Below are positions 1 to 37,692 of a stretch of DNA of 37,692 bases, one piece after another. Origin of the DNA: Candidatus Thorarchaeota archaeon (lineage in GTDB: Archaea > Asgardarchaeota > Thorarchaeia > Thorarchaeales > Thorarchaeaceae); contig JAGXOC010000011.1 in NCBI GenBank assembly GCA_019894665.1, positions 1-37,692 of the forward strand, in the 5' to 3' direction. A model generated the notes under the pieces. The model was not told the origin of the DNA, ran no database searches, and saw only the letters and a program-made list of their open reading frames with translations. Positions within the stretch are counted from its first letter, which is position 1; the number at the start of each line of letters is the position of its first letter. The position numbers and the translations under genes were made by a program.

Positions 1-31
1 ATGTAAAGAAGGTTATCATATCAGAAGGAAT

Positions 32-763
32 TCAGAGTATCTCTTTCAGGTCTTTGATGTGCTCAATCACAACGGTGTCAGATGATATCTTCTCCTCCTC
101 ATGAGGATCGTACCATGTCAGTAGGACGGGAATCATTCCTGCGCGCGTGGCTGCCTCAACATCGTACTCCACGATGTTCCCAACATATGCGCATTTGTGT
201 GGGTTCATATCAAAGGCCGCAGCCACCGTCACAAGCATGTAGGGGGATGGTTTTCGATAGTCCGGGACATTAGTATATTCCACAGCATCAAACAAATGGT
301 GAATTCCAGAGGCTTTAAGATGATGAGTGGGGTCGGTGAACCTGTTTGACGCGATTCCGAGTTTGAACCCTCGACTCTTCAGCTCTTCAAGACCCTCTTT
401 GCAGCCCTCCATAAGTTCATGACTCGCTATCTCATGGAACCTGTCCCATTCTCGCTGATAGTCCTGAACGACGTCTTCGTGGTCCTTTACCCCTAAGGCT
501 GTCAAGAGCCTCCTATCATATTCAATCCAGTGCTCAAGTTCAGGTTTCCAATGAATGTCCACATCGTTCTCCATCATGTAATTTGTCAGCCACTCATCGG
601 GCTCTTTGGTAGCAGCTAGAATATCTGCATCTGGAAAATCCTTGCTCTCTCCATGTCCTGTGTCACTCAGAAAATCACGAGTCAAACTGCACATGTCGGA
701 AACTGGTTTATAGAGAGTTCCTCCTAGGTCGAAGATTATTCCCGTGATGCCTTCCAGTTTCAT
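32..763 (-). CDS. HAD-superfamily hydrolase
   Basis: Haloacid-dehalogenase-fold hydrolase of 243 aa, probably a small-metabolite phosphatase; the substrate cannot be read from sequence. Motif I is FDLGGTL with nucleophile Asp12. The second Asp of the usual DxD is Gly14, which is seen in many HAD members but argues for altered or weak phosphatase chemistry. Motif II is IASNR (Ser139), motif III is Lys171 in YRKPSP, and motif IV is GNIVEYD (Asp201). A helical cap lies between motifs I and II, about residues 20-120. The ATG at 763 lacks a clear ribosome-binding site. It is transcribed divergently from the TPR gene at 868. The family call is firm; the function is unknown. Confidence 0.88.
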   Translation of the reverse strand: MKLEGITGIIFDLGGTLYKPVSDMCSLTRDFLSDTGHGESKDFPDADILAATKEPDEWLTNYMMENDVDIHWKPELEHWIEYDRRLLTALGVKDHEDVVQDYQREWDRFHEIASHELMEGCKEGLEELKSRGFKLGIASNRFTDPTHHLKASGIHHLFDAVEYTNVPDYRKPSPYMLVTVAAAFDMNPHKCAYVGNIVEYDVEAATRAGMIPVLLTWYDPHEEEKISSDTVVIEHIKDLKEIL

Positions 764-867
764 GACTTCAAGACATCAGACACACAAACACTTGTATTCA
801 TCGCAATGTGCTTTGTGAGGCAACTCAACTCTTTTCAATGAAATATTGAGTGAAAGAGTGATGAATT

Positions 868-2022
868 ATGGACCCTGTTGACGCATCCTTGCGAGCAGTT
901 GACAAGCATCTAAAGGGTAATCCAGACGATGCTTCAGCATGGAATGCAAAGGGAGTCTTTCACGCACAGAAAAGAGAGTTTGGAGAGGCTCTCCGGAGTC
1001 TTGACCGTGCGTTGAAACTTGACCCGAATCTCGCACAAGCTCACACCAACCGTGGTCGGGTCTTGCTTGCACTGGGTCCAGAAAAGGCGAATGATGCACT
1101 CCGATCTTTTGATAGTGCATTGAAGCTCACACCAGAGGATGTTCAGATTCTACATGATAAGGCATCAGCCCTTCATGCCATGGGTCGTGTTGATGAAGAA
1201 CTTGCTTGTGTGAGACGAATCAGCAAGTTATCTCAGAACGAATGGGGTGTCTGGGTTCGCATTGGTGACATCGAACTGGAACTTGGTCACTTCGAAACCG
1301 CAATCAAGAGCTATGACACTGCTCTTGAATTGAAAGATGACTTAGTCCCCGCATTCATTCGCAGAGCAATCGCCTTTGGATTGCTAGAGCAGTGGAAGGA
1401 AGCGATAAAGTCCGCAGAGACCGCTACCAAGCTCGAACCAGATAATTCAGAGGCCTGGCTTATTCGGGGCGATGTTTACCTCAGGGCTGGGAAACACAAC
1501 TCAGCCATGAAGGCTCTTAAGAAAGCCTCCGAATTAGATCCAGAAGATGCCTCTGTAGAGAATACGATGGGCATGGTAGCGTACAAGGATGGCAAGCTTA
1601 AAGATGCGGTCAAACACCTCCGAAGGGCTATCATCCGAAAGAAAGAGTATCCAACTGCTTTACGAAACCTTGGATTTGTCCTCATGGAGTTAGAAGAATG
1701 GAGTGAGGCAGCCAAAGCCTTTGAGAGTTACACATCTTATGTGAAGGACGACCCTGACACATATGACGCAAAATCTACAGCATACGTACGCATGGATGAT
1801 TTCTGTTCAGCTGTTGACGGCTGGGAACTAGCACGGAAGTTGTACAAGAAAGCTGACAATAGTGCTGAAGCAGAGAGAGTTTCTGCACTTGGACGTGCAG
1901 CACGAATAAACTGCACCCGGCAGACGAAAGCCGTAAAGGAACAACGTGAGCATGATAGGTCACAGAGGCGGTTCTCAGACCGTCACGAGATAAGAAGGAA
2001 GAAAGAACGAAAGAAACGATGA
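868..2022 (+). CDS. Soluble TPR-repeat protein
   Basis: A 384-aa protein made almost wholly of tetratricopeptide repeats, with recurring W/A/G-A-F-x-A-x-x-x-x-x-x-A-L-x-L-x-P patterns from about residue 20 to 345. It should be a protein-protein interaction scaffold. The last 35 residues are very basic (RRKKERKKR at the end) and may bind nucleic acid or an acidic partner. No signal peptide or membrane segment is visible. The ATG at 868 follows AGTGATGAATT, a GTGAT-type ribosome-binding site. It converges with a second, membrane-anchored TPR gene whose stop is one base away. The partner is unknown. Confidence 0.88.
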   Translation: MDPVDASLRAVDKHLKGNPDDASAWNAKGVFHAQKREFGEALRSLDRALKLDPNLAQAHTNRGRVLLALGPEKANDALRSFDSALKLTPEDVQILHDKASALHAMGRVDEELACVRRISKLSQNEWGVWVRIGDIELELGHFETAIKSYDTALELKDDLVPAFIRRAIAFGLLEQWKEAIKSAETATKLEPDNSEAWLIRGDVYLRAGKHNSAMKALKKASELDPEDASVENTMGMVAYKDGKLKDAVKHLRRAIIRKKEYPTALRNLGFVLMELEEWSEAAKAFESYTSYVKDDPDTYDAKSTAYVRMDDFCSAVDGWELARKLYKKADNSAEAERVSALGRAARINCTRQTKAVKEQREHDRSQRRFSDRHEIRRKKERKKR

Positions 2023-2023
2023 G

Positions 2024-2350
2024 CTAGACTGAGAACTTGTAGGCCTCATCCGCCCCTTCAAAGTCCCCTAATTTTGTAAGTAGGTCTCCAATCCTTTTCC
2101 ACGCTTCTTTATGGTGTGGATTCAATTTGACAGTTGAACGATATGCTGCTGCCGCTGCAACATCGTGTCCTTTCCACTGCAGTAGTTTTCCGTAGGAGAA
2201 CCATCCCTCTACATCATCAGGTCTGTCCAAAAGCAGCATGCCCATCATATCCATTGCAAGTATTGGGATGAACGGGACTGTGAGTGCTAGGACAACACCG
2301 GCAACAATTATCGCGAGTAGAGGAACCATAACAAACTGTGTTCCAATCAA
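2024..2350 (-). CDS. Membrane-anchored mini-TPR protein
   Basis: A small protein (108 aa) with one N-terminal transmembrane helix, about residues 8-32 (VPLLAIIVAG then LTVPFIPILA), followed by roughly two TPR units: a WFSYGKLLQWKGHDVAAAAAY unit and a HHKEAWKRIGDLLTKLGD unit. The topology would place the repeats on one side of the membrane as a docking module. The TTG start at 2350 abuts the TGA of the metallo-hydrolase gene upstream, so the two are probably co-transcribed and translationally coupled. An ATG at 2329 (MVPLL) is the alternative start. No named family is recognised beyond TPR. Confidence 0.72.
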   Translation of the reverse strand: MIGTQFVMVPLLAIIVAGVVLALTVPFIPILAMDMMGMLLLDRPDDVEGWFSYGKLLQWKGHDVAAAAAYRSTVKLNPHHKEAWKRIGDLLTKLGDFEGADEAYKFSV

Positions 2351-3163
2351 TCACTTTTCTGCTTTGTCAAACAGTAGAGATTTGAGAAAGATGTCAATTG
2401 CAAATCGACCTTGGGTCATCTCAAGATACCATGGACCTGAAAGTTCGAGTGACTCCTGAATCTCATGAATTGACTTGCCCTCCTCGTGGAGTTTCAGCAC
2501 TTTCACACGAATGTCATTGAGAAAATCCACTCTGACCTGGACGTGTTCCTTTGGTGATGTGACTGGTCCTCTATGAGCATCGAAGATAATCTCGATGTCC
2601 ATTTCTAAAATCTTCTCAAGGGTCTCGACCATGAGAGGAATATTCTCATCAGGCATTCCTATTATCTTTCGAGATGGGACTGGGACGGCATCGGCTGAGA
2701 ACAGCCACTTACGATTTGGCTCATAGAATCCAACCATTTGTTGCCCGTGACCCGGAAGTGGGACCACCTCAAACTCGAGGTCTCCAATGGTGAAATATGA
2801 GGGCATCTTCTCGACCTCTGCCACAGGTTTTGGCTGTCCCCATACAAAGTCAAAGAACTCTGGAATAGTTGGTGGATTTTTGATAATCTGAATATCTGGT
2901 TCCATAGCGTATATCTTTGATCGAGGCACGAAAGCGGAACATCCTCCGTAATGGTCTTCATGTGCATGACTGACATAGATCTTGTTGACCTCGGTCTTGG
3001 CTGCAAACCTCTCAATGTCTTCGAGAGCATTTGCACACCCCGCATCAAAGAGCGTGTCTTTAATGAGGTACGCAATGGCCCACATGATAGGATGCCCATC
3101 CTCCATTGCAGTTGAAGTCTTGACAAGGGTTACGTCATCGTTGTATGGTTCCACGTCAAACAT
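2351..3163 (-). CDS. Metallo-beta-lactamase-fold hydrolase
   Basis: An MBL-superfamily hydrolase of 270 aa with a full dinuclear metal site: HAHEDH at residues 66-71, His139 in PLPGHGQ, Asp158 in FSADAV, and His197 in FDAHRGP. This is the glyoxalase II-like arrangement, but the helical C-terminus (about 205-270) resembles the many uncharacterised archaeal MBL hydrolases rather than a classical glyoxalase II. It is predicted to be cytosolic. It lies directly upstream of, and touches, the mini-TPR gene. The ATG at 3163 has no obvious ribosome-binding site and may be leaderless. The substrate cannot be assigned. Confidence 0.88.
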   Translation of the reverse strand: MFDVEPYNDDVTLVKTSTAMEDGHPIMWAIAYLIKDTLFDAGCANALEDIERFAAKTEVNKIYVSHAHEDHYGGCSAFVPRSKIYAMEPDIQIIKNPPTIPEFFDFVWGQPKPVAEVEKMPSYFTIGDLEFEVVPLPGHGQQMVGFYEPNRKWLFSADAVPVPSRKIIGMPDENIPLMVETLEKILEMDIEIIFDAHRGPVTSPKEHVQVRVDFLNDIRVKVLKLHEEGKSIHEIQESLELSGPWYLEMTQGRFAIDIFLKSLLFDKAEK

Positions 3164-3283
3164 AAGACATGTGCGTGCAATGCATAACTTGATTCCTTCG
3201 GTCTAGCTATGAACGACATCTCTTCATTGCATTAGATCCAATGTATAGTTCCTGACTAGTATAGATATGGACCCCAGAGGTTT

Positions 3284-3632
3284 CTACATTGCTGCCCGAA
3301 TCTTCTCAAGCTTCTGTCGCAGCTCATCTCCTGCCTGTGAAAGCCAGCCCTCCAAAGTGTCACATCCGTAATCATCACAATGAGTACAGGTTTCTACACC
3401 TCGTTCGCTTGCACAAGATTTGACACTACAAGCCCCACAGAACTTGAATTTGGGTTCAGCGTCAACCTTGCAACCCACACAGTTAATCTCCTCTGCTGCA
3501 ATAGGATAGTCGGGACCTCCCCCGCTCAGCAGCCTGCTTCATTCGCAATTCGTCGTCATTTGTTTTCCAAGCAAGATGGGCAGGACACACTGCACAATCT
3601 AACCCACAATACGCACGCATGCTCTCGGTCAT
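3284..3632 (-). pseudogene. DUF3795-type Cys-rich protein, broken by a one-base frameshift
   Basis: Two adjacent reading frames together form one Cys-rich DUF3795-like protein. The N-terminal part starts at the ATG at 3632 and reads MTESMRAYCGLDCAVCPAHL, then runs out of frame. The C-terminal part, in the next frame, reads YPIAAEEINCVGCKV and continues with CGACSVKSC, CTHCDDYGCDTLEGW and a short tail to the stop at 3284. The frame is lost at a run of five C on the plus strand (3519-3523). Removing one base restores a continuous 115-aa protein, and 349 nt equals 116 codons plus one. It is a real disruption, a programmed shift, or an assembly indel. A downstream ORF starting at 3478 would lack the first Cys cluster. 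Confidence 0.75.
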
Positions 3633-3652
3633 GACTACCTATGATGTCTAAT

Positions 3653-3662
3653 CATAATAAAA
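3653..3662 (-). promoter_or_regulatory. Box A (TATA) of the DUF3795 gene
   Basis: TTTTATTATG on the minus strand is centred about 26 bp upstream of the ATG at 3632. That spacing would put the transcription start on or next to the start codon, implying a leaderless mRNA. The 26-bp spacing is established for archaeal promoters; its use here is inferred. Confidence 0.5.
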
Positions 3663-3724
3663 GATCAACAGATGCCCGGAAGTAATTCTAGGGAAATCTT
3701 TGTCAAATTGCGGTTCAAGCAATC

Positions 3725-3732
3725 TTTTTATC
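3725..3732 (+). promoter_or_regulatory. Box A of the thioredoxin-like/methyltransferase pair
   Basis: TTTTTATC on the plus strand is a box A-like element centred near 3729. It predicts a transcription start near 3755, just at the inverted repeats of 3752-3776 and about 45 bp before the ATG at 3801. Confidence 0.5.
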
Positions 3733-3751
3733 CTTTGTTCACTAGATGCAT

Positions 3752-3776
3752 CTGTTGGTGAATTCCAACAGAATTC
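3752..3776 (+). promoter_or_regulatory. Overlapping inverted repeats at a promoter (operator or switch candidate)
   Basis: A perfect 7-bp inverted repeat, CTGTTGG-N6-CCAACAG, covers 3752-3771. A second pairing, GAATTC-N5-GAATTC at 3760-3776, shares part of the same bases, so the two hairpins cannot form together. They lie at the predicted transcription start between box A and the ATG at 3801. An operator is the simplest reading; an RNA switch in the leader is the alternative. Confidence 0.4.
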
Positions 3777-3800
3777 TTTTGTATCTATGAGTTGGTACAT

Positions 3801-4340
3801 ATGTCTGAAGATGCCCAATGGGAAAAAGCAATTGAGTATACGAAATTTCTGAAAGGTGCTCGTGAGAATGTAGAGAGCATGAAAGCGAGATATACAGACC
3901 TTCAGATAACCGAACAAGATCTAGAACATCTCCGCAGTCTTCAGAATGACCTTCTAATACTTGTTATTGGTACTGAACGTTGCAGTGACACTGCTGGCAA
4001 CATGCCAATTCTGGCCAAGATGGCTGACATCTCATCAAAGATTCAACTCCGTATTCTTGACAGTGATGCCAATGCAACATATCATCAGCAGTTCAAGGTC
4101 AATGGAAAGATGAAAACCCCAGTTGTTCTCTTTCTCAATCCGAAGCACGAAGAGCTGTGCCGATGGGTCGAGCGGCCAAACGCGGCATACAAAGTGATCA
4201 ATGAGGCAACGAACCCCTCTTTGGAGAGCAGAACGAAAGAGCTCAAGAAACTGTACAGTGACCCTGAGATTCAACGACAGAGTGTGAACGAGTTCATGGA
4301 TCTAATACTCCGGGCTGATTTTATCTCAGGAAGAAGCTAA
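3801..4340 (+). CDS. Thioredoxin-fold protein (Thioredoxin_9-like)
   Basis: A predicted cytosolic protein of 179 aa with a long helical N-terminus and a thioredoxin-like core. The active-site region is GTERCSDTAGNMP, with one cysteine (Cys61) followed by Ser-Asp rather than CxxC, as in the Thioredoxin_9 family (WCGD-type sites). A MKTPVVLFL segment supplies the cis-Pro loop after RILDSD. A single-Cys site suggests thiol transfer or bacillithiol/CoA-type redox work rather than a classical disulfide reductase. The ATG at 3801 is preferred over an in-frame TTG at 3792. Two bases separate its stop from the methyltransferase gene, so the two form one operon. Confidence 0.72.
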   Translation: MSEDAQWEKAIEYTKFLKGARENVESMKARYTDLQITEQDLEHLRSLQNDLLILVIGTERCSDTAGNMPILAKMADISSKIQLRILDSDANATYHQQFKVNGKMKTPVVLFLNPKHEELCRWVERPNAAYKVINEATNPSLESRTKELKKLYSDPEIQRQSVNEFMDLILRADFISGRS

Positions 4341-4342
4341 AC

Positions 4343-4999
4343 ATGGCACATAATCATGGGAAGGATGACTGGACTGACGATGAACGTGTCCAGCGGATGG
4401 TCAAATCATACAACGTGCGATACGATGACGAATTCTGGAATGCATTCGAATTACTCACAAATAGAGACTCCCGGTCTGTCGTTGCAGATTTTGGATGTGG
4501 ACCTGGACTCCTACTTGCTGATATCGCGAACCGATTCAAGGCTCATACAGCTATTGCACTTGATGAGAGTGACCAGATGCTCGCTCTAGCAGAAACTTAC
4601 CTCAAAGAGCGAACCGAGCTCAAATCCATTGATATTCAAAAAGTCAACTTCGATGCAGAAAAGATTCAGGTTGATTCTGATAGCATCGACTTTGCGTTCT
4701 CTGGATTCATGCTTCATGAGGTTGCCAGTCCCAGTGATTTTGTAACCAAAGTCTACAAGCTTGTCAAATCTAATGGAATCTGTGTGGTCTATGATTTTGT
4801 ATCTGGAAACGAGGAGATGTTCGCCAAGACAATGAGTGAGCATGGAATGAGTGAGGAACAAGCACGAAAGCGATATCCACATATGTGCAAACACTCAGCA
4901 GATGATATCGTAGAGATACTAGAGAAGTCTGGGTTCTCAGACTGTCGCGCACTGATAATTGGTGAGATTCGCGCAGTTGTAGTAGGACTAAAGAGGTAA
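4343..4999 (+). CDS. Class I SAM-dependent methyltransferase
   Basis: A 218-aa class I (Rossmann) methyltransferase of the Methyltransf_11/25 type. Motif I, VVADFGCGPG at residues 46-55, binds S-adenosylmethionine. ALDESDQML is the acidic strand-2 loop, and DSIDFAFSGFMLHEV is the motif IV/V region. The C-terminal half has the usual VKSNGICVVYDF strand and a helical end. The substrate is unknown; the UbiE/arsenite-like small-molecule group looks closer than rRNA or protein enzymes. It starts two bases after the thioredoxin-like gene and should be co-translated. Confidence 0.85.
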   Translation: MAHNHGKDDWTDDERVQRMVKSYNVRYDDEFWNAFELLTNRDSRSVVADFGCGPGLLLADIANRFKAHTAIALDESDQMLALAETYLKERTELKSIDIQKVNFDAEKIQVDSDSIDFAFSGFMLHEVASPSDFVTKVYKLVKSNGICVVYDFVSGNEEMFAKTMSEHGMSEEQARKRYPHMCKHSADDIVEILEKSGFSDCRALIIGEIRAVVVGLKR

Positions 5000-5038
5000 G
5001 CCGTCATACAATCGTTTGAAATCAGAGAGTCGGAAAAT

Positions 5039-5242
5039 ATGTCATCCTCACGTCGAAAGTCATCCCCATGGGCGCACGATGACTCTGAACTAGTATGTCC
5101 AAGATGCGGCAGCAAGCGCATAGCTAGGATACTTGACTCTTGGTCCCGACCTCGAGGTGTTCAGATGTTCAAGTGCACAACGTGTGGAAAGAAATTCTAT
5201 GACCGAGGAATTGATGATTATAGACCGACCTTCATCAGATAA
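5039..5242 (+). CDS. Small zinc-ribbon protein
   Basis: A 67-aa protein with one zinc ribbon: CPRCGSKRIA, then about 20 residues later CTTCGKKFYD. The basic, Ser-rich N-terminus (SSSRRKSSP) is probably disordered. Such ribbons bind nucleic acid or sit in transcription and replication complexes. It ends 21 bp before priL on the same strand, so it is probably co-expressed with the primase large subunit. No further function is recognisable. Confidence 0.75.
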   Translation: MSSSRRKSSPWAHDDSELVCPRCGSKRIARILDSWSRPRGVQMFKCTTCGKKFYDRGIDDYRPTFIR

Positions 5243-5263
5243 TCAACGAGTGGAGCGAGAAAC

Positions 5264-6400
5264 TTGTCCAGACGCCTTCACCATATGAAATACCCCTTCT
5301 CACTCCAAGCTAGGCAAGCCTCACAGAGGATGGCTCGAGACTTAGGTGCGCTCGTAGAACTTCTGGAAGACCCAGAGAATCACTATGTAGTAGATGAAGC
5401 AGAAGCCCGGGTTTATGCGGCTCTTACTCAATCTCAAATCCGCTATCCTGAGATGGAAAACGAGAATGATGTTCTGATCTACCCAACAGCACGACTGATT
5501 GTTGAGGAACTTGGTCTTCCTCGGCTTCGTGCTCTCCAAGCTGAAGCAGAGTCAAAGGAAGCTAATAGACAACTTGGCAAAGAGGACAGTGAGCTAGTTT
5601 CTGAACTATGCGAAAGCTCATTCAACTGGAGCATAGATTCTATGGGGGATATAACACAACGATCCAAACTCCCTTTGATGCTTCGAACTTTTGAGCTGAA
5701 AATTCGTTTTGAGAACTATCTTGAAGTTGCTCCGGCTTTTCATAGTGAGGAGTGGAGCCTCATCAATCGATACTTGGACAAGGGATGGATACCCATTAGA
5801 CGCTCTGAGTTGGATCGACTCATATCAGGCAAGTTCAGACAACTCATCATGCAAGGTCGATTTGATATTCCAAAGATGTCCCAACGACTTATTGAAACAG
5901 TTCAACGCATCGAGGCAGAGACTAAGGGTAGGATACGTCAGGCTGAGCCGTTGAAATTGACAGAAACCCTTGCATCAGCATTTCCACCATGCATTCAGAA
6001 GATGTATGATGATTCCATTAGAGGTGACGTCAATCTATCCCATGATGCACGATTTGCACTTGCTGCGTTTCTTCTCAAGATAGGAATGGAAGAGGATGAA
6101 GTGCAGACGGTGTTCTCTGGTTCTCCAGACAAGAACACCAGTCTCATTGGATATCAAGTTCGACACATCGCATCGAAAAGGTCTATGGGCGCAGAAGATG
6201 GGGGTTACACGCCTCCCGGGTGCAAGAAATTACAAGTAAACAATCTCTGTCCAGTCTATCTGGGGACAGCATCCGATCCGTTGTGTGAATACGTTTTGAA
6301 TCCCCTCGGGTTCTACCAGACACGTGCCTGGGAGATAACAAAGGGCATTCAGGATCACTCGTGGTACGCAAGAAAACGTGACAAGAAACAGAACTTTTAG
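5264..6400 (+). CDS. priL: DNA primase large subunit PriL
   Basis: Archaeal/eukaryotic-type primase regulatory subunit (378 aa), which partners the catalytic PriS in making RNA-DNA primers. The N-terminal helical domain begins HHMKYPFS and carries YPTARLIVEELGL. The C-terminal domain has the four cysteines expected to hold a [4Fe-4S] cluster: Cys243 (PPCIQ), Cys320 (TPPGCKKL), Cys329 (NNLCP) and Cys341 (DPLCEY), with YQVRHIA between the first two. The start is TTG 5264; the next Met (MKYPF, 5285) is an alternative. priS is not in the window. It converges with ogg, and the two stop codons overlap by four bases. Confidence 0.93.
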   Translation: MSRRLHHMKYPFSLQARQASQRMARDLGALVELLEDPENHYVVDEAEARVYAALTQSQIRYPEMENENDVLIYPTARLIVEELGLPRLRALQAEAESKEANRQLGKEDSELVSELCESSFNWSIDSMGDITQRSKLPLMLRTFELKIRFENYLEVAPAFHSEEWSLINRYLDKGWIPIRRSELDRLISGKFRQLIMQGRFDIPKMSQRLIETVQRIEAETKGRIRQAEPLKLTETLASAFPPCIQKMYDDSIRGDVNLSHDARFALAAFLLKIGMEEDEVQTVFSGSPDKNTSLIGYQVRHIASKRSMGAEDGGYTPPGCKKLQVNNLCPVYLGTASDPLCEYVLNPLGFYQTRAWEITKGIQDHSWYARKRDKKQNF

Positions 6401-7227
6401 ACTGCGCATCTTGAGTAATGGTAGAGGTATTCCTGGGCATAGCCTGCATATCTACCAAAGTAGTTCCTCGCTGCTTCTGCTTTCTTCGAGTACGATTTTC
6501 CTGTTGTCGTGAAAACTCCATAGTGTTCTTGAATCACGCGTTCAATCCATACATCAATGGGAAAGGCTTCTAGAAATCCCAGTGAGAACAGGCTTACGCA
6601 ATCTGCGACCTTGTCGCCAACACCATGAAGTTTCTTCAGCTGCTTGTGAGCTTCTATGTAATCCATATTCCTGAGTTTATTCTCTGAAATCTCACCGGCT
6701 ACAATTACTTCCGTTGACTTCACGATGAACTCGGACCTCCATGCCAGTCCAAGTTTCTTCAGCTCACTTACAGTGGCATTGGATAACTGCCCAGGAGTTG
6801 GCATTCCATAGACTGTCTTTCCTCTGAACTCGTAAGATGTCCCCCAGTTCTCTCGTATAGAATTCGTCATCCCCCGGATTGCAGGGACATTCTTCCATAC
6901 TGAACAGAGAAACGACACAAGACATGGAAAGAAGGGGTCATTGATGATGCGTAGGTTTGGTGCGAAGTCTATACTCTTCTTCATGATTCCATCTCTAGTG
7001 ATCTCTCGATGGATTTGGTCCAAAGGGTCCTCTAATCTGAACAGCTTTGAGAGGTCTACATCGTTATCTGATGTGTCATAGAGTAATGTATCTCCTCTCT
7101 GCTCAACATACACTACCTGCCCAATGTCCGCGTTGATGTATCCTTCACCCTCCTTAACCCAACAAAATGTCTGTCCGCACTCTAGTGTGTCAACGAGACT
7201 GAAACCTTCGACCTGTAGACTTCTCAT
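6397..7227 (-). CDS. ogg: OGG1-type 8-oxoguanine DNA glycosylase/AP lyase
   Basis: A base-excision repair enzyme of 276 aa that removes 8-oxoguanine opposite cytosine and nicks the abasic site. The N-terminal OGG_N-like domain (1-100) includes LECGQTFCWVKEG, the usual QSFRW-like motif. The HhH-GPD domain follows, with the helix-hairpin-helix KLHGVGDKVADCV, catalytic Lys206 (human OGG1 Lys249) and Asp225 in FPIDVW (OGG1 Asp268). The ORF stays open to 7404, but the family begins near MRSLQVEGF, so ATG 7227 is chosen. The extra 59 residues would overlap mobB and show no family features. Confidence 0.92.
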   Translation of the reverse strand: MRSLQVEGFSLVDTLECGQTFCWVKEGEGYINADIGQVVYVEQRGDTLLYDTSDNDVDLSKLFRLEDPLDQIHREITRDGIMKKSIDFAPNLRIINDPFFPCLVSFLCSVWKNVPAIRGMTNSIRENWGTSYEFRGKTVYGMPTPGQLSNATVSELKKLGLAWRSEFIVKSTEVIVAGEISENKLRNMDYIEAHKQLKKLHGVGDKVADCVSLFSLGFLEAFPIDVWIERVIQEHYGVFTTTGKSYSKKAEAARNYFGRYAGYAQEYLYHYSRCAV

Positions 7228-7396
7228 CAAGACACTACCTGTTGGTTCTCGAAATGAGTATTGTGCTCTGACAGTTACAATCAGATAGACAATGCTAAAA
7301 CCAAAGACCCCGGATGGTTGTATTGCGGCAGTGATGAGCCTCCATTGTGAGATTGTGAACAAATGATCGACCTTAGGGGTATCTGAGCCGCACCTT

Positions 7397-7891
7397 CTAC
7401 TCAATCTCTAAAATATCCAAAGCTCTAGTTTTCACGATTTCAACCAGCTCTTCAATCTCATCTGCATTCATGACACGGAACTCTTTGCTAGCGTCGGTTT
7501 CTCTGCCCGACCAGCTCACGATAGCCTGTGTGTTTACTGGAACATCATCAGGTTTCACATCGGTATTTCCTACGCACCAGAACCTAGGAATGTTTGTTGA
7601 CTTCATTCCTTCTACAATGAGAAAATCATACTTGGACAACCTAGCTAACTCGTCAGGACCAACCCTGTCTGTGAACTTTACCGACTTGGTTCCGGGTCCA
7701 AGGAAGATTGTCATTGAGGCTCCCGCCTGCATATGTTTCCAAGTATCTGTTCCTTGGTCAAACCCTACTTGATGCATTGAACTCTTTATTGTGGCAACCG
7801 AATATCCACTCTTGACTAGTGATCTGACAATTGCTTCCACAAGCGTAGTCTTCCCTGTGCCTGAATATCCTGAAACTACAAATACTCGCAT
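7397..7891 (-). CDS. mobB: Molybdopterin-guanine dinucleotide biosynthesis protein MobB
   Basis: A P-loop GTPase-like adaptor of molybdenum-cofactor guanylylation, 164 aa, close to the usual MobB length. The Walker A is GYSGTGKTT at residues 8-16, followed by VATIKSSMHQ and DTWKHMQAGA, matching the MobB KH-x-D-x-x-R/W-x-x-x-AGA pattern. A DFLIVEGMK segment is the Walker B-like strand. The start ATG at 7891 follows GAGGAACGAG. No other moa/mob gene is in the window, so it is detached from its pathway partners. Divergent from the ABC cassette. Confidence 0.88.
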   Translation of the reverse strand: MRVFVVSGYSGTGKTTLVEAIVRSLVKSGYSVATIKSSMHQVGFDQGTDTWKHMQAGASMTIFLGPGTKSVKFTDRVGPDELARLSKYDFLIVEGMKSTNIPRFWCVGNTDVKPDDVPVNTQAIVSWSGRETDASKEFRVMNADEIEELVEIVKTRALDILEIE

Positions 7892-8014
7892 CTCGTTCCT
7901 CTCCGACTAGCTCGCATAAGGTAGTTTCGTTTCACCGTTGACCGTTCGTTCGTGTCCTCAAAACAGCTGCTCAAAGGGGGACCCTTAAAACGGGGCCATG
8001 CAAGTTCGGTGTTG

Positions 8015-8800
8015 GTGAAATCACCTTTGGCCAGCGAGAAGATTGTGGCAGTTGAATGCATAGACGTACGTCGCGAATTTCAGGACGGTTCACGAGTCAT
8101 CAAAGTACTACAAGGCACCAATCTAAAGGTCGATAGAGGTGAGTTTGTGGCCATAGTCGGCGCTTCTGGTTCCGGAAAGACCACTCTTCTCAATCTTATT
8201 GGAGGCCTAGACCAACCGACTTCTGGAACAATCCTCGTTGATGGTGAGAACATTACCGAGCTTAATGATGAAAAAATGTCTGAGGTCCGACGTCACAAAA
8301 TTGGGGTTCTATTCCAGGACCAGCACCTTCTACCCATCTTTACGGCCCTTGAGAACGTTGAGGTCCCCATGCTTCTTGATGATGTTCCAGAAAAAGAGCG
8401 GAGAGAACGAGCAACAAAGCTCCTAGAAACTGTCTTTGTAGATCACAGATCACAGCACATGCCCCACGAACTGTCTGGGGGGATGCGTTCACGTGTTGCT
8501 CTTGCTAGATCTCTTGCTAACGATCCTGCCATTTTATTGTGTGATGAGCCCACCGGGGATCTAGATCATACGACCGGTGGAGAGATTATCCAACTGATGA
8601 GAAACCTTGCCAAGAACAAGAATCTTGCAGTACTAGCAGCAACACACGATCCTGAAACTGCTCGGATGGCCGACAGGATTCTCCTTCTCAGGGATGGTGT
8701 TCTGGTTGATGAGCTTGTGGGTGACTTTTTCAAGCACAGCAAGGTCGATGTGAGTACAAAAGACCGCGGAGGAGAGATTGGCGAAAGAACGTCTACCTAG
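8015..8800 (+). CDS. ABC transporter ATP-binding protein (LolD/MacB type)
   Basis: Nucleotide-binding subunit of the type VII (MacB/LolD/FtsE-like) ABC class, about 261 aa from the GTG at 8015. Walker A is GASGSGKTT, the Q-loop is FQDQHLLP, the signature is LSGGMRSRVALA, Walker B is ILLCDEPTGDLD and the switch His is in ATHD. A CTTAAAA box A-like element at 7984-7990 lies 26-28 bp upstream of this GTG, favouring it over an in-frame GTG at 7952. It is the first gene of an ATPase-permease-permease-ATPase cassette. It probably powers the FtsX-type permease at 8812, whose start is 11 bp past its stop. Confidence 0.9.
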   Translation: MKSPLASEKIVAVECIDVRREFQDGSRVIKVLQGTNLKVDRGEFVAIVGASGSGKTTLLNLIGGLDQPTSGTILVDGENITELNDEKMSEVRRHKIGVLFQDQHLLPIFTALENVEVPMLLDDVPEKERRERATKLLETVFVDHRSQHMPHELSGGMRSRVALARSLANDPAILLCDEPTGDLDHTTGGEIIQLMRNLAKNKNLAVLAATHDPETARMADRILLLRDGVLVDELVGDFFKHSKVDVSTKDRGGEIGERTST

Positions 8801-8811
8801 GAGTGATCTAA

Positions 8812-11709
8812 GTGGGCGCGCCAAAGAAATCAAAGAAATTCAAGACAAAAGGCAACAAAGCATACGGTCTCTCTTATGCCATCAGTGCACTCAGGGCAAA
8901 TCCATTCAGAGCCATAAGCCTCGCCCTTACGTTGAGCCTAGGTATCAGTCTCTTTGCGTCCACAATGGTGTGGGGCGATACAGGTATTTTTGTGAGTATC
9001 CATGAGTATCTTGAAGACAATTCGTATCAGATTGTAGTGGACTCAGAACCCGGCGTTCCTGAAGCCCTTGGAATGGCTGAGGCATATATGGACCAGAGCC
9101 AATTCGTAGAGGAAACCTATCGTATCAACTCTACAGTGGGCTTGGTCTGGGGGACGAATATTTCCGACAGTACGCATTATGACATAGATGATCCAGTTTA
9201 CAGCCACGGGATAAAGGATTGTAGAGTCGTATTCGTGGATAATGAGTTTCTGAACAAGACTGCTTTCGAGTTTGCGATTGAAGGAACCTTCGAACTTAGT
9301 GAGAATGAGATCATAGTATCTCGAACGTTTATTTTTTATGTGGAGCATGTCTTTAATCTCACTCTTCAGTTAGATGACGTAATAGATGTTGAACTACTGA
9401 CTGGGGATACCACAGTTCTACCCGCACCATTGAGTATGCTGGGTCGCATGAGCAAGACCGATCTCAGGATTGTTGGCATCTTTACCCCCCGTACCTTTAA
9501 CTCAATCATCGAACGTGCTCTTCCATCATATGAGGATGGGCGTGCCAATTGGAACCACACAAACCTGCGTTATGAAGTGATGGGACTTCGAGATAGCATC
9601 TTGATGCGCGCCGATTCAATTCCTGCGGGTGCGCTCTCAGAGGATGGGTTCTTCAGCGAGACAATGCTAGTCAGAGTTTCAGCAGATGCACTAGCCACAG
9701 ATGGTCCACAGAATGTGGCGACTAATCTCTTTGAGTTGACCATTCGGACCGACGAGTTATACAACATCACATGGGCGGGTCATGATCAAATCTGGGAGCT
9801 CCAAGGTGTTGTCGATACCTATGTTTCAACTTTGGACCTTTCTATTCTCGCTCTGCCAATTATCCTTCTAGCACTGTTCTTCTCTATATTTGCTGCTGAC
9901 ACTTTTATGGCACCTCGCAATGTTGAGGTCGGTATCATTAGGTCCAAGGGTGCAAGTTACTCCCAAGTATCATCTATATTCCTGTGGGAATCCGCGGTGA
10001 TAGCCACGCTTTCAGTAGGACTTGGAATTCTGTTCAGTGTGCTCTTTGCACCATTAATCCCGTCAACTACAAGTTTCATGACCTTTGACTGGGCTGTCTA
10101 CGGATTCTACCTATCAAATACGGTTGTCAGTTTCAACACAATCATTCGAGCTATCAGTCTTACTGTTGTTCCCAGTCTATTATTCATCCTATATTTAGCA
10201 AGGAGAGCCGCTTCAACTGAAATCAGTCTTACACTGGCCGAAGTGACTGAGAGCGCGACCGAACAATCAGAAGCACATGGTTTCACAATTGGCGCATCAA
10301 TCTTCCTTCTGGCACTGGTTGTTGTAATGATGTATATTCTCCCCAAACACCCAATTCTATTCTTGATGGAACTTGGAATGGGGACTGCTGCTTGGTTCTT
10401 CATAGCTTACAACGGGTCAAGGATCTCTCGAATTGGCCTGGCAAAGGTTTCAAAGAAACTATCGTTTCTGTTGGGTCAGAAGAATTTGATATCCGCAGGG
10501 TATCTGAAGATGCGAAAAGGCCGAATCATCCCGCTCATGGTTGTTCTTGCTCTCACAATGTCTTCAACAATAGCATTTGCGGTACAATCAGAGAGTCTCA
10601 GAGTTGACCTAAATCGCGAGGTCAGCTATGCCTTAGGTTCTGACCTCCGTGTGGATTGTACTATTCGTGAATTCAACTTCAGTTACGACCTAGAGGTCTA
10701 TGATGGTATCAGCAACGCGATGCCCGTCTTGAGTACATGGGCACGACTTGGTCCTGATGAGCTGAGTATCGAAGCGATATATCCCCTTGAATATGCATCG
10801 ATAGGAAAGTTCGATCAATCAAGCTTTAGCGGTGAATCACCAGATAGTGTTCTATCAGCACTGGCAGCAGTGCCCAATGGTATAATCTTGAGTGAATATC
10901 ACGCAGACCGATGGAATAAGACCGCTGGTGACACACTCAATCTGGAGATGACTGGAGTTGGCACAACACAAATCGTTGAATTCGAAGTCGTTGGATTAGT
11001 GTTTAGTGCACCAGGATTTGGTTATGCATCAGTTACTGATGTGCCCTACTCTGTTCTTGGAGCTGGGTTTGGATTCAGCTCTGGTTATGAAGGATTTGCG
11101 CTAACTAACCTTGAGTTTGTTGAAGGTGTCACTGAGGAACTCGAAACTACACTCTTCATGGTGGATCTCGATGATAATGCTAATCGAACACTCCTACTTG
11201 AGGAGCTTTCAGCTTTACCCGGAATTATTCCCAACACTCCAGAAGAGTTCGATCTGAAAGAACACTCTCTTCGAACAGCATTATTCTTGAACACAATAGA
11301 GGGTCTCTTCTCAATTGGTTTCGTGATGTCACTGACTCTCAGTGTATTCGCTCTATCAATATCTCTGGGATCCGTTGTGAGAGAGCGTCGCAAAGAATAC
11401 GCAGTCATGCGTGCAATTGGAGGGTCCAAACGGCAAATCGTTAGCATGGTATTCTCAGAGTTTACAGGAGTAGTACTAGCATCCTTGGCACTGAGTCTGA
11501 TTCTAGGCGTGATCTTTGGGTATGTCATGGGCTTCTTACTAAATGCTATGGCTCCATTCTCCCGAACTCTGTCAGCAACCATTGCATTCCCAGTTAATTT
11601 CCTTGCAATTGTTCTGTTCATTGAAATAATGACTATGGTTATCGGGGCATACTTGCCTGCAAGAGAAGCAGCAAGGACCGACCCCGCTGTTGTACTAAGA
11701 AATATGTGA
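8812..11709 (+). CDS. FtsX-type ABC permease (first paralogue)
   Basis: A 965-aa membrane protein of the FtsX/MacB permease superfamily with about ten transmembrane helices. An N-terminal helix is at about residues 33-52 (LALTLSLGISLFAST), followed by a large extracytoplasmic domain of about 290 residues. Helices then occur at about 344-366, 390-412 and 440-460 and again near 487-535 and 590-610. A second extracytoplasmic domain of about 220 residues follows, then three C-terminal helices (about 832-860, 885-915, 926-950) and the typical end RTDPAVVLRNM. The duplicated FtsX core fits a ten-helix lipoprotein/lipid or peptide exporter. Start GTG 8812 follows AGGAGTGAT. The substrate is unknown. 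Confidence 0.88.
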   Translation: MGAPKKSKKFKTKGNKAYGLSYAISALRANPFRAISLALTLSLGISLFASTMVWGDTGIFVSIHEYLEDNSYQIVVDSEPGVPEALGMAEAYMDQSQFVEETYRINSTVGLVWGTNISDSTHYDIDDPVYSHGIKDCRVVFVDNEFLNKTAFEFAIEGTFELSENEIIVSRTFIFYVEHVFNLTLQLDDVIDVELLTGDTTVLPAPLSMLGRMSKTDLRIVGIFTPRTFNSIIERALPSYEDGRANWNHTNLRYEVMGLRDSILMRADSIPAGALSEDGFFSETMLVRVSADALATDGPQNVATNLFELTIRTDELYNITWAGHDQIWELQGVVDTYVSTLDLSILALPIILLALFFSIFAADTFMAPRNVEVGIIRSKGASYSQVSSIFLWESAVIATLSVGLGILFSVLFAPLIPSTTSFMTFDWAVYGFYLSNTVVSFNTIIRAISLTVVPSLLFILYLARRAASTEISLTLAEVTESATEQSEAHGFTIGASIFLLALVVVMMYILPKHPILFLMELGMGTAAWFFIAYNGSRISRIGLAKVSKKLSFLLGQKNLISAGYLKMRKGRIIPLMVVLALTMSSTIAFAVQSESLRVDLNREVSYALGSDLRVDCTIREFNFSYDLEVYDGISNAMPVLSTWARLGPDELSIEAIYPLEYASIGKFDQSSFSGESPDSVLSALAAVPNGIILSEYHADRWNKTAGDTLNLEMTGVGTTQIVEFEVVGLVFSAPGFGYASVTDVPYSVLGAGFGFSSGYEGFALTNLEFVEGVTEELETTLFMVDLDDNANRTLLLEELSALPGIIPNTPEEFDLKEHSLRTALFLNTIEGLFSIGFVMSLTLSVFALSISLGSVVRERRKEYAVMRAIGGSKRQIVSMVFSEFTGVVLASLALSLILGVIFGYVMGFLLNAMAPFSRTLSATIAFPVNFLAIVLFIEIMTMVIGAYLPAREAARTDPAVVLRNM

Positions 11710-11718
11710 GGTGATAAG

Positions 11719-14643
11719 ATGGCCAAGAAAAAACAGAAGAAAATCCTGAAGGGCAACCCGCTCTGGTCAATTGGTTATGCCATCACCTCGATGAAGACCT
11801 ACAAGGTCCGCAATGTTGGCATTGCCTTAATCCTTGCAATCAGTGTGGCAATCCCAACGACTATCTTTGCATGGACAAACACAGGCTCTCGCTTGGCCGT
11901 TGAGACATATTTTGATGACAACTCCTACCAATTCAGTATTCAGAACACTGCAGGAGCCCTCGATTACTCACACCTCTTTGACGCACAGGATCTTGTAATG
12001 AGCAGTCCCTTCGCTGAGTATGCACATATCACTCCCAGCACTGTGGGAATATACCGGATGGATGGAGTCACACCTGAGTGGGATGCGTATTCCACTATCG
12101 GTCAAAACTATGCTGAGGGTATCAAAGACTGTAGGGTTATCATCGTTGACAATGAGATTCTAAATGTTTGGTCCAACGATCTTGATTTCACAGGAAATTC
12201 AACACTAAGTCCCGGTGAGGTTATAATATCCCAGCGATTTATCGAACTTGCAGAGGATATGATGGACCGAACCCTCGGTGTTGACATAGACCTCGTTGTT
12301 GGTTCAGAGATCAGCGTAGATGTTCTTCGCACTTTCTATTCACCTGCTGAAGGAAGACCTTTTGACCCATTATTGCTCAATCGTCTGATTGTACGAAATC
12401 TCACAATCGCAGGTATCTATGACGTAGTGCAAGCATCTGTTGTTGTAGAGTCATTCTCATCCCTGTCCCGAGCGAACTATGATCCCTTAGGAATTGCTAC
12501 CAGTGTCCTGGGCATAACTGACTCAGTTTTGATGTTAGCTGATGAGCTTGGTGCAGAATCTGTTGAAACAATCACCACCAGAGGGTTCTTTTCCCCTGTC
12601 GAATTTGTACGCGGGTCTGTTGATGGCCTCGTACAAAGTGGAGTGACAAATGCTGCACAAAATCTCCTAAATCTGAAGACACAGATAGAAGAGAGCGATG
12701 AGATTCTGAATGTGATTGGTCTAGACAATGTCGACAGTCTACAGACCCATATCACAACCTATCTTCAAAGTCAAGTATTGATCATCTTGGCTTTGCCCAT
12801 TATGATTATGAGCCTGATGCTCACAATCTTTACATCAGAGACCTCCGTGTCACAAAGAAAAGGTGAGATCAGTGCGCTTCGTGCAAAAGGAGCGTCATTC
12901 AACCAGATATTTGCTGCATTCATCTGGGAGTCCTTAATTCTCTCTATACTTGGCCTGTTAGCTGGACTGCTTCTTACTATATTTGCTGCTCCTTTGATGG
13001 GGTCATCAACCGGCCTCTTGTCATTTGATCAAGTTCTGTATAGTGATTTCATATCAAAAATGACCATTCCAATACAAGCACTTGCCTTGTCCGCGGTTAT
13101 CGCATTGTTCCTTCCTGCAGCTTATCTGTTGCATGTTGCTCGTAGAATCGACGTTGCAGAGATTGGACAACCCACCATGCGAATGACCTATGAGATACCT
13201 GAGGAAACCAACATCTGGTTCTATGCCTTGGCTCTAGGTGGTACACTAGCAGCGCTTCTCATAATGCCAGTTATGTTCAACCCAGCTGGCCAGACAGCGT
13301 ACATTGAGATACTCATAGCAACAATGATACTATTCCTTTCATCATATCTTGGGTCACGAGCCATGCGACTAGTCACCGCCAGTGTGTCTGAGAGAGTTGG
13401 TGGTCTATTGGGTGAGAAGAAACTGTATCTGACTCAGAGTCTACGGAGGAGAAAGGGACAGTTCATTCCACTCCTTGTGATTCTGACCTTGACTCTTACG
13501 ACAACCACAATGATGCTCATTCAGACTGCAAGTTTCGAGGACACACTTCAGAACGAGGCGAATTACTCAATAGGTTGTGACATTCGCATTCAGGTTCCGG
13601 AACACACATTGGATTGGGTTGACGCTCTTGAAGGATATGGAGGAGTCACTGGTGCAACTCCTGTCATCGAAACATTGTCATATATTGGAACTGAAGCCTT
13701 CTATCTTGAAGGGTTAGATGCTGAAGTGTATAGCACAATAGGGGACTTCAAGTCATCGAGTTTCGTAAGTGGAACTCCTGAGGAGGTTCTGACAGCCCTC
13801 GAGAATACCGCGAATGGAATCATCATAAGCGAGTTCTATTCCGAACTCTGGAATGTCACTATAGGCGATCCATTGGCGATTAGGGTTACTGCAGAAAGTG
13901 GTGCTACCCTCACCGGGTTCGAAATCGTTGGTTTTATGAAAAGCGCACCTGGATTCGGAATGGCGTCAGCTCATGACCTTGAGGGTATCCCCTTCGGATC
14001 ATACTTTGACTTCCAACCTGGTCGAGGAGGTTTTGCATTAGTCAATATCGATTACCTGTCTATAAGAACCGGATTCAATACGACTAGGGTCTTCTTTGTC
14101 GGAACAACCTCCCTTGAAGATGCATCTACTCTGATTGACTTTGCAAACGATATTCCATATTCTGAAGTTTACACCCCTGACAGCATCGAGTTTGGTTCAG
14201 ACACTGCCACGGGTCTCTTCTTGGCCGGTATTGAAGGACTCACAATGATTGCCTTCATCATGTGTGCAGCCATGGGAATTGCATCAATTGCCCTATTCCT
14301 GAGTTCTGCAGTAATGGAGCGCGAACCAGAATATGCGTTGTTCCGCGCGATTGGTGGGACCAAGAGACAAGTGATCTCTCTTGTGTTTGGCGAGTTTGCC
14401 GGGAGTGTTCTTGCTGCTGTGCTAATCAGTCTAGGCCTTGGAGTGCTATTTGGCATTACAATGACACTATTGACATTTGGAATATCATCAGTGTGGCCAA
14501 TTCTGGCGAAGATATTGACCTTTCCGTTGATCGTCATGGTCTCCACTGTGGCACTGGAATGTGTCGCTATGATTTTTGCGTGTTACTTCCCTGCTAAAAG
14601 GGCTGGTAGCACAAATCCGGCTGAAGTATTGAGAAATATGTGA
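11719..14643 (+). CDS. FtsX-type ABC permease (second paralogue)
   Basis: A 974-aa paralogue of the preceding permease, with the same plan: an N-terminal helix after LKGNPLWSIGYAI, a large outer domain, a mid helical bundle from about 350, a second outer domain, and three C-terminal helices ending STNPAEVLRNM. The conserved DNSYQ after the first helix and the KGAS/F and AIGGTKRQ/AIGGSKRQ loops are shared by both proteins, so the pair arose by tandem duplication and then diverged widely. The ATG at 11719 follows GAGGTGATAAG, a near-perfect ribosome-binding site 9 bp after the first permease's stop. The two may form a heterodimer or two separate transporters. Confidence 0.88.
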   Translation: MAKKKQKKILKGNPLWSIGYAITSMKTYKVRNVGIALILAISVAIPTTIFAWTNTGSRLAVETYFDDNSYQFSIQNTAGALDYSHLFDAQDLVMSSPFAEYAHITPSTVGIYRMDGVTPEWDAYSTIGQNYAEGIKDCRVIIVDNEILNVWSNDLDFTGNSTLSPGEVIISQRFIELAEDMMDRTLGVDIDLVVGSEISVDVLRTFYSPAEGRPFDPLLLNRLIVRNLTIAGIYDVVQASVVVESFSSLSRANYDPLGIATSVLGITDSVLMLADELGAESVETITTRGFFSPVEFVRGSVDGLVQSGVTNAAQNLLNLKTQIEESDEILNVIGLDNVDSLQTHITTYLQSQVLIILALPIMIMSLMLTIFTSETSVSQRKGEISALRAKGASFNQIFAAFIWESLILSILGLLAGLLLTIFAAPLMGSSTGLLSFDQVLYSDFISKMTIPIQALALSAVIALFLPAAYLLHVARRIDVAEIGQPTMRMTYEIPEETNIWFYALALGGTLAALLIMPVMFNPAGQTAYIEILIATMILFLSSYLGSRAMRLVTASVSERVGGLLGEKKLYLTQSLRRRKGQFIPLLVILTLTLTTTTMMLIQTASFEDTLQNEANYSIGCDIRIQVPEHTLDWVDALEGYGGVTGATPVIETLSYIGTEAFYLEGLDAEVYSTIGDFKSSSFVSGTPEEVLTALENTANGIIISEFYSELWNVTIGDPLAIRVTAESGATLTGFEIVGFMKSAPGFGMASAHDLEGIPFGSYFDFQPGRGGFALVNIDYLSIRTGFNTTRVFFVGTTSLEDASTLIDFANDIPYSEVYTPDSIEFGSDTATGLFLAGIEGLTMIAFIMCAAMGIASIALFLSSAVMEREPEYALFRAIGGTKRQVISLVFGEFAGSVLAAVLISLGLGVLFGITMTLLTFGISSVWPILAKILTFPLIVMVSTVALECVAMIFACYFPAKRAGSTNPAEVLRNM

Positions 14644-14653
14644 GGTAGTTGAA

Positions 14654-15685
14654 ATGAATACAACTGTAGAAACAAAAGACGAACTTGACCTGTACAGTGA
14701 ACTGCCAGACGATGTAGTTGTCAGCGTCAATGACTGTTACAAGATCTACAAAGCACAAGAACTGGAGGTTGTCGCCCTTAGCGGGGTCTCTCTTCAGATT
14801 CTTGAAGGCAAGATTATGGCCGTTGTAGGTCCAAGCGGGTCCGGTAAGACCACTCTGATCAACGTGATTGGTGGTATCACCAAGGCGACAGTCGGTAAGG
14901 TCTATTGGGCTAATCTACGAACTGACATCACGAAACTGAGCGAGAGGGTTCTTACAGAAGCCAGACGTAACTTCATCGGGTTCCACTTCCAACTGAACAA
15001 CCTACTACCTCATCTCAATGCATGGCAGAATGTGGAGCTTGCTGCAAGAATTGCTGGCGTACCTCGACAGATCCGGAAGGACAGAGTCGACCGACTCATC
15101 AAAATGGTCGGCCTCGAAGAACGGAAGCGTAACAAGGCCACAACCCTCAGCGGCGGTGAGAAGTCACGAGTAGCGATTGCTAGTGCTCTTGTCAACCTCA
15201 TTGACACAGAAGGGAAGGGACTCGTACTTTGTGATGAGCCCACAGGGGATCTTGATCCCGAAACTGGTGAGCGAATACTTGACCTGTTCCAGGAGCTGAA
15301 CGAGACCATTGGGACATCGTTCTTCATAGTCACTCACAGTCAACAGGTAGCATCAAAGGCGGACGTGACAGTCGAGCTCCGAGATGGAGTCATCTCTGGT
15401 TTCCATCAAGCCGGTATTGACCTAGACAGGCTAGGTACTACACGCATCGTAAGGTTGGACGACAAACACAGACTCCCAATGCCTACTGACCTGCTCGATC
15501 TTGCTGGTAGCCCACGAGAGTTCAGACTCAGCTATGCCGACGACAAGTTCATACTTGTACCTCAGACTGGCGACGTTGTTGACCAGATGCGTGAGAAGAA
15601 AGCAAGGGTTTGCAGAGTCTGTGGTTCAGATATTCCTGGTGGAAAGTTCATCTGTTCCAACTGTGGGAGTCAGGTCACAGTATAG
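14654..15685 (+). CDS. ABC ATPase with C-terminal zinc ribbon
   Basis: Nucleotide-binding subunit of the MacB/LolD class, 343 aa, about 100 residues longer than usual. Walker A is GPSGSGKTT (59-67), the Q-loop is HFQLNNLLPH, the signature is LSGGEKSRVAIA (from 165), Walker B is LVLCDEPTGDLD and the switch His228 is in VTHSQ. After the ATPase core comes a linker of about 80 residues and a zinc ribbon with Cys320, Cys323, Cys334 and Cys337 (CRVCG, CSNCG). A ribbon on an ABC ATPase of this class is unusual and suggests a zinc-dependent docking or sensing role. It closes the cassette, 10 bp after the second permease. Confidence 0.9.
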   Translation: MNTTVETKDELDLYSELPDDVVVSVNDCYKIYKAQELEVVALSGVSLQILEGKIMAVVGPSGSGKTTLINVIGGITKATVGKVYWANLRTDITKLSERVLTEARRNFIGFHFQLNNLLPHLNAWQNVELAARIAGVPRQIRKDRVDRLIKMVGLEERKRNKATTLSGGEKSRVAIASALVNLIDTEGKGLVLCDEPTGDLDPETGERILDLFQELNETIGTSFFIVTHSQQVASKADVTVELRDGVISGFHQAGIDLDRLGTTRIVRLDDKHRLPMPTDLLDLAGSPREFRLSYADDKFILVPQTGDVVDQMREKKARVCRVCGSDIPGGKFICSNCGSQVTV

Positions 15686-15696
15686 TTTCAAGATTA

Positions 15697-16191
15697 TTAG
15701 CGACTCGCTTCTGGCGAGTCACTTCTCTTGAACAACGAAACAAGTTGTTCTATACATATCCAGGTATCCATGTATTTTCGAATCACGCGGCGAACTCGTT
15801 TCAGATTCTTGACACTGGTTAGCTCAAACTCCTTCTCAAGGAACCTGTAGATATCCTTCCCTTCCTTGTCAAAATCAGTAAGAATGAGTACTTGTCCATC
15901 TTTTCCTGCTTCCGCCACAATTCTCTCAACCAGTTTATACCTTGGCAGTCTAGTCTGAGTTTTGATTATTGGAGCTTCTAGACCCAAATTTCGTAGAACT
16001 GAAACATCTCTCTTTCCTTCAACAATAACAAGCAGATTATCATACTTTGAATCAAGGGTCTGGATTGTTTCAATGAGTGCCCTTTCGTTGTCGTTTAGTT
16101 TTCTAGAGCGTCTTTGGTCAATAGCTTTTGTTCTCCAGAGGTGTCCCTTCCCCCGAAGCGAATCTTCATTCTCTTTAGTCAAGAGGCACAC
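15697..16191 (-). CDS. Toprim-domain protein
   Basis: A small stand-alone Toprim protein (164 aa) of the group that includes archaeal UPF0292 and RNase M5-like enzymes. The catalytic Glu58 lies in VIVEGKRD and the DxD pair Asp106/Asp108 in LTDFDKEGKD, the metal-binding signature of Toprim nucleases and primases. The basic N-terminus and C-terminus (KRVRRVIRKY) suggest nucleic acid binding. The GTG start at 16191 is 9 bp after the alcohol dehydrogenase stop, so both are on one transcript; a TTG five codons in is possible. It converges with the ABC cassette. Confidence 0.8.
   Translation of the reverse strand: MCLLTKENEDSLRGKGHLWRTKAIDQRRSRKLNDNERALIETIQTLDSKYDNLLVIVEGKRDVSVLRNLGLEAPIIKTQTRLPRYKLVERIVAEAGKDGQVLILTDFDKEGKDIYRFLEKEFELTSVKNLKRVRRVIRKYMDTWICIEQLVSLFKRSDSPEASR
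15702..15750. terminator. Tandem hairpins at a convergent gene end
   Basis: Two perfect 7-bp inverted repeats lie back to back: GACTCGC-N5-GCGAGTC (15702-15720) and GAACAAC-N7-GTTGTTC (15730-15750). They fall within the last codons of the Toprim gene and just beyond the stop of the zinc-ribbon ATPase, so they may end transcription from both sides. There is no strong T-run, so the terminator role is inferred. Confidence 0.35.
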
Positions 16192-16200
16192 CGGAACTGG

Positions 16201-17250
16201 TTAAGTAGTGATGGAGATCTTCATGGTTTTGCCAGCCCCCATCATCTCTAGAGCTTCAGCAATCTTTTCTACAGGCATCTCGTGAGATATCAAAAGGTCT
16301 GTATTCACATCACCAGCGATTATGAGATTAAGGGCTCGCTCTACATGTTTTGGCTTGAGATGGAAGACGCCCTTTATCGTTAGTTGGCCATAATGGAATC
16401 TTCCTGTGTCTAACTCAAATCGAGTCCCTGATGCAACTCCTCCAAATAGAACGGTTGTACCTGCATCTCTTGTCATATCCACCGCTTGTTCCCACGTCTG
16501 ACGAATCCCCACCGCTTCAATCACAACATCAGCTCCCCTGCCCGAGGTCTCTTGTTTGACACGTTCAACGGGGTCTTCCTTTGATGGGTCTATGACAATG
16601 TCTGCACCTGCTTTCAGTGCAATGTCCCTTCTGAGTTCTACTAGGTCAGAAACAATGACAGTTGACGCTCCATTTTTCTTTGCTAACATTATCAACATCT
16701 GCCCGATTGGCCCGGCTCCGATGACGACCACTGTGTCACCAAGTCTGATGTTGGCCTCTTCTATTCCATGGACCACACATGCTAGAGGCTCAGTGAGCGC
16801 AGCATCTCTGAATGACAAGGAGTCTGGTATCTGATGAGTATTCCAACGAACGACCGCCTCTGGAACCCTGATATACTCTGCAAATGCTCCATTAACAAGA
16901 TTATCCTTCACCTTCGCACAAAGATTTGGCTGGTCCCTTTTACAGAAGAAGCAGTCCCCGCAGGGAGCAGAATTTGTAGCAACGACCCTCATTCCCACCT
17001 TGAAATCTTCAACTCCTTCTCCCACTTCCTCTATTGTTCCAGCATACTCGTGGCCGAACAATGATGGGATGTACTTGATCAGCAGAGGATGCCCTCGTTT
17101 GTACGTCTTGACATCAGTTCCACATGTAAGGGCTGTCCCAACTTTGATTAACAGCTCGCCAGGTCCTATCTCCGGGATATCGACCTCTTCATATCGAACG
17201 TCACCGATACCATAGTACATAGCGGCTTTCATCTTTCGCGACATGAGCAT
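16201..17250 (-). CDS. Zinc-dependent MDR alcohol/polyol dehydrogenase
   Basis: A medium-chain dehydrogenase (about 349 aa) of the threonine/sorbitol dehydrogenase group. Catalytic zinc ligands are Cys43 (TCGTD) and His67-Glu68 (GHEYAG). The four structural-zinc cysteines are Cys97, 100, 103 and 111 (CGDCFFCK...C). The Rossmann motif is VVIGAGPIGQ with an acidic residue after the second strand (VSDLVE), favouring NAD. It oxidises an alcohol or polyol; the exact substrate is open. GAGAGGAGG lies 5-11 bp before ATG 17250 and ATG 17244, so the start is one of these. An ATTTAAAC box A at about 17269-17277 precedes it. It probably heads an operon with the Toprim gene. Confidence 0.88.
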   Translation of the reverse strand: MLMSRKMKAAMYYGIGDVRYEEVDIPEIGPGELLIKVGTALTCGTDVKTYKRGHPLLIKYIPSLFGHEYAGTIEEVGEGVEDFKVGMRVVATNSAPCGDCFFCKRDQPNLCAKVKDNLVNGAFAEYIRVPEAVVRWNTHQIPDSLSFRDAALTEPLACVVHGIEEANIRLGDTVVVIGAGPIGQMLIMLAKKNGASTVIVSDLVELRRDIALKAGADIVIDPSKEDPVERVKQETSGRGADVVIEAVGIRQTWEQAVDMTRDAGTTVLFGGVASGTRFELDTGRFHYGQLTIKGVFHLKPKHVERALNLIIAGDVNTDLLISHEMPVEKIAEALEMMGAGKTMKISITT

Positions 17251-17347
17251 CAAAGCCTCCTCTCAAAGCCCGTTTAAATCACTTCCTGACTGTCAAACCG
17301 TAATGCTTAACCACTGTTCACCCGAGCCAGAGAGTGGATGATTTGTC

Positions 17348-17800
17348 ATGCGAGTCAAGTCAAAATATCCCGAACACATGGAATACCGTGTAGAGAGTAT
17401 GTGGGATGGAAAGACTGGTGGTACCATCACGGCTAGTGATGAACGTCAAATTGTGTACGATACTCCGAAGACCTATGCCGGGCGCGGTGAAGAAATTTGT
17501 CCAGATGAGCTATTCGTTTCTGCAGTACTTGGCTGCTTGAACAACACCTTCCTTGATTTTCAGCGTGGTTTTGAGATTGAGCTTGTATCCTTGAAACTGA
17601 ACGGGAAAGCTACCGCAATCTTTGATGGTGAGGGCTACAAAATCACCGGATTTCAGGTGACGGGTGAGGTTGTCGTCGGTAAGGATGAGCTCGAAACTGG
17701 TCAACGGTGCGTAGAACTCATGCAACAGTATTGTCATCTGACAAGATCGGTCAAAGACTGCATACCATTTGAGTACGATATCTCAGTTCGTGAAGAATAA
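17348..17800 (+). CDS. OsmC/Ohr-family protein
   Basis: A 150-aa OsmC-like protein. The family's paired cysteines are present: Cys63 in VLGCLNNTF and Cys129 in QYCHLTRSV. The ATG at 17348 is reached from a GCTTAACC box A-like element about 40 bp upstream. Characterised relatives reduce organic hydroperoxides through a reactive Cys pair, but many OsmC-like archaeal proteins are untested. The mid-section lacks the Arg of true Ohr that I can place with confidence, so I do not call it Ohr. It converges with the Mut7-C gene, one base apart. Confidence 0.85.
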   Translation: MRVKSKYPEHMEYRVESMWDGKTGGTITASDERQIVYDTPKTYAGRGEEICPDELFVSAVLGCLNNTFLDFQRGFEIELVSLKLNGKATAIFDGEGYKITGFQVTGEVVVGKDELETGQRCVELMQQYCHLTRSVKDCIPFEYDISVREE

Positions 17801-17801
17801 G

Positions 17802-18293
17802 CTAGGTCTCCATTTCTTTCATCAGTTGAGCGATTTTGACCATGTATGCCTCAATGTTTGTCCATTGTCCTCCTTGAAAGAAGACGCTCATACAATATTT
17901 ACAGAGCCAGAACTCAGAATAATGATTGTAAGTCTGGTCCGGAACAAGTCCTTTGATTCGTTCTTTCTCGTCATCTTTGACATGAGTCAAAGTGCTATTG
18001 CATTTCGTACATCGTGATTTGGAGGGGTCTGCTTCTGGACTTATTTCATATTTCAAGAAGACACTTGCCACTTCCTCATCAACAGTCCCCCGTACAAGCA
18101 TAGCTTCTGCACCTGTATCCTTTGCTCGTCTGGACAATATGGCATCAGATGTCAGTAAGATTCTGTTCTGATCAAGTGCTATTCGTAGCAACTCGTCATC
18201 ATGTACCTTTGTGGAATAGAACGTGTCATGACCAGTGAGTCGAAGCCAAGTAGCAAGTTTTCCAAGCATCGCATCGACAATGAATGTGTTCAT
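17802..18293 (-). CDS. Mut7-C (PIN-fold) ribonuclease with zinc ribbon
   Basis: A 163-aa Mut7-C family protein (PF01927), a PIN-like RNase domain with a C-terminal zinc ribbon. The start FIVDAMLGKLATWLRL is diagnostic. Acidic residues Asp7, Asp32/33 (HDDEL) and Asp50 (LLTSDA) form the metal site, and Cys95, Cys98, Cys131 and Cys134 form the ribbon (CTKC, CKYC). It is likely a metal-dependent endo- or exoribonuclease; substrates are not known in archaea. The ATG overlaps the amidohydrolase stop by 4 bases (ATGA), the last step of a four-gene minus-strand operon. Confidence 0.9.
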   Translation of the reverse strand: MNTFIVDAMLGKLATWLRLTGHDTFYSTKVHDDELLRIALDQNRILLTSDAILSRRAKDTGAEAMLVRGTVDEEVASVFLKYEISPEADPSKSRCTKCNSTLTHVKDDEKERIKGLVPDQTYNHYSEFWLCKYCMSVFFQGGQWTNIEAYMVKIAQLMKEMET

Positions 18294-19195
18294 GGAGTTT
18301 CACCAAAGATAATGCGTGTAGCATTCTTCCACATGACCTTCTCAATCTCATCCTCTCTGACCTGCTTGTATCCCTGGTCTATCAACTCCGCAGGAAGTTG
18401 CAGTCCGGTGAAGAAATCCCTCCATTTCTTGAGCGACATTGTGTATTCGAAGAGGGGAAAATCACTTCCAAAGAGCATACGATTTGGGAATACCCGCATG
18501 AGTTTTGCGTCTGCAACCATCTGATGGACCTTCAATGGAACGCTGGACGCGAACACTTGCCATCCTGAAACATCAACTGAAACATTAGGGTTCTTCGAGG
18601 CAATCATCAGGGATTCATCTTGCCATGGATAGCCCACATGAGCTAGGACTATGTTCAACTCAGGAAAATCTGCTGCCACTCTATCAACATATGCTGGTCT
18701 TGCGTATTTCACGTGCTTGTGCCTTGGCGTGAATCCCTGGTGAATTATGATGGGTATATTCAGATCAACACAGAGATCGTAGTAAGGGTCAAACTCCTTG
18801 TCATCTGGATAGAACCCATTTGGAGGGTACATCTTCCATCCTCGACATCCCTTCTCCTTCACAGCACGTTCAAGTTCCTTTAGTCCTGCCTTTCCTCTTC
18901 TTGGATCAAGACCAACAAATGAAACGATGTTTGGATCTTCAGCAACCTCATTGGAATGCCAGTCAGTCTTCTCAGTAAGTGACAGTGGCATTTCTTGGTG
19001 AAACGCACTATCAATAGGAAGTACAACGGCACGCTCCACTCCGCTCACATTCATCGCGTCACGAAGAGAGTCAACTGTCGAATCAAGAACTGGTTCTACG
19101 CCCAGCTTCTTTGCAGCAATACGACGGGAATCCAAGTCCCTCTTACTGATTATTTCCCTCGACCATGTGTGGGTATGTGCGTCAATGACTCTCAC
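18290..19195 (-). CDS. Amidohydrolase family 2 protein
   Basis: A TIM-barrel amidohydrolase of the amidohydro_2 group (PF04909), 301 aa. Metal ligands His7 and His9 (IDAHTHTW), His152 (IIIHQGF), His186 (VLAHVGYPW) and Asp245 (LFGSDFP) are all in place. Relatives hydrolyse or decarboxylate aromatic acids and lactones (ACMSD-like), but the substrate here cannot be assigned. The ATG at 19195 lies 11 bp beyond the PHP gene. It overlaps the Mut7-C start by 4 bases, so the products are probably made in fixed ratio. Confidence 0.87.
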   Translation of the reverse strand: MRVIDAHTHTWSREIISKRDLDSRRIAAKKLGVEPVLDSTVDSLRDAMNVSGVERAVVLPIDSAFHQEMPLSLTEKTDWHSNEVAEDPNIVSFVGLDPRRGKAGLKELERAVKEKGCRGWKMYPPNGFYPDDKEFDPYYDLCVDLNIPIIIHQGFTPRHKHVKYARPAYVDRVAADFPELNIVLAHVGYPWQDESLMIASKNPNVSVDVSGWQVFASSVPLKVHQMVADAKLMRVFPNRMLFGSDFPLFEYTMSLKKWRDFFTGLQLPAELIDQGYKQVREDEIEKVMWKNATRIIFGETP

Positions 19196-19206
19196 ATGAA
19201 CACCTT

Positions 19207-20052
19207 CTATAACGCATTACGCAGTTTCTCTAGACTATCAATAACCTCGATGGGGACGGTAACACTTCCAAGTTCGGTGTAGTGGACTGTACCATGATAG
19301 TCACTTCCTCCTGTGTGAAGGACCTCCATATTCTGAATGACTTCTCGCACCTCATCAGACGTGCGATGCATTCCCATGAAGCTATAATCATACTCCACTT
19401 CAACACCCATAATACCTGCGTTCATCAGGGTCTCTGTGAACGAACGTAGGTCTTGAACTTTGATAGTGAGAGGGTGTGCCAAGACCGGAACTACTCCAAC
19501 TGACTTGAGGAGCTTGACCGCCTCGAGTGTATTCATTCGTGCTTTTTTCACATAAGCTGGTTTGTCTGAAGCCAGATACTTTTGGAATGCCTCCAATGTG
19601 GTCTTTACGAACCCTTTCTTGATCAACAGTTGTGCTACATGCGGTCGACCAGGACTCGATACTCCTTTCAAGTCTTCTAGGAGTTCGTCCATTGTTATAT
19701 CGAGCCCCAGCTCGTTCAGTTTCCGTATGATCTTTGGAAGCCGGTCATGTCTGGACTTTCTTAGGAACTCTAATCTTTCGTTGAGTGGTTTGGAGTCGAG
19801 GGGCACAAAATACCCGAGTATATGGACCTCTTTCTTATCGAACTCTGTGCTGATCTCAAGTCCTGGAACTCGAATCAACTCGCTCGATGTTTCAGCTTCC
19901 ATGAACTCTCGTATCCCAGCTACTGAATCATGGTCGGTGAGTGCAACACCTCCCAGTCTGATAGCATCTGCTTTTCTCACCAGTTCTGTGGGCGAATCGC
20001 TTCCGTCAGAAGATGAAGAATGAGTGTGCAGGTCAGCACGGACTCTCACCAT
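19207..20052 (-). CDS. PHP-domain phosphoesterase
   Basis: A stand-alone PHP (polymerase and histidinol phosphatase) phosphoesterase of 281 aa. Metal ligands include His9 and His11 (ADLHTHSSSSDG), Asp16, Asp40-His41 (LTDHDS), Glu66 (GLEIST), His77 and the VLAHP His, with SDYHG near the end. Relatives include the 3',5'-nucleotide and RNase AM (YciV) phosphatases, so it could clear pAp or trim RNA ends; a role with the Mut7-C RNase downstream would fit. Its start lies 20 bases inside the 3' end of the YkgJ gene. Start: ATG 20052 (a GTG follows it). Confidence 0.88.
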   Translation of the reverse strand: MVRVRADLHTHSSSSDGSDSPTELVRKADAIRLGGVALTDHDSVAGIREFMEAETSSELIRVPGLEISTEFDKKEVHILGYFVPLDSKPLNERLEFLRKSRHDRLPKIIRKLNELGLDITMDELLEDLKGVSSPGRPHVAQLLIKKGFVKTTLEAFQKYLASDKPAYVKKARMNTLEAVKLLKSVGVVPVLAHPLTIKVQDLRSFTETLMNAGIMGVEVEYDYSFMGMHRTSDEVREVIQNMEVLHTGGSDYHGTVHYTELGSVTVPIEVIDSLEKLRNAL

Positions 20053-20449
20053 GTGCCGCCTCCTGCCGCAGTGTTTCTACAAGTTGTCGAACTTTGTGGC
20101 AAACCTTTCGTACCTCTTCGCGAGTCACAGTTTCTCCGGATGGACAGTCTCTATCGATTATACATTTCCTCCGTCGTGCATCATAGATGATTGGATAATA
20201 CCTACAACCTTCTGGTCTATCCTCATAGATTCTACAGACCTTCGTTTCTGGGTCGTAGAAGTAGCAGTTGCCATCCACATTTTTGAGCTCACAAAAGCCC
20301 GCCATTACACGAACCAAGAAATCTTTCCTATCATAACCCAAGGCTTCAATCCTCTCAGCATCCTCTTGGGTCAGGGTCATCTCAGTTTCAGTACAACACA
20401 GACGGACCTCTTCACATGATCCATCATGGTTGCAGACAAATGGGCTCAA
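20033..20449 (-). CDS. YkgJ-family cysteine-cluster protein
   Basis: A 138-aa YkgJ/CxxCxxCC-type protein that probably binds zinc or an Fe-S cluster. The conserved Cys cluster begins with Cys6, Cys12, Cys18 and Cys19 (CEEVRLCC) and continues in GFCEL, GNCYFYD, KVCRIYEDRPEGCRYYP, ending with IIDRDCPSG. The start is TTG 20449, supported by AGGAG 9 bases upstream and by the lack of any other in-frame start before a stop. It heads the minus-strand operon with the PHP, amidohydrolase and Mut7-C genes. Function unknown. Confidence 0.85.
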   Translation of the reverse strand: MSPFVCNHDGSCEEVRLCCTETEMTLTQEDAERIEALGYDRKDFLVRVMAGFCELKNVDGNCYFYDPETKVCRIYEDRPEGCRYYPIIYDARRRKCIIDRDCPSGETVTREEVRKVCHKVRQLVETLRQEAAHGESPC

Positions 20450-20468
20450 AGTTTCGGTGCTCCTGGTG

Positions 20469-20546
20469 TATCGGTCAGATTGCGGTTTAGAGGTTCATCG
20501 CGCTGATGAGGCTGCTCGCCTTCCCTACTTCATCATCATCCCGACA
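20469..20546 (-). ncRNA. Candidate C/D-box sRNA
   Basis: In the 145-bp gap upstream of the YkgJ gene, the minus strand carries a C box ATGATGA (from 20539) and a D box CTGA (20475-20478), 65 nt apart. A terminal stem flanks them (TGTCGG at 20541-20546 with CCGATA at 20469-20474). An internal CGATGAA could be C'; D' is degenerate (CTCA). A CATATTTAG box A-like element lies about 24-30 bp upstream of the stem. Archaeal C/D sRNAs of 50-70 nt guide 2'-O-methylation. Motifs this short can arise by chance, and it might be only the YkgJ leader. Confidence 0.38.
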
Positions 20547-20594
20547 ATGAAGAAGTAACTGGCTCAAGGCTAAATATGCTTTCCAAAGATGCCA

Positions 20595-21155
20595 TTATTC
20601 AGTTTTTTTTAGCCTTGCCGCAATTAACCACACAATAACTGCCAACTCAATAAAGACACCTGCAAGGATTACACCCGGCTGTTTGATTTGAATTGCATTT
20701 AGACTTGCAAGATCAATTTGAGCAAGGGTGATTTCTTCGGTAGACATCCAAAAGTCATGAAAGTCCTCAGGTCCGATAGCAGACCAATAGCTATGGACAA
20801 ACAGGCCCTCCTCTTTGTCATAGTATGCAGTAGTTTCATTGTCAATCTCGCATGTCCAGCAATCATATCCATACTTTCTGGTTTCATTGACAATTATTGC
20901 GGTATGCTCTCCGATACTGACTGACGCTAGTATCTCCCATGAGCTCACATCCAGCATCAGTGGGTAATCTCTGTAGTACTGCCCATCCAGAACTAAACGT
21001 ATGTTATTTCGTGATACGACATAGATGAGTTCGTCACTATAATAGTTGGAACTCCACCCTGAAGTAGCGGTATATGTCGAAACGTGACCATTATAGACCA
21101 GCGTTATGCCCCTCACTCTGTCATCGTTTGGTAAGTCCAGAAAAATGAAGAGCAT
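20595..21155 (-). CDS. Bitopic membrane protein of unknown function
   Basis: An uncharacterised protein of 186 aa from the ATG at 21155. The C-terminus has a clear membrane helix (VILAGVFIELAVIVWLIA) followed by a basic tail RLKKTE. The central part is rich in Tyr/Trp and polar beta-like strands with Cys in CWTCEID, and looks extracytoplasmic. The reading frame stays open upstream to 21212 and encodes the rest of an N-terminal helix (ALGFAIGLLLL before MLFIFLDL), but the only in-frame start there is an ATT at 21212. An N-in/C-in or signal-anchored protein with a short outer domain is likely. No homologous family is recognised. Confidence 0.65.
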   Translation of the reverse strand: MLFIFLDLPNDDRVRGITLVYNGHVSTYTATSGWSSNYYSDELIYVVSRNNIRLVLDGQYYRDYPLMLDVSSWEILASVSIGEHTAIIVNETRKYGYDCWTCEIDNETTAYYDKEEGLFVHSYWSAIGPEDFHDFWMSTEEITLAQIDLASLNAIQIKQPGVILAGVFIELAVIVWLIAARLKKTE

Positions 21156-21245
21156 ACTGGCTGAACTCAGCAGTAATAGACCAATAGCAAATCCAAGGGC
21201 TCTGTTCGAAATCTCTTATCCCCTGGACGGCTTTTCGTGTGAGGC

Positions 21246-21252
21246 TATAAAT
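21246..21252 (-). promoter_or_regulatory. Box A of the 20595 membrane-protein gene
   Basis: TTTATAG on the minus strand is centred about 36 bp upstream of the ATT at 21212, giving a predicted transcription start near 21222 and a short leader with GGGGATAAGAG before the ATT. This supports translation starting there rather than at the ATG at 21155. Confidence 0.4.
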
Positions 21253-21276
21253 CTGATGAAAAAAGGAGAATTGAAA

Positions 21277-21525
21277 CTATAGACCTCTTCTCGCAAGTCG
21301 CCGGGATGGTGAGAGGTTGTTTGTCATGTCCTCAATAGTATCACTCGAAGGCATATTCAGAATAGGGAACCTCTTTCCAGTGATCCTAAAATATGCGTGA
21401 GCACGAACTGCATGAATGTGGGCAATCAGGTCATTGGGCTGTGTTGTAGCACCCAGAAGTAGCGCCCGTCGCTTCCCAAACACGTCAAAAAGTTTATTCA
21501 ATATATTCATTGCGTTTCGTTCCAA
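21277..21525 (-). CDS. Small hypothetical protein
   Basis: A possible 82-aa protein starting at TTG 21525, or 77 aa from ATG 21510 (MNILNKLFDVFGKRRALL). It is basic, with no membrane segment and no motif I can name. Residue use looks more natural than in the plus-strand frame that covers part of it. There is no good ribosome-binding site. The alternative is that 21253-21644 is non-coding leader sequence for rli1, and I see nothing else in it. Confidence 0.35.
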   Translation of the reverse strand: MERNAMNILNKLFDVFGKRRALLLGATTQPNDLIAHIHAVRAHAYFRITGKRFPILNMPSSDTIEDMTNNLSPSRRLARRGL

Positions 21526-21644
21526 GGATACACTCTCGGGATTGCAGAAAAGGATTGTTATTCAGTCATTCGCACTCAGCCAAAGTGCTAAATACTCACC
21601 AAAAGCATCCTCGCGCAGCTCCTCAATAGGTGTTGACACTTCCT

Positions 21645-23465
21645 ATGCGTATCGCAATTGTTGACAAATACAGATGCAGACCAAAGGACTGCACTCATGA
21701 GTGCCAGAGATTCTGCCCACGGGTCAGAACAGGCGACGAGACCGTCGTTTTTCCAGAAGGTCCTGATAAGCCCCCCGTCATAGTGGAATCTCTATGTTCT
21801 GGTGAGGCCATCTGCGTCAAGAAGTGTCCCTACAATGTCATACGAATTGTGAACCTGCCAGAGGAACTAGAGAGTGACACCAGTCACCGTTACAGCGTGA
21901 ATGGGTTTAAACTGTTCAGACTTCCCACACCCAAAGAGGGGCAAGTGTTAGGTCTCATCGGACCAAATGGTGTTGGAAAAACAACGGCAATACAGATCCT
22001 TGCTGGTGAGATGCCTCCCAACCTTGGACGGATTGAAGACCCTCCAGAGTGGGATGAGATCATTACTACATATCGTGGTTCTGAGCTCCAACCGTTCTTC
22101 GAGAAGATACAGGCTGGCTCACTAGTACCTGTTCTGAAACCCCAGAACATCACTGATCTTCCGAAGGTCAAAGACCTTGCCGACAAGCCCATCAGTGATC
22201 TTCTAGAAGCCTCCGATTCATCGGGACGTCTGAAAGAGCTCAAGGATGACATGAACCTCACCGAGATCTGGGATCGACCAATCAAGTTCCTGAGCGGTGG
22301 AGAACTCCAACGAGTTGCGGTCACCGCTGCAATCGTGCGCGAGAGTGACATCTACTTCTTTGACGAACCTACTGCCTATCTAGATGTCAGAGAACGTCTC
22401 AGGATGGCCCGCGCGATTCGAAAATTATCTTCTCTGGGTAAAACCATAATCGTTGTCGAACACGATCTTTCAATCCTAGACTATGTTTCAGATTTGGTCT
22501 GCATGTTCTATGGAAATCCTGGTGTCTATGGTATTGTTTCACATCCACACGGGACTCGAGTTGGTGTGAACATCTTCCTTGATGGGTTCATTCCAGACGA
22601 GAATATGAGGTTCCGTGACACATCTATCTCGTTCAAAGGAATGAGTGCTGACGATGAGGAGTACCTCTCACGAGAGGCCATGGTCGAGTACGGTAACATG
22701 AAGAAGAGCTTTGAGGACTTCACTCTTGACGTAAAGGGTGGTCGTATTTCAAAGGGTCAGGTTGTTGGGATACTGGGTGCGAATGGGATTGGTAAGACCA
22801 CATTTGTCAGAATGCTTGCGGGAGAGCTAGAACCTGATGAAGGCGAGGCCCCCACGAAGACAGTTACAGGTTTAGACCTCAAGATCAGTTACAAACCACA
22901 ATACATACCGTCAGACTTCGATGGCAATCTGAGAATGTATCTTCGGGAGGCAGGAGGAGGCAATGCTGATACGGCTGACTTCAAGACCTCTGTGATTAAG
23001 AGGCTTGAACTTGAACATCTACTAGAGCACAATGTGCCAGACCTAAGTGGAGGAGAACTCCAAAGGGCTTCAATTGCTGCTTGTCTTGCACGAGAGGCTG
23101 ATATCTACCTGTTTGACGAGCCTTCTGCGTTCCTAGATATCGAGCAGAGACTTGCCAGTTCACGAGCAATTCGTCGAATGATCAGAAACAAAATGAAGAC
23201 CGCGTTCATTGTGGAACACTCAATTCTCATGGCCGACTATCTCAGTGACAGCCTTGTAGTGTTCGGAGGCGTGCCTGGGAAGTCTGGCGTTGCATCCTCT
23301 GTCAGAACACTTCGAAATGGAATGAACACTTTCCTGAAAGAGATGGGTGTCACCTTCAGAAGAGACCCCCAGACCGGTCGACCAAGGGTCAACAAAGATG
23401 GGTCTCAATTGGACTCACAGCAGAAGGCATCTGGTGAGTACTACTACATCGGAAAGGGCAAGTAG
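21645..23465 (+). CDS. rli1: Ribosome recycling ATPase ABCE1/Rli1
   Basis: ABCE1, the twin-ATPase that splits post-termination ribosomes into subunits in archaea and eukaryotes; 606 aa. The N-terminal Fe-S domain has Cys11, 16, 20, 24 and then Cys51, Cys57 and Cys61; position 54, normally Cys in CxxCxxCxxxCP, is Glu. ABC1 has GPNGVGKTT (106-114), LSGGELQRVAV, FDEPTAYLD and EHD. ABC2 has GANGIGKTT (about 376-384), LSGGELQRASI, FDEPSAFLD and EHS. The ATG at 21645 (MRIAIVDKYRC) matches the family start; an in-frame GTG at 21630 is less likely. The family call is secure. Confidence 0.96.
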   Translation: MRIAIVDKYRCRPKDCTHECQRFCPRVRTGDETVVFPEGPDKPPVIVESLCSGEAICVKKCPYNVIRIVNLPEELESDTSHRYSVNGFKLFRLPTPKEGQVLGLIGPNGVGKTTAIQILAGEMPPNLGRIEDPPEWDEIITTYRGSELQPFFEKIQAGSLVPVLKPQNITDLPKVKDLADKPISDLLEASDSSGRLKELKDDMNLTEIWDRPIKFLSGGELQRVAVTAAIVRESDIYFFDEPTAYLDVRERLRMARAIRKLSSLGKTIIVVEHDLSILDYVSDLVCMFYGNPGVYGIVSHPHGTRVGVNIFLDGFIPDENMRFRDTSISFKGMSADDEEYLSREAMVEYGNMKKSFEDFTLDVKGGRISKGQVVGILGANGIGKTTFVRMLAGELEPDEGEAPTKTVTGLDLKISYKPQYIPSDFDGNLRMYLREAGGGNADTADFKTSVIKRLELEHLLEHNVPDLSGGELQRASIAACLAREADIYLFDEPSAFLDIEQRLASSRAIRRMIRNKMKTAFIVEHSILMADYLSDSLVVFGGVPGKSGVASSVRTLRNGMNTFLKEMGVTFRRDPQTGRPRVNKDGSQLDSQQKASGEYYYIGKGK

Positions 23466-23478
23466 TTCAAGCCCAGTG

Positions 23479-23503
23479 CTAATCCAAAGAATTAATGGAT
23501 TAG
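23479..23503. terminator. Bidirectional terminator-like hairpin
   Basis: A perfect 8-bp inverted repeat, CTAATCCA-N9-TGGATTAG, sits between the convergent ends of rli1 (stop at 23465) and the zinc-binding gene (stop 23500-23502). The position fits a shared 3' end structure, although archaeal termination relies more on T-tracts than on hairpins. Confidence 0.45.
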
Positions 23504-23709
23504 TCATAACTCACCGTTATGGTTTTGCAGGTGGTACACTGTTTCGCAGGGAGCTTCGCCCAACTAGTGTTGCTAGAAACGAGTTGGATGTTACCGTCCT
23601 TTTCCCGTAGCAGCATACCTGGTTCTTCTGTTGTCCACCAAAGGACCTTCTGTCCCACAATGAATCCTTCCTTCAATGGAGTATTGCAATATCTGCAGTT
23701 TTCAGCCAT
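23500..23709 (-). CDS. Small zinc-binding protein (DUF6487-like)
   Basis: A 69-aa protein with CRYCNTPLKEGFIVGQKVLWWTT near the start and CTTCKTITVSYD at the end, the zinc-ribbon pattern of small DUF6487-type proteins. The metal is probably structural; function unknown. The ATG at 23709 follows GAGGTGATC, matching the conserved 16S anti-Shine-Dalgarno, and a box A (TTTATAT) lies at 23761-23767. A decayed paralogue is immediately upstream at 23812-23988. Converges with rli1. Confidence 0.78.
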   Translation of the reverse strand: MAENCRYCNTPLKEGFIVGQKVLWWTTEEPGMLLREKDGNIQLVSSNTSWAKLPAKQCTTCKTITVSYD

Positions 23710-23760
23710 GGATGATCACCTCGGTGTGTCTATCCCAATACTCCAATCTGCAACTTTGAA

Positions 23761-23767
23761 ATATAAA
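23761..23767 (-). promoter_or_regulatory. Box A of the DUF6487-like gene
   Basis: TTTATAT on the minus strand lies about 55 bp before the ATG at 23709, giving a predicted transcription start near 23738 and a leader of about 29 nt that contains the strong GAGGTGAT ribosome-binding site. Confidence 0.6.
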
Positions 23768-23811
23768 CGATAGTAGTTCAGTTAATTGTCTATTCTAACA
23801 AAGAGGTTTGT

Positions 23812-23988
23812 CTAGTCATATTCAAAGACTACAATCCTACACATTACAAATCGCTTGGCTTGAAGATTAGGCATTCCGGTTGGATTTCGTAGTGAATACT
23901 TTCCGCCTTTCTTGTTTGTCCACCAGATTACGTTGCCACATATGACATATCCATTTTCCATATCCGCCCCCCAATATTTGCAGATTTG
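23812..23988 (-). pseudogene. Decayed paralogue of the DUF6487-like zinc protein
   Basis: The minus strand from a TAG at 23989-23991 to a TAG at 23812-23814 stays open and reads ICKYWGADMENGYVICG, then VIWWTN, and ends AKRFVMCRIVVFEYD. It aligns with the neighbouring 69-aa protein along its length. One Cys of each zinc pair is lost: the second of CRYC is Trp, and the first of CTTC is Phe, each one base away from a Cys codon. No ATG, GTG or TTG precedes the first motif; the first ATG (23961) would drop it. This looks like a gene in early decay rather than a functional protein. Confidence 0.6.
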
Positions 23989-23995
23989 CTAATCT

Positions 23996-24817
23996 TCACA
24001 ATCTACGACTCCAGTACTTCTTACCTGCTTTCTCTTTATCCATTTCAGCGAGAATCTTCACTGCTTCATTTCCACACTTGATAACATCTGACTCTCCTTT
24101 CACTGCGAACTCATCTTGGACCCTGTTTGCATACACTGCACATGCGGCACCTGTTCTGAATCCGTAGATGTTTCCCAATGTGAAGAGCGTTGCAGCCTCC
24201 ATCTCAAAATTCGTAACATTTGCTTTGGTTAGGTCATTGATCAGAGTCTCACTCATGCTCTGCGTGTATCCTCCAAAGCCCGGTCGAGACTGTCCTAGAT
24301 AGAAAGAGTCAGTAGAGGCAGATATTCCAAGATGATATGTTACTCCAAGAGTTTCTGCAGCTTCAACGAACGCTAATACTACTTCATACGAAGCTGATGC
24401 AGGATACTCAGGTCTCACATACTGCTTACTCGTGCCCTCCAAGCGAACTGCTGCTGTTGAGATAATGATGTCCCCGATATTGATGTCTTCTTTCAGAGTA
24501 GCGCAAGAGCCAACTCGGAGAAATGTGTCAGCTCCGACGTTGGCCAGTTCCTCGATTACAATAGCTGTTCCAGGTCCTCCTATACCTGTGGAGCATGCTG
24601 AGATATCTACACCCTTGTATTTTCCTGTGTGAGTGACAAATTGTCTATGCATTGCAACTTCTCTAGATTCATCCCATAGAGCGCTGATCCGTTCCACTCT
24701 TTGTGGATCTCCGGGAATCAACACGGAGTTTGCTACATCACCCTTCTTCACCTCTAGATGATACTGTTCTCTGTCTTCAGTGACAGGTCGGGTTGCAGAA
24801 ATCTTCTTGTCAGTCAT
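23996..24817 (-). CDS. udp: Uridine/nucleoside phosphorylase
   Basis: A 273-aa NP-I family nucleoside phosphorylase, most like uridine phosphorylase: phosphate-dependent cleavage of nucleosides to base and ribose-1-phosphate. Phosphate site: GDPQR (36-40) and Arg101 in FLRVGSC. Ribose site: FEMEAAT with Glu205-Met206-Glu207. The TGIGGPGTAIVIEEL strand is typical. QSRPGFGGY resembles the base-recognition loop of uridine phosphorylases. Purine specificity cannot be wholly excluded. Divergent from fba across a 110-bp gap. Confidence 0.9.
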   Translation of the reverse strand: MTDKKISATRPVTEDREQYHLEVKKGDVANSVLIPGDPQRVERISALWDESREVAMHRQFVTHTGKYKGVDISACSTGIGGPGTAIVIEELANVGADTFLRVGSCATLKEDINIGDIIISTAAVRLEGTSKQYVRPEYPASASYEVVLAFVEAAETLGVTYHLGISASTDSFYLGQSRPGFGGYTQSMSETLINDLTKANVTNFEMEAATLFTLGNIYGFRTGAACAVYANRVQDEFAVKGESDVIKCGNEAVKILAEMDKEKAGKKYWSRRL

Positions 24818-24875
24818 ACAAAATCACTTGTTATTGACATGAACACACCGATTTGTTACTTTCGTATCTCTCGCT

Positions 24876-24885
24876 AAGCATATAG
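24876..24885 (+). promoter_or_regulatory. Box A-like element of fba
   Basis: An AGCATATAGG element on the plus strand is about 50 bp before the ATG of the aldolase gene, giving a predicted transcription start near 24906 and a leader with GAGGT about 8 bases before the ATG at 24928. Confidence 0.45.
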
Positions 24886-24927
24886 GGGAACACATCTTCT
24901 ACTGAAAACCATCTGAGGTCAATTGAC

Positions 24928-25815
24928 ATGTCAAAACTCGATGAATTACGCCACCTGAATCTTGGTAAAAGAGTCCGCCTTCATAGAATGATGTATGAAC
25001 ATGGACCTGGAAATGGAACTCTACTTATTCTCCCAATTGACCAAGGAATGGAACATGGTCCAGTTGATTTCTTCACAGATCATGACTGTCTGAATCCTGA
25101 ATACCAATTCAAAGTAGCAATCGAGGGAGGATATTCCGGCATTGCCTTACATCTAGGTCTTGCAGAGAAATACGCCCCTAAGTATGCAGGCAAGATCCCT
25201 ATTGTATTGAAGATAAATGGAAAGACCCGTATTCCTCCAGCGAATGAACCAGTCTCTCCCATGACGGGCTCAGTTGAAGATGCAGTCCGAATCGGTGCTG
25301 ATGCAGTCGGATACACACTCTATGTTGGGAGTCCAAACCAATATACTGACTTCACTCAGTTCAGAAAGGTGAAAGAGGATGCTGAGCGCTATGGAATACC
25401 AATCATTGTATGGGCATATCCGAGAGGTGAATCTGTCGACGCGAAGGGTGGACGCGACTCTCTATTCGCCATAGATTATGCTGCTAGGGTTGCTGATGAG
25501 CTTGGAGCCGATGTTGTAAAACTGAATGTTCCGCTAACTAGCGCCAAGAGCAGGGCAATTCAACGCCCACCATATGATAAGCTCAATTTTAGTCCTGAAG
25601 AGCTGGTTGCTAAGGTGGTTAAATCAGCAGGCAAGACATTGGTCCTCTTTTCAGGTGGAGGAATGGCTACTGATGAAGAAGTCATTGAGCGAGCAAGAAT
25701 CTGTATGGAACAAGGAGCTACAGGATTGATCTTTGGCCGAAATCTCTGGCAAAGAGACTGGGATGATGCCCTGAAAATGACCAAGTCGTTGAAAGACATC
25801 ATGTTGAAGGTCTAA
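24928..25815 (+). CDS. fba: Archaeal class I fructose-bisphosphate aldolase
   Basis: DhnA/archaeal-type class I FBP aldolase of 295 aa, which interconverts FBP with dihydroxyacetone phosphate and glyceraldehyde 3-phosphate. Visible markers are LPIDQGMEHGPVDF (36-48), VWAYPRG with Tyr164, the Schiff-base Lys198 in ADVVKLNVP, and the phosphate-binding LFSGGGMATDEE and LIFGRNLWQRD loops. The 2-amino-3,7-dideoxy-heptulosonate synthase relative shares this fold, but the neighbouring fbp and tpiA favour FBP aldolase. The ATG at 24928 follows GAGGTCAATTGAC. It is followed by fbp on the same strand, after a 130-bp gap with its own regulatory elements. Confidence 0.88.
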   Translation: MSKLDELRHLNLGKRVRLHRMMYEHGPGNGTLLILPIDQGMEHGPVDFFTDHDCLNPEYQFKVAIEGGYSGIALHLGLAEKYAPKYAGKIPIVLKINGKTRIPPANEPVSPMTGSVEDAVRIGADAVGYTLYVGSPNQYTDFTQFRKVKEDAERYGIPIIVWAYPRGESVDAKGGRDSLFAIDYAARVADELGADVVKLNVPLTSAKSRAIQRPPYDKLNFSPEELVAKVVKSAGKTLVLFSGGGMATDEEVIERARICMEQGATGLIFGRNLWQRDWDDALKMTKSLKDIMLKV

Positions 25816-25859
25816 AAATCACGTTCTTGCCCTTTCGTACGTCTTTCACCAAATGAGAA

Positions 25860-25916
25860 CTATTATATGGGTAAAGAACTCAGCGGACTCAGCGGACTTC
25901 AGTTTTGGAGTTCCAA
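25860..25916 (+). promoter_or_regulatory. fbp promoter region with tandem and palindromic repeats
   Basis: The gap between fba and fbp holds a TATTATATGG box A-like element (about 25861-25870), then two tandem copies of ACTCAGCGG (25878-25895) at the predicted transcription start, then a palindrome TTGGA-GT-TCCAA (25905-25916). The ribosome-binding site AAAAGGAGCGTGAT follows, before the ATG at 25946. The arrangement suggests that fbp is regulated on its own, with the repeats as possible operator sites. Confidence 0.4.
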
Positions 25917-25945
25917 TTATTATTGAGAAAAGGAGCGTGATACCT

Positions 25946-27094
25946 ATGGTCGAAACCACCATTAGCGTAATCAAAGCAGACATTGGCTCACTAGCTGGCC
26001 ATGTCATTGTGCCCGACTTCCTCTTCGAACTAGCGAGGAAAGAGATGAAGGAAGCGGTAAATAAGAAAATAATCAATGACTTTTACGTTACCAACGCCGG
26101 TGACGATCTCGAATTGATAATGACTCACAACAAAGGTGAGGGTGCTGAGGATGTTCACAAACTAGCTTGGGACACTTTCATGAAGGGTACCGAGCTCGCC
26201 CGTGAGAAGAAAATCTATGCAGCAGGACAGGATATGCTGGCTGACACATTCAGTGGTAATGTGAAGGGTATGGGTCCAGGCTCTGCTGAGATGGTGTTTG
26301 AAGAACGTAGGTCTGAACCTATAGCAATATTCATGGCTGATAAGACCGAACCAGGTGCCTTCAATCTCCCTCTATACAAGATCTATGCTGACCCCTTTAA
26401 CACAGCAGGTCTTGTCATTGATCCTAATCTACATGATGGATTCAGATTCATTATTCAAGACATCATGAAAGATGTGCCCTGTTTCGTCGACATGAAAACT
26501 CCTGAGGAGTCATACGACGTTCTAGCACTCCTTGGAAGCACAGGTCGTTATACAATCAAGAAAGTCTACCGCGCAGATGGAATGATTACTGCATCTGTCA
26601 GTACTGACAAGCTTCACGCAATTGCTGGCAAGTATGTTGGAAAAGATGACCCGGTAGCAATTATCAGGGCTCACTCTGGCTTACCTGCTATGGGTGAAGT
26701 TCTAGAAGCTTTCACCTTGCCACACCTGGTTTCAGGTTGGATGCGTGGTTCTCATACAGGTCCACTTCTTCCAGTAGGGCTGAAAGATTCACGATGCACA
26801 CGATTTGACGGTCCGCCACGTGTTGTTGGACTCGGATTCCAAGTATCAAATGGCATGCTTATTGGTCCTGTCGATCTGTTCGATGACGTGGCATTTGACA
26901 TCACACGTCAGAGGGGCATGGAGATCGCTGACTATCTACGACGAATTGGACCATTCCAGCCACATCGTCTCGGTGAGCATGAGATGGAGTACACTACTTT
27001 GCCCAAGGTCCTAGCTGCCTGTGAGAATCGATTCACAGAAGAAGAGATTGTGCCAAAGGGCAAGGCTAAGGATACCTCTAGCTCAGCAGAATAG
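25946..27094 (+). CDS. fbp: Bifunctional fructose 1,6-bisphosphate aldolase/phosphatase
   Basis: FBPA/P (class V FBPase, PF01950), the bifunctional gluconeogenic enzyme typical of archaea: it joins triose phosphates and then dephosphorylates FBP to fructose 6-phosphate, making the step irreversible. Family motifs: SVIKADIGSLAGH at the start, NAGDDLELIMTH, GQDMLADTFSGN, GPGSAEMVFEER, MADKTEPGAFN, PLYKIYADPFNTAGLVIDP, and the repeated RGSHTGPLLPV and FDGPPRVVGLGFQ. Length 382 aa is normal. The ORF opens earlier (25853), but ATG 25946 matches the family start and follows GGAGCGTGAT. A hairpin lies just past its stop. It works opposite the aldolase gene beside it. Confidence 0.95.
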   Translation: MVETTISVIKADIGSLAGHVIVPDFLFELARKEMKEAVNKKIINDFYVTNAGDDLELIMTHNKGEGAEDVHKLAWDTFMKGTELAREKKIYAAGQDMLADTFSGNVKGMGPGSAEMVFEERRSEPIAIFMADKTEPGAFNLPLYKIYADPFNTAGLVIDPNLHDGFRFIIQDIMKDVPCFVDMKTPEESYDVLALLGSTGRYTIKKVYRADGMITASVSTDKLHAIAGKYVGKDDPVAIIRAHSGLPAMGEVLEAFTLPHLVSGWMRGSHTGPLLPVGLKDSRCTRFDGPPRVVGLGFQVSNGMLIGPVDLFDDVAFDITRQRGMEIADYLRRIGPFQPHRLGEHEMEYTTLPKVLAACENRFTEEEIVPKGKAKDTSSSAE

Positions 27095-27096
27095 TT

Positions 27097-27121
27097 GAGA
27101 GTGGGACCTCGAGTCCCTCTC
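27097..27121 (+). terminator. Hairpin after fbp
   Basis: GGGAC (27103-27107), a 5-base loop and GTCCC (27113-27117), extended by GAGA/TCTC with a small bulge, follow the fbp stop by a few bases. Pyrimidine-rich sequence (CTACACATCTTCTTTCTC) lies downstream. It looks like a 3' end structure of the fbp transcript. Confidence 0.4.
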
Positions 27122-27124
27122 CTA

Positions 27125-27351
27125 CACATCTTCTTTCTCAAGAAACAGGGAATACGCCCTTGACCAATCATGTTAAGATATATATGATTGCACTGGCAAC
27201 ATAGTTGCACGCACATTCATGCTCACAGTGTTGCCTTCATTTGCCTTTGAAAAAATCATTCTTGGGGGATAACAGTGATTACAATCATTGGTTTCGGCTT
27301 GTACATCTATAATGGGAATCGCAAATCTTGAAGATTGACAACAAATAACAG
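27125..27351. other. Non-coding gap before a small membrane-protein gene
   Basis: About 227 bp without a supportable gene. It has AT-rich AGATATATATG near 27176 and TCTATAATG near 27307, either of which could serve as box A for the gene at 27352. A 17-codon ATG frame at 27219 looks like chance. I see no RNA gene here. Confidence 0.4.
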
Positions 27352-27624
27352 ATGGGAAAGGGAAAGGATGTGGCCATCAGAAAAACGAACACTAGAATAT
27401 CTTTGAAAGAGACAAAACCCAAATTTCTCGATTATTACTTCATGCTCGCTCTTCTAGTTCTTTTAGTAATATACTTGCTGAATATATTCACTCAAAACCC
27501 TATCATCGAATATTATAGGCCATTGATTGATTTAGTCGCATTGATTATCCTCATAATCGGTTTCGTAAGGTGGGTCGAAAGAGCACCAGTAGACTACAAC
27601 AGTAGCGGAGCAATCCAATCTTAA
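27352..27624 (+). CDS. Small two-helix membrane protein
   Basis: A 90-aa protein with two membrane helices, about residues 29-47 (YYFMLALLVLLVIYLLNIF) and 56-73 (LIDLVALIILIIGFV), joined by a short polar loop. The basic N-terminus (MGKGKDVAIRK) should stay in the cytoplasm, giving an N-in/C-in hairpin. No family is recognised. The ATG at 27352 has no clear ribosome-binding site. It converges with the parvulin gene. Confidence 0.68.
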   Translation: MGKGKDVAIRKTNTRISLKETKPKFLDYYFMLALLVLLVIYLLNIFTQNPIIEYYRPLIDLVALIILIIGFVRWVERAPVDYNSSGAIQS

Positions 27625-27678
27625 AAAACCAAAGCTTGATGGAATTAGAGTCCCTACAATAATTAGTGTCGGTTGTTC

Positions 27679-27969
27679 TTATCCAGTGCGTTTGATGATG
27701 TGATAGCCAAACTTTGTTTTGACTGGATCTGTAGTCATCGCACCAACGTTCAGGTTGAACGCAGCCTTTTCAAATTCAGGAACCATTTGACCCTTTGTGA
27801 ACCAACCAAGGTCACCACCCTTCTTCTTGGATGGGCAGGAGCTAAATCGCTGTGCTACAGCCTTGAAGTCCTCACCCTCTCTAATTTTACTGACCAGAGC
27901 GAGTGCTTGACTGTGTTTGTCTACCAAAATGTGGCTTGCACGGACCTTACCCGCTTTTCCTTTTGCCAT
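27679..27969 (-). CDS. Parvulin-type peptidyl-prolyl cis-trans isomerase
   Basis: A single-domain parvulin of 96 aa, the size of E. coli Par10 and archaeal parvulins. It speeds prolyl bond isomerisation in the cytosol. Family motifs are RASHILVDKHSQA, LVSKIREGEDFKAVAQRFS, GGDLGWFTKGQMVPEFEKAAF and the C-terminal TKFGYHIIKRTG, including the core His residues. ATG 27969 follows TTGGTGATTTCA. The clients cannot be told from sequence. Confidence 0.92.
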   Translation of the reverse strand: MAKGKAGKVRASHILVDKHSQALALVSKIREGEDFKAVAQRFSSCPSKKKGGDLGWFTKGQMVPEFEKAAFNLNVGAMTTDPVKTKFGYHIIKRTG

Positions 27970-28092
27970 TGAAATCACCAAGATTATGAGTTTGCCTCTG
28001 GTGAAGTGGTCTTAAACTTGTCCAAAGGTTCACCTATCCGAGGCTTTATGTCGAATTGTGCGATGCCCGTTATACTAGTAGGTTGATGTCGC

Positions 28093-29133
28093 ATGAAAGC
28101 AACGGTATTCCATGAACATGGTCCTCCTGATGTATTGAAGTATGAAGACGTTGCAGATCCTGCGGTTGGACCAAGTCAAGTTCTTGTGGATGTTAAGGCA
28201 GTCGCCCTCAACCATCTGGACTTGTTTGTACGAGGCGGAATTCCTGGACTCAAATTAGAGATGCCGCATATTCTTGGTAGTGATATATCTGGATTGATCA
28301 AGGAAACCGGGAATGATGTTTCAGAATATCTTCAAGCAGGTCAGAAGGTGATCATCGATCCTGGTAGATCTTGTGGGGTCTGTGAATACTGTATTCGAGG
28401 TGAGGAGTCCCTTTGTGCTACATACGGGATTATTGGAGAACACTACTGTGGAGGTTATGCAGACCTTATCTCGGTGGATGCACAGAATGTGATTCCAGTT
28501 CCAGAGTATAGCAAACTGGACTTCAATCAAGCTGCTGCAACTCCTCTAACCTTCATGACAGCTTGGCGTATGCTTATGTCCAAGGCTCGAGTCAAACCAG
28601 GCGATGATGTTCTGATAATTGGGATTGGTGGAGGAGTAGCTCTGGCAGCAATGCAGATTGCTAAACTTGCAGGAGCTCGAGTGATTGTCACAAGTTCTTC
28701 CGAAGAGAAGCTGAAGAAAGCCCTTGAATTAGGTGCAAATATTGGAATCAACCACCGCACGAATCCAGACTTTCACAAAGAGGTATGGACCCATACTAAT
28801 CGTCGAGGAGTAGACATTGTTGTTGATTCTGTAGGAGAAGCCACTTGGGACAAGAGTCTCCGAAGCCTCACAAAAGGAGGGCGACTGGTCACATGCGGTG
28901 CAACATCCGGACCTAATGCATCAATCAATATCAACATGCTTTTCTGGAAACAATTCGAAATCATTGGTTCCACAATGGGGAGTCGCTCGGAACTTCGTGA
29001 TGTCCTCAAGCTTGTTTGGAATGGAGAACTCAAACCTGTTGTAGATCGTGTCTTACCACTATCAAAGGCTCAGTCCGCCCATGAGATTCTGGAGAAAGGC
29101 GAACAATTTGGAAAGATTGTCCTAAATCCATGA
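28093..29133 (+). CDS. MDR-family oxidoreductase (quinone reductase-like)
   Basis: A medium-chain dehydrogenase/reductase of 346 aa. The structural zinc site is intact (Cys94, 97, 100, 108 in CGVCEYC...C). The catalytic zinc Cys is replaced by Asn40 (ALNHLD) and the GHE motif by LGSDISG, so the catalytic zinc is probably absent. The Rossmann region IGIGGGVALAAMQIAKLAGARVIVT indicates NAD(P). This mix is seen in zeta-crystallin/quinone reductase and crotonyl-CoA-like members. The ATG at 28093 follows AGGTTGATGTCGC. The substrate is unknown. Confidence 0.83.
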   Translation: MKATVFHEHGPPDVLKYEDVADPAVGPSQVLVDVKAVALNHLDLFVRGGIPGLKLEMPHILGSDISGLIKETGNDVSEYLQAGQKVIIDPGRSCGVCEYCIRGEESLCATYGIIGEHYCGGYADLISVDAQNVIPVPEYSKLDFNQAAATPLTFMTAWRMLMSKARVKPGDDVLIIGIGGGVALAAMQIAKLAGARVIVTSSSEEKLKKALELGANIGINHRTNPDFHKEVWTHTNRRGVDIVVDSVGEATWDKSLRSLTKGGRLVTCGATSGPNASININMLFWKQFEIIGSTMGSRSELRDVLKLVWNGELKPVVDRVLPLSKAQSAHEILEKGEQFGKIVLNP

Positions 29134-29169
29134 CCAACCTAGTATTACCCCTGTACGCACCACAATCAG

Positions 29170-29189
29170 ACACCCTTTCATTATGGTGT
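29170..29189 (+). promoter_or_regulatory. Inverted repeat upstream of the RHH gene
   Basis: ACACC-N10-GGTGT lies 26-45 bp before the start of the ribbon-helix-helix gene, with another GGTGT near 29208. RHH regulators often bind such split palindromes at their own promoters, so this is a candidate autoregulatory operator; the half-sites are short. Confidence 0.3.
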
Positions 29190-29214
29190 TTGTATTGGAC
29201 TGTCTTGGTGTAGA

Positions 29215-29445
29215 ATGAGAGTCGTCACTATCTGCCTTCCAGAGTCTTATGTTGAAGGCGTGGATGAGTTGATTGGCCAAAACAAGTATCCCAATCGCTC
29301 AGAAGTCATCAGAATTGCAATTCGAGACCTACTTGTTGATGAGCTCTGGGGTGATCGCAAACCCTCTAGCAATTTGCCTCTCGTTGCCCAGCTTCAGAAA
29401 TTAGCCGAGATGAAGGAGCTTTCTCAAGAACCACCTTTAAAGTAG
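29215..29445 (+). CDS. Ribbon-helix-helix (CopG/NikR-like) regulator
   Basis: A 76-aa DNA-binding protein. The N-terminal RHH domain has a beta strand (RVVTICLPESY), then helices VEGVDELI and SEVIRIAIRDLL around the turn KYPNRS, the classic CopG/Arc pattern. It binds DNA as a dimer of dimers. The C-terminal 30 residues are a short helix-rich tail with no nickel-binding His/Cys set, so it is not NikR itself. Preceded by a split inverted repeat that may be its own operator. Confidence 0.85.
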   Translation: MRVVTICLPESYVEGVDELIGQNKYPNRSEVIRIAIRDLLVDELWGDRKPSSNLPLVAQLQKLAEMKELSQEPPLK

Positions 29446-29542
29446 GTACAACTGAGCTAGCTTTTTCTATAACTGATTACTACAAATGCAGGAGCAAGAC
29501 GGGGACTAGTATTGCTCTTCCTCCATTAGGAGCGACTCGAAT

Positions 29543-30097
29543 ATGTCAAGATTCTTCAAACGAAAAAAGAAAGACGATAAAATTGGTGAAGAGACCGCAG
29601 CTGTGACGAAGGAAGAAGCTGTAACTGAAACAGACACATCCAAAGATGAGCCCGCTGCTACCGAGGTTTCAGAACCTGTACCAGAGGGTAGAGGGGACAC
29701 AATACCCTACCACGATTCTATTCAAGACCGATTGGTGTACATGCTCAACGATTCTAAGATGGCCGACGGTCTAGAAGGAACTCATGCGTTCGAACTCGAG
29801 TTCATGGCAATGGGTGAACGTTTCTGGATTGGAAAAGCCGCACTTGGTGAGATCGAAACAAAGGTTGGTAAAGCTGCTGATGAAGATGCTCACATCAGAA
29901 TCTCAAACGATGCCGTAAGTGAACTACTTACTGCAGCCACATTCTCAACATTCTCAGAGCTCTATCTGCAGTACTACAAGACCTCTGATGCTGGAAAGTT
30001 CATCAAGATTGAAGCACGAAAGCCAATCTCTGACATGAACCGAAGAGGATACGCTCGGGTTCCAGTGCTGAAGTTACTCATTGGCGCAGCACGATAG
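29543..30097 (+). CDS. SCP2-like domain protein with charged N-terminus
   Basis: A 184-aa protein. The first 60 residues are low-complexity and charged (KRKKKDDK, then Glu/Thr/Ala-rich), probably disordered. Residues about 65-184 resemble an SCP2 sterol-transfer-like fold: GTHAFELEFMAMGERFWIGKA, then DAHIRISNDAVSELL and a KFIKIEARKPISDMNRRGYAR end, the order seen in SCP2 domains that hold lipids or hydrophobic ligands. No membrane helix. The ATG at 29543 follows AGGAGCGAC. The SCP2 assignment is by pattern only and is moderate. Confidence 0.6.
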   Translation: MSRFFKRKKKDDKIGEETAAVTKEEAVTETDTSKDEPAATEVSEPVPEGRGDTIPYHDSIQDRLVYMLNDSKMADGLEGTHAFELEFMAMGERFWIGKAALGEIETKVGKAADEDAHIRISNDAVSELLTAATFSTFSELYLQYYKTSDAGKFIKIEARKPISDMNRRGYARVPVLKLLIGAAR

Positions 30098-30182
30098 ACA
30101 ATCTGGATTCACTGGTAAGGGTTTTTAGCAATAGATTAAAATCGGGTGTCATGCCAATCTGAAACATTCAGGTGATAGTATC

Positions 30183-30866
30183 TTGTCTGATATCAAGACT
30201 CCAGTAGTTATAATCAACTTCAAGACATATCCGCAAGCCACAGGGGAGAAAGCTGTAACACTTGCGAAGACATGCGAAGCCGTGTCACGAGAATTCGACG
30301 TACCAATCATAGTCGCACCTCAGATTTCTGACCTTTACAGAGTTGTTCAGGGCGTTGATATCCCCGTGTTTTCACAGCATATGGATCCTGGTGAGCAAGG
30401 TAGGTTCACGGGTCATGTTTTAGGAGAAGCCCTTGTGGAGACTGGCTGCTCTGGAACACTACTAAATCATTCTGAAAACAGGATGCAACTTGCAGATGTC
30501 GAGTTGGCAGTGACAAAGGCGAAGAAGCTTGGTCTCTACACTGTCGTTTGTACTAACAACCAGGCAGTAAGTGTTGCTGCTGCTACATTGAAACCCAACT
30601 CAGTGGCAGTAGAACCTCCGGAGCTTATAGGTACAGGAATCTCTGTTTCTCAAGCACAACCAGAAGTGATCAGTGGTACGGTTGAGCTAATTCGAAATGT
30701 GAACAAAGACGTGGTCATTCTTTGCGGAGCAGGAATCAGCAATGGAGATGACGTGTCTTCAGCCATGAAGCTTGGTTCACAAGGAGTTCTTCTAGCCTCA
30801 GCTGTGGCAAAATCTGACAAACCTGCTGATGTCCTGAAAAGCCTCGCAGGTCCTCTAAGAAAATAA
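30183..30866 (+). CDS. tpiA: Archaeal-type triosephosphate isomerase
   Basis: TPI of the short archaeal form (227 aa), which interconverts glyceraldehyde 3-phosphate and dihydroxyacetone phosphate. Catalytic and binding residues: Asn12 and Lys14 (INFKTY), His96 (LLNHSEN) and Glu144 in AVEPPELIGTG, with the phosphate-binding GAGISNGDD and VLLASAV loops. The start is TTG 30183, fixed by AGGTGATAG just upstream. With fba and fbp nearby it covers the FBP/triose node. Confidence 0.95.
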   Translation: MSDIKTPVVIINFKTYPQATGEKAVTLAKTCEAVSREFDVPIIVAPQISDLYRVVQGVDIPVFSQHMDPGEQGRFTGHVLGEALVETGCSGTLLNHSENRMQLADVELAVTKAKKLGLYTVVCTNNQAVSVAAATLKPNSVAVEPPELIGTGISVSQAQPEVISGTVELIRNVNKDVVILCGAGISNGDDVSSAMKLGSQGVLLASAVAKSDKPADVLKSLAGPLRK

Positions 30867-30921
30867 TACATTCCGGATGATTTTTCACAGTATACAGAGC
30901 GCCTCGCATAGGTGAGTAAAT

Positions 30922-31815
30922 TTGAAAGTGACCTTGGAGTGCGCCCACTGTCTGCTTGAAAGAGCAATTAATCAGGTAAAGCTGGCTACAGATGATCCTG
31001 ACCTCAGGCTGAGAGTGGTTGAAGCTATGACACAGTTCCTAGGTGAAAACTTCAATGGAGATGCAGTTCCCAGTCATATTGGCACTGACCGAGATCTTCT
31101 AGTCCAAGAAATGACAGGAAATGACCCTTATGAAGAACTCAAACGAGAGTCCAATGAGATGGCTCTTGGTATACTCCCGGAGCTCCAGAAACTCGTGGAT
31201 GAGCATGAAGACCCAAAGAAGCGATTTAGAATTGCTACGTTAATCACAGCTGCTGCAAACGCCATTGAGTTTGATGTAACAGGTCGTGACTTCAGCCTGA
31301 GCGAGCTTCGTTTGATACTTGACAATGTTGAGACTGACCTTGCTATTGATCAAGTAGATGAGTTCATGACTTACCTTGAGAATGCAGAAGAAGTTCTCTA
31401 TCTGATGGACAATGCTGGTGAACTTGTCTTAGATATGATACTCATCCGTGAAATCAAGCGCTTGGGTCCAAGGGTCATCGCTGTTGTCAAGGGCGGACCT
31501 GTTTTGAACGACGCCACCATGATTGATGCTGACGAGGTGGGCTTGTCAGAGTGTGCTGATGAAGTCCGTGATACTGGTGCCTCCGCAATCGGAGTGAACT
31601 TGGAGCGCAATTCTGAGGAGTTCAAAAAGTTGTTCTCATCCGCTGAACTCATAGTAGCGAAAGGAATGGGTAATTTCGAATCATTGACCGAATTCGACCC
31701 GTCTTGTCCCATTGTCCACATTATGAGGACAAAATGCAATCCTGTGGCTGAACATGTTGGAGTGCCTCGGAACAAGAATGTGGTGCTGATACGAATACCC
31801 ACGAGTACAGACTAG
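30922..31815 (+). CDS. DUF89 (ARMT1-like) metal-dependent phosphatase
   Basis: A DUF89 protein (297 aa), the damage-control phosphatase family that removes phosphate from harmful sugar-phosphate by-products. N-terminal Cys7 and Cys10 (ECAHCLLERA) are typical of the archaeal subgroup. The metal site includes Asp163-Asn164 (LMDNAGE), Glu167, Asp171, Lys190 (VVKGGP) and Asn196-Asp197 (LNDAT). The position next to tpiA suits repair of glycolytic side products, by inference. The start is TTG 30922 after AGGTGAGTAAAT. Converges with the NIF3-like gene. Confidence 0.9.
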   Translation: MKVTLECAHCLLERAINQVKLATDDPDLRLRVVEAMTQFLGENFNGDAVPSHIGTDRDLLVQEMTGNDPYEELKRESNEMALGILPELQKLVDEHEDPKKRFRIATLITAAANAIEFDVTGRDFSLSELRLILDNVETDLAIDQVDEFMTYLENAEEVLYLMDNAGELVLDMILIREIKRLGPRVIAVVKGGPVLNDATMIDADEVGLSECADEVRDTGASAIGVNLERNSEEFKKLFSSAELIVAKGMGNFESLTEFDPSCPIVHIMRTKCNPVAEHVGVPRNKNVVLIRIPTSTD

Positions 31816-31820
31816 GTCTC

Positions 31821-32651
31821 CTATGCCATATCGTCTTTGTATGGTCTTAGAGCCTTTGCAAGACTTCCTGACTCTGTGAACTCTATCTTCATCTCAGGAA
31901 AGTCTAAACTGATGACATCCCTGAGTCTTTTCATACCCGGCTCTTCTGTTGTGAATGCGCCAAGCTCAAGAGTATTGATGCCCTCTTCGTTCGCGAGCAA
32001 TCTGATCTCTGGAGAGAGGTCTCCTGTGACCAAGGTATCTAGATCTTGATTCTTCGCACTGATGATTTCTGGCATATCCACATTACTTCCTGCAATGACC
32101 AGAACATCCTTGACTTCATCATCAAGGTCTCCTGAGAACAGAACTGTGTCAAGACTCAATTTCCTTGCCAGGTAGTTGACAAACCCTGATTGATTCTTAA
32201 CTCCTGGAGGATTGCAGATTCTCCCAATGGGTGTTAGTTCGCCAAAGTCGCTCTCTGTCATGAAGTCTCCAGTTCTTTTGAATCCGAGAGTTTCTACAAG
32301 AGCGTCGTTCAGACCATCCCTAGTACAAAGCCATCCACTCCCAACAACATAGGCTGAGATGTAGTTCTTTGTCAACAACCTCACTCTAATGAGGTCTAGT
32401 CCTGATAATCTATCAATTACAAACGGAAATAGAGGACGATATGTAATCAGAAGATTGACCTTATCCTGTGTGGCTTTTGTGACAACACGCGCTGATGGAT
32501 AAGTGGCTATCAGAACTCTATTGATTGTAGTGTTGGTCTGTTCAGTTTCAGTCTGAGGACCTATCTCGACCCTGCTCTCGAGGCCTCGTACGGTGTGCTC
32601 TCTTGGAGATAATTCCTGTAGACGTTTAACTAGTTCTAGAAGACTGGTCAT
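31821..32651 (-). CDS. NIF3-family protein lacking most metal ligands
   Basis: A 276-aa protein of the NIF3/YbgI fold (dinuclear-metal family, often annotated GTP cyclohydrolase I type 2). The core pattern is kept, but the THHPLIF motif reads ITYRPLF, the AHTNLD region reads GSGWLCTRD, and the late HYATE motif reads AFTTEEPG; only the last Glu is left. At least four of five metal ligands are therefore absent, and it is probably not a metalloenzyme. It may act as a scaffold or RNA-binding protein. ATG 32651 follows GGGTGATATC. Confidence 0.72.
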   Translation of the reverse strand: MTSLLELVKRLQELSPREHTVRGLESRVEIGPQTETEQTNTTINRVLIATYPSARVVTKATQDKVNLLITYRPLFPFVIDRLSGLDLIRVRLLTKNYISAYVVGSGWLCTRDGLNDALVETLGFKRTGDFMTESDFGELTPIGRICNPPGVKNQSGFVNYLARKLSLDTVLFSGDLDDEVKDVLVIAGSNVDMPEIISAKNQDLDTLVTGDLSPEIRLLANEEGINTLELGAFTTEEPGMKRLRDVISLDFPEMKIEFTESGSLAKALRPYKDDMA

Positions 32652-32739
32652 GATATCACCCTAATCTGATGTCCTCACAGACGGCTGATATTACCCTTAG
32701 TCTTATTCTTTTGCATGGGCTAGTTGAGGCATTGATTGA

Positions 32740-33213
32740 TTACTCAGACTCTTCTTTGACATCTTCCTCATCAATGTCTTCGTCATAAGTGTACAAGTCT
32801 TCTAGGTCTTCGCTGATTTTTTCTGATTCAGGCTCATCTTCAACGACTTCTAGCTCAGGCTCCTTTTCTACTACTTCAAGCTCTGGCTCTTCGTCAACTA
32901 CCTCGAGCTCGGGTTTCTCTTCTTCTACCTCAAGCTCTGTATCGTCGTCAAAGACCTCAAGTTCAGGTTCGTCTTCAATAACCTCAAGTTCTTCGTCTTT
33001 CTTCTTGGGTTTCTTTGTTGGCTTAGCCTTCTTTTTCTTCTTCTCAGCTGAAACCTGTATCACTGGAGCGACGGTGGTCTTCCGCTTGACTTTCATTAGA
33101 CTTATTCTAGCAGCACGGAGTTTCCGCATCTTCCTGAAGTCGATCTGCTGTGGATTCTGGGTCTTTCTGAGACGAGTCAGTTCAATTTTGATGGTCTTTT
33201 CCTTGTTTACCAT
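32740..33213 (-). CDS. Polyampholyte repeat protein
   Basis: A 157-aa protein of strongly opposed charge. Residues 1-50 are basic and helical (RKMRKLRAARISLMKVKRK), residues 57-72 are a Lys-rich stretch (EKKKKKAKPTKKPKKK), and residues 75-128 are six tandem 9-residue acidic units ending in an acidic tail. No fold or enzyme motif is visible. The charge split suggests nucleic-acid or ribosome contact at one end and a chaperone-like acidic tail at the other. ATG 33213 follows ACGGTGATATGAT, and TTATAAAA at 33252-33259 may be its box A. Expressed in all probability; function unknown. Confidence 0.72.
   Translation of the reverse strand: MVNKEKTIKIELTRLRKTQNPQQIDFRKMRKLRAARISLMKVKRKTTVAPVIQVSAEKKKKKAKPTKKPKKKDEELEVIEDEPELEVFDDDTELEVEEEKPELEVVDEEPELEVVEKEPELEVVEDEPESEKISEDLEDLYTYDEDIDEEDVKEESE
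32830..32991 (-). repeat. Six tandem 9-residue acidic repeats
   Basis: Within the polyampholyte gene, 27-bp units encode ELEV followed by four variable acidic residues and usually Pro: ELEVIEDEP, ELEVFDDDT, ELEVEEEKP, ELEVVDEEP, ELEVVEKEP, ELEVVEDEP. The units differ slightly in DNA, so the array is not a fresh slippage product, but copy number may vary between strains. Confidence 0.8.
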
Positions 33214-33251
33214 ATCATATCACCGTCGCGTTCACAGCGTCACTTTGTGAT

Positions 33252-33259
33252 TGTTTTAT
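33252..33259 (-). promoter_or_regulatory. Box A of the polyampholyte gene
   Basis: TTATAAAA on the minus strand is about 42 bp before the ATG at 33213, placing a transcription start near 33230 with a short leader containing ACGGTGAT. Confidence 0.5.
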
Positions 33260-33348
33260 AACTGTGTCGACACCCCAGTAAGAGAAGCCTTTTCTTCTAC
33301 ATCGTTTGTGCAAATGACGTGCAATTCAAATCTGTGGATGGTGGAACC

Positions 33349-33870
33349 ATGAGCAAGAAGAAAGAACGTAAGATGACCAGCATTCGTTTTAGGATTGACA
33401 CAAGTCTACTGGACCGAATTGATCAGATTGCAGGTGAGCGAGGTCGTCAGAAATACATACACGACGCAATCGTCTGGAGATTAGATGAGGAGTTACCCCC
33501 CGTTGTGTACGATCTAGTTCAAGATGTAGAAGCACTAAAAGCACGAGTAGAACATCTTGAGAGTTCACGCGCCACAAGTGTTCAATTGGGTGAACTTAAT
33601 GATGTTGCTCGCAATGAGCTTTGTAGTGACGAACTAGATAGGAAACTACTCGCATATTTCATCAAAACTGAAGGCGCAACAACCCCAGAGATTGCTGAAG
33701 GTCTTCTTGGGAATTCCGACAAACGCAGAACTGTTCTTGACCGAATTGATCGGTTGAACAATCGTGCGCAGAAACTCTTTGGTGCCCCTCTTCTAGAGTA
33801 CAAGAAAGGGTTTGTCAAGAACAAACGTGGCGCCTGGTGGATTACTGGTCTTGAGTATATAATTGTCTGA
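33349..33870 (+). CDS. RHH-winged-helix regulator
   Basis: A 173-aa protein with two DNA-binding modules: an N-terminal ribbon-helix-helix-like domain (TSIRFRIDTSLLDRID, then RQKYIHDAIVWRL), a coiled coil (VEALKARVEHLESS), and a C-terminal winged helix (about 92-173) with ATTPEIAEGLLGNSDKRR as the recognition helix pattern and a WWITGLEYI wing end. It probably acts as a dimeric transcription factor. ATG 33349 is preferred over the in-frame ATG 33319. It lies just upstream of tRNA-Arg(CCG). The target is unknown. Confidence 0.72.
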   Translation: MSKKKERKMTSIRFRIDTSLLDRIDQIAGERGRQKYIHDAIVWRLDEELPPVVYDLVQDVEALKARVEHLESSRATSVQLGELNDVARNELCSDELDRKLLAYFIKTEGATTPEIAEGLLGNSDKRRTVLDRIDRLNNRAQKLFGAPLLEYKKGFVKNKRGAWWITGLEYIIV

Positions 33871-33881
33871 TTTAGTAACTC

Positions 33882-33887
33882 TTTAAA
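33882..33887 (+). promoter_or_regulatory. Box A of tRNA-Arg(CCG)
   Basis: TTTAAA at 33882-33887 is centred 26 bp before the first tRNA base, the normal spacing of archaeal box A. The second tRNA has TATAAG at the same distance. Confidence 0.6.
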
Positions 33888-33910
33888 GAACGCAACTGTG
33901 ACTTGTCCTT

Positions 33911-33988
33911 GGGGCCGTAGTCTAGCCTGGATAAGGCACCAGCCTCCGGAGTTGGTAATCCCCGGTTCAAATCCGGGCGGTCCCGCCA
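33911..33988 (+). tRNA. tRNA-Arg (anticodon CCG)
   Basis: A 78-nt tRNA including encoded CCA. The acceptor stem GGGGCCG pairs with CGGTCCC (one G-U), discriminator is G, D-stem GTCT/AGGC with A20 (an Arg identity base), anticodon stem CCAGC/GTTGG, loop CTCCGGA with anticodon CCG at 33946-33948, and T-arm CCCGG-TTCAAAT-CCGGG. It reads CGG codons. It is almost identical to the tRNA at 34340. Confidence 0.97.
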
Positions 33989-34056
33989 TTCTTTTCGACC
34001 TCTCGGAGTTTAAATAACCTCAATTTGCAGTGTATTGTGAAAGTGAGGTTAATCAC

Positions 34057-34263
34057 ATGAGTTTCTTACATGGACGGGGCGCATCCACAGACCGCGTTGT
34101 GAGCAGGTTTACTAAGTATCTCAATGGTCCAATGGGTAGATCTGTACTTGAGAATCTAGAAGAGGGTGAACACTTCATCCTACAGACTTCAGATCATACC
34201 TTCCGTGTGACCAAAAGGAGAGGTCGTGCAGTGGTGGAGATTCTTCAACCACAACTTGCTTGA
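34057..34263 (+). CDS. Small hypothetical protein between two tRNA-Arg genes
   Basis: A 68-aa basic protein (MSFLHGRGASTDRVV to VVEILQPQLA), possibly nucleic-acid binding from its charge and a KRRGRAVVE stretch; there is no motif I can name. ATG 34057 follows GAGGTTAATCAC, a good ribosome-binding site; an earlier in-frame start exists at 34030. It lies between the near-identical tRNA-Arg genes. Confidence 0.6.
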   Translation: MSFLHGRGASTDRVVSRFTKYLNGPMGRSVLENLEEGEHFILQTSDHTFRVTKRRGRAVVEILQPQLA

Positions 34264-34310
34264 TCTCTACACCCCACAAGCCAATAATTGTGGTTTCACA
34301 ACGAAGACTC

Positions 34311-34316
34311 TATAAG
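34311..34316 (+). promoter_or_regulatory. Box A of tRNA-Arg(GCG)
   Basis: TATAAG at 34311-34316 is 27 bp before the second tRNA, matching the spacing at the first tRNA gene. Confidence 0.6.
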
Positions 34317-34339
34317 TTCAATTAGGCCCCCCGTTGAAC

Positions 34340-34417
34340 GGGGCCGTAGTCTAGCCTGGATAAGGCACCAGCCTGCGGAGTTGGTAATCCCCGGTTCGAA
34401 TCCGGGCGGTCCCGCCA
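34340..34417 (+). tRNA. tRNA-Arg (anticodon GCG)
   Basis: A 78-nt tRNA with encoded CCA and the same stems as the tRNA at 33911. Only two bases differ: anticodon base 34 is G (GCG, 34375-34377), and one T-loop base is G (TTCGAAT). It reads CGC and, by wobble, CGU. Together the two cover part of the CGN box. Confidence 0.97.
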
Positions 34418-34530
34418 TTTCTTTTCCATTATTTCCAAGTCTTTACTCGACAAGAAGCTTAAATGCTGCAATAAAATCGACAACGCATAAGTGGAAAGAA
34501 TACTTTCCGCGCATCCGAGAGATCTTCAAT

Positions 34531-35658
34531 ATGCAATTCACACCGCAGAGATTAGACAAAGTGCATCGAGCTATGCGTAGAGAAGAGATTGATGCATTAC
34601 TCGTCACCCGAAGGCAGGACGTACAGTACCTGACCGGCTACCGGTATAGGGGTGTGAATGTACCGATTGGTTGCTTGATCACTGAGGATCATCAACCACA
34701 ACTGGTTCTTCCTGATAAACAGGAGTTGACCATCTCTCGAGAATCAATGATGGCCAAGGTACGACCATTCGATGAAACAACTTTCGAGGACTGGTCGCGA
34801 GCTTCTGGTTTAGCTTTCTGGGACCAGATTACAGGGATTCTGAAGGAGATTGGTCTGACTGGCAGTATGATTGGGTTGCAGCATGATCGGCTTTCAGTCC
34901 GCGAGTTCGAGAAGCTGAAACAAGCACTACCTGAAGCTGGATTCAAAGATTTCTCCCCAAGTCTGTGGAAGCTGAGACACATTAAGGATGCTGCAGAGAT
35001 TGATGCAATACGCCAGGCTGTGAATATTGGAGAGATTGGCATTCGAACTGCTCTTGAAGTCGTTGCGACAAGTAAGTCAGAGGAAGAGGCTTCGCTGGAG
35101 ATTGAATCAGCGATGAGAGGAGCTGGAGGTCAACAACGCGGAATTAGGGCGGCAGTTCTATCAGGAGAACGAGCCCATCTTCCTTTTACAGAGCCTAGAG
35201 CATCGAGAATCAGTGGTACTGATCTTGTGGTTTTGGACATAACTGTGAGTCATTCTGGATATTTCGGAGAAGTTGCAAGAACTATCCATCTTGGCAAACC
35301 ATCCGACAAACAGAGAAAACTCTTCGAGTACGTGATTAATGCAGCACGGGTGTTAGAAAAGAGGCTCAAACCTGCGGCGCAGATCAAGGATGTAGCAGAG
35401 AAGACCCTGAAGAAGTTGGGAAAGAGTTTCCCGCCTGGTACTATTGTTCAACCACTAGGCAACTCAATTGGTCTCGATCTCTATGAACCACCCTACATTG
35501 TGCCTGAGGTTGAATATTCTCTAAGGGAAGGAATGGTATTCTCAATACATCCAAATGGATTTGCAGCTGGTGTGGGTACTGCCAAGATTGCTGATGTTGT
35601 GGTAATAACTGAGGATGGATGTGAGAATCTCACATCTTTAGCTCGTGAGACTATGTGA
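34531..35658 (+). CDS. M24-family peptidase homologue, metal site missing
   Basis: A 375-aa protein of the M24 (Xaa-Pro dipeptidase/creatinase) fold: an N-terminal Creatinase_N-like domain (1-140) and a pita-bread domain (about 150-375). Asp236 (VLDITVSHSGYFGE) is kept, but the second Asp is Glu247, the GHGIGL His is Asn311, the HE motif is Tyr318-Glu, the EP motif is His340-Pro, and the RIED Glu is Ala354. Nearly all metal ligands are lost, so this is probably a non-peptidase pseudoenzyme. The ORF continues upstream through the tRNA at 34340, so the true start is ATG 34531 (MQFTPQRLDK). Confidence 0.82.
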   Translation: MQFTPQRLDKVHRAMRREEIDALLVTRRQDVQYLTGYRYRGVNVPIGCLITEDHQPQLVLPDKQELTISRESMMAKVRPFDETTFEDWSRASGLAFWDQITGILKEIGLTGSMIGLQHDRLSVREFEKLKQALPEAGFKDFSPSLWKLRHIKDAAEIDAIRQAVNIGEIGIRTALEVVATSKSEEEASLEIESAMRGAGGQQRGIRAAVLSGERAHLPFTEPRASRISGTDLVVLDITVSHSGYFGEVARTIHLGKPSDKQRKLFEYVINAARVLEKRLKPAAQIKDVAEKTLKKLGKSFPPGTIVQPLGNSIGLDLYEPPYIVPEVEYSLREGMVFSIHPNGFAAGVGTAKIADVVVITEDGCENLTSLARETM

Positions 35659-36183
35659 TCAGGTGGAGTGCTGCCATCTCTTCAGTTTCATAAAGATCTG
35701 TGTGATGGTTTCAGCTCGAATCGTGTGTTTCTCAACCTCTTCCCTTGAGATTTCTCTTATCTGAGCAGCTGGCGCGCCAGAGCTAAGAGTTCTGGGTGGA
35801 ATCACAATATTTGGAGGGACAATACTTCCTGGTGCTAATGATACACCTTCTCCTAGAGTGGCTCCATCAAAAACAACACATCCCTCTCCAATATTCACGC
35901 TATCTCCAATGTAGACTCCATGGACTGCCGTTGCAGTAGAAATAATGACGTTGTTGCCAATGATTGCAGGATTTTCCTCATTATGAGCATGAATGACAAC
36001 ACTGTCTTGAATACATGTGTTCTCACCAATACGGACTGAGGCTTGGTCGCCCCTAATTACCGCTCCTGGCCAAATGCTGGCTCCTGCACCTATCTCAACA
36101 TCCCCTACTATGGTCGCTTGGGGGCTAACATAGGCATGGGCATCAATCTTTGGACTCTTATCACCAAATGGTAGTACTGGCAA
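35659..36183 (-). CDS. Gamma-carbonic anhydrase-like hexapeptide-repeat protein
   Basis: A left-handed beta-helix protein (about 174 aa) of the gamma-carbonic anhydrase/YrdA type, with hexapeptide repeats and a C-terminal helix. Conserved IRGD (Arg44, Asp46), IQD (Gln59) and the first His (VVIHAH) are present, and His88 (AVHG) is kept, but the usual GH between them is Ser-Thr (IISTATAVHG). One of the three zinc His is therefore missing, and carbonic anhydrase activity is doubtful. The TTG at 36183 is chosen for GAGGTGTTATAC just before it, a box A (TTTTATAT) at 36229-36236 and the family length; the ORF runs on to 36297, into the thioredoxin gene. Confidence 0.78.
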   Translation of the reverse strand: MPVLPFGDKSPKIDAHAYVSPQATIVGDVEIGAGASIWPGAVIRGDQASVRIGENTCIQDSVVIHAHNEENPAIIGNNVIISTATAVHGVYIGDSVNIGEGCVVFDGATLGEGVSLAPGSIVPPNIVIPPRTLSSGAPAAQIREISREEVEKHTIRAETITQIFMKLKRWQHST

Positions 36184-36228
36184 GTATAACACCTCTATTC
36201 TGTCTGGAATAACACCCGTCGCGCAGTC

Positions 36229-36236
36229 ATATAAAA
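36229..36236 (-). promoter_or_regulatory. Box A of the beta-helix protein gene
   Basis: TTTTATAT on the minus strand lies about 50 bp before TTG 36183, giving a transcription start near 36207 and a leader with the GAGGTG ribosome-binding site. This places the promoter downstream of all earlier in-frame starts and supports the short protein. Confidence 0.55.
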
Positions 36237-36259
36237 TATCATGCGACTTGTAGGTTTGA

Positions 36260-36634
36260 TTAAATGTCGCCCAAAAAGAATCTAACCACGGCTTCATAAT
36301 GCTCTGCAGGTCTTAGCCCAATCAATCGGTCAAGTACCTTTTTCTCCCCCGTCTTTTGATGTTCAATCTCATATTTGGCAGGCTCGCCATCAAAGTAGAT
36401 CAGAACACATGGTATCGCGTGGATTTCATTGTCCATTGCAAATTGGCGATAGTCTTGCGTGTTCACCTTCAAAAATCTGACTACGGACTTATCAGTATAC
36501 TTCTCTTCGAGCTCTTCAAGAATGGGGGTCAATGCTTTGCAAGGTTGGCACCATTCGGCCCAGGTATCAACAAATAGGAGTCTTGTCTCCTTCATTGCCT
36601 GCTCAACATCATCGGGTGACGCGTCATCGACCAT
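36260..36634 (-). CDS. Thioredoxin (WCQPC)
   Basis: A 124-aa thioredoxin with the CxxC site WCQPC (Cys29, Cys32), a cis-Pro loop (IHAIPC) and the family's DTW strand. Start ATG 36634 lines up exactly with the paralogue at 36752 (both begin MVDD and have the site at the same residue), so a longer GTG start at 36676 is less likely. The WCQPC centre and the extra Cys after cis-Pro suggest a different redox potential from its neighbour. Cytosolic disulfide reductase, partner unknown. Confidence 0.88.
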   Translation of the reverse strand: MVDDASPDDVEQAMKETRLLFVDTWAEWCQPCKALTPILEELEEKYTDKSVVRFLKVNTQDYRQFAMDNEIHAIPCVLIYFDGEPAKYEIEHQKTGEKKVLDRLIGLRPAEHYEAVVRFFLGDI

Positions 36635-36710
36635 GGGTTTTTGGAAGATTGGCAGGCTATGAATCTTACCTGACACGCACTCAGAGTTTCAGGTCAGTAC
36701 AAAATGAGAT

Positions 36711-36744
36711 TTTCCCGCAAGGAAGAATATCTTCCTCGGGGAAA
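36711..36744 (-). terminator. Strong hairpin between two thioredoxin genes
   Basis: TTTCCC (36711-36716) pairs with GGGAAA (36739-36744), and AGGAAGA (36720-36726) with TCTTCCT (36730-36736), around an ATA loop with a small internal bulge. This 13-bp structure lies just past the stop of the 36752 thioredoxin gene and upstream of the 36634 start, so it probably ends or attenuates that transcript. Confidence 0.5.
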
Positions 36745-36751
36745 TAGTAAA

Positions 36752-37114
36752 TTATGCAGCTTCTTCAGCAAGAAGATTGTCTGCAATCTGTTCATAAACT
36801 TCTGGTGGCATCACACCAACCAGCTTGTCCATCTTTTTGCCTGCTCCGTCGTCAAAGACAACTCTCTTGCCTTCAGAGTACACTAGAACACTGGGAACGC
36901 CTGTAATTTGATTCTCCATTGAGAATTCGCGGTTTTGATCCACGTCTAATTTGACTACCTTTAGTCCTTTGTTTCCGTACTTTTCCTGAAGTTCTTCAAG
37001 GATTGGGCTCAATGTTCGGCAAGGTCCACACCATGTGGCCCAAGCGTCAACGAATACAACTTTGTGGTCTTCGATGATTTTCGGAATTTCATTGGAATTA
37101 ATGTCATCAACCAT
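36752..37114 (-). CDS. trxA: Thioredoxin (WCGPC)
   Basis: A typical thioredoxin of 120 aa: FVDAWATWCGPCRTLSPI with Cys29 and Cys32, a VDVDQN strand, and a cis-Pro in TGVPSVLVY. It reduces disulfides in the cytosol, with a thioredoxin reductase that is not in this window. ATG 37114 follows GGGAGATAATCACA. A box A (TTTATAAC) and an inverted repeat lie upstream, and a hairpin follows the stop. Paralogue of the thioredoxin at 36260. Confidence 0.93.
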   Translation of the reverse strand: MVDDINSNEIPKIIEDHKVVFVDAWATWCGPCRTLSPILEELQEKYGNKGLKVVKLDVDQNREFSMENQITGVPSVLVYSEGKRVVFDDGAGKKMDKLVGVMPPEVYEQIADNLLAEEAA

Positions 37115-37147
37115 TGTGATTATCTCCCGTCTCCGGCACGAGTCGGT

Positions 37148-37178
37148 TGTGCATTTTCATTGCACATCCGTTATAAAC
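37148..37178 (-). promoter_or_regulatory. Thioredoxin promoter with operator-like repeat
   Basis: TTTATAAC (box A, about 37170-37178 on the minus strand) is followed at once by TGTGCA-N7-TGCACA (37148-37166), which reaches the predicted transcription start. A repressor bound there would block RNA polymerase, so this is a candidate operator for the WCGPC thioredoxin gene. Confidence 0.45.
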
Positions 37179-37276
37179 TTGTTGTTTGCACCTTGGTGTT
37201 TTTTAGTACAGGTCAGTGCCAAAGTTTGATAAGCGGCAGTCTATGGACTTGATTTCTAGATACCTCGGTGATTATT

Positions 37277-37692
37277 ATGCCCGTTCTTCACTGTCCAAAA
37301 TGTGGTTCTCGCCTGGACTTCCACAAAGGCGGCGACATCTGGACTGTGACATGTTCTTCTTGCAATGCAGAAGTATCGGTTGGCGGTAGGAAGGTTGACC
37401 TCTTTGACGCCTATGAGGCATACACAGCTCAGATTCAAGCAGGCACTGCGTCAGCAATGACTGACGATCGAAAGAAGAAGTATCTTGGCACAGGGGTTGA
37501 CACACCAAGGAAGAAACGTCGAACTCTGGACCCAAGCTCTCGGATTCAGTCCAAAGAAGCCATCACACAATTGGTGAATGAGGGTGGATCTGAGCTGGAT
37601 GGGCTTTCGGAGCCGATTAGAAAACTACTCATTAGTGGCCGAGACTATCTTGTCAAGTATCAGCTCATGCCGGCTTCAGATGCTGAATACGG
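37277..37692 (+). CDS. Zinc-ribbon protein, cut by the window end
   Basis: A reading frame from ATG 37277, after CTCGGTGATTATT, stays open to the last base (138 codons, no stop). It opens with a zinc ribbon, CPKCGSRLDFH then CSSCNAEVSV, followed by a polar stretch with RKKKYLGTG, RKKRRTLDP and an end rich in helix formers. The ribbon and basic stretch suggest nucleic-acid work, but the rest of the protein lies outside and the family cannot be named. Confidence 0.75.
   Translation, partial: MPVLHCPKCGSRLDFHKGGDIWTVTCSSCNAEVSVGGRKVDLFDAYEAYTAQIQAGTASAMTDDRKKKYLGTGVDTPRKKRRTLDPSSRIQSKEAITQLVNEGGSELDGLSEPIRKLLISGRDYLVKYQLMPASDAEY

Follow-up and report, generated by a model that had tools for sequence, protein, structure and literature searches.

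What does a locus that brings together two different ABC ATPases and two related permeases encode: two transporters that happen to share an operon, or one machine? The question is raised by four neighboring genes in a 37,692-nucleotide stretch of Candidatus Thorarchaeota archaeon DNA (GenBank assembly GCA_019894665.1, contig JAGXOC010000011.1; hereafter the window). A preliminary description had read them as a tandem duplication of an FtsX-type permease lying between two different MacB/LolD-class ATPases, on one strand and with gaps of 9 to 11 bp, and this reading is borne out by the open reading frames (ORFs), by Pfam and NCBIfam searches and by the 33% identity of the two permeases. The interpretation we favor, with a probability of roughly 60%, is that the product of the cassette is an ABC machine of type VII (MacB/LolCDE/YbbAP-like) in which a heterodimeric motor of the two ATPases is shared, in Thorarchaeota, by the two permeases.

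Organization of the cassette

The four genes, named A1, P1, P2 and A2 in their order on the plus strand, are separated by 11, 9 and 10 bp in the ORF list. Their positions in the window and those of the domains discussed below are as follows.

7952-8800, plus strand: A1, short LolD/MacB-class ABC ATPase (ORF, Pfam ABC_tran; the start may be 8012-8015)
8812-11709, plus strand: P1, ten-helix permease with two FtsX halves and two outer domains (ORF, Pfam, AlphaFold)
9025-9777, plus strand: P1 outer domain 1, residues 72-322 (AlphaFold model)
9916-9945, plus strand: P1 putative coupling helix 1, residues 369-378, between TM2 and TM3 (AlphaFold model; role by analogy)
10639-11265, plus strand: P1 outer domain 2, residues 610-818 (AlphaFold model)
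11389-11418, plus strand: P1 putative coupling helix 2, residues 860-869, between TM8 and TM9 (AlphaFold model; role by analogy)
11719-14643, plus strand: P2, paralogue of P1 with the same domain plan (ORF, Pfam, 33% full-length identity)
14654-15685, plus strand: A2, tailed LolD/MacB-class ABC ATPase (ORF, Pfam, NCBIfam, motifs)
15443-15565, plus strand: probable AbrB/MraZ-like hairpin segment of A2, residues ~264-304 (weak profile matches)
15611-15664, plus strand: zinc ribbon of A2, CxxC...CxxC, residues 320-337 (four invariant cysteines)

The encoded proteins have 282 (A1, counted from the first GTG), 965 (P1), 974 (P2) and 343 (A2) amino acids. Position 8015, where A1 had previously been taken to begin, is an internal GTG of the 7952-8800 ORF, and a start near 8012-8015 is plausible, judging from the N-termini of relatives. 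Each of the three intergenic gaps contains a purine-rich stretch resembling a ribosome site. The P1/P2 junction (11699-11712) and the P2/A2 junction (14633-14646) have 14 bases in common, GAAATATGTGAGGT, with the stop codon inside. This repeat may have been left by the tandem duplication; at both junctions it also resembles the ribosome site of the following gene. An Rfam scan returned two tRNAs and nothing else (tRNA-Arg genes with anticodons CCG and GCG at window positions 33911-33988 and 34340-34417, about 350 bp apart).

The permeases

Pfam finds two FtsX stretches in each permease (P1 2.4e-19, P2 3.8e-18), and the two proteins align from end to end. The AlphaFold model of P1 (pLDDT 83.6, pTM 0.75) has ten membrane helices and two outer domains, in the order TM1, outer domain 1, TM2-4, TM5-6, TM7, outer domain 2, TM8-10, so that an outer domain lies between helices 1 and 2 of each FtsX half, as in type VII systems. 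P2 would, by homology, likewise have ten helices and two outer domains; the ten-helix permeases proposed in the preliminary description are thus supported by a model for P1 and by homology for P2.

The solved chain closest to the P1 model is YbbP (Foldseek E 1.2e-19; VIA Z 22.5, rmsd 9.6, 579 residues). BceB is a second structural match (7tch_A, VIA Z 20.4), and the halves of the model match MacB and LolE structures. On the curated NCBIfam models, scores were far lower than the cut-offs: 26.1 bits for P1 on the YbbP model (cut-off 999), with P2 absent from its matches; 40.6 for P1 and 54.1 for P2 on ADOP (TIGR03434, cut-off 622.3 bits); and 37.9 and 31.9 bits, respectively, on LolC/E (cut-off 362.45).

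The outer domains had been thought to differ greatly between the two permeases. Mean P1-P2 identity is 31.5% and 35.0% in these domains, 26.8% in TM3-4 and 26.3% in the TM5-6 linker, and special divergence of the outer domains was rejected since identity there is not below that of the rest of the protein.

Few parts of P1 and P2 are as well conserved between the two as the putative coupling-helix stretches, with mean identities of 59.8% and 54.3% against about 33% overall. Of the 36 invariant columns in a 60-row permease alignment, five fall within P1 residues 367-382 and three within residues 859-872. We count the conservation of the coupling helices between P1 and P2 in favor of a shared A1-A2 motor.

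The ATPases and the tail of A2

Both ATPases match Pfam ABC_tran (A1 3.9e-37, A2 3.3e-25). The top NCBIfam models are LolD, MacB and DevA for A1 and LolD and MacB for A2, all under their equivalog cut-offs (on the LolD model, with a cut-off of 307.75 bits, A1 scores 246.2 and A2 177.6). By these closest models both belong to the LolD/MacB class found in type VII systems, which probably upholds the earlier suggestion of an ATPase class that works by mechanotransmission. A1 of the window has Walker A, the LSGGM signature, Walker B and the H-loop, and the motifs of A2 are complete too and invariant in 29 of 29 rows. Six A1 relatives picked up by a regular expression also have complete motifs, though these make six rows only. 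The possibility that one ATPase is degenerate was rejected on the motifs of window A1 and A2 and the 29 A2 rows. A2 is the best-conserved protein of the cassette, at 91-94% within the genus versus 64-79% for P1.

The C-terminal residues 320-337 of A2 are, by sequence, a zinc ribbon; its four cysteines are invariant in 29/29 and 25/25 rows, and Pfam ribbon scores on window A2 are below their cut-offs. Residues ~264-304 probably form an AbrB-like hairpin. Profile matches of this stretch range from E 0.014 to 1.4 (AbrB 0.039-0.056, MraZ 0.016-0.13, MazE 1.4), and an NCBIfam MraZ match occurs in 7 of 25 A2-tail rows. No AbrB/MraZ-type Pfam family was found on the A2 tail or among the 25 families listed for 15 tails, and A2 was not among the matches when its own genome was searched with PF04014. 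An AlphaFold model of A2 built from 29 rows (pLDDT 55) was too poor to confirm the hairpin.

Comparison with known type VII systems

The system that most resembles the cassette in its permease is YbbAP of E. coli, in which YbbP is described as binding two YbbA subunits and the YbbAP:TesA complex as having a 2:1:1 composition (PMC12646458; PDB 9ge6/9ge7). In both, two FtsX halves are fused in one chain to give a ten-helix permease, with outer domains between TM1-2 and TM7-8 (in the model for P1, by homology for P2), and the LolD-class ATPases have separate genes. They differ in that YbbAP, as reported, combines two copies of one ATPase type with one permease, whereas the cassette has two ATPase types and two permeases, and in that a tail like that of A2 is no part of YbbA as described there (PMC12646458). 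BceAB also pairs a ten-helix permease with a separate ATPase, but BceB is described with one outer domain, at TM7-TM8, and BceA as homodimeric (PMC5985334, PMC11466899), while the P1 model has two such domains. With LolCDE and MacB the cassette shares the nearest NCBIfam ATPase models, at scores below the curated cut-offs, and the structural matches of the P1 halves to MacB and LolE; the permease units of these systems have four helices, with LolC and LolE as separate chains, unlike the ten-helix P1.

In a table of eight B. subtilis type VII systems, each of the seven rows considered gives one ATPase type (PMC11466899). Two unlike ATPases therefore set the cassette apart from type VII systems as these accounts describe them, which use one ATPase type. 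MacB-type ABC3 systems have been surveyed in Asgard genomes, where they are mostly uncharacterised, and the survey, in the text available, makes no mention of two ATPases per permease or of a tail (PMC7997004). A literature search that covered few subscription papers and no preprints returned no account of a type VII motor built from two ATPases and none of an ABC ATPase carrying a tail of this kind.

Conservation of the cassette in Thorarchaeota

A search with P1 gave matches in 40 of 59 genomes, 36 of which belong to the Thorarchaeota family (f1). A 60-row permease profile matched at E 1e-60 or better in 45 of the 47 f1 genomes, the two without a match at this threshold being G036 and G222, and in 89 of the 227 genomes of the phylum. 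A scan of named genomes, with 64 loci, returned Thorarchaeota, Hermodarchaeota, a few Lokiarchaeota or sequences named only 'archaeon', and two weak Bifidobacteriaceae matches.

Thirty Thorarchaeota loci were compared, drawn from 29 of the 44 other f1 genomes with a profile match; negative gaps in these loci arise from the choice of the first start codon. A1-P1-P2-A2 is present in the same order and on the same strand in 24 of the 30, which makes the arrangement more than chance. The remaining six are consistent as far as they go: five are cut by contig ends (L060, L063, L064, L066, L067) and in L065 P1 is broken. The four-gene order that the preliminary description had proposed to seek in other archaeal genomes is thus conserved, and was found in the Thorarchaeota family only. 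In many of loci L049-L062, A2 is preceded by a wider gap of 59-146 bp (918 bp in L059), which counts against A1 and A2 acting as a pair. Flanking genes are also kept in place in many loci (primase large subunit, OGG-like glycosylase and MobB-like; Toprim, alcohol dehydrogenase and OsmC-like), so that shared position alone speaks for descent rather than function.

Two further neighbors were seen in some of these genomes. On the A1 side lies a gene for a secreted-looking protein of about 665 amino acids with TSP3 repeats (L050:10904-12928), in many cases followed by another, related gene; homologues are present in L049, L051-L055, L057-L059, L061, L062 and L162. Directly downstream of A2, in 8 of the 47 f1 genomes (G016, G020, G021, G022, G025, G031, G032, G035), is a gene for a membrane-anchored alpha/beta hydrolase (L054:11499-13313, L062:11060-12874, L050, L051, L052, L055, L126; G020:C273:12455-14242). 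It is on the strand of A2 and starts no more than about 65 bp from the tail match. The product has about 604-654 amino acids: a hydrophobic stretch at the N-terminus is followed by an alpha/beta hydrolase region and then by further hydrophobic stretches at the C-terminus. The hydrolase is encoded elsewhere in eight more f1 genomes, and 31, including that of the window, have no match at E 1e-15. Its position parallels that of TesA, the esterase partner of YbbAP, and may be taken as a lead, and no more, to a role in lipid handling.

Two ATPases preceded two permeases

In Hermodarchaeota a single permease stands between the two ATPases. The order A1-P-A2 was found on five contigs (L121, where A2 is cut, L125, L127, L129 and L137), two of which, L127 and L129, have an additional permease, P', right behind A2 (A1-P-A2-P'). 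In permease trees, one of them of 25 rows, P1, P2 and the Thorarchaeota orphan permeases form one clade and the Hermodarchaeota permeases another. Constrained trees joining P1 with the Hermodarchaeota P (p 1.1e-66) or P2 with P' (p 2.6e-8) were rejected. In the ATPase tree, A1 joins the Hermodarchaeota A1 at 96/92 and A2 joins the Hermodarchaeota A2 at 92/76 only. Patchwork gene conversion was considered as a cause of the P1/P2 grouping and rejected: whether the tree is built from the whole protein, from either outer domain or from either membrane half, five column sets in all, P1 and P2 come out as a single clade. The two Hermodarchaeota permease sets do not form one clade when the N-half membrane columns are used.

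Taken together, the Hermodarchaeota order, the permease clades and the ATPase joins indicate that the earlier arrangement had a single permease between two ATPases and that Thorarchaeota and Hermodarchaeota each gained an extra permease separately. By these trees, the P1/P2 split postdates the split between Thorarchaeota and Hermodarchaeota, and the doubled permease gene is a later addition in Thorarchaeota. The symmetry of the four genes is thus a lineage-specific duplication.

This history bears on the view that the operon encodes two transporters, with an A1-A1 dimer driving P1 and an A2-A2 dimer driving P2. Such an arrangement would fit a gene order that sets each permease beside one ATPase, as A1-P1-P2-A2 does and as A1-P-A2-P' of L127 and L129 does likewise, and the ATPases of solved relatives are described as homodimeric (PMC12646458, PMC11466899). 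However, two ATPases accompany a single permease in Hermodarchaeota (L137, L121) and, among the matches listed, in 31 of 75 other loci described below, and since the permease duplications were independent in the two lineages, neither created the second ATPase. We therefore consider two transporters unlikely. For the same reason, and because each permease has two FtsX halves and YbbP is described as binding two ATPase subunits (PMC12646458), the suggestion in the preliminary description of one ATPase for each permease is not favored. Its other suggestion, one heteromeric system, is probably correct: the two-ATPase state predates P1 and P2, and a single permease is found with both ATPases in several Asgard families.

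Short and tailed ATPases in other Asgard families

At E 0.001, a profile of the A2 tail matched in 164 of 227 genomes; many of the weak matches cover a zinc ribbon only. The loci considered outside families f1 and f9 number 75; they comprise the 74 matches listed with E values no higher than 1e-6 and a further one at 1.8e-5. Among the matches listed, 31 of the 75 have a short ATPase, one permease and a tailed ATPase together, and 29 of these 31 trios are ordered short-permease-tailed on one strand (L194 and L152 are arranged otherwise), which counts for a pair. The trios are not independent, with 19 in f18, 7 in f20, 3 in f27 and 2 in f15. A permease and a tailed ATPase were also found, among the matches listed, in seven loci where the permease is partial or reaches an end and in two with no short ATPase seen; four of the 75 lie at a locus edge and one was not recovered.

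In 30 of the 75, among the matches listed, no FtsX permease lies within 400 bp of the tailed ATPase, which counts against a pair. Nineteen of these are in f18 and ten in f22; the last is L151, where the short ATPase, permease and tailed ATPase lie inside about 7 kb. In the f22 loci L191-L193, a permease and a short ATPase are about 5-6 kb off with Opp-type genes between. Four f18 tailed ATPases without an FtsX permease (L183, L184, L185, L188) lie beside small membrane proteins that have no Pfam match.

These solitary tailed ATPases, the likeness of the tail to families of transcription regulators and the wider gap before A2 in many Thorarchaeota loci are what might be expected if an A1-A1 motor served both permeases and A2 were a soluble ATPase with a regulatory role, its tail binding nucleic acid or protein. 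Nevertheless, A2 is a complete LolD-class ATPase and the most conserved protein of the cassette, and in the trios the tailed ATPase follows the permease within about 12 bp; a purely regulatory A2 is very unlikely.

The preliminary description had held that ATPase-permease pairs standing alone elsewhere, with no co-occurrence, would speak against one machine. Lone pairs were indeed seen in f18, where the matching short ATPase and permease lack an adjoining tailed ATPase in 7 of 7 loci with both sides visible (L153 is cut after the permease), a point in favor of two transporters; a tailed ATPase of matching subtype is encoded elsewhere in those genomes.

When 57 ATPase domains were compared with the tails left out, one branch (99/97) separated 28 of 28 short from 29 of 29 tailed ATPases, and both sides of the tree show Thorarchaeota plus Hermodarchaeota, f18 plus f22, f20 and trio sets. 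Over 25 pairs, the distances among short ATPases correlate with those among tailed ones (r 0.783); of 5000 free shuffles and 5000 within-family shuffles, none gave a value as high. The nearest partner in another family agrees by family and type for 17 of the 25. Three pairs match yet lie on different contigs (G079, G061, G112), and in G109 the two genes are about 5 kb apart. Linked genes are inherited jointly, so a match between the trees is expected and is weak evidence for contact. Pairs of unlike ATPases do, on these comparisons, recur in several Asgard lineages.

A second cassette and orphan permeases

The same genome carries a second, distantly related cassette with the same layout, B1-Q1-Q2-B2 (G000:C333; L075:4576-11873, minus strand), whose Q permeases are 21-23% identical to P2/P1. 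It is kept in other f1 genomes and complete in 14 of 20 fetched loci (L164-L171, L175-L178, L180, L181). B2, too, has an AbrB-like segment at its end but no zinc ribbon; its tail matches MraZ (2.4e-4) and MazE (0.0056), each below its cut-off, and hhalign of the A2 and B2 tails gives E 4.3e-4 yet a probability of 34%. Because of a long-branch warning for Q1/Q2, their join in the permease tree is not interpreted, and B2, with a similar warning, joins A2 at 89/75 only.

Extra Q1-Q2 pairs lie behind B2 in L169, L170 and L181, and with no ATPase seen beside them in L182 and L179 (L179 is cut). Single P-type ten-helix permeases with no ATPase in view were found in Thorarchaeota (L070, L071, L072, L122, L130) and Hermodarchaeota (L069, L131). 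Permeases standing without an ATPase count against a pair; the extra Q1-Q2 pairs and the orphans together suggest that several permeases may share motors.

The constancy of the doubled permease raises the further idea that P1-A1-A2 and P2-A1-A2 are joined through the A2 tails, with the two permeases moving in step. None of the 24 uncut loci with an intact P1 (of 30) has lost the tandem, the second cassette also keeps two permeases in 14 of 20 loci, and extra Q permeases come as Q1-Q2 pairs in L169, L170, L179, L181 and L182; AbrB hairpins, moreover, dimerise. But the hairpin assignment in A2 is weak, tails are equally present at loci with a single permease, and the orphan P-type permeases are single, so we hold such a joined assembly to be quite unlikely. 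The same low expectation applies to a broader proposal, an Asgard class of type VII machines with an obligate motor of unlike ATPases and an AbrB-like plus zinc-ribbon sensor tail, in which the Thorarchaeota permeases would be yoked by the tails into one symmetrical machine with two outer-face tasks and one regulated motor.

Proposed mechanism

In the favored interpretation, an A1-A2 motor shared by two permeases, the basic unit would consist of a single ten-helix permease, its two FtsX halves unequal, with an A1-A2 pair bound on the cytoplasmic side. The topology of P1 is like that of YbbP, and by analogy with YbbP and its two YbbA subunits such a permease would need two ATPases. The A1-A2 sandwich would close on ATP binding, and the movement would be relayed by the two putative coupling helices to the two outer domains. 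These may open and close so as to lift or hand over a ligand on the outer face, with no pumping through a pore; the ligand may be a lipid, a lipoprotein or another lipophilic molecule. There may also be two ligands, as the preliminary description had suggested. Since it is the middle gene that was duplicated in Thorarchaeota, the most likely outcome is two alternative complexes, one with P1 and one with P2, that have one A1-A2 motor in common. In A2, the probable hairpin and the zinc ribbon would lie in the cytoplasm and probably serve in pairing or regulation.

Implications

If this interpretation is correct, the two unlike ATPases would allow the role of each ATP site to be tested by changing one gene, and a two-ATPase class would reveal how each half of such a machine is driven. 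The arrangement is present in several families of Asgard archaea, relatives of eukaryotes with a little-known surface biology, and the tail of A2 suggests that a machine of their surface may be under direct cytoplasmic control.
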